IMG/VR virus record: IMGVR_UViG_3300037585_004962
Coordinates: 1 to 28,422 of that record
Length of the DNA: 28,422 nucleotides
Origin: a virus
Direction: 5' to 3' (one strand)
Under the pieces are notes generated by a model. It was not told the origin of the DNA, ran no database searches, and was given only the letters and a program-made list of their open reading frames with translations. Below are positions 1-28,422 of this stretch, in pieces (the stretch's first letter is position 1; the number at the start of each line of letters is the position of its first letter). Made by a program: the position numbers and the translations under genes.

Positions 1-7
1 AGAAGCT

Positions 8-802
8 ATGTCTAAGCTAAATGCAGTTAATAAAAGAATAATGTCTTTAGAAGGAGAGAAGGCAAAGTTAAGTGCAAAAGGTAAAGAAGAGATAGAGAAG
101 GCATTTGATTTTGGAGATAAAAAAGAAACTACTGACACTGAAGTTACTAAGAAAACTAAGCCTAAGACTCTTGAAGAGATAGCAGATGCTGTTGAAGCTG
201 CAGGGCAAAGTCAAGAAGAATTAGCTAAGCAATTTGAAGCAGCACAAAAAGAACAGCAAGATGATTTTGTTTCTGATGAGGAAATAGATAGTGATGAGAA
301 AAAAAGACAAGAAGATAATAAGCAAAGAAAGTCAAAAGAAGAAATTGAAAAAGATTTAACTCAAAAATATCTTAGACCTAAAGATGGAAGAAGCCAATGG
401 GGGCTTGTTCCTGAAAAAGTTGATGCAGACCGAAAAGAACAAAGAGATAATGTTAGAGAATTGAGAGAGCTATTTACTGAAGTAACTGGAGATGAAAGCT
501 ATCATGATGAAAATTTATATATTAAAAAAATTGCAGAGGCTATGGCAGGCGGAGCAGTTCCTAAAAAGAAAGTAGCAAAAAAGAAGGCAGCCCCTAAACC
601 TGCACCAGTAATAAATATAGATTTGGGAAGTGCTATTAATGCTGAGATAAGTGATATTATAGGGGATAAGGATGCTAATGATATAGGTGATGTACAAGAA
701 GGAAGCTCTTTGAGTGAGGAAAGTTTAAATAAAATTAATGATGCAGTTGAAGAAAGTGTTGATGAGATTGTAAAAACTAATTGTCTTAAGGGGAATGAAT
801 AA
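8..802 (+). CDS. Highly charged hypothetical protein, possibly 5'-truncated
   Basis: I do not recognise this 264-aa protein. It is dominated by Lys, Glu and Asp and looks largely helical or disordered: an acidic middle (about residues 75-120), a Lys/Ala/Pro stretch (about 184-200), and an acidic C-terminus. There is no membrane segment and no catalytic motif. Only seven bases precede the first ATG and no ribosome binding site is visible, so the real start may lie upstream of the window. Its stop overlaps the start of the polymerase-like gene (TAATG), so the two are probably translated together. By position it is a late, possibly virion-associated or assembly protein; that is inference only. 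Confidence 0.75.
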   Translation: MSKLNAVNKRIMSLEGEKAKLSAKGKEEIEKAFDFGDKKETTDTEVTKKTKPKTLEEIADAVEAAGQSQEELAKQFEAAQKEQQDDFVSDEEIDSDEKKRQEDNKQRKSKEEIEKDLTQKYLRPKDGRSQWGLVPEKVDADRKEQRDNVRELRELFTEVTGDESYHDENLYIKKIAEAMAGGAVPKKKVAKKKAAPKPAPVINIDLGSAINAEISDIIGDKDANDIGDVQEGSSLSEESLNKINDAVEESVDEIVKTNCLKGNE

Positions 803-3800
803 TGGGACAACAGGGAAACTGTCCAATACCTACAGTTGAAGGTTATTTAGAACATAATAAAGAAAATTTTCAAAGCCTAGTTGATAGATTGATAGCTGAT
901 AATCCTGAAATGGAAGCAAATGAGATTATGACTATTAATACTATATACAATGATTATATGAAGAAAAATACTGTTCTAGCAGATGCATTTAATTCATGGG
1001 CTAAAGATATATATCCAAATCATGTTATAGAAGCAGGGATAACTAGCTCTCTTAGTCCTAGAACAGAATCTGAGAAAAAGGCTATACTATTTGTTAGTGC
1101 TGTTTCAGAAGAATACATTAGTGAACCACCATTAGCACCAGCTATGAACGACCAAGAGTCCTCTGATGGAGAATATAAGGATGATGTAGCTACTGAGAAT
1201 AGAGCATCTACTGAAGTTTATGCTGATATGTCAGGTGAGGAAGTTATAAAGGATATAGTTTTTTCTGCTATAGGAAAAAGAGTAAGTGATAAAGAGTATG
1301 CACAGATAGTAAAATTTGCAAGAGAAAATCCTGGTGAGAATGGATTTGAATCTTTTATGGATTATATGGTTGAAAAATGGCCAGAGATAGGATTTTTACC
1401 TGAAGACATGACTCCAGAAGATAGAATGATGTATACCATGTTCGGAGAGAAAGCACATGATAGGATTAAAGACCCTACGAAAGTAATGTCATTAAAGGCA
1501 TTTCATAATAGCTTTGACCCTATAAATAAAAGAACTAGGACACAAAAGAAATATCATGTTATAACTAATTGGAATGGTAAGGTTGCACCAAAAGGAGACT
1601 TATATTTAATAGATAAACCTGAATTGAATTTAAAGACACAGAGAAAAGAGCCTACAATGCTTCCTGCTAGCTTCATTGACACATCCCCCTCTAAGCTTCC
1701 AAATGGGAATAAAGTTGGACAGGATACTGAATATATGTCCTTAAATGACTTGGTTGAATTGACGGAGAAAAAGGATGGCACATGGTTTGCTAAGCCATCT
1801 AATTTTGGGTATAGTGTAAAACAATTAAATGAAATGTTAAAAATACTAGCTAGAAAAGCTGGATTGACTATAGCTACTCTAAGAGGTGGTAATAGTGGTA
1901 TGATTGTTCTTACAAAGATAGAACATTACTATAATAATTTATTTCCACAGCAACAAATAGAAGTATTAGCAGCTAAGTTTCCTGAGAAATTTCAAAAATA
2001 TTTAAAAACACATAATAATAATATGATGAAAGCTGTTCTTAATTATTATAATGACTTAGTGAAGGTTTTAAACACAGAAGGAGTTGGTAGGGCTAAAGAA
2101 GAGGTTGCTATTGCTAATGCTATATTAAAAGCACATTCAGAGATAGCCATTGTTAATTATAAAAAATATATGCAAGAGCAATTGGATAAAAAATTAATAA
2201 CTCCTGAAAAATATGAGGAGTTTATTCAAAATATATTTAATCTTCCATTGGAAGGAACTAAGGATAGTTATGGCTTGAATAGACCATATATATTTATGGG
2301 AGAGTATTTAGCTAGCATAATAGCTCGTCACGAATGGTTAAAAGCTGTAATAGGGAAGGATTATGTAGCTAGAGGAAAAGATGTAGAAGATATTTTCAAT
2401 AGAATGAGGTTGCCATTGTCTGAAGGTAGTATGAATAGAGATGGCACTGATTCAGAAACTTTAATTTTAGATGAGTCTAATATACAATATAGAAATACAG
2501 AAACTGGTGAGATAATAGAAGTCAATCAAAATGTAGGATTAAAAGACGATGTCCCTATTGATGATGGTGCATTAGACATGAGCTCTAGAAAGATGGATGA
2601 GCATACAGCTAGTCTAGGTCGTCAAGCGACTAGAAATTATGAACATAATCCTAGAGAATTGAAGATAGCTCATTATGATTTAGTCCAAAATGAGGATGGT
2701 CAAGATGACTATATGATTTCAAAGCAAATGGCTTTTGTTGCTGAGCCAGGTCTTGAAATAATAGATAAGAATACTGGAAAAGTTTTAGCTAGATATGTTA
2801 AAAATCCTGATGGAAGTATTAGTATAAAAGCAGGGCCAGGTACAAATATTGCAGGTAAAGAAATAGATGAAGTTATGACACTTAATGAGAACAAAGATTC
2901 TACGGGCAAGTATTCTATCCCTGAGGGGGAATCTTATGTTCATGTAACCTTACCAGCTCAAGCTACTAGAACAGTTATACTACCTGCTACTAAGTCTCAT
3001 AATGATGCTGCCTTAGGTACTACTTGGGCTAATACTTTCAATCAAGACACTCCTGCAGCAAATGCTGTGAGAGAAATTTTATTTAAAATCTATACAGATA
3101 TAATGAATAAGCATTTAAATATACTTCATCGTGCTAGAGTAAGTCCTGATAGCTTGAGGAAATTAGTTAGATATCACTATAAAGTTTTAAATGATGCTAC
3201 TACTGAAGTCCAACAATTAATTAATATGTCAGATAAGGGAGTGCATCATCCTAATAATTTAAAGATATTCAGAACTTCTATATTTAACATGCTAATTGCA
3301 TCAGGTGCTTTAAAAGGAAGAATCACTATTGACAGAACTAAACCTAATTCTGTATCGGAAGGAATGTCTAGTACTCTAAAGCTTAAACAGGATAAGATGG
3401 GTAGAATAAAGCTAGGAGAAGATGGTGAAGCAGAGGGTATAATCTCTGGGGTAGATAATGATAGATTGCTTAATTATGTTCAAGACAAGTATCTTCAGGA
3501 GATATTAAAAAAGGAACAGATAGATGTTCAAGCATTTAGAGATTTATCATTAGAGGAAAGAATAGGTAAAATTAATAGTTTCCTAGAATCTAATGATATA
3601 ATGGTTCAAGTAACTAGGCAACCTATACAGCATAAGGGTGGATTGTTATTTAGGAAATTATTGAAATTTGAACCTAATGCTGGTAATCAGCTTATAATGC
3701 ATGTGAGAGATGTTGCTTTCCATTTACTTGCAGATGCGGATGGAGATACTGTAAGTATAGCTATATTGCCAAAGCCTGAATTAGCTAAAGAATTAATGAA

Positions 3801-5256
3801 TGCTATGAAGTCTGATGCATTTTTACTTGAAAATTTTACTGCAGATTTAAATATCTTTGAGCATGCTCCCAAAACATCTCCAGCATCATATGTAGGATTT
3901 ACAGAATCTATGGTAAGCTCTATACAATTTCATGCTGCTCAAGGAGTAGTCTCTAATATAAAGACAATAGCATCTGTTATGGAAATGAAGTTGGGAGATA
4001 ATCCAATTAAACTTAATGATGGAACTAGTATTAAAATAGTAAAGGCAGATGATTTTATTATTATGGATTATGCACCTTTACTTGATAGTGTTACTCAAGC
4101 AGATATCCCTGAATTTGCTAGTATAGTAAATGCAGATGGGACTCCACATGATGGTAAAGGTCCTAAATATTTAAGAACAACTGCTAACCATGAAAGATTA
4201 TTACTTATAAATGCAGCTACTGATAATACTAAAGAGCATTTATTGGGTAAAATGTGGAATATGGATTACAATAAGTTAGTTGCTCGTATGTATAAAAGAG
4301 AGGATGGACAGCCTTTAACTAAACCTCAAATACAATTGTTGAAAAAATTAAATAAGTTTTTTAATTATAGTGATATAAGAAGAGGTAGGAATAAGCAAAC
4401 AGGAAGGAAATTAACTGATAGTGAGTTTTATAACAAGACTAAAGGCATATTGAACTTTTTAAATAATAGCCCAGAGGGTAAGGTAGATATTATTAAGAAT
4501 TTAATAAAACTTCCTAATAAGAAATTATCTATAGAAGAAATAACAATATCAGATAAAATGACTGCAGATGAGCTCTTAGTTACAAAGCCAGCTGAAAAGA
4601 TGGAAAAAGATTCAGAAGAAATGAATAAGAATACTAAAATGGTTCCTTGGGGTTATCAGGGGGACAGCCCTATGTCATATACAGATGCTAAGTATCAAAA
4701 TACTCACTTTACAGCTATGCAGGGGTTTAATAATGGAGAGACTGTAATAAAAGGTTTAAACGATATAATGAAGGATATATTGTCTTCACTTCCTCCTGGT
4801 GATATGTTAACAGATGAGGCTAGAACAGCAGCTAAAAATTTCTTAAATAGATTTGACCCTGCTTGGAGAGCTCATTTAAATAAAAAGAGAGAAGCTAGGA
4901 GTAAGAGTAAAAATGAATTAACATCTCAACATTATGATTATGATAAAGAAATGCATGAGTTTATGCAACCTTGGTTAAAAGAGATGGATGGGTTAATAGA
5001 AAAGCATGGTGAAGTATTTAGAATGGTCGTAACTTACTTCCAGTTCAAAGGCTTTGGTGGAGTTAAGAGAATGAATCTTTTATATAAATCAGATATGCTT
5101 AATGGAACAGTTTATGATGCATATATGACAGTATGGGAGAAATTGTTTTTTGCTATAGATAAAAAGAATGGACAGTATCTAATTAGCAGCACAAAAGCTA
5201 AGACAACAGCAGACCAAAGAGTTGCAGATATAACAGAGGGGAATCAGTGTGGCTAA
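802..5256 (+). CDS. Giant protein with RNA polymerase beta'-like DPBB (DxDGD) active site
   Basis: 1484 aa, start set by AAGGGG eight bases before ATG. Residues 978-982 read DADGD, the metal-binding signature of the beta' double-psi beta-barrel of multisubunit RNA polymerases and of YonO/crAss-type phage polymerases. It sits in the right context: TRQPIQH at 938-944 matches the conserved RAPTLHR block, with 39 residues between the Arg and the first Asp (35 in E. coli beta'). The segment after DADGD (TVSIAILPKPELAKELMNAM) resembles the beta' continuation. A later block, INAATDN (1136-1142), lies in the C-terminal third, where bridge/trigger elements would be expected. I cannot find an obvious beta-subunit barrel with its two catalytic lysines (GDK...HGNKG type); it may be divergent in the N-terminal half or on another protein. 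The overlap with the next giant gene and the late position suggest a virion-carried polymerase that transcribes early genes after injection; this is inferred. Confidence 0.72.
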   Translation: MGQQGNCPIPTVEGYLEHNKENFQSLVDRLIADNPEMEANEIMTINTIYNDYMKKNTVLADAFNSWAKDIYPNHVIEAGITSSLSPRTESEKKAILFVSAVSEEYISEPPLAPAMNDQESSDGEYKDDVATENRASTEVYADMSGEEVIKDIVFSAIGKRVSDKEYAQIVKFARENPGENGFESFMDYMVEKWPEIGFLPEDMTPEDRMMYTMFGEKAHDRIKDPTKVMSLKAFHNSFDPINKRTRTQKKYHVITNWNGKVAPKGDLYLIDKPELNLKTQRKEPTMLPASFIDTSPSKLPNGNKVGQDTEYMSLNDLVELTEKKDGTWFAKPSNFGYSVKQLNEMLKILARKAGLTIATLRGGNSGMIVLTKIEHYYNNLFPQQQIEVLAAKFPEKFQKYLKTHNNNMMKAVLNYYNDLVKVLNTEGVGRAKEEVAIANAILKAHSEIAIVNYKKYMQEQLDKKLITPEKYEEFIQNIFNLPLEGTKDSYGLNRPYIFMGEYLASIIARHEWLKAVIGKDYVARGKDVEDIFNRMRLPLSEGSMNRDGTDSETLILDESNIQYRNTETGEIIEVNQNVGLKDDVPIDDGALDMSSRKMDEHTASLGRQATRNYEHNPRELKIAHYDLVQNEDGQDDYMISKQMAFVAEPGLEIIDKNTGKVLARYVKNPDGSISIKAGPGTNIAGKEIDEVMTLNENKDSTGKYSIPEGESYVHVTLPAQATRTVILPATKSHNDAALGTTWANTFNQDTPAANAVREILFKIYTDIMNKHLNILHRARVSPDSLRKLVRYHYKVLNDATTEVQQLINMSDKGVHHPNNLKIFRTSIFNMLIASGALKGRITIDRTKPNSVSEGMSSTLKLKQDKMGRIKLGEDGEAEGIISGVDNDRLLNYVQDKYLQEILKKEQIDVQAFRDLSLEERIGKINSFLESNDIMVQVTRQPIQHKGGLLFRKLLKFEPNAGNQLIMHVRDVAFHLLADADGDTVSIAILPKPELAKELMNAMKSDAFLLENFTADLNIFEHAPKTSPASYVGFTESMVSSIQFHAAQGVVSNIKTIASVMEMKLGDNPIKLNDGTSIKIVKADDFIIMDYAPLLDSVTQADIPEFASIVNADGTPHDGKGPKYLRTTANHERLLLINAATDNTKEHLLGKMWNMDYNKLVARMYKREDGQPLTKPQIQLLKKLNKFFNYSDIRRGRNKQTGRKLTDSEFYNKTKGILNFLNNSPEGKVDIIKNLIKLPNKKLSIEEITISDKMTADELLVTKPAEKMEKDSEEMNKNTKMVPWGYQGDSPMSYTDAKYQNTHFTAMQGFNNGETVIKGLNDIMKDILSSLPPGDMLTDEARTAAKNFLNRFDPAWRAHLNKKREARSKSKNELTSQHYDYDKEMHEFMQPWLKEMDGLIEKHGEVFRMVVTYFQFKGFGGVKRMNLLYKSDMLNGTVYDAYMTVWEKLFFAIDKKNGQYLISSTKAKTTADQRVADITEGNQCG

Positions 5257-8200
5257 ACCTAAAAAATGTACAACATCTAGTCAAGACGAGCAAGCAGCTC
5301 AGGAACATATTAATCAAAAAAAGGTACAAATAGAACTAGAAATAGATTCTTTAATAGACGAACATTTTGGTAGAGTTTTTGACAATACATCGGCATTAAA
5401 TACTACAGTTACCCAAAAAAATATAGACAAGAGAAACAATCAAGCTAGGATAAAATATCTACAAAAAAACCGACCTCCTAATTGGTATAAAGAAGTCAAT
5501 CAATTAAAGCAAAGAGTAAAACAGGATGAGAGAGATTTATCTAAAGCTAAAACCTCATTAAGAGATTTAAAGCAAAAGAAAATAGTAGGCAATAATCTAA
5601 TTAATCTATTGAAAGAAAGGATGTTGCTGTCTGCTCAAAAGCATGTATGGAATATAGATGTGTCAGACATTGTAAATGTTCTTAAATTATACCTCTCAAA
5701 TAGAATGGGTCCCTTTAATAGCATTAATGACCTGAGCTATCCTGAATTAAATGCAAAGTATAACATGCTAAAGAAGTGGTTTAAGAATCAGGATGATGGT
5801 ATAATGCCTACAGGATTTAGAGGACAGGGAATGAAGGCTAGTTATCAATATACTATGGTAGACCCTGCAAAAGTTATCATTATGAATGATAAGTCTTTAA
5901 AAGGTTTGTCTCTAATAAAAGAAATACAAGATAACCTCCCTAAAAAATCAGAAAGAAAAAGTTTCTTTAGGAAAAAATATGCCGAAATTCAAGATACAAT
6001 GTCTACCTTTTTATATAATAATAATATTATATTTGAGAATGATGGTAGGAAATGGGATGAGCTTACTCAATCAGAAAAGATTCAAAACATGGAGAAGATT
6101 AATGAGTTTATTTCTGATTTACTAGATGGTAAAGTTAAATATGTAGTGCCTAAATCTATTAAAAATTTAATAAGTCCAAAGAATAAGGAATTGTTTGAAA
6201 AATATGCCGCTATAGTTGCCTATGCAAATAATTCTGGATTTAATGTTAGTAAGGATATTCATGAAGTTAGAGATGGTGATGAAGTATATTACTATGTTAC
6301 TATGAAGAATGTAGATGAGAGTACAGGTAAGGAAGAGTATTATGCATTCTTAGTACCTCATTACTTAGATGATAATGGTCGTACCAAGTTTTATTACCCT
6401 GCAAGTAAAAAGGGAGCTAAAAATGGTAAATGGTTAAGTTCAATACCAATAAAAGCTGGTAGTTCAGCTAAGGATATAACTGATGTAATGATTCCAGGAT
6501 TTAGAAAGGCAGAAGTAGATAAGATATTCAATGGTTACAATAAAAATCAAAGAGAAATTAATGTCAAGGGGTATGCTGATTATAACCAAATGAGTGGAAT
6601 GGATATTAATCATCCTATGTTCAATCAGGATATTATAAATAAAGGTACTTCTCAAAAATCTGTTGAAAGTATGTGGCTACATATAAAGAAAGTAAGAGAA
6701 TTACTTGATGAGATATTCCAAGACTGGCAAGAAATGGCTCAAGGGACTTTAGATAGAGTAAGTAATGTTGTTAATACACATGCTGGTTTAAGGGATATAA
6801 TAATCAATAAAGGGGTTGCTGCTGAAGAGGTTGACGAGAATGTAGCTAAAATATTAAACATATTAGATTTTAGTAGTATGATGTGGATTGACCCTGACAC
6901 AGGTGAGGTAAATAGTCCTAACATAACTAGTGGTATCGCAGAGAATTACTATCCTACAATGTATGACTATGAAGTTAGTATAGCACAATTGGCTGGTGCG
7001 ATAATGGGGATAAGAAATGAAATTAGTTTATTAATAGATAAAAGAACACAGTTAAATAATTTAGAGGAAAAAGAGACAGACCCTGATTTAAAAGCTAAAT
7101 ATAAAAAACAACTTATTAATGTTGATAAGAAATTAAAAGAATATGTAGGTTACAATATCACCAATGCATCAGGTGAAGTTGAAAGGAATCCTGGAGTTTT
7201 TGAATTAATGACAGCTGAACTAGACTTGTCTTTAGGCTTAATAACTAAAGAGGAGATGCCTGGTCTTTCAGCACAAAGTATGGTGGCTTATGGTAAACAC
7301 AGAAAGCTTTGGACAAGAAGAATAAAGCCACTCACACCAGGAACTATTTATGGTGGTAAAAGAACTGATGCTAATGTTATTAATGAGATGATAGACAATG
7401 TATATGAAACAACTTTCAATAATCAAATAAAAGCTGCTTTATTAGAGGCTATTCCTGTAATAGACCCAGCTGTATTAGATTTTTTAGTGGAAGAAGTAAA
7501 GGCTGCATTAGGAAGGCATGATGTAAGAAGTGGAATTATGGGTCTTGATTACTCTAATGAAAAAATAATGAAAGTAGTTAAGAAAATTTCTCCTAATACA
7601 AAAATGACTGTGGAAAGAATACATCAATCAGCAGCGAACTTAAGTACAAGAATCTCAGGCTCTTTATTGGGAGTATCAACTGCATTGCAAAATAGAATGC
7701 AGGAATTTCTAGGTGGAGTTATTGAGATAGGCCCAATGTGTGAAATGAAAGTTATGGAGATAATGGGCAATAAGGATATGGCTACAGATATAGCTCAACA
7801 GGCAGGTGTTCTTGATACCATACAAACTCTCTCTGATGTATTTTTAGGAGGCTTAGAAACACAGCTTACCTTTACCGATGGATTTCATACAACTAAAGAT
7901 TTTATTTTATTAAAGACTGCTAATTTATCTGGATGGTTAAATTCTAAAAATATTGAATCGTGGTTAATTAGGCTTATTAAGACTAGGGAAGGTGATAAAA
8001 CTGAAATAACTAAAGAAAATTTATTACATATTAAGGAAGGTGTATTTGAATTAGTCCATGGAATAGCTGATGGAACATTAACAGATGAGCAATTACAAGC
8101 ATTATATGGGAAGTTATCTAGGATAGCTGGAAAACAATATATAAGATGGTATGCACAATGGGGAATGGGAGCCTTTGGATTAGGTGATACTATACCAGGT

Positions 8201-9115
8201 CTTAAAGGAGCCAAGCAATACCTATCTATGACAGAGGGTGAGAAGGAAATGAGGACTATAATGGCTGTTAGAGGGTCTGTATTCTATGCTGATTACATAG
8301 CACCTGAAGACCAGAGAGGTAATTATACATCTCATGATGCATTAGAGTTTGCAAGAGCATTAGTAAATAATACTCTATTTCAATTCAGCACTCAGTATTT
8401 TCCTAAAATCTTTAGAGGCATAGGTGGTATGTTAAGCATGAAGTTTAAAACATACTATTATATGGAATCTAAAAGAGAATTGGAAATACTAAATAACTTT
8501 TGGAATATGATAAGGGGATTAAAATTGCCAGATGGTAGGCCAGATAGAGCTAGGCAAATATCAGAATTTAGAAAAGTATTTGGTTCGCCTACAGAAGGTT
8601 ACCCATTTATAGGGTATCATCCTGATGATGTTTATAGCTTTAGTCTTGAAAAGAATGGACCATATCCTTGGCTAGGTAAGGGAAATAGAGGGATGGATAG
8701 TGATTCTGAGAGGTTAAGGAAATTATTTTGGAGCAGGACTATGGCATCTTTATGGCTTGTAGGTACTATTAGTATATTTAGACCTATGAGATGGCTAGGT
8801 AATTTTGTTCATAAAAAGTTTCAAATAAGTCCTACTGTTTTAGGAAGGGGTGCTGAATCAACTTTAGCATCTTTAGGATTAAGAGGCATTAGATTGTTAC
8901 TGGGGAGTTTAGCTTTAGGGATGGATGATGAGGATGAGGATGCTAAGCAATTATATAGAATATTCTTACCTATTTATTTGAATGTTATATATGATTCAAT
9001 AAAAGGTAAAGGCTCTATGTTTAATCCATTTACATTAACTAGGATAGGGGCAGGATGGATGTCTGAGTCTCTACAGGCTATATACGAACATGCTATAGGC
9101 GAGAAGATGGAATAG
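5249..9115 (+). CDS. Giant hypothetical protein, probable internal virion/ejection protein
   Basis: 1288 aa. The start is GTG, seven bases after GAGGGG, and overlaps the end of the polymerase-like gene by 8 bases, so the two are co-translated. The N-terminal region (about 20-125) is Lys/Gln-rich and predicted coiled coil. The central region (about 770-1050) is helical. The C-terminal 130 residues carry hydrophobic stretches (SLWLVGTISIF; a second near LRGIRLLLGSLALG) followed by an acidic DDEDEDA segment, which could contact membrane. No enzyme motif is visible. Size, position and hydrophobic C-terminus resemble ejected internal core proteins of short-tailed phages. It could instead be a second polymerase subunit, because the preceding protein shows only one of the two catalytic barrels. 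The gene ends convergently against the leftward region. Confidence 0.6.
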   Translation: MAKPKKCTTSSQDEQAAQEHINQKKVQIELEIDSLIDEHFGRVFDNTSALNTTVTQKNIDKRNNQARIKYLQKNRPPNWYKEVNQLKQRVKQDERDLSKAKTSLRDLKQKKIVGNNLINLLKERMLLSAQKHVWNIDVSDIVNVLKLYLSNRMGPFNSINDLSYPELNAKYNMLKKWFKNQDDGIMPTGFRGQGMKASYQYTMVDPAKVIIMNDKSLKGLSLIKEIQDNLPKKSERKSFFRKKYAEIQDTMSTFLYNNNIIFENDGRKWDELTQSEKIQNMEKINEFISDLLDGKVKYVVPKSIKNLISPKNKELFEKYAAIVAYANNSGFNVSKDIHEVRDGDEVYYYVTMKNVDESTGKEEYYAFLVPHYLDDNGRTKFYYPASKKGAKNGKWLSSIPIKAGSSAKDITDVMIPGFRKAEVDKIFNGYNKNQREINVKGYADYNQMSGMDINHPMFNQDIINKGTSQKSVESMWLHIKKVRELLDEIFQDWQEMAQGTLDRVSNVVNTHAGLRDIIINKGVAAEEVDENVAKILNILDFSSMMWIDPDTGEVNSPNITSGIAENYYPTMYDYEVSIAQLAGAIMGIRNEISLLIDKRTQLNNLEEKETDPDLKAKYKKQLINVDKKLKEYVGYNITNASGEVERNPGVFELMTAELDLSLGLITKEEMPGLSAQSMVAYGKHRKLWTRRIKPLTPGTIYGGKRTDANVINEMIDNVYETTFNNQIKAALLEAIPVIDPAVLDFLVEEVKAALGRHDVRSGIMGLDYSNEKIMKVVKKISPNTKMTVERIHQSAANLSTRISGSLLGVSTALQNRMQEFLGGVIEIGPMCEMKVMEIMGNKDMATDIAQQAGVLDTIQTLSDVFLGGLETQLTFTDGFHTTKDFILLKTANLSGWLNSKNIESWLIRLIKTREGDKTEITKENLLHIKEGVFELVHGIADGTLTDEQLQALYGKLSRIAGKQYIRWYAQWGMGAFGLGDTIPGLKGAKQYLSMTEGEKEMRTIMAVRGSVFYADYIAPEDQRGNYTSHDALEFARALVNNTLFQFSTQYFPKIFRGIGGMLSMKFKTYYYMESKRELEILNNFWNMIRGLKLPDGRPDRARQISEFRKVFGSPTEGYPFIGYHPDDVYSFSLEKNGPYPWLGKGNRGMDSDSERLRKLFWSRTMASLWLVGTISIFRPMRWLGNFVHKKFQISPTVLGRGAESTLASLGLRGIRLLLGSLALGMDDEDEDAKQLYRIFLPIYLNVIYDSIKGKGSMFNPFTLTRIGAGWMSESLQAIYEHAIGEKME

Positions 9116-9197
9116 TTTTCTTAAGCTTATCAAGTTTTTCTAAAACCTTCTTACATCTTTCTATTATTCTCAACATCTCTATTTCTATATCTTCCAA
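9093..9197 (-). CDS. Small helical protein, TTG start (tentative)
   Basis: A 34-aa reading frame begins at TTG, six bases after a perfect AGGAGG that overlaps the stop of the upstream nuclease gene. The product is almost all Glu, Lys, Ile and Leu, with a heptad-like amphipathic pattern. Its last 23 bases overlap the 3' end of the convergent giant gene. The strong ribosome binding site is the main support; TTG at 9200 is an alternative start. Function unknown. Confidence 0.4.
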   Translation of the reverse strand: MEDIEIEMLRIIERCKKVLEKLDKLKKTIPSSRL

Positions 9198-9207
9198 CAA
9201 TAACCTC

Positions 9208-9561
9208 CTACTTGATTGTGTCTAACCAACTATCAAGTTCGATAGCAACATAGACTTTTGAACGGTTTCTTTTGAATACCACTACAGGTACTCTTCCTTC
9301 ACAGTTAGTTTCAGCTTGTTCTAAGGCACTCCACACATTCAATTTTTCTACGTTTTTACATTCAAAGCTATAAGGTATTATTCTTTTGGCAGCAGGAGAC
9401 ATAACTATATCCTCTCCTGACATTCCCATTGTTTGGGATTTTATATCATCTTCTTCTAATATTGGCAATTTCTTCCAATTTTTAATAAATATTTCATGTA
9501 ATTTATCTCTTAAGTGATTCTGTAATCGTCTTCCCTTCGCCTTACTTGACCTTGCTGTCAT
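9208..9561 (-). CDS. PD-(D/E)XK-type nuclease (Holliday-junction resolvase/VRR-NUC-like)
   Basis: 117 aa. The fold signature is visible: a basic N-terminal helix (GRRLQNHLRDKL, 10-21), then SGEDIVMSP with Asp51, then the strand YSFECKN giving the ExK pair Glu67/Lys69, then a helix (WSALEQAETN) and a strand (VPVVVFKRN). This order is that of small PD-(D/E)XK nucleases, including phage resolvases and replication-coupled nucleases. A probable role is processing branched DNA during recombination or before packaging. It is the last clear gene of the replication/recombination block. Start ATG follows AGGGAAG and overlaps the preceding gene by 20 bases. Exact substrate class is uncertain. Confidence 0.68.
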   Translation of the reverse strand: MTARSSKAKGRRLQNHLRDKLHEIFIKNWKKLPILEEDDIKSQTMGMSGEDIVMSPAAKRIIPYSFECKNVEKLNVWSALEQAETNCEGRVPVVVFKRNRSKVYVAIELDSWLDTIK

Positions 9562-9766
9562 CTTCCCTCGCTTTCTTTTCTTGTTTCTTCCTGTCTTTTT
9601 CTACCCACTTTAAGAAGTCAGCATTATCACCTTTATATTCAATATACTTCATTGTTAAGGTGTGTATATAGTCCATATTTTGATGCATTTGACCTATTCT
9701 ATCAAAGAACATAGTCATTCTATCATTCAATTCTTTATAAGTAACTTTCCCTGATTTATTAGCCAT
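9542..9766 (-). CDS. Small charged helical protein
   Basis: 74 aa, unrecognised. The middle (DRMTMFFDRIGQMHQNMDYI) looks amphipathic and the C-terminus is Lys/Glu-rich. Its start overlaps the stop of the 54-aa gene upstream (TAATG) and its end overlaps the nuclease gene, indicating coupled translation. Possibly an accessory of the nuclease, by position only. Confidence 0.65.
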   Translation of the reverse strand: MANKSGKVTYKELNDRMTMFFDRIGQMHQNMDYIHTLTMKYIEYKGDNADFLKWVEKDRKKQEKKAREDDSKVK

Positions 9767-9930
9767 TATAATCCCATCCTAGATTTAATTCTAGCTAAAT
9801 CTTCTTTCATTTGTACCATACCCTCAAAAAGAGCATTCATTTTCTCTTCTATTTCATCCATTTTTTTATTATTTGGACTTTTTTCTTCTACTGGAGTAGA
9901 TTTTGTCTCTTTTTTCTTCGATGCAGGCAT
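9766..9930 (-). CDS. Small Lys/Glu-rich coiled-coil protein
   Basis: A 54-aa frame with a good ribosome binding site (AGGAAGG six bases before ATG). A basic, Lys/Ser/Pro-rich N-terminus is followed by a Met-rich amphipathic helix (residues 24-52) likely to form a coiled coil. It overlaps the zinc-ribbon gene upstream by 62 bases in another frame and ends in TAATG with the next gene. Function unknown. Confidence 0.55.
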   Translation of the reverse strand: MPASKKKETKSTPVEEKSPNNKKMDEIEEKMNALFEGMVQMKEDLARIKSRMGL

Positions 9931-10150
9931 AACATACCTTCCTTTCTAGTTTATAAGTAGGGAAATCATCATGGAATATTATTTTATTACCATTTCTTCT
10001 AACTTCTGAAAATTTCAAAGGTTCTTCCCATACTCTATTACATAAATTACATAATTTTACAGGGAAATATTCAATTTTGACATTAATATCCCTTAAATTG
10101 TCGTATAATCTCGGTTTTGGAATCCACCAAGGGTTTTTAAACTGGCACAT
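9869..10150 (-). CDS. Small CxxC-CxxC zinc-ribbon-like protein
   Basis: 93 aa, unrecognised. Two cysteine pairs (CNLC at about 34-37 and CYAC at about 73-76) separated by some 35 residues would form a treble-clef or ribbon zinc site. The C-terminus is a basic tail (SSRRKKSK). Such proteins in phage early regions are often nucleic-acid or protein binders; that is a family-level expectation. It starts eight bases after the end of the 48-aa gene. Confidence 0.65.
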   Translation of the reverse strand: MCQFKNPWWIPKPRLYDNLRDINVKIEYFPVKLCNLCNRVWEEPLKFSEVRRNGNKIIFHDDFPTYKLERKVCYACIEEKRDKIYSSRRKKSK

Positions 10151-10158
10151 AATATAAT

Positions 10159-10305
10159 TTACCTCTCTAGATTCTTTTTATCAAGCTTTTTTATAGCCAC
10201 TAGCCTTTGAAATTCTATTTTTCTTAACCTCTTTTCCAGAATTTTTTGTTTCTCTGCTTCTAATTCTTTCGGTATATTGCACCTGCATTTTGGGCATATT
10301 TCCAT
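10159..10305 (-). CDS. Tiny Cys-containing basic helical protein
   Basis: A 48-aa frame with AAGGAG eight bases before ATG. The N-terminus MEICPKCRC holds a CxxCxC cluster, probably part of a zinc site, followed by a long Lys/Arg/Glu helix. It is the first gene after the hairpin at 10336-10363. Function unknown; size, ribosome binding site and tight spacing argue it is real. Confidence 0.55.
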   Translation of the reverse strand: MEICPKCRCNIPKELEAEKQKILEKRLRKIEFQRLVAIKKLDKKNLER

Positions 10306-10335
10306 CTTTTTTCTCCTTATCTAACTAATTGAAAG

Positions 10336-10363
10336 GGGGAGCCGACGAGCAAATCGACTCCCC
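10336..10363 (-). terminator. Strong intergenic hairpin, possible terminator or processing site
   Basis: A 10-bp stem (10336-10345 with 10354-10363, including one G-T pair in the minus-strand RNA) around an 8-base loop lies 10 bases after the stop of the DUF932 gene. The GC-rich stem suits an intrinsic terminator, but on the minus strand it is followed by CTTTCAATT, not a clean T run, so termination may be partial or the hairpin may protect the upstream mRNA. Confidence 0.45.
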
Positions 10364-10372
10364 TTAAGAACA

Positions 10373-11098
10373 TTAAGCTAAATGGGCATGACCCAGAGTA
10401 CTTAACTCTTTATGTAGCTTAATGTGACTACTCATCATACGAGTAGGAGAACAAGTCTTTAGTGCTTCAGTTCCAGCATTATACAATGACCATAGACTGT
10501 CGTCTTCAAATTCCTGATGAGAAGGGTTTTTCCATTCCTTTCTCATTATACTAATTTGTGGAGTATTGATAACACCTTTGCCAAATAACACTCCCATGGT
10601 CTCCCAAGCTCGCTGGTTGTTAATTGGTACTTCTTTCATTATTTCTTTATCTTCTTGTAACTGAACAAATTTATCGTCACTATTGTATAGTACTTTAAAG
10701 ATTAATGAGTTCAATTCATCTAAAATATTCCCTGTATGTTTTCTCATAAATGTAACTTCTCCAGTCATCATTAGATTTTCGCATACAAATACTTTAGCTC
10801 CTACACATACACCTATAGACATAGATTTATCATAGCTATTTCTAAATCCTATAGACATACCTACTTCATCTTCATCATTTTTAAATGTATATGTAGCGAA
10901 CATATGTTGTCCATTTCTAGCCAAACCGAATCTCTTAGAATGTAATTCCTTGTCTATAACACGTTCTCCTATAGAGCCTACATTCATAGCTAAGTCGTAA
11001 TGACTCACTGGTACATATGTATTTGTTGCTTCTGGCATTTCTATTGCTGTTAAGTCATCTAACTTAACTTCTCTTGATGTTATTAATGTAGCTCCCAT
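10373..11098 (-). CDS. DUF932 family protein
   Basis: 241 aa. The pattern VSHYDLAMN, then KRFGLARNGQHMFATYTF, then GMSIGFRNSYDKSMSIGVCV followed by VFVCENLMM is characteristic of DUF932 proteins, common in phage and plasmid replication/recombination regions and of unknown biochemical function. The domain occupies about residues 30-220. Start ATG follows AAGGGG six bases upstream. Its start abuts the stop of the Gp157-like gene, so it belongs to the same transcript as the recombination genes. A strong hairpin follows the stop. Confidence 0.72.
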   Translation of the reverse strand: MGATLITSREVKLDDLTAIEMPEATNTYVPVSHYDLAMNVGSIGERVIDKELHSKRFGLARNGQHMFATYTFKNDEDEVGMSIGFRNSYDKSMSIGVCVGAKVFVCENLMMTGEVTFMRKHTGNILDELNSLIFKVLYNSDDKFVQLQEDKEIMKEVPINNQRAWETMGVLFGKGVINTPQISIMRKEWKNPSHQEFEDDSLWSLYNAGTEALKTCSPTRMMSSHIKLHKELSTLGHAHLA

Positions 11099-11589
11099 TA
11101 TTTTATTCCCCTTACGTATGATTTTTTTACTAATTCAACTCCTGCTATTTCTATTCCTTTCTTTAAATCTTCTAGTATTACTTTCTTTCTAAGCACAGTT
11201 TCTGTTTTTTCATACCAATAAACAGAAGGTATCAAGTCTTCATCTATTATTCTTACTGAACCACCTGACTCAGATACTTTTATAGGATTTAAAGCACTAT
11301 GTTTGGGAAGCTCTCCAGTATTAGAATACATATCTACAGTGTATTGCTTAAGACCTTCTTGCTGCTTCTTTAGGAACTTAACATACCTCTGAGCTTTCTT
11401 TATTTGTTTACTAAAGATATCTATTTCTGCTTCCATATCTTGATAGAAGAAATAAATACCATCTTCTTTCTTACTTCTTTCTGCTACAAGTTCATCAATT
11501 TTAGCTTGTATATCAGCATCATCAAATATCTCATATTCATTATGTGCTAAAACTAAATCTCTTGTTATTTCGCTGAGCTTCCTAGCCAT
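11098..11589 (-). CDS. Siphovirus Gp157-like protein
   Basis: 163 aa, matching the Gp157 family layout: an N-terminal acidic helix, a long coiled coil (about 45-90), then the conserved C-terminal half with SVRIIDEDLIPSVYW (about 110-124) and a closing KKGIEIAGVELVKKSYVRG. Gp157 proteins are phage recombination-cluster proteins often found beside Sak-type ATPases and SSBs, and some were linked to resistance to Sfi21-type phages; their biochemical role is not established. AAGGAG precedes ATG. It sits directly downstream of the primase-helicase gene. Confidence 0.75.
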   Translation of the reverse strand: MARKLSEITRDLVLAHNEYEIFDDADIQAKIDELVAERSKKEDGIYFFYQDMEAEIDIFSKQIKKAQRYVKFLKKQQEGLKQYTVDMYSNTGELPKHSALNPIKVSESGGSVRIIDEDLIPSVYWYEKTETVLRKKVILEDLKKGIEIAGVELVKKSYVRGIK

Positions 11590-11600
11590 TCTTGTTCTCC

Positions 11601-13382
11601 TTATTCTAGTATTAATTCCCCAGTAGGTAAGTTTCTTGTGCTCTCTAACTTACAATTATTAGGGAAAAGTGTTAATGTTAATGATTCTTTCTCTCTATTA
11701 GCTGTTGTTTTAACTGTTAATTGCTTTACTAAGCCATCAGGTGTTTTAACTGGACTAAGCGAAAGTATTTTATTTGCATTGTAAGCAATTCTAAAAGAAC
11801 CTCTAGATGAAGATATATCCATACCTTCTCTCATAGCTGTTTTACTTATTTCACTTACTGCAAATACTATCACATTCTGTTGTATTGCTAGTTCCATTAA
11901 AGACTGAGATACTTCTTCTAACTTAGCATTAGCATCTTTTTGTGTAGAAGAGAATAAACCCATATGGTCTACTACAACTATCTCTGGCTTAACTGATAGC
12001 ATCTGTATCTTCTTCGATAGCTCTCTTGCATCACAAGAATTATAATCAACTGTTAGCCAATCAAAGTCTTTAGATATACCTCTTAGCTTTCCACTTTTAT
12101 GCATTTCTTTTATCTCATCATCTTCTTTTTCTAAGTGCATTGAAAGGAATCTCTGCCATATTTGTCTTGGAGACATTTCTAATTCAAGAAAGTATGTAGG
12201 TCTAGCTAACTGATGCATCCAGTTTTGTAATAGCATAGTCTTCATAGATTTAGGTGGTGCTTGTAAGATAACTACTTCTCCAGGATATATAGGGAAGTCT
12301 TTACCATACAAATCACCTAGATTAACTCCTCCTATATCTGAATCATAAAAATCTAACAATACATTTTCCATTTCTTTAGCAGACATAGCTCCTTGAGACT
12401 TTTTCATTTTGAATAATTTGCAAGTATTCTTACAATATTTATCCATTACAGCATCAGCACAACCATATCTATTTCCTTTACCTCCATGTGCTTCATAGGC
12501 AGAGTTTACTATACCATCTAATTCTTTCTGTGTGAAAGGCTTATTAGGCATATCAACTTTCTTTCTCCAAGTTTCCATTAAAACTCTTACCATATCTTCT
12601 GGATACAACCATCGTAACCAAGCTGATAATCTTAAAGCAACTGCATGTCTATTTCCATATCCAGTTCCTTTTAACATATCTGATATACATGGATAATTAG
12701 TAGGGTCTGGATTTCTTCCATAGTCTTTAACTATTATATTATCATATTTCTTTATTTTTCTTTTAGTTACATTGAAAGGAGGATTCATTGTCTCATAATC
12801 TTCTAGTTGATTATCATGTTCCCTTGAGCATTTAGCAAACTCTAGAACATCCTCTATCTTACCGTGTAATTGATGAGGTTTTAATTGTACTTTCCATAAA
12901 CCAGACTTGTTATTTCTTGTATTAAGACATCTTATAATACGTGTCTTGTCTGTTACAGAGGGGTCGGCTATTTCAAATATTCCTTTTTCAGTCAGTTCAT
13001 CTTTTACTTTTAAGTGAAGATTTTCACATGGCTCCCAAGTAAAACATTTACCTGATATTCCTATATGAAATCCAGTTCCACTAAAGTATACATTATAAGT
13101 ATCAATTCCCAAGTCTTCTAATAATTGTGTCAATGCGATAGTTTTTTGTCTTGCTCTTTCTGGATTATTACCATCTATATCTAAAAGATATTCATCAGGC
13201 ATATATATTTTTCCATCATATCCAGATAAGCTTTTCTTTTTCTTTATATATTCTTTTACATCTTCGTCATATTCCCATAAGGAATGGAATGTGTCTTTAG
13301 CAACATTCATCCATTTAGATACATCTGCACTATCCATAAAATGATGTCTGTTAGCTAAACCAAAGGCAAATTCTCGTATCAT
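11601..13382 (-). CDS. Bifunctional AEP-type primase / DnaB-like helicase
   Basis: 593 aa from ATG at 13382, chosen because AGGAG lies eight bases upstream; a longer TTG frame lacks this. N-terminal primase of the archaeo-eukaryotic type: LLDIDG (Asp68, Asp70) and SGTGFHI (101-107, His106), then RCLNTRNNKSGLWK. A PriCT-like helical region and a Cys cluster (YGC...YC...TC) follow. C-terminal RecA-like helicase: Walker A region APPKSMKT (375-382), Walker B EIVVVDH, and later SEISKTA and SSSRGSF typical of DnaB-type helicases. It should prime and unwind at the phage fork. The Walker A lacks its usual glycine before Lys (SMKT instead of SGKT). Downstream of the SSB-like gene in the same transcript. 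Confidence 0.82.
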   Translation of the reverse strand: MIREFAFGLANRHHFMDSADVSKWMNVAKDTFHSLWEYDEDVKEYIKKKKSLSGYDGKIYMPDEYLLDIDGNNPERARQKTIALTQLLEDLGIDTYNVYFSGTGFHIGISGKCFTWEPCENLHLKVKDELTEKGIFEIADPSVTDKTRIIRCLNTRNNKSGLWKVQLKPHQLHGKIEDVLEFAKCSREHDNQLEDYETMNPPFNVTKRKIKKYDNIIVKDYGRNPDPTNYPCISDMLKGTGYGNRHAVALRLSAWLRWLYPEDMVRVLMETWRKKVDMPNKPFTQKELDGIVNSAYEAHGGKGNRYGCADAVMDKYCKNTCKLFKMKKSQGAMSAKEMENVLLDFYDSDIGGVNLGDLYGKDFPIYPGEVVILQAPPKSMKTMLLQNWMHQLARPTYFLELEMSPRQIWQRFLSMHLEKEDDEIKEMHKSGKLRGISKDFDWLTVDYNSCDARELSKKIQMLSVKPEIVVVDHMGLFSSTQKDANAKLEEVSQSLMELAIQQNVIVFAVSEISKTAMREGMDISSSRGSFRIAYNANKILSLSPVKTPDGLVKQLTVKTTANREKESLTLTLFPNNCKLESTRNLPTGELILE

Positions 13383-13405
13383 ATCTTGTTCTCCTGTTGG
13401 TTTAT

Positions 13406-13450
13406 AAAGGGGCAATCATTCGATAGCATTGCTCTCTAGACTACCCCTTT
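13406..13450 (-). other. Nested intergenic hairpin before primase-helicase
   Basis: AAAGGGG (13406-13412) pairs with CCCCTTT (13444-13450), and inside it CAAT (13413-13416) pairs with ATTG (13428-13431). In the minus-strand RNA this structure lies between the SSB-like stop and the primase-helicase ribosome binding site (AACAGGAGA). It may set relative expression or mRNA stability; there is no T run to support termination. Confidence 0.45.
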
Positions 13451-13458
13451 AAGGTTAT

Positions 13459-13986
13459 TTAGAATGGTGCATCATTATCAGTTTTATTTGCAACTGAACT
13501 TCCTATATTAGGCTGTACCCAATCTACAAAGTATTTTTCTGCTCTACCTTTCCAATAATTAACATCATTTTCTTTGAAGGTATCTAAGGAACCTTTAAAT
13601 TCTACAGGCACCACTCTTTGTAATACTCTTGAATAACCTTCTTCATTTTTATATAAGTAAATCCAGAGATTTTTATCAACTAGATTAGTGGCTGTGTCAT
13701 CTATTTTTACAATATGTTCTCCATCTGCAGTTCCGTCTGATACTTCGGTGATACCAGCATTTGCATATCTAAATAAATTAGCAATTGCAAATTCTTCACC
13801 TTCCTTATTACTTTTAGCATACATTCTTAAGTTAAAGTTATCTGGATATTCATTAAACCAAACATCTATATACTTAGCACCATTATCTAATGAACCATAT
13901 GTAGCTTTAGATATATTAACTTTATGCCATCCTGGTTCAAAATTGCCAGAGCTTGTTCCCTTTTTTACAGTCATTGTTATTGCCAT
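13459..13986 (-). CDS. Single-stranded DNA-binding protein-like
   Basis: 175 aa. The N-terminal two-thirds is rich in alternating beta-type stretches (WHKVNISKATYG, KYIDVWFNEY, FNLRMYAK). The protein ends in an acidic tail with DNDAPF (170-175), like the DDDIPF tip that bacterial SSBs use to recruit partners. The gene overlaps the stop of the Sak4-like ATPase gene (TAATG), and Sak4-type ATPases are typically encoded beside SSBs and work with them. It may alternatively belong to a DUF669-like phage family; ssDNA binding is still the most likely role. The start follows GGAGG inside the ATPase gene. Confidence 0.65.
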   Translation of the reverse strand: MAITMTVKKGTSSGNFEPGWHKVNISKATYGSLDNGAKYIDVWFNEYPDNFNLRMYAKSNKEGEEFAIANLFRYANAGITEVSDGTADGEHIVKIDDTATNLVDKNLWIYLYKNEEGYSRVLQRVVPVEFKGSLDTFKENDVNYWKGRAEKYFVDWVQPNIGSSVANKTDNDAPF

Positions 13987-14738
13987 TATTCATTACCTCC
14001 ACTGTTTATTGTTTTTAGACTTAATGTTTTACCACTTCCAGGGTCACCAATACATAATACTTTAGCATTACCCCATCCTTTCTTTTCCACTACTCCGAAT
14101 ATACTAGCATAATCCTGCTTCATTTCTGCATTCAATACTTGACTTCTATCTTTTGCATGGCAGTATCTTTCATCTCTAGCAGTTACCCATATATAGTTTC
14201 GCTTACCTGTTTTATCTTTTTCTACTTTAGTATACAGGACAAAGTCAAACCATTTACCTATATCTTCTTTAGTGGAACCTTCTATAGCAGGATACATTTT
14301 CTGCAAACCTAGCTCATCATCTTTGATAGGCTTAGCATGAGTGTTCACTATTACACTACACGGTAATTGATTAACTACATTCATGAGGATATCTAATTGA
14401 TTCTTTATTTGTCCCCATTGTTGAATAGTTAGTTTATCTTTACCTGCCTGTAGTTCTCTTTGATACTTCTTAACTAGCTCTGTACCAGTATCTAAGACTA
14501 TACAATCCACATCTACACCTTGCTTTTTAACCCATTTAGTAGATTCCTGTGGAACTGTTACAGCTCCTATTTTAACTTCTTCTTTTACTACTTTTCGTTC
14601 AAACAGGCTACCTAATAGCTTCTTAAAATCACTGTAGTTATCAAATTGCAACATTGGGTATCCAAATTGGCTTTTGATATCTTCAGGACTTCCAAGAGAC
14701 TTGTATCCCTGTTCAAAGTCTATATATAAGACTTTCAT
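13986..14738 (-). CDS. Sak4-like RecA-fold ATPase, apparently circularly permuted
   Basis: 250 aa. Every Sak4/RecA-like motif is present, but in rotated order. The protein begins MKVLYIDFEQG (the strand with the DxExG motif that normally follows the P-loop), continues with Walker B CIVLDTG (Asp83), a sensor strand VIVNTHAK (129-136) and the Sak4-type VTARDERY...AKDR block (185-198). Only then comes the P-loop strand AKVLCIGDPGSGKTLSLKTI (Walker A 231-238), 12 residues before the stop. Joined end to end, C- and N-termini recreate the ordinary spacing. The start is fixed by AGGAG five bases before ATG; a GTG six bases upstream overlaps that site. It should bind ATP and assist strand annealing or exchange with the SSB encoded immediately downstream. 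Function is inferred from family; the permutation is read directly. Confidence 0.78.
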   Translation of the reverse strand: MKVLYIDFEQGYKSLGSPEDIKSQFGYPMLQFDNYSDFKKLLGSLFERKVVKEEVKIGAVTVPQESTKWVKKQGVDVDCIVLDTGTELVKKYQRELQAGKDKLTIQQWGQIKNQLDILMNVVNQLPCSVIVNTHAKPIKDDELGLQKMYPAIEGSTKEDIGKWFDFVLYTKVEKDKTGKRNYIWVTARDERYCHAKDRSQVLNAEMKQDYASIFGVVEKKGWGNAKVLCIGDPGSGKTLSLKTINSGGNE

Positions 14739-14783
14739 CGGCACTCCTTTTTTGTTTTGGTTGATTTTTAGACGAACTTTAAT

Positions 14784-15014
14784 TTACATGTTTTCAGTAT
14801 TTTTTCCTAGAGAAGATTGTATGTTTTCTAGCATAATCTTTATATCAAATATCTCTAGTTTAGTACTTGTCATTTTACCTACAAGTTCTTCTGGGATTTC
14901 TGATATATGAGGATGTTCGCTAATGAAATTATGAACCCATTGAAGAGTTTCTTCGCATTCTTTGAAGACTTCCATACATCTATCTATTACTTGCTTTGCT
15001 TTGCCATTTTCCAT
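14784..15014 (-). CDS. Small helical protein upstream of the ATPase
   Basis: 76 aa, unrecognised, all-helical in appearance with Glu/Lys/Ile/Leu repeats and two Cys. AGGAG lies seven bases before ATG. It is 45 bases upstream of the permuted ATPase and overlaps the 55-aa gene upstream. No sequence motif tells its function. Confidence 0.6.
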   Translation of the reverse strand: MENGKAKQVIDRCMEVFKECEETLQWVHNFISEHPHISEIPEELVGKMTSTKLEIFDIKIMLENIQSSLGKNTENM

Positions 15015-15147
15015 ACTCTCTCCTGTATATACGTTTTGTTTTTATCTTATTAAATTGTGATAAATTGGGATAGAACTCCATATCATAACCTAACTCATAT
15101 CCACAATCATCAAGCCAATCTTCTAAAGCAGCTTTAGTCTTCCCCAT
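14980..15147 (-). CDS. Small hypothetical protein (55 aa)
   Basis: Starts at ATG after AAGGAAGG and overlaps both neighbours in different frames. The N-terminal half is acidic and aromatic (EDWLDDCGYELGYDMEFY), the C-terminal half basic. Not recognised. The overlaps and ribosome binding site support a real gene. Confidence 0.5.
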   Translation of the reverse strand: MGKTKAALEDWLDDCGYELGYDMEFYPNLSQFNKIKTKRIYRREYGKWQSKASNR

Positions 15148-15313
15148 TATCTACCTTCCTTACCAGCATCCAATCACCTTTATGCATAGTGTGATTTAAT
15201 ATTTTTTGCTGAACTTCTACATTACTTAATTCACCATCTTCCCATAACTCTTCTTGAGGAATTTCTTCATGGGTAGCTCCCCAATCCTGATTATGAACTA
15301 CTTTAAATATCAT
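15134..15313 (-). CDS. Small acidic hypothetical protein (59 aa)
   Basis: ATG follows GGAGG (AGGAGGTGAAG). Sequence MIFKVVHNQDW then a Glu-rich middle and HTMHKGDWMLVRKV, suggesting a small alpha/beta fold. Overlaps the upstream gene by ATGA and the downstream gene by 14 bases. Function unknown. Confidence 0.55.
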   Translation of the reverse strand: MIFKVVHNQDWGATHEEIPQEELWEDGELSNVEVQQKILNHTMHKGDWMLVRKVDNGED

Positions 15314-15489
15314 TCTTCACCTCCTGCCCATACTAGTTTTTTACCATAGTCATTAGCTACTTTCTTTAATAAGATAGTAGTATAATGTTTTTTATCTGAT
15401 GTCATTTCACCTACAAAGCCTTCAACAAATAGATATTCTATAGCATCAAGACATTCTTTTTTGCTTACTTTATTTAGTTGCTTAGCCAT
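15310..15489 (-). CDS. Small hypothetical protein (59 aa)
   Basis: ATG at 15489 has AGGAG six bases upstream. A basic N-terminus is followed by a helical segment (CLDAIEYLFVEGF) and a basic C-terminal half. It overlaps the 183-aa gene upstream by 8 bases and the next gene by ATGA. Not recognised. Confidence 0.55.
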   Translation of the reverse strand: MAKQLNKVSKKECLDAIEYLFVEGFVGEMTSDKKHYTTILLKKVANDYGKKLVWAGGEE

Positions 15490-16033
15490 TATATTCTCCT
15501 AACAACTTTATGTCAGCTTTTCCAAGGATATTGTTTAATCCATCTCTAAGCTCATTTAAGTCATTAAGCCCATATAAGAAATCAAGAGCTTCTTGCTTCT
15601 TAGCTTTAATATTAGCAATTTGCCTATTCAGTTTAGAACCCATATTCTTTTCTTTCATAGTTTCTTGATGTAATTGCTTGAAAGCTAGATTCATATCATC
15701 AGACTTAGATAATTGAGATGAGTTACTTACAGTAGTATATTTTAAATTATGTTCCCAGCCTTGTTTCTCCTTAGGAAGAGCCTCTTTTAAAGTTTGAACT
15801 ATTGGTAATAAATCTTTTTCTAAGCTATCTAGTTCTCTACATAATTTTGTATATTTAGCTAACTTAGTATTTACTTTAAGATTATTTAAATATAAAGTAT
15901 GCTCTCTCTTAGTTATTTCAACTATCTTTGATGCATTAACATATTTGATATCGGATATCTGTTCATTACAAGCATCACTTATTCTTCCTTCGAAGTATTT
16001 TCTTTGACTGACTGTTATAGCTTTCTTTTTCAT
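15482..16033 (-). CDS. Helical coiled-coil hypothetical protein (183 aa)
   Basis: Lys/Leu/Glu-rich, with helices over almost its full length; the region 35-85 and the C-terminal 50 residues look like coiled coils. No membrane or catalytic motif. ATG follows AAGGAG. It lies between a zinc-ribbon gene and tiny genes in the leftward transcript. Function unknown; a DNA-structural or accessory protein is possible but unsupported. Confidence 0.7.
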   Translation of the reverse strand: MKKKAITVSQRKYFEGRISDACNEQISDIKYVNASKIVEITKREHTLYLNNLKVNTKLAKYTKLCRELDSLEKDLLPIVQTLKEALPKEKQGWEHNLKYTTVSNSSQLSKSDDMNLAFKQLHQETMKEKNMGSKLNRQIANIKAKKQEALDFLYGLNDLNELRDGLNNILGKADIKLLGEYNG

Positions 16034-16191
16034 TATTTATCTCCTTGTATGGTTTTCTTTTTATTAATATCTCCACGTGCTATTACAGGAGTCTTGCATC
16101 TTCTACAAAACCCCTTTCTTCTGAATTGTTCTATACCATATAATTTGCCGCACTTACATCTTATATGTTTATCTAGATTACTTGACATCAT
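16033..16191 (-). CDS. Com-like small zinc-ribbon protein
   Basis: 52 aa from the first of two adjacent ATGs. The core IRCKCGKLYGI...GFCRRCKTPV has a CxC and a CxxC pair spaced as in the Com family of phage zinc-binding proteins (Mu Com activates translation of mom by binding mRNA). There is no mom-like gene in view, so only the fold can be suggested. It overlaps the upstream 99-aa gene and ends TAATG with the next. No strong ribosome binding site, so it is probably translated by coupling. Confidence 0.6.
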   Translation of the reverse strand: MMSSNLDKHIRCKCGKLYGIEQFRRKGFCRRCKTPVIARGDINKKKTIQGDK

Positions 16192-16477
16192 GCCATGTAG
16201 TCCATTTATCTAATTTATCAAAGTCAATATCAAGCCATATAGTTGAATTGTCTGATATAGATATTTGAAGTCTATATTCCCTTGCATTATGAGGCATATC
16301 AAATACAACTGGATAAATAGTATCATCTGGTTGCTTATCAACATGTCCTTGTAAAAGATTAGTGTATACAGACCTATTTTTATCTGTATCTTCTGCATGA
16401 TGTGCTGCTTTCATTAGTCCCTCTTTATTAAAGGCTCTTATTACATTTCTCTCAGTTACGGGTATCCCTTTAGTCAT
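16178..16477 (-). CDS. Hypothetical protein (99 aa)
   Basis: Unrecognised. The N-terminal half looks helical and basic; the C-terminal half is beta-rich and acidic (YRLQISISDNSTIWLDIDFDKLDKW). AAGGAG lies nine bases before ATG. It follows the 71-aa gene directly and overlaps the zinc-ribbon gene by 14 bases. Function unknown. Confidence 0.6.
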   Translation of the reverse strand: MTKGIPVTERNVIRAFNKEGLMKAAHHAEDTDKNRSVYTNLLQGHVDKQPDDTIYPVVFDMPHNAREYRLQISISDNSTIWLDIDFDKLDKWTTWHDVK

Positions 16478-16692
16478 TAGTATTTACTCCTTAGTTTTAA
16501 GTATCTTGACTGTTCAAGTCTCCAATTACGGACAGACTCCCTTAAGTCATTTAATTCCATTTTTAATACTTTGTTTTCTTCTTTTAGTAATGCTGCTTCA
16601 TCACAATATTTATTAACATTTTCACGAAGCTTCTTTACTAAGGCTTTACCTGACAATGGTACTTTTTTAGTAGCTGGTAGTTTCTTAGTCAT
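16477..16692 (-). CDS. Small basic coiled-coil protein (71 aa)
   Basis: Start ATG at 16692 is chosen for GGGAG six bases upstream; a longer frame begins in the leader. A basic N-terminus (TKKLPATKK) is followed by a heptad-rich helix (AALLKEENKVLKMELNDL). It is the first gene after the structured RNA segment at 16723-17040 and carries the shared leader motif. Function unknown. Confidence 0.6.
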   Translation of the reverse strand: MTKKLPATKKVPLSGKALVKKLRENVNKYCDEAALLKEENKVLKMELNDLRESVRNWRLEQSRYLKLRSKY

Positions 16693-16698
16693 TATTAT

Positions 16699-16722
16699 CT
16701 CCCTGTTAGTGTTCATTAAAAA
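16699..16722 (-). repeat. Shared leader motif, copy A
   Basis: Minus-strand AATGAACACTAACAGGGAGA ends in the ribosome binding site of the 71-aa gene. A near-identical block lies at 18796-18816 and a looser one at 20762-20793. All three directly follow GC-richer noncoding segments. Confidence 0.55.
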
Positions 16723-17040
16723 TTATAAGAATCTGCCCCACTAGTCTCCGTAAATGGCCGACATCGTGTTTTTGTCGTAGTCTAGGCTTCAAATCCTATC
16801 ACCGAATGACAGATTCTTAATTTAGTAGAGGTGGCTTGACCCTCGTTAGATAGCATACCGCTTTGTTCGACATCTGCTACACATACCATTTTTCAGGTAT
16901 CCCTCCAGCCTTATACTGCTACTCTTAATAGCTTTCAGCTTTCCGTATTTTCCCTTGCAGATAGTTACCACGGGCTCTTCTCGCCTGTCAATATCTTTAT
17001 AATGGAATAATCCATCACCTCTCCCCTCCGACGAGATAAA
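16723..17040 (-). ncRNA. Candidate structured RNA, two domains
   Basis: A 360-base gap between small genes, GC-richer than its surroundings. Domain 1: a perfect 9-bp stem, AAGAATCTG 16727-16735 with CAGATTCTT 16810-16818. Domain 2: CACCTCT 17016-17022 with AGAGGTG 16827-16833 closes about 190 bases that contain a 5-bp hairpin with a 4-base loop (17002-17015), ATCTGC/GCAGAT (16872-16877 with 16957-16962) and inside it ATACC/GGTAT (16883-16900). Strand is assumed from flanking genes. A 65-codon frame (17043-16846) lacks a ribosome binding site and is crossed by these stems. No tRNA or known riboswitch core was recognised. Confidence 0.55.
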
Positions 17041-17053
17041 CATCTCTGTTTAC

Positions 17054-17215
17054 CTAAAATGTCTCAGCTATCTCTTTTGCTACTTGTAATACTTCGTCAA
17101 AGGTGTATTCTACTTCTTTAAAGTCTACTGTTTTTCTTTCTTTATCTATTTCAACAGTAACTTTCTCTCTCTTTAGTATTATTTTACCATCTATCATTTG
17201 TTCATCTCTCTTCAT
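17054..17215 (-). CDS. Small charged hypothetical protein (53 aa)
   Basis: Starts by ATGA overlap with the stop of the C2H2-type gene. Alternating beta-type, highly charged sequence (KIILKREKVTVEIDKERKTVDF) followed by a C-terminal helix. Not recognised. Coupled translation with the zinc-finger gene suggests a joint role. Confidence 0.55.
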   Translation of the reverse strand: MKRDEQMIDGKIILKREKVTVEIDKERKTVDFKEVEYTFDEVLQVAKEIAETF

Positions 17216-17412
17216 GTTCCCTCCTCAGGGTTTATTTCACCTAGTATAGTTACAAATTCAGGTTTATGTTTATCTACAACATGTTTTACAAAATCATTTT
17301 CAGGGCTATTAATAAATTTATCTTTACCCTTACAAAATGGACATTCATCACCAAACTCTACAGTTACAGCATCATTTATAAGTTCATCTAGATTGATTAC
17401 TTTACTAGCCAT
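17212..17412 (-). CDS. Small C2H2-type zinc-finger-like protein (66 aa)
   Basis: ECPFCKGK gives Cys24 and Cys27, and FVKHVVDKH gives His44 and His49: a CxxC...Hx4H site in a single small domain. The same layout appears in the 121-aa protein at 18134-18499, so the two look like paralogous fingers. GAGGAG lies five bases before ATG. DNA, RNA or protein binding is possible; the target is unknown. Confidence 0.65.
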   Translation of the reverse strand: MASKVINLDELINDAVTVEFGDECPFCKGKDKFINSPENDFVKHVVDKHKPEFVTILGEINPEEGT

Positions 17413-17449
17413 CTAAACTCCTCACAACAATAGCAGCTTTTTTCTCATT

Positions 17450-17554
17450 CTATGGTAGTGCTTAACATCTGTTTTGCGAAGCCTTTCGGTCTACAACCAC
17501 ATCGATATTAAGTTCCTGGAATAAACTTAGGCTAACTTCTCAGGACTGCCATAG
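17450..17554 (-). ncRNA. Candidate structured RNA, about 105 nt
   Basis: Sits in the 169-base gap 17413-17581. Outer 10-base pairing 17450-17459 with 17545-17554 (one A-C mismatch on the minus strand, G-U on the plus). Inside it, 17461-17469 pairs with 17504-17512 over 9 bases (one G-U on the minus strand). The apical part contains CGAA/TTCG and GGT/ACC mini-stems. Strand is uncertain. The downstream gene is the 66-aa zinc-finger-like protein. Confidence 0.5.
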
Positions 17555-17581
17555 CTATAGTTAGCTACTGCTCATTGTTAT

Positions 17582-17806
17582 TTATAATTGATTATCTGGA
17601 TTATACTCGTCAACCATTTCAGATTTATCAGCCTCGTATCTAGCTACATCAGCTTGAGCTTGAGCATCTAAATCACATTCAAACCTAGTGATTGTCTCTG
17701 TGTTAGCTTCTATCACGTCTCTTAAATCCTTAGGCTTAAAATTGTTAGTAAGTATATTGATAAGCAATTGATTGTTTCTCATTATTAGTTCAATGAGCTT
17801 AAACAT
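17582..17806 (-). CDS. Small acidic helical protein (74 aa)
   Basis: Unrecognised. N-terminal hydrophobic helix (LIELIMRNNQLLINIL), then an acidic Ala/Asp/Glu-rich half. Its start overlaps the stop of the winged-helix-like gene (TAATG) with no separate strong ribosome binding site, so translation is probably coupled. Confidence 0.55.
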   Translation of the reverse strand: MFKLIELIMRNNQLLINILTNNFKPKDLRDVIEANTETITRFECDLDAQAQADVARYEADKSEMVDEYNPDNQL

Positions 17807-18147
17807 TATACATCCATGGAGTAAACACCGTGCTTACTGCCTGTCCTTGAGTTATGTTTCATCTCCATGTTTATCTTATAACCTCTTTCACGAAGCTCAC
17901 CAATGATACCACCAAGTCTTATAGTATTAAATTTACTAGGTGGATAACATTGCATTTGTGAGAGTGTCTTACCAGATTGCAAGTGGTCTAAGACAAGCTT
18001 AATCTTACTACCAGATGTGAAATAGCCATGTTTATATGTTGTTCCATCTTTCTTAACTGCTACTCCTTTACCTTTATAAGTCACAGTAGAACTTCTATTA
18101 GCTTTACCTCTTACTTTTCTAGTTGTACCATCTTTATTCTTCTTCAT
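17806..18147 (-). CDS. Basic winged-helix-like DNA-binding protein (113 aa)
   Basis: ATG at 18147 is preferred because AAGGAG is six bases upstream; a longer frame lacks one. After a very basic N-terminal 35 residues, the segment KIKLVLDHLQSG...SKFNTIRLGGIIGELRERGYKI (about 48-90) has the spacing of a small winged helix-turn-helix found in many phage early proteins. It may be a transcriptional regulator; no operator is identified. It overlaps the zinc-finger-like gene upstream by 14 bases. Confidence 0.6.
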   Translation of the reverse strand: MKKNKDGTTRKVRGKANRSSTVTYKGKGVAVKKDGTTYKHGYFTSGSKIKLVLDHLQSGKTLSQMQCYPPSKFNTIRLGGIIGELRERGYKINMEMKHNSRTGSKHGVYSMDV

Positions 18148-18499
18148 TTTCTTCTCCTTGTGGTGGTTCAGGGTGACCATACTTAATAGCTAGGTCATTG
18201 TCTCGTATTACTTCACTATTATACATTTGTGTTAAGAATCTATTTAGGTCTTGAAGTGGACCAATAGCTTGAGCATTTAATATCATTCTATCGCCTTCTA
18301 TCTTATGATGTTGTAGCATAAGTCTCGTAATTTCAAGGGCTTGCAGAAGTGATATAGGTTTAAATAGCTTATCCATTGCATCAAACTCATGTTTATCAAG
18401 TATGTGTTCAAAGCTATCACCATCATGGTCTTCACCTAATATAAAGTCACATCCATCAAATGGACATGTCTCACCATTACCTAGTTCTAATGTTCCCAT
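18134..18499 (-). CDS. C2H2-type zinc-finger-like protein (121 aa)
   Basis: N-terminal finger TCPFDGC (Cys12, Cys17) and FEHILDKH (His32, His37), followed by a helical body (45-100) and an acidic, Pro-containing tail. The finger matches that of the 66-aa protein at 17212-17412 in spacing and in the shared H-x-x-DKH helix. GAGGAG precedes ATG. Function unknown. Confidence 0.65.
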   Translation of the reverse strand: MGTLELGNGETCPFDGCDFILGEDHDGDSFEHILDKHEFDAMDKLFKPISLLQALEITRLMLQHHKIEGDRMILNAQAIGPLQDLNRFLTQMYNSEVIRDNDLAIKYGHPEPPQGEENEEE

Positions 18500-18789
18500 T
18501 TTATCTCCTCCTTATGATATAGACTATATTCTTTACCATTCCAGAAGAATGTCTCGTGTTTACCAAGCATATCTCTGTGAGTCTTGAAAGCCTCATCAAA
18601 TGAGTTGCACTCGGCTACATATCTATCTACTATAACCTCTACTGGGACTTCTTTTATCACCTCTATCTCTTCATATACTGTATTAGTTTCTACAACCTCA
18701 ACAGTCTTGGTTCTTACTGAATTGTAAGATAGCATTATTAAGACTATAGCACCTGTTGCTGCATAGAATATATTCATTTTATCATTCAT
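18487..18789 (-). CDS. Small single-pass membrane protein (100 aa)
   Basis: One hydrophobic segment near the N-terminus (IFYAATGAIVLIMLSY, about 6-22), no lipobox, then a Val/Glu-rich linker (30-52) and a charged soluble domain. The topology would be N-in with the domain outside the membrane. CAGGAGA lies before ATG in the shared leader motif. It may act at the host envelope early in infection, for example in superinfection exclusion; this is speculation. Confidence 0.62.
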   Translation of the reverse strand: MNDKMNIFYAATGAIVLIMLSYNSVRTKTVEVVETNTVYEEIEVIKEVPVEVIVDRYVAECNSFDEAFKTHRDMLGKHETFFWNGKEYSLYHKEEIKWEH

Positions 18790-18795
18790 TGTATT

Positions 18796-18831
18796 TCTCC
18801 TGTTTAGTGTTCATTATCAAATTCTAGTCCC
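18796..18831 (-). repeat. Shared leader motif, copy B
   Basis: Minus-strand AATGAACACTAAACAGGAGA, preceded by GGGACTAG and AATTTGAT, leads into the 100-aa gene. It matches copy A at 16699-16722 in 18 of about 20 positions, and copy A also has a GGAGACTAG upstream. The pairing to structured RNA plus gene is the same. Confidence 0.55.
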
Positions 18832-19337
18832 TAAGTAGCCTAGCAGGAGCACCTCAGGGATGGTGTGTATATCTACACTATAGACTGTTTATTAATGAAA
18901 TGGGTCAATTAAGACATATCATTAACATTCAGCTCCTCGATATAGCATTGTCGCAGTTTCGTGTGTCAGACAGTTGTCCATGGCCAGGCTGCTGAACATC
19001 GTGTAGTACTTTGTCCATCTATATCGTATTATGACTACCGCTAAGTAGACTGTAATTTTTTTAACCCAACAGATGGCAACGAGGTATATGCTTACGTTTC
19101 AACCGTCGTTTACTTTGTTAGCACCTCTGCATATCCGACTGACACTCCATGCTGTTCAACACTTCCCCTGTTCGTTCAGGCTGTCTTCTTCTTAAGATAA
19201 TCATTACAATTATCGACAGTACCTTCGGTCGGTCCCTCTACTAAGGATGGCTCATACAGTTCATAGTCTATTGGGTTAAATTTATATTTAATTTTGGAGT
19301 ATAGGCAGTTTAGAGTCTTACCCAGGACATATGACCA
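18829..19337 (-). ncRNA. Candidate large structured RNA, about 500 nt
   Basis: The largest gene-free gap (18790-19345), reaching about 45-50% GC in parts of a low-GC genome. Stems seen: CCCTaAG/CTcAGGG (18829-18835 with 18853-18859); GTGTA/TACAC with a 4-base loop (18865-18878); GGTATATGC with GCATATCC (19083-19091 with 19129-19136, one bulge); CCTG/CAGG (19167-19180); CTGTC/GACAG (19181-19185 with 19215-19219) enclosing GATAAT/ATTATC (19196-19214). No ATG-started frame of convincing length with a ribosome binding site was found. Size and phage setting recall large ornate phage RNAs such as GOLLD or ROOL, but I cannot match it to either. Strand inferred. Confidence 0.55.
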
Positions 19338-19345
19338 CTACAGGA

Positions 19346-19654
19346 TTATTGTAACAATTGTGTAGTGTCAGAAGGGGTTACAACAGGTTCGATAGGAGCT
19401 TCTAATATCTCCTCGATAGGATGTACAGCCTCTACCTTTACTTCAACTGGTGCAGGCTCTACTACTTCTTCTATAACTTCTACTGGAGCTGGTACAACAA
19501 CTGGTGTTGGCTCAACTACAGCTACTTCTTCAACAACTGGTACATCTGCTGTTGAACAACCTGAACAAGAAAACATTAGCCAAGCTACAAATAATATAGT
19601 TACAGCAAATACAGCTCTTTTAATGAAGTCTTTATCTATTTTAAACCATTTCAT
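19346..19654 (-). CDS. Pro/Val/Glu-rich lipoprotein
   Basis: 102 aa. Basic N-terminus, hydrophobic signal (about 13-29), then two candidate lipobox cysteines (Cys30 in LMFSC, Cys33 in CSGC). The mature part is a low-complexity chain of Val, Glu and Pro with repeated PAPVEV units, likely extended. It probably anchors in a membrane and reaches into the periplasm. It could be an Rz1-like spanin piece (those are Pro-rich lipoproteins) or an envelope-exclusion protein; no i-spanin is seen beside it. AAGGAG precedes ATG. Confidence 0.65.
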   Translation of the reverse strand: MKWFKIDKDFIKRAVFAVTILFVAWLMFSCSGCSTADVPVVEEVAVVEPTPVVVPAPVEVIEEVVEPAPVEVKVEAVHPIEEILEAPIEPVVTPSDTTQLLQ

Positions 19655-19665
19655 GATGGTTCTCC

Positions 19666-19890
19666 TTATTTGGTTAATTTACAGTTAAACATCTTAATTG
19701 CTACTCTTAATAGTGGATGCTCCTTAACACCCTCTTCAAGGTAATAAGCACAACCCTTGTTTATAATATGTTTTGGGATTGGTTTGTTAGTTTCACCTAA
19801 TAGCTCGAAGATTGTACATATATTATCATTATTATACTTACAAGACAAGCAGTTTATTTCTTTACCATGAAGTGTTCTAGTCTGTTCCAA
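19666..19890 (-). CDS. Small Cys-rich protein, TTG start (74 aa)
   Basis: TTG start fixed by AAGGAG six bases upstream. NCLSCKY...NICTI...NKGCAYY supplies four cysteines in the arrangement of a small zinc or iron-sulfur-like knuckle seen in various phage and bacterial small proteins of unknown role. Overlaps the upstream gene by 37 bases in another frame. Confidence 0.6.
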   Translation of the reverse strand: MEQTRTLHGKEINCLSCKYNNDNICTIFELLGETNKPIPKHIINKGCAYYLEEGVKEHPLLRVAIKMFNCKLTK

Positions 19891-20111
19891 TACTTTCTCC
19901 TTGCCTTAGCTTTGATTGGAGTATCATACATATGTTTCTTCATTAAGACTAGTTTACCATCAACTGTCTTGAAGTCACCTTTAGTCCAGTTTAATAGTCT
20001 ATATTCATTTCTTGGATAAGGTCTTGGATTGTTATAGTTCCACAACTCATCAATTGGAGTCATTACAATCATTGTACAAATATATATCTGAAAGAATAAA
20101 GCAGTAGTCAT
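19854..20111 (-). CDS. Hypothetical protein with hydrophobic N-terminus (85 aa)
   Basis: ATG at 20111 has GGGAG five bases upstream; an ATG 12 bases earlier is less well placed. The N-terminal 20 residues are hydrophobic (ALFFQIYICTMIVM) and could be a membrane anchor or signal; the rest is basic and aromatic. Not recognised. Confidence 0.55.
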   Translation of the reverse strand: MTTALFFQIYICTMIVMTPIDELWNYNNPRPYPRNEYRLLNWTKGDFKTVDGKLVLMKKHMYDTPIKAKARRKYWNRLEHFMVKK

Positions 20112-20112
20112 A

Positions 20113-20337
20113 TCATCTCCCATTCATTTTAAATTTACGTTTAGGATAGGTCATAGGTTTCATACCAGATGTCTGTGTATCAGCCATAACCATCATAGCT
20201 AGCTCTTCTGAAGCCTCCATCCCTGCCTCTATAGCACGAAGCCAGACACCTATAACATATCTTCTAGGTTTATTAAAGAGGTCTTCATAACCTATTATAT
20301 TCTTCTTTCTATAAGCTATTCTTTCTTCTTTATTCAT
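20113..20337 (-). CDS. Small basic hypothetical protein (74 aa)
   Basis: ATG at 20337 is chosen for TTGGAG five bases upstream. A basic N-terminus is followed by a helix (IGVWLRAIEAGMEASEELAMMVM) and a basic tail. It resembles no family I can name. It follows a noncoding gap of about 155 bases. Confidence 0.55.
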   Translation of the reverse strand: MNKEERIAYRKKNIIGYEDLFNKPRRYVIGVWLRAIEAGMEASEELAMMVMADTQTSGMKPMTYPKRKFKMNGR

Positions 20338-20493
20338 ATAATCTCCAATTATTGCAGGACACCAAGACAAGTACGACACGGATGACATAGGAGGAGTCAG
20401 TAATGCCCTGCTATTAAATTTGATGAGCCATTAACAAACTAGTATAATAGTAACGACTCACCTAGGTCCTGTTATGCAGGATACCTAAATTCT
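20338..20493 (-). other. Gene-free leader with hairpin
   Basis: A 156-base gap. It holds a hairpin just after the 29-aa gene: TCCTG 20467-20471 with CAGGA 20477-20481, extended by AGG/CCT across a two-base bulge (20464-20486). A GAGTC/GACTC pairing may also form. No frame with a ribosome binding site beyond the start of the 74-aa gene was seen. It may be another small structured leader. Confidence 0.35.
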
Positions 20494-20583
20494 TTACTCA
20501 TAATCATTTATCCATACCACTAATTCAGCATATAAATAGAATACACAACCTACAACAAATAATTTAAATATAAAATACTCCAT
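20494..20583 (-). CDS. Tiny membrane protein (29 aa)
   Basis: ATG directly follows the stop of the 56-aa zinc-binding gene without a gap. Almost the whole product is hydrophobic and aromatic (FIFKLFVVGCVFYLYAELVVWI), enough for one membrane pass. No own ribosome binding site beyond the coupled stop. Small phage membrane peptides can be toxins, holin-like or envelope modulators; nothing decides here. Confidence 0.45.
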   Translation of the reverse strand: MEYFIFKLFVVGCVFYLYAELVVWINDYE

Positions 20584-20754
20584 TTATCTGCCTCTCTTTC
20601 TTTTATTAGGCTTGGAGTTATCATCACCAGTATGATGCTTACAACTAGGCAGGTTCTTCTTAACATACCAACCTTTAGCCTCTGGTTCATTAGTAGTGAT
20701 ATCAAACTCTTCATCACATGTATCACACATTACTTTAGCTTTATAATACTTCAT
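20584..20754 (-). CDS. Small zinc-binding protein (56 aa)
   Basis: MCDTCDE supplies a CxxC pair and SCKHH a Cys-His-His group, likely one zinc site, followed by a basic tail (KPNKRKRGR). AGGAG precedes ATG in the third copy of the leader motif. Function unknown. Confidence 0.58.
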   Translation of the reverse strand: MKYYKAKVMCDTCDEEFDITTNEPEAKGWYVKKNLPSCKHHTGDDNSKPNKRKRGR

Positions 20755-20761
20755 TTATATA

Positions 20762-20793
20762 ATCTCCTGTTTTAGTCACGTTTATCTCAAATT
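20762..20793 (-). repeat. Shared leader motif, copy C (divergent)
   Basis: Minus-strand AATTTGAGATAA, then GACTAAAACAGGAGAT. It aligns with copy B (AATTTGATAA...CACTAAACAGGAGA) with a short insertion and several changes. As with A and B it links a gene-free, hairpin-containing segment to a small gene. Confidence 0.4.
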
Positions 20794-20991
20794 GGTATAA
20801 GTATAGCGTGCACACATAATGTTGGCTGTATGACTGTGTTTAAGGACAAATAAGGGACAACTACTACATAGATATTACCCAATCGGGTCAAGTATGTATC
20901 CGAAGCCATCCCTATCTGTCATTCGCATTCCCTTTACAGGTCATGTTTTACTAAGTCTTTATAACTATATAAACCCTGTATAAGAGAACCT
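20794..20991 (-). other. Gene-free segment with hairpins
   Basis: About 200 bases with no supported gene. Contains ACCC/GGGT around AATC (20877-20888) and a perfect 6-bp AT hairpin TTTATA/TATAAA (20958-20973). Since an intrinsic terminator lies just upstream on the minus strand, a promoter for the downstream leftward genes, or read-through control, would have to be here. I could not identify a convincing promoter. Confidence 0.35.
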
Positions 20992-21016
20992 CAAAAAGCT
21001 CACTAAATAGTGAGCT
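20992..21016 (-). terminator. Intrinsic terminator overlapping end of first leftward gene
   Basis: Perfect 8-bp stem AGCTCACT/AGTGAGCT (20997-21004 with 21009-21016) with a 4-base loop, followed on the minus strand by TTTT then GAGG. The stop codon of the 77-aa gene lies inside the hairpin. Confidence 0.75.
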
Positions 21017-21236
21017 CTTCTACCTCTCCCATCAAACTAGGGTCATTGAATTCAGCACAGGCAGCTATCTGTTCCTGATTGAAGTAATAAGTATTACCAT
21101 TATTCACATTCTCAAGTTGATAGATTTCTGTGCCCTCAAGTGTAGCATACCTACCAGTAAATACTACAGTTGCCATGGCTGCTCTGCCATCTATTTTGAA
21201 TGCTACTAATATTGTAGCTCCTTTCTTAATAGTCAT
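21003..21236 (-). CDS. First leftward gene, small beta-rich protein (77 aa)
   Basis: ATG at 21236 follows AAGGAG; a TTG frame 15 bases longer would swallow that site. Beta-rich sequence (ATILVAFKIDGRAAMATVVF, then YATLEGTEIYQL and NTYYFNQEQ) with an acidic C-terminus suggests a small barrel. It is flanked by a terminator on each side, so it may be transcribed as a separate, strongly controlled unit at the very start of the leftward region, a typical place for host-takeover genes. Function unknown. Confidence 0.6.
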   Translation of the reverse strand: MTIKKGATILVAFKIDGRAAMATVVFTGRYATLEGTEIYQLENVNNGNTYYFNQEQIAACAEFNDPSLMGEVEELTI

Positions 21237-21275
21237 AAAGACTCCTTTCAATAATGATTAGATTGATTTCTAACC

Positions 21276-21302
21276 AAAAAAAGATAATAAAAATCATCTT
21301 TT
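21276..21302 (-). terminator. Intrinsic terminator in divergent region
   Basis: 10-bp stem (21279-21288 with 21293-21302, one G-U on the minus strand) with a 4-base loop, running directly into seven minus-strand T residues. On the plus strand it is followed by AGCGGG, so it points leftward. It lies about 40 bases upstream of the first leftward gene. Confidence 0.65.
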
Positions 21303-21443
21303 AGCGGGTACGGTTTGAGATTTAACCCAAGCACTAAAATGCCCCAATTTTTTAGGATTCGGGTCCCATCGCTTGTTTTCAATTTTCTAAATATTTTTAA
21401 TCTCTATAAGTGTCTATATTACAAGTAGTTAGGAAGCTTAAAT
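21303..21443 (-). other. Divergent intergenic region, possible small RNA
   Basis: Gene-free. Just upstream (minus strand) of the terminator at 21276-21302 is a GC-richer block (about 21303-21373) that can pair AGCG with CGCT at its ends, CTAAAA with TTTTAG inside and GGTT with AACC. A short terminated RNA of about 100 nt is therefore possible. It resembles a tRNA in outline but lacks a 7-bp acceptor stem and a proper T loop. Confidence 0.35.
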
Positions 21444-21448
21444 AAATA

Positions 21449-21476
21449 TTGCATATTACTATATATTATATATAAA
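21449..21476 (+). promoter_or_regulatory. Candidate sigma70-like promoter for packaging module
   Basis: TTGCAT (21449-21454), 16-base spacer, TATAAA (21471-21476) in an AT-rich block. Transcription would begin only about 5 bases before the ATG at 21488, which has no ribosome binding site, so the first mRNA may be nearly leaderless. The AT richness makes chance matches likely. Confidence 0.35.
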
Positions 21477-21487
21477 TTATTATATAT

Positions 21488-21664
21488 ATGAAAAAGATAT
21501 ACAGATTAGTGATAATGTATGATGAGAATGAAGATGACTGTGAATCATTATTAGAGACTATAGATGTAATTGAAGATGATGAGAATATGCTTAGTGAAGC
21601 TGACTATGAAGATAAAAATATACGAGATTCTCTTATAGAGCTAGGTATTATGGGAGATGCATGA
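21488..21664 (+). CDS. Small acidic protein (58 aa)
   Basis: First rightward gene. After MKKIYRLVIMY the product is dense in Asp and Glu. There is no ribosome binding site; the stop overlaps the small-terminase start by ATGA. Acidic small proteins can mimic DNA or bind basic partners, but no specific role can be assigned. Confidence 0.6.
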   Translation: MKKIYRLVIMYDENEDDCESLLETIDVIEDDENMLSEADYEDKNIRDSLIELGIMGDA

Positions 21665-22395
21665 GAGAGTATGTAGTTAATAATATAACACATACTGTAT
21701 ATGATAGTAAAGAAGAAGTGCCAGTTAATATTAAATACAAAGATTGGAAAGATAGTAAGCTAGGAGACTGGGTATTAGCTGATGATGACTCTATTATACA
21801 GGTTATCAGAACAGGTACTATGTTTAGGTCTAAAGGGAAGATTAAGAAAGTAGATTATGTAGGAACTTGTACAGGTACTTTTCTTAAAGATGGTAAAATG
21901 AAGATGGATACTGATAGAAGAGAGAATATATACTCATTATCAGGGAAGTTAACATCTAAGGAAGTATTAGAGCAAAGAGAGAATTTAACAGGTAGAGAAG
22001 AGCTATTTATACATAACCTTGAAAAGAAGATGAGTCTTAAAGATGCCTATATCAATGCATTTAAGACAAATAATGAGAAGTATGCAGAGACTAGAGCTAT
22101 GTTACTTGTCAAAACAAAGAGGGTGAAGAAAGAGATGCATAAGAGATTAGAACCAATATTAGCTAAACTAGGAATAGATGATGAGTTGGTACTTGATGGT
22201 ATTAAACAAATAGCTACTTGTGCTGAGAAAGATTCTGATAGATTAAAGGCTCTCACAGAATTAAGTGACGTACTTGAGATAAAGGATAAGGGTACTAATG
22301 TCCAAGAGATTACAGGTATGACTGCAAAGCATCTATTTAGTGGATTCGCAGAGGATGATGTTAGTAATGTGAAGCGACCAGAATTAGATGGATAG
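21661..22395 (+). CDS. Terminase small subunit-like protein with extra N-terminal domain
   Basis: 244 aa, unusually long for a small terminase. Residues about 109-205 have the TerS pattern: NLTGREELFIHNLEKKMSLKDAYINAF, then LLVKTKRVKKEMHKRLEP, followed by a helical oligomerisation-like segment. The first 105 residues form a separate beta-rich domain (KLGDWVLADDDSIIQVIRTG, then YVGTCTGTF). TerS recognises the packaging site and regulates the large subunit. Location just upstream of the large terminase supports the call; the DNA-binding assignment is by pattern only. Confidence 0.68.
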   Translation: MREYVVNNITHTVYDSKEEVPVNIKYKDWKDSKLGDWVLADDDSIIQVIRTGTMFRSKGKIKKVDYVGTCTGTFLKDGKMKMDTDRRENIYSLSGKLTSKEVLEQRENLTGREELFIHNLEKKMSLKDAYINAFKTNNEKYAETRAMLLVKTKRVKKEMHKRLEPILAKLGIDDELVLDGIKQIATCAEKDSDRLKALTELSDVLEIKDKGTNVQEITGMTAKHLFSGFAEDDVSNVKRPELDG

Positions 22396-22534
22396 GAAGA
22401 AAATAGAATCAGTTAGGGTGGAGACTCCTTTTGGAGCATTAGAGAGTGATAGTGGTAATCATGGCATCGATGTCATAACTATAGGAGCTTTCTTGCTAGT
22501 AGGATACTTATTAAAGAGGATGTATTTTAAATAA
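22388..22534 (+). CDS. Small membrane protein between terminase genes (48 aa)
   Basis: Overlaps the end of the TerS gene by 8 bases and the start of the large terminase by TAATG. A polar N-terminal part (VETPFGALESDSGNHGIDV) precedes one membrane helix (ITIGAFLLVGYLL, about 31-43) and a basic end. Position beside packaging and lysozyme genes makes a holin-like role possible; it is not shown by sequence. Confidence 0.58.
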   Translation: MDRKKIESVRVETPFGALESDSGNHGIDVITIGAFLLVGYLLKRMYFK

Positions 22535-24120
22535 TGGCTAATGTTAATTTCCATAATGTTTCTAGGGAAGAAGAGTCATTAAAGACAGCCTTTAACGATA
22601 TGATAGCTTTCGGCAAGTTATTCTTGCCTCAAGATTATATGAGGAGTGAAACTCCTTGGTTTCATTACCAAATAGCAGATAAGATAGATAATAAGGATAT
22701 AAAGCAGCTTGCTGTTATTATGCCTAGAGGACATGGAAAGACTGTACTTACTAAGTGCGATATATTAAAAGCATTTTGTTTTAATGGTGTAGAGAAGGAA
22801 TGGGGTTTATCAGATGTAGATGAGCCATTGTTTTATGGATGGGTATCAGCTACTGCTAAGCTAGCTACTGGTAATATGGACTATGTGAAGACTCATATAG
22901 AGACTAATGACAGGATAAAGTACTATTTTGGTGATTTAAAAGGAAAGAAATGGACAGAGACAGATATCGAGTTTTCAAATGGGTGTAAACTCATCTCAAA
23001 ATCAAACATCTCAGGTATTCGTGGAGGTGCGAAGCTCCATAAGAGATACGACCTTATCGTATTGGATGACTTTGAAGATGAGAATAACACTATTACTCCA
23101 GAAGCTCGTGCAAAAAATTCCAACCTTATTACTGCTGTTGTCTTTCCTGCACTTGAGCCTCATACTGGTAGGCTACGTATTAATGGCACTCCTGTGCACT
23201 TCGATAGTTTTATTAATAACCTTATTGTCAATTATTCGAAATCTGTTAAGCAAAAAAAGAAATTCAGTTGGGATGTAGTATTGCATAAGGCTATTACAGA
23301 AAAGGGAGAATCTCTCTGGGCTAGTTGGTTTGGGTTAAAGGAGCTAGATAGAAAGAAGAAGTTCTATGCTGACTCTGGGCAACCTCACAAATTCTATCAA
23401 GAGTATATGATGGAAGTACAAAGTGAGGATGACTCTGTCTTCAACAGAGACCATATCAATTATTGGGAAGGTGGCTTTATGTATGATGAAGATGCTGGTA
23501 TAGGCTATCTTCTAAAGGATTCTGACCATCCTACTCCAGTAAATATATTTGTAGGAGTAGATTGTGCTACTGATGTTATAAGAAGAGATAGTGATTATAG
23601 TGTTCTTATAGTTGTTGGAGTAGATGAGTTTAATAAAGTTTATGTATTAGAATATATTAGAAAAAGAGGATTACCTGTATTAGGTATACCAGGTGATGAG
23701 AAAAAAGGTGTTGTAGATTATATGTTTGAGCTTGAAAGCAGATATCACCCTACCATGTTCGTGGTAGAAGATACGACAATGTCAAGGCCTGTATTTCAAT
23801 CATTAAGGTCAGAGATGTTGAGGAGGAATAATTTTGGAATTAAGTTCAAGGAGGAGAAGCCTGGAACTAGAATGTCTAAGAGAGACAGAATACAAGAAAT
23901 ATTGGCTCAACGATTTGCAGTTGGTCAAATGCATATAAAGAAGGAAATGTATGATTTACATCATGAAATTATTACGTTCGGTCCTAGGATGGGACATGAT
24001 GATACAATTGATGCCCTTGCTTATGCTTGTAAGTTTGCTCAGCCTCCTATCGGTATCAAACAAGCAGGAGGAAAGCACTACAAATATAAACCAAGAGCAA
24101 AAAGTTGGGTGGTCGCATAA
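22534..24120 (+). CDS. terL: Terminase large subunit
   Basis: 528 aa. N-terminal ATPase: Walker A PRGHGKT (64-70) in QLAVIMPRGHGKTVL, Walker B LIVLDDFED (Asp178, Asp179). C-terminal RNase H-like nuclease: FVGVDCATD (Asp343) followed by DSDYSVLIVVG, then VVEDTTMS as the second acidic block and DDTIDALAYACK near the end. It cuts concatemeric DNA and drives it into the prohead through the portal. Length is normal. It sits between TerS/48-aa protein and lysozyme, followed by the portal. Confidence 0.93.
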   Translation: MANVNFHNVSREEESLKTAFNDMIAFGKLFLPQDYMRSETPWFHYQIADKIDNKDIKQLAVIMPRGHGKTVLTKCDILKAFCFNGVEKEWGLSDVDEPLFYGWVSATAKLATGNMDYVKTHIETNDRIKYYFGDLKGKKWTETDIEFSNGCKLISKSNISGIRGGAKLHKRYDLIVLDDFEDENNTITPEARAKNSNLITAVVFPALEPHTGRLRINGTPVHFDSFINNLIVNYSKSVKQKKKFSWDVVLHKAITEKGESLWASWFGLKELDRKKKFYADSGQPHKFYQEYMMEVQSEDDSVFNRDHINYWEGGFMYDEDAGIGYLLKDSDHPTPVNIFVGVDCATDVIRRDSDYSVLIVVGVDEFNKVYVLEYIRKRGLPVLGIPGDEKKGVVDYMFELESRYHPTMFVVEDTTMSRPVFQSLRSEMLRRNNFGIKFKEEKPGTRMSKRDRIQEILAQRFAVGQMHIKKEMYDLHHEIITFGPRMGHDDTIDALAYACKFAQPPIGIKQAGGKHYKYKPRAKSWVVA

Positions 24121-24121
24121 T

Positions 24122-24712
24122 ATGGATTTTGAAGATTATATAATAGATGTTGAAGGGTATCATGGTACTGGAATGGATAGTCATGAAGGTGGCTCTGAAA
24201 CAGTAGGGTATGGCCATAAAATAAAAGGCGAAGAAACCTTAGGAGATTTTGTTAATTTTGGTAAGGATGAATTTAGAGATTTATTGAAAAAAGATATAAT
24301 GGCTGCTACTAATATAGCTATGAAATCTACTAATAATAAATATGGTAAAGGCACTTGGAGTAATTTAGATGAAAATAGAAAGTCTATACTTGTAGATTTT
24401 GCATATAATTCAGGTAAAACACCTTGGATGTTTGAGCCTGATACATATGGTCCTAAATCAGAATTTGGGGATGCAGTAGTTCAAGGTAGTTATGAGGATA
24501 TGATGGAAACAGATTCTACTGGATTATGGAAAGGCACGAGACATATAAGTGGTACCGATAAAGTCTTAGGAAGGAATCAAACTTTAATTGATACTTATAT
24601 TAAACCTAATATTAAACCTAAAGACACGGAACCAGCTAGTGGTGATGGTCTTAAAAAAATAAAAACAGAAAACAAGATTTTTAATTTACTAGAAGAAAAA
24701 CCATTGTTTTAA
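24122..24712 (+). CDS. GH24/T4-lysozyme-like endolysin
   Basis: 196 aa from ATG two bases after the large terminase stop; a longer upstream frame lies inside terL and is rejected. Catalytic region: Glu11 in DVEGYHG, then ETVGYGHK with Thr27, like the E...T..GYGH motif of GH24 lysozymes. Asp19 or Glu22 could take the role of T4 Asp20, but the spacing differs. SILVDFAYNSGKTPW (about residues 87-101) matches the family's downstream conserved stretch. There is no signal peptide, so it would need a holin, or it could act as a virion enzyme. Its placement between terminase and portal is unusual for a lysis gene. It cleaves peptidoglycan glycan strands. Confidence 0.75.
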   Translation: MDFEDYIIDVEGYHGTGMDSHEGGSETVGYGHKIKGEETLGDFVNFGKDEFRDLLKKDIMAATNIAMKSTNNKYGKGTWSNLDENRKSILVDFAYNSGKTPWMFEPDTYGPKSEFGDAVVQGSYEDMMETDSTGLWKGTRHISGTDKVLGRNQTLIDTYIKPNIKPKDTEPASGDGLKKIKTENKIFNLLEEKPLF

Positions 24713-24742
24713 CAGGTAACAGGGGAAGCGAAATGGAAAGTA

Positions 24743-25120
24743 ATGGAAGAACAACTACAACATCAAGTCAGCTACTTTATTGGCAAGTGGGGGTGGATGG
24801 CATTAGCCGCATTCTCAGTTATGATGTTTCGGTCAACTCTAGAGGGAATACTAGAATCACTAAAAATATTTCTAGGGAACGACCTAAACACAGACGATGT
24901 TGTGCATCTAAACGAAAAGCCAGCAAGAGTAGTTAGAGTTGGTATATTCAAAACTATATTCTTTGTTTATGACGTTGGATGTGCAAATGGAGAGCCCTAT
25001 GTTAAAGGTGGTCGTAAAAAGGCTATACAAAATGACAAGCTCAAAGATTATGAAATTGAGAAACCTCTTCCTATGTTGGATTTATCAGCTTGGGATGATT
25101 GCAAGGAGAAGGATGACTAA
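24743..25120 (+). CDS. Membrane-associated hypothetical protein (125 aa)
   Basis: One hydrophobic helix (FIGKWGWMALAAFSVMMF, 12-29), an amphipathic helix, then a soluble beta-rich domain (ARVVRVGIFKTIFFVYDV). The stop overlaps the portal start. ATG at 24743 has only GGAAA near it; AGGGG upstream is better placed for an ATG at 24733 in another frame, whose 67-aa product looks like a shadow. It is possibly a lysis- or head-related protein. Confidence 0.62.
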   Translation: MEEQLQHQVSYFIGKWGWMALAAFSVMMFRSTLEGILESLKIFLGNDLNTDDVVHLNEKPARVVRVGIFKTIFFVYDVGCANGEPYVKGGRKKAIQNDKLKDYEIEKPLPMLDLSAWDDCKEKDD

Positions 25121-27417
25121 TGGCTAAAAGACAAGATAAGAAAGCTCTTAGAGTAAGGGATATATTTGATAATGTAAATACTGGCAATAGGCAGCAGTGG
25201 GAATTTATAAATCAAAAAGGATGTGACTTTGCTCATGATAATCAACTGTCTGCAGATGATAAGGAAATGCTTGAAGAGCAAGGTATGCCTACATTTACTA
25301 TTAATAGAATTATACCTGTTGTTGAAATGCTTAATTTTTATGCAACTGCAAATAAACCTAGATGGCAGGCTGTAGGAGTAGAAGGGAGTGATAGTGATGT
25401 TGCTGCTGTATTTTCTGATGTAGCAGATTATGTTTGGTATCATGCCAATGGTCAATCTTTATTATCTAATGCTATTAATGATGCTGTTACTAAATCTATG
25501 GGATACCTTCTTGTAGATATAAACCCTAATGCAGACCAAGGTATGGGAGAAGTGACGATACAACAACCTGACCCTTTCGATGTTTTTGTAGACCCTAAGT
25601 CTAGAAGTTTATTATTTGAAGATGCTGCATATATATTAATTAGAAAAATTCTCCCCAAGATTCATTTAATGAATATTTATCCTGAATTTAAAAACAAAAT
25701 TAAAAAGGCTAATTCTAATGATAATAGTGCCTATAACTATACAGAAAAAGTTTTTGATGAAACTCAAAAAGATTTTAGTCCTAAAGATGTATTAGAAGAA
25801 TCAACTAATGATATATTGGATGAAGAAGACTCAGGTAAAAAAGATTTAATAGAATATTATGAACTCTTTGAGAAGGAGCAAGTCTTATATGTAAATATGT
25901 TCTATAGGATACCTCCTGATATGTCTGTTATAAAACAGATTAAAAAGCAAGTAAAGGTAAGATTACTTGAAATGCAAAAAGAGCATAGTGTTATTTTCAA
26001 AGAAAATCAATTAAAAATGCAAATGGCAGTTCAGCAAAAACAAATGCTCCCAGAGAGAATGCAATTGGAGTTAGATAAATTAAAAAGTAAGCAAGAGCAA
26101 GAGCTAGCAATGGCTGAAGCTCAATTTACTAGTGAACTTCAAAAAAGAGCATCAGTTACAGATAATAAAGTAATAACAATGAAAGAGTATGAAATATTAA
26201 TACAGGACAAAAAGTTTGCTGAATTAGTTATCGATGTAGTAGAATTTTATGATACAAGAATAGTTAAAACCTGTGTAGTTGGGGATGTTAGCATTTATGA
26301 AAAGTACTTACCTTCAAAAATCAAGGATTATCCCTTGGTTCCTTTTCACTACAAATGGACTGGCACTCCGTATCCAATAAGTGCTGTATCCCCGCTCATA
26401 GGTAAACAGCAAGAGCTAAATAAAGTTCACCAGTTAATGGTACATAATGCATCTTTAGGTTCTTCTTTAAGATGGATGTATGAAGAGGGTAGTATTGACA
26501 CTGAGCATTGGGAGAAGTATGCATCTGCTCCAGGAGCTTTATTGCCACTTAGGACTGGGTTTAATGCTCCTACTCCTGTGATGCCTTTTCAATTACCTAA
26601 TGCTTTCTTTGGAATATCAGGAGAGGGTAAACAAGATATGGAATATTTAGCTGGTATCTATTCTTCTATGCAAGGTGATACTAGTCAAACTAAGGATATG
26701 CCTTACAAGGGAATGTTAGCTCAAGATGAGTATGGAACTCGTAGAGTTAAGTATTGGTTGAAACATGCAGTTGAACCAGCTTTAAGAAAAGTTGGAGAAG
26801 TTGTTAAGCAATATTCTCAATCAATATATAAAGCTCATAAAATCTTTAGAATAGTACAGCCTAATTCTATAGCTGAGGAAAAGCAAATAGAAATTAATAT
26901 CCCAATGTATAATGATATGGGAGAAGCTATTGGTAAATACATGGACTATAGTGCATCTAGATTTGATGTAAGGATAATTGGTGGTTCTACATTACCAATT
27001 AATAGATGGGCATATTTAGCAGAATTAAAAGAATTAATGAAAATGGGTGTTGTAGATGATATTGCAGTATTAGCAGAAACTGATATTAAGCAGAAAGATA
27101 AAATTGCTGCAAGGAAATCATTGTACTCACAACTTACACAGCAGATTGAAAGTCTTAAGAGTGGAGTTCAAGATAAAGAGGGAACAATTGAAACTCTTGA
27201 AAGACAACTTGTTCAAGCTGGTATCAAAGGTAAGATTATGCAAGGTGAAATGGAAGTCAATAGAAAAACAGCTGAAACAAAAGCTGCACAAAGTATTGAA
27301 AGAAGTGAAACCAAAGTTCTGCAAAATAAAATTAGGGAAGAAAGTAATGATTATCTCAGAGAGAGTAAAGACAAAATAGAGAAATTATTAAATACCTTGC
27401 CTATAGAAGATAAATAG
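25120..27417 (+). CDS. Portal protein
   Basis: 765 aa, the size and layout of P22/podovirus-type portals. The N-terminal part includes PTFTINRIIPVVEMLNFYATANKPRW, a stretch shared by these portals, then VTKSMGYLLVDI and DPFDVFVDPKS. A Gln/Lys/Met-rich coiled coil is inserted at about 271-346. The stem and clip region follows (YPLVPFHYKWTGTPYPISAVSPLIGKQQELNKVHQLM), and a C-terminal coiled coil covers about 665-760. Twelve copies form the packaging ring at the unique vertex. It is downstream of terminase and upstream of scaffold, the standard order. Confidence 0.87.
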   Translation: MAKRQDKKALRVRDIFDNVNTGNRQQWEFINQKGCDFAHDNQLSADDKEMLEEQGMPTFTINRIIPVVEMLNFYATANKPRWQAVGVEGSDSDVAAVFSDVADYVWYHANGQSLLSNAINDAVTKSMGYLLVDINPNADQGMGEVTIQQPDPFDVFVDPKSRSLLFEDAAYILIRKILPKIHLMNIYPEFKNKIKKANSNDNSAYNYTEKVFDETQKDFSPKDVLEESTNDILDEEDSGKKDLIEYYELFEKEQVLYVNMFYRIPPDMSVIKQIKKQVKVRLLEMQKEHSVIFKENQLKMQMAVQQKQMLPERMQLELDKLKSKQEQELAMAEAQFTSELQKRASVTDNKVITMKEYEILIQDKKFAELVIDVVEFYDTRIVKTCVVGDVSIYEKYLPSKIKDYPLVPFHYKWTGTPYPISAVSPLIGKQQELNKVHQLMVHNASLGSSLRWMYEEGSIDTEHWEKYASAPGALLPLRTGFNAPTPVMPFQLPNAFFGISGEGKQDMEYLAGIYSSMQGDTSQTKDMPYKGMLAQDEYGTRRVKYWLKHAVEPALRKVGEVVKQYSQSIYKAHKIFRIVQPNSIAEEKQIEINIPMYNDMGEAIGKYMDYSASRFDVRIIGGSTLPINRWAYLAELKELMKMGVVDDIAVLAETDIKQKDKIAARKSLYSQLTQQIESLKSGVQDKEGTIETLERQLVQAGIKGKIMQGEMEVNRKTAETKAAQSIERSETKVLQNKIREESNDYLRESKDKIEKLLNTLPIEDK

Positions 27418-27449
27418 TTTAAATTAACAACTAGTAAAGGGAGAAAAAA

Positions 27450-28331
27450 ATGATAGAAGAGAATACTGGCAACCCAACTCCAACTGATGCTCAGGCAGAA
27501 GAAGGTGTATTTGGCTCTGGTGACTCGTTCTTTAATGCTTTGGATAATGAGGTTAATGGAGTCGTAACTGATGATATTGAGCCTCAAGGGGAAGTTCAAG
27601 CAACAAGAGAACCAGAAGTAAATCAGGCAACTCAGCCTCAAGCTGACCCTGTAGCAACAGATGGTACTGACTGGGAAAAGAGGTATAAGGATTCCAGTCG
27701 TGAAGCACAAAGATTAAACTCTGAGCTTAGAGAGCTCGAAGGGGTTAAGCCTTTGGTTAACTTCATGAAACGAGATAGCGGTCTTGTAGACACTATTCGA
27801 AACTACCTCCAAAATGGTGGTGAAACACCTGCATCAGTACAAAATCAACTGAATCTTTCAGAAGATTTTATATTTGATGGACATGAAGCAGTTACGGATG
27901 CAAATTCCGAATCTGCTAAGGTACTTAATCAAATGGTAGATGCTACAGTGCAAAAAAGAGTTGGCAATATTCTAAGTAAAGAAAAAGCTGAAGCGGCACA
28001 AAAAACCAAAGTAAATCAAAATTTTGCTGAGGCAAAAGAGTTTATGACTAAACATAGTATGTCAGAAGGCGATTTTAAAGAAATGGTTACTGGTGCTAAA
28101 AATAGAAAATTCACATACGAAGATATGTACTATCTCTTAAACCGCGATACGGTCGCACAGAATGTAGCTAATTCTACCAAAAACGAGATGCTTGGCCAAA
28201 TGCAAGAGGCTAGAAGTATTCCTACATCTCAAGGTGGAACGAATAGCACACCTCAGCCAGCTAAGACTGCTGATGATGATATATTTGATAAACTTTCGAG
28301 TAGTGATGGAGGTCTTTCAGACTTGTTTTAA
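27450..28331 (+). CDS. Probable capsid scaffolding protein
   Basis: 293 aa, acidic and Gln/Glu/Thr/Pro-rich at the N-terminus, then a coiled coil with DWEKRYKDSSREAQRLNSEL (about 71-90), further helices and a short hydrophobic-acidic end (DIFDKLSSSDGGLSDLF). This composition and its place between portal and capsid genes fit head scaffolds. AAAGGGAG lies before ATG. It should direct prohead assembly and leave before DNA fills the head. Confidence 0.75.
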   Translation: MIEENTGNPTPTDAQAEEGVFGSGDSFFNALDNEVNGVVTDDIEPQGEVQATREPEVNQATQPQADPVATDGTDWEKRYKDSSREAQRLNSELRELEGVKPLVNFMKRDSGLVDTIRNYLQNGGETPASVQNQLNLSEDFIFDGHEAVTDANSESAKVLNQMVDATVQKRVGNILSKEKAEAAQKTKVNQNFAEAKEFMTKHSMSEGDFKEMVTGAKNRKFTYEDMYYLLNRDTVAQNVANSTKNEMLGQMQEARSIPTSQGGTNSTPQPAKTADDDIFDKLSSSDGGLSDLF

Positions 28332-28335
28332 CCAA

Positions 28336-28364
28336 GTAATCTCAATAATCGCAAAGGAGATTAC
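28336..28364 (+). promoter_or_regulatory. Hairpin over the capsid gene ribosome binding site
   Basis: GTAATCTC (28336-28343) pairs perfectly with GAGATTAC (28357-28364), loop of 13. The 3' arm contains most of the AAAGGAG site serving the ATG at 28367. An alternative 5-bp hairpin (28321-28325 with 28333-28337) shares two bases with it. Confidence 0.55.
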
Positions 28365-28366
28365 AA

Positions 28367-28422
28367 ATGGCTGATAATTTTCAATTATCAAATTTGTCGC
28401 CTGGTGCAGACCCAGCTTCCTC
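28367..28422 (+). CDS. Start of probable major capsid protein (partial)
   Basis: Only 18 complete codons are in the window, beginning MADNFQLSNL, with AAAGGAG seven bases before ATG. The call rests on position (after portal and scaffold), not on sequence. The 3' part lies beyond the window. Confidence 0.5.
   Translation, partial: MADNFQLSNLSPGADPAS

Follow-up and report, generated by a model that had tools for sequence, protein, structure and literature searches.

A viral Sak4 family RecA-core ATPase with circularly permuted motif order and a C-terminal Walker A

We found that a viral gene encodes a Sak4-like ATPase whose Walker A motif is placed near the C-terminus instead of in front of the RecA core. 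An earlier note on this DNA had proposed a circularly permuted Sak4/RecA-like ATPase, and this reading, a true permutation of a Sak4 (PF13479/PHROG 124) RecA-core ATPase, is now supported by profile matches, a rotation scan, profile-profile alignment, relatives, a tree and a structure model. The DNA analyzed (hereafter the window) comprises an entire IMG/VR virus record, 28,422 bases long, and profile scans recognized terminase, portal, primase-helicase, Gp157 and nuclease genes in it. The features discussed below are listed in Table 1.

Table 1. Positions in the window of the permuted sak4 gene, its motifs and its neighbors (residues are those of the window protein)
Feature	Position	Strand	Basis and remarks
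Circularly permuted Sak4 (RecA-core ATPase), 250 aa	13986..14738	minus	ORF; PHROG 124, E=7.6e-27; PF13479, 60.2 bits vs cutoff 27; order kept in relatives
AGGAG ribosome-binding site	14744..14748	minus	Sequence; 5 nt before ATG of permuted sak4
beta-2 strand with DxExG, residues 3-11	14706..14732	minus	Glu9 is the putative catalytic glutamate; second strand in canonical Sak4
beta-hairpin insertion, residues 46-71	14526..14603	minus	Model; HHalign gap; between post-beta-2 helix and Walker B strand
Walker B strand CIVLD, residues 79-83 (IVLD 80-83)	14490..14504	minus	Sequence; D83, E87 in 105/105 relatives
Sensor strand, residues about 128-136	14331..14357	minus	Model; H134 in 105/105 relatives
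AKDR block, residues 195-198	14145..14156	minus	K196, D197, R198 in 105/105 relatives
New junction, residues 199-225	14064..14144	minus	Former C-terminal helix joined to beta-1; helix 210-220 in model
Walker A GDPGSGKT, residues 231-238	14025..14048	minus	G, K, T in 105/105; PHROG 124 columns 43-64
SSB-like protein, 175 aa, ends DNDAPF	13459..13986	minus	PHROG 378 (SSB); probable Sak4 partner; ATG overlaps sak4 stop codon
Primase-helicase (DnaB-like)	11601..13415	minus	PHROG 19/243/16345, PF03796; near 105 of the loci examined
Gp157 / Mu Gam-like protein	11098..11589	minus	PF05565, 5.7e-18; PHROG 253
DUF932 protein	10373..11098	minus	PF06067, 3.1e-8
RusA-like/PDDEXK nuclease	9208..9561	minus	PHROG 244, PF24608

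The gene forms one continuous frame, as the earlier note had stated, and is read from position 14738 to 13986 as 250 codons followed by TAA. That note gave no strand; it is the minus strand, and the plus strand of the same interval is full of stops. The motif positions given there (the DxExG strand, which holds DFEQG at residues 7-11, Walker B, the sensor strand, AKDR, GDPGSGKT and the 12-residue tail) were all correct, as was the AGGAG five bases before the ATG, which also precedes the gene in three relatives (L001, L003 and L004). An in-frame GTG that overlaps this AGGAG, two codons upstream of the ATG, is an unlikely start codon. In relatives, the upstream in-frame sequence consists of a stop codon followed by QKGVP or KSIKQQKGVP, and these stops therefore exclude a hidden N-terminal P-loop; a scan for a P-loop relic upstream of the gene likewise yielded nothing above shuffled controls.

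Sak4/AAA_24 was the sole significant match of the protein in natural order in the Pfam and PHROG scans, which revealed neither the NKxD motif nor the domain of TRAFAC GTPases. Residues 3-215 matched columns 66-255 of PHROG 124, the Sak4-like ssDNA annealing protein family (E=7.6e-27, 95.7 bits), and the last 32 residues alone matched columns 43-64, so that the two matches are complementary and in swapped order. The strength of this match, together with the recurrence of the order across contigs, exceeds chance. Canonical Sak4s carry the P-loop at about residues 19-34, whereas it comes last in all near-complete members described here.

We then rotated the sequence near residue 219, as had been suggested, and obtained a single collinear and higher-scoring match in three independent tests. 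With the P-loop first, PHROG 124 was matched once, over columns 43-253 (114.3 bits, E=1.7e-32), and the PF13479 score rose from 60.2 bits (curated cutoff, 27) to 75.4 bits, then covering columns 2-194 of 195. When every rotation was scored with an HMM of eight canonical phage Sak4s, the score peaked for starts at residues 216-223 (105.3 bits vs 87.7 in natural order), and the scans of two relatives, L011 and L010, peaked at the corresponding site. HHalign placed residues 5-217 on columns 22-205 and residues 227-248 on columns 1-22 in natural order, but produced one alignment after rotation (E=2.4e-25 vs 6.8e-18). Finally, tblastn against annotated phages found known Sak4s over 97% of the length of the rotated protein and over at most 64% in natural order; among 50,697 phage records, the natural-order protein matched only Sak4s of Moraxella phages, over 60-64% of its length. 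Because rotation restores the canonical order, the homology holds and these proteins represent a permuted subfamily of Sak4.

Like canonical Sak4 (PF13479 AAA_24; PHROG 124; e.g., that of HK620, PMC5928155), the window protein is a RecA-core-only ATPase with Walker A and B motifs, a glutamate after beta-2 and a KDR block, and it has the same kind of neighborhood, with an adjacent SSB gene (SSB-like in the window) and Gp157/Gam-like neighbors. Walker A (GxPGxGKT) and Walker B (hhhD) are intact, and the 250 residues are modeled as one compact domain without an extra C-terminal domain. In contrast to canonical Sak4, its order runs from beta-2 through the KDR block and a helix to beta-1 and the P-loop; beta-1 precedes Walker A, and a helix/tail of 12 residues leads to the C-terminus. 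A fixed 32-residue junction takes the place of the N-terminal leader and the C-terminal tail of canonical Sak4, and a beta-hairpin stands before Walker B. Indeed, the distance from KDR to Walker A is 32 residues both as minimum and as median (the single maximum, 206, probably reflects an earlier KDR in the same sequence). The tail and leader of eight canonical Sak4s total 43-74 residues, and this difference indicates that the canonical leader is gone. The hairpin strands (46-57 and 60-71 in the AlphaFold2 model) face a gap in the canonical profile in HHalign. In the permuted Sak4s of L170, L155, L148, L197 and L207, the P-loop is followed by a low-complexity tail of roughly 30-80 residues.

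The residues expected of an active site are fully conserved. D7, E9, G11, D83, E87, H134, K196-D197-R198, G231, G234, G236, K237 and T238 are invariant in all 105 near-complete proteins among the matches listed; conservation of the WFDFV/Y block was left out of this count, since the search pattern itself accounts for part of it. A catalytic glutamate after beta-2 is a signature of the RecA superfamily (PMC8093625), and the invariant E9, which aligns to the AESG/AEGG of canonical Sak4s, is the putative catalytic residue.

The earlier note had called for relatives with the same order, and these were found in at least about 140 distinct IMG/VR contigs (contig names counted in the locus list) at 36-88% identity, none of them with the P-loop in front. 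Four contigs present the permuted order at 85-88% identity, and more distant relatives are 51% (L010), 61% (L011) and 62% (L117) identical to the window protein. An order-independent DNA pattern for the [KR]WFDF[VI]xY block matched at least 119 stretches. Among the matches listed, 111 ORFs encode relatives, and all that reach the C-terminus have Walker A near it; together with the relatives identified before, they make up the 105 near-complete proteins, which form 73 clusters at 90% identity, extend down to 36% identity to the window protein and are all permuted. The canonical P-loop-to-beta-2 junction was also used as a query, a search that favors relatives of canonical order, and 77 of its 80 ORFs were permuted and the other three were cut by a contig end; no close relative of canonical order was found among these 80. 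By comparison, canonical Sak4 loci retrieved with a different query had the core after the P-loop in 80/80 cases. Other searches returned no further relatives: a DNA pattern for the RYxHAKDR region gave, beyond known members, five chance matches in viral contigs; genome contigs searched with two alignments and plasmids contained none; and tblastn of divergent permuted members had no match in the 50,697 phage records.

When 73 permuted and 44 canonical proteins were put into one register and placed on a tree, one branch (SH-aLRT 97) split the two forms, and a single change of order suffices. Since some canonical rows are long-branched, the tree is consistent with one origin but does not prove it. 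Tandem duplication followed by trimming is the standard model for circular permutation. The earlier note had invoked such a duplication with loss of the outer parts, which would accord with the model; neither a duplicated intermediate among the permuted sak4 loci nor an upstream relic P-loop was seen.

A first structure model built from five near-identical sequences was poor (pLDDT 46), whereas AlphaFold2 with an alignment of 63 rows yielded a compact fold with pLDDT 91.1 and pTM 0.88; canonical sequences entered this alignment split into core and P-loop rows, which carry no pairing between the parts. According to the earlier note, the permutation would be in doubt if a predicted fold did not build the central P-loop strand and helix of the domain from residues 219-250. 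These residues were modeled confidently as strand, P-loop and helix of one compact domain, and pLDDT is about 86-97 from residue 201 to residue 240. As an independent check, the BFVD model of the viral protein A0A516LUR7 (BFVD/UniProt), which is collinear with the permuted order and 53% identical over its full length, superposed with a TM of 0.91 and an rmsd of 2.1 over 244 columns; canonical Sak4-like BFVD models matched the core at a TM of about 0.5-0.67 only. Foldseek against the PDB gave no significant RecA-fold match, which may be due to the use of a sequential aligner on a permuted chain.

The gene downstream of the permuted sak4 belongs to the same SSB-like family in 108 of 109 loci. 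Many of these genes overlap the sak4 stop codon, and most of their products carry a C-terminal tip typical of SSBs, of the PF, PW or DW type (63 end in PF). PHROG 378 (SSB) matched three of four members tested (best E=4.3e-5) and also the DUF669 SSB beside the canonical Sak4 of phage Youna2 (4.5e-18). HHalign against canonical SSBs (one, or 29) gave a weak E=0.03, so that the SSB homology itself is weak even though the gene is almost always adjacent, and the assignment to SSBs is a tentative one based on sequence. In canonical systems, a cognate SSB gene adjoins up to 80% of sak4 genes, and the Sak4 of HK620 acts as an ATP-dependent annealase, which its neighbor SSB, a DUF669 protein, stimulates via the SSB C-terminal tail (PMC5928155). 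It has also been reported that sak4 usually precedes SSB genes and has Gam- or orf157-like neighbors (PMC8093625). The window shares this published setting through its SSB-like, primase-helicase and Gp157 genes (PMC5928155, PMC8093625), from which we infer the same function.

Several other genes were observed in these loci. In L010, JAB-like and ThiF/E1-like genes, not seen in the window, are located upstream of the permuted sak4 (L010:1641-3328; ThiF, Pfam 1.7e-18; JAB below cutoff). Of the fetched loci, 95 contain relatives of ThiF and 73 contain relatives of JAB, many of L117-L313 among them, and the pair may constitute a ubiquitin-like module next to recombination genes of phages. In the L001 phage, a radical SAM gene resembling spore-photoproduct lyase (L006:5381-6241; PF20903, 6.7e-19) separates the SSB-like gene from the primase-helicase gene, and relatives of it occur in a few other loci. 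In the window itself, the plus strand carries ORFs of 1484 and 1288 aa (802-5256 and 5249-9115) without a Pfam or PHROG match. An RNA polymerase DxDGD motif considered in the former (LADADGDTV) is unsupported, as its ADxDGD form was not found in a 40% identical homologue. A winged-helix protein (HTH_39, PHROG 4973) is encoded among small early genes at 17806-18180 on the minus strand.

Taken together, we consider it very probable that this is a functional, naturally permuted Sak4 with a cis-docked P-loop that, with the adjoining SSB, most likely performs ATP-dependent annealing of ssDNA. The chain would begin at beta-2 with the putative catalytic glutamate and proceed through Walker B and the sensor strand to the KDR block; a short linker of fixed length would then connect the former C-terminal helix to beta-1, with the P-loop and its helix last in the chain. 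The P-loop strand is predicted to dock in cis at the center of the sheet, thereby completing the same ATP site as in canonical Sak4. With its neighbor SSB, the protein would bind and anneal complementary ssDNA in an ATP-dependent manner during phage replication and recombination. The permutation and its conservation, the single branch between the two orders, the invariant catalytic residues, the gene neighborhood and the model are results of this analysis; cis docking in the cell, ATPase and annealing activities and the SSB partnership are inferred, and loss of the leader and gain of the hairpin may have changed subunit or DNA contacts.

Alternatively, the C-terminal P-loop segment could be swapped between subunits and complete a neighbor's site, so that a domain-swapped ring or filament would result. 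In favor of this, the P-loop hairpin lies at the chain end, attached through a linker, and the absence of the canonical N-terminal leader implies that subunit contacts must differ. However, the 32 residues that separate KDR from Walker A are consistent with tight packing in cis, and the monomer model is compact and confident across the junction and P-loop, which makes a swap quite improbable. It is also unlikely, if a little less so, that the protein is a permuted RecA-core ATPase without annealing activity that serves as a helicase loader or mediator for the neighboring primase-helicase: such a gene is nearby in most loci and sequence and fold searches say nothing on function, but the profile match is to Sak4 families and the adjoining SSB-like and Gp157/Gam-like genes reproduce the published sak4 neighborhood (PMC5928155, PMC8093625). 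A degenerate, inactive Sak4 remnant, suggested by the unusual architecture only, is very improbable given catalytic residues that are invariant in 105 divergent proteins. An assembly chimera, frameshift or local rearrangement masking a real gene with its P-loop in front has a still smaller, almost negligible probability: we found no evidence supporting it, the upstream region has in-frame stops and lacks a relic P-loop, and the conservation of the same order in independent contigs refutes an assembly artefact.

To our knowledge, few P-loop NTPases have undergone a natural circular permutation that preserves the active site; the RsgA/YlqF GTPases are the well-known cases. The motif order of permuted TRAFAC GTPases is G4-G5-G1-G2-G3. 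Archaeal RadB and Rad51 paralogues are cellular proteins with the P-loop first. The permuted GTPases RsgA/YloQ and RbgA/YlqF (TRAFAC; PMC6912228 and references there), resemble the permuted Sak4 as natural permutations of a P-loop NTPase that kept the catalytic motifs but differ as TRAFAC-class proteins that act on ribosomes and do not have the RecA fold. RadB and the Rad51 paralogues are structurally most similar to Sak4 and have the RecA core in common with it (PMC5928155). No report of a permutation was found for A0A516LUR7. The earlier note knew of no described permuted Sak4, and we likewise encountered none, nor a permuted protein of the RecA fold, in the mostly open-access literature searched, a scope that makes priority uncertain. 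We give an even chance to the broader proposition that this is the first recognized natural permutation of a RecA/Rad51-superfamily recombinase, of single origin and fixed across a large phage clade, with a P-loop at the free C-terminus, a lost leader and an added hairpin that rewires subunit or DNA contacts in the annealing complex.

A conserved permuted recombinase implies that translation and folding of a RecA core can finish with its central P-loop strand. The permuted Sak4 is a natural test of which termini matter in RecA-type assembly. Because a sequential fold search against the PDB misses it, similar proteins may lie unrecognized. Sak4-family annealases are also of interest for recombineering.
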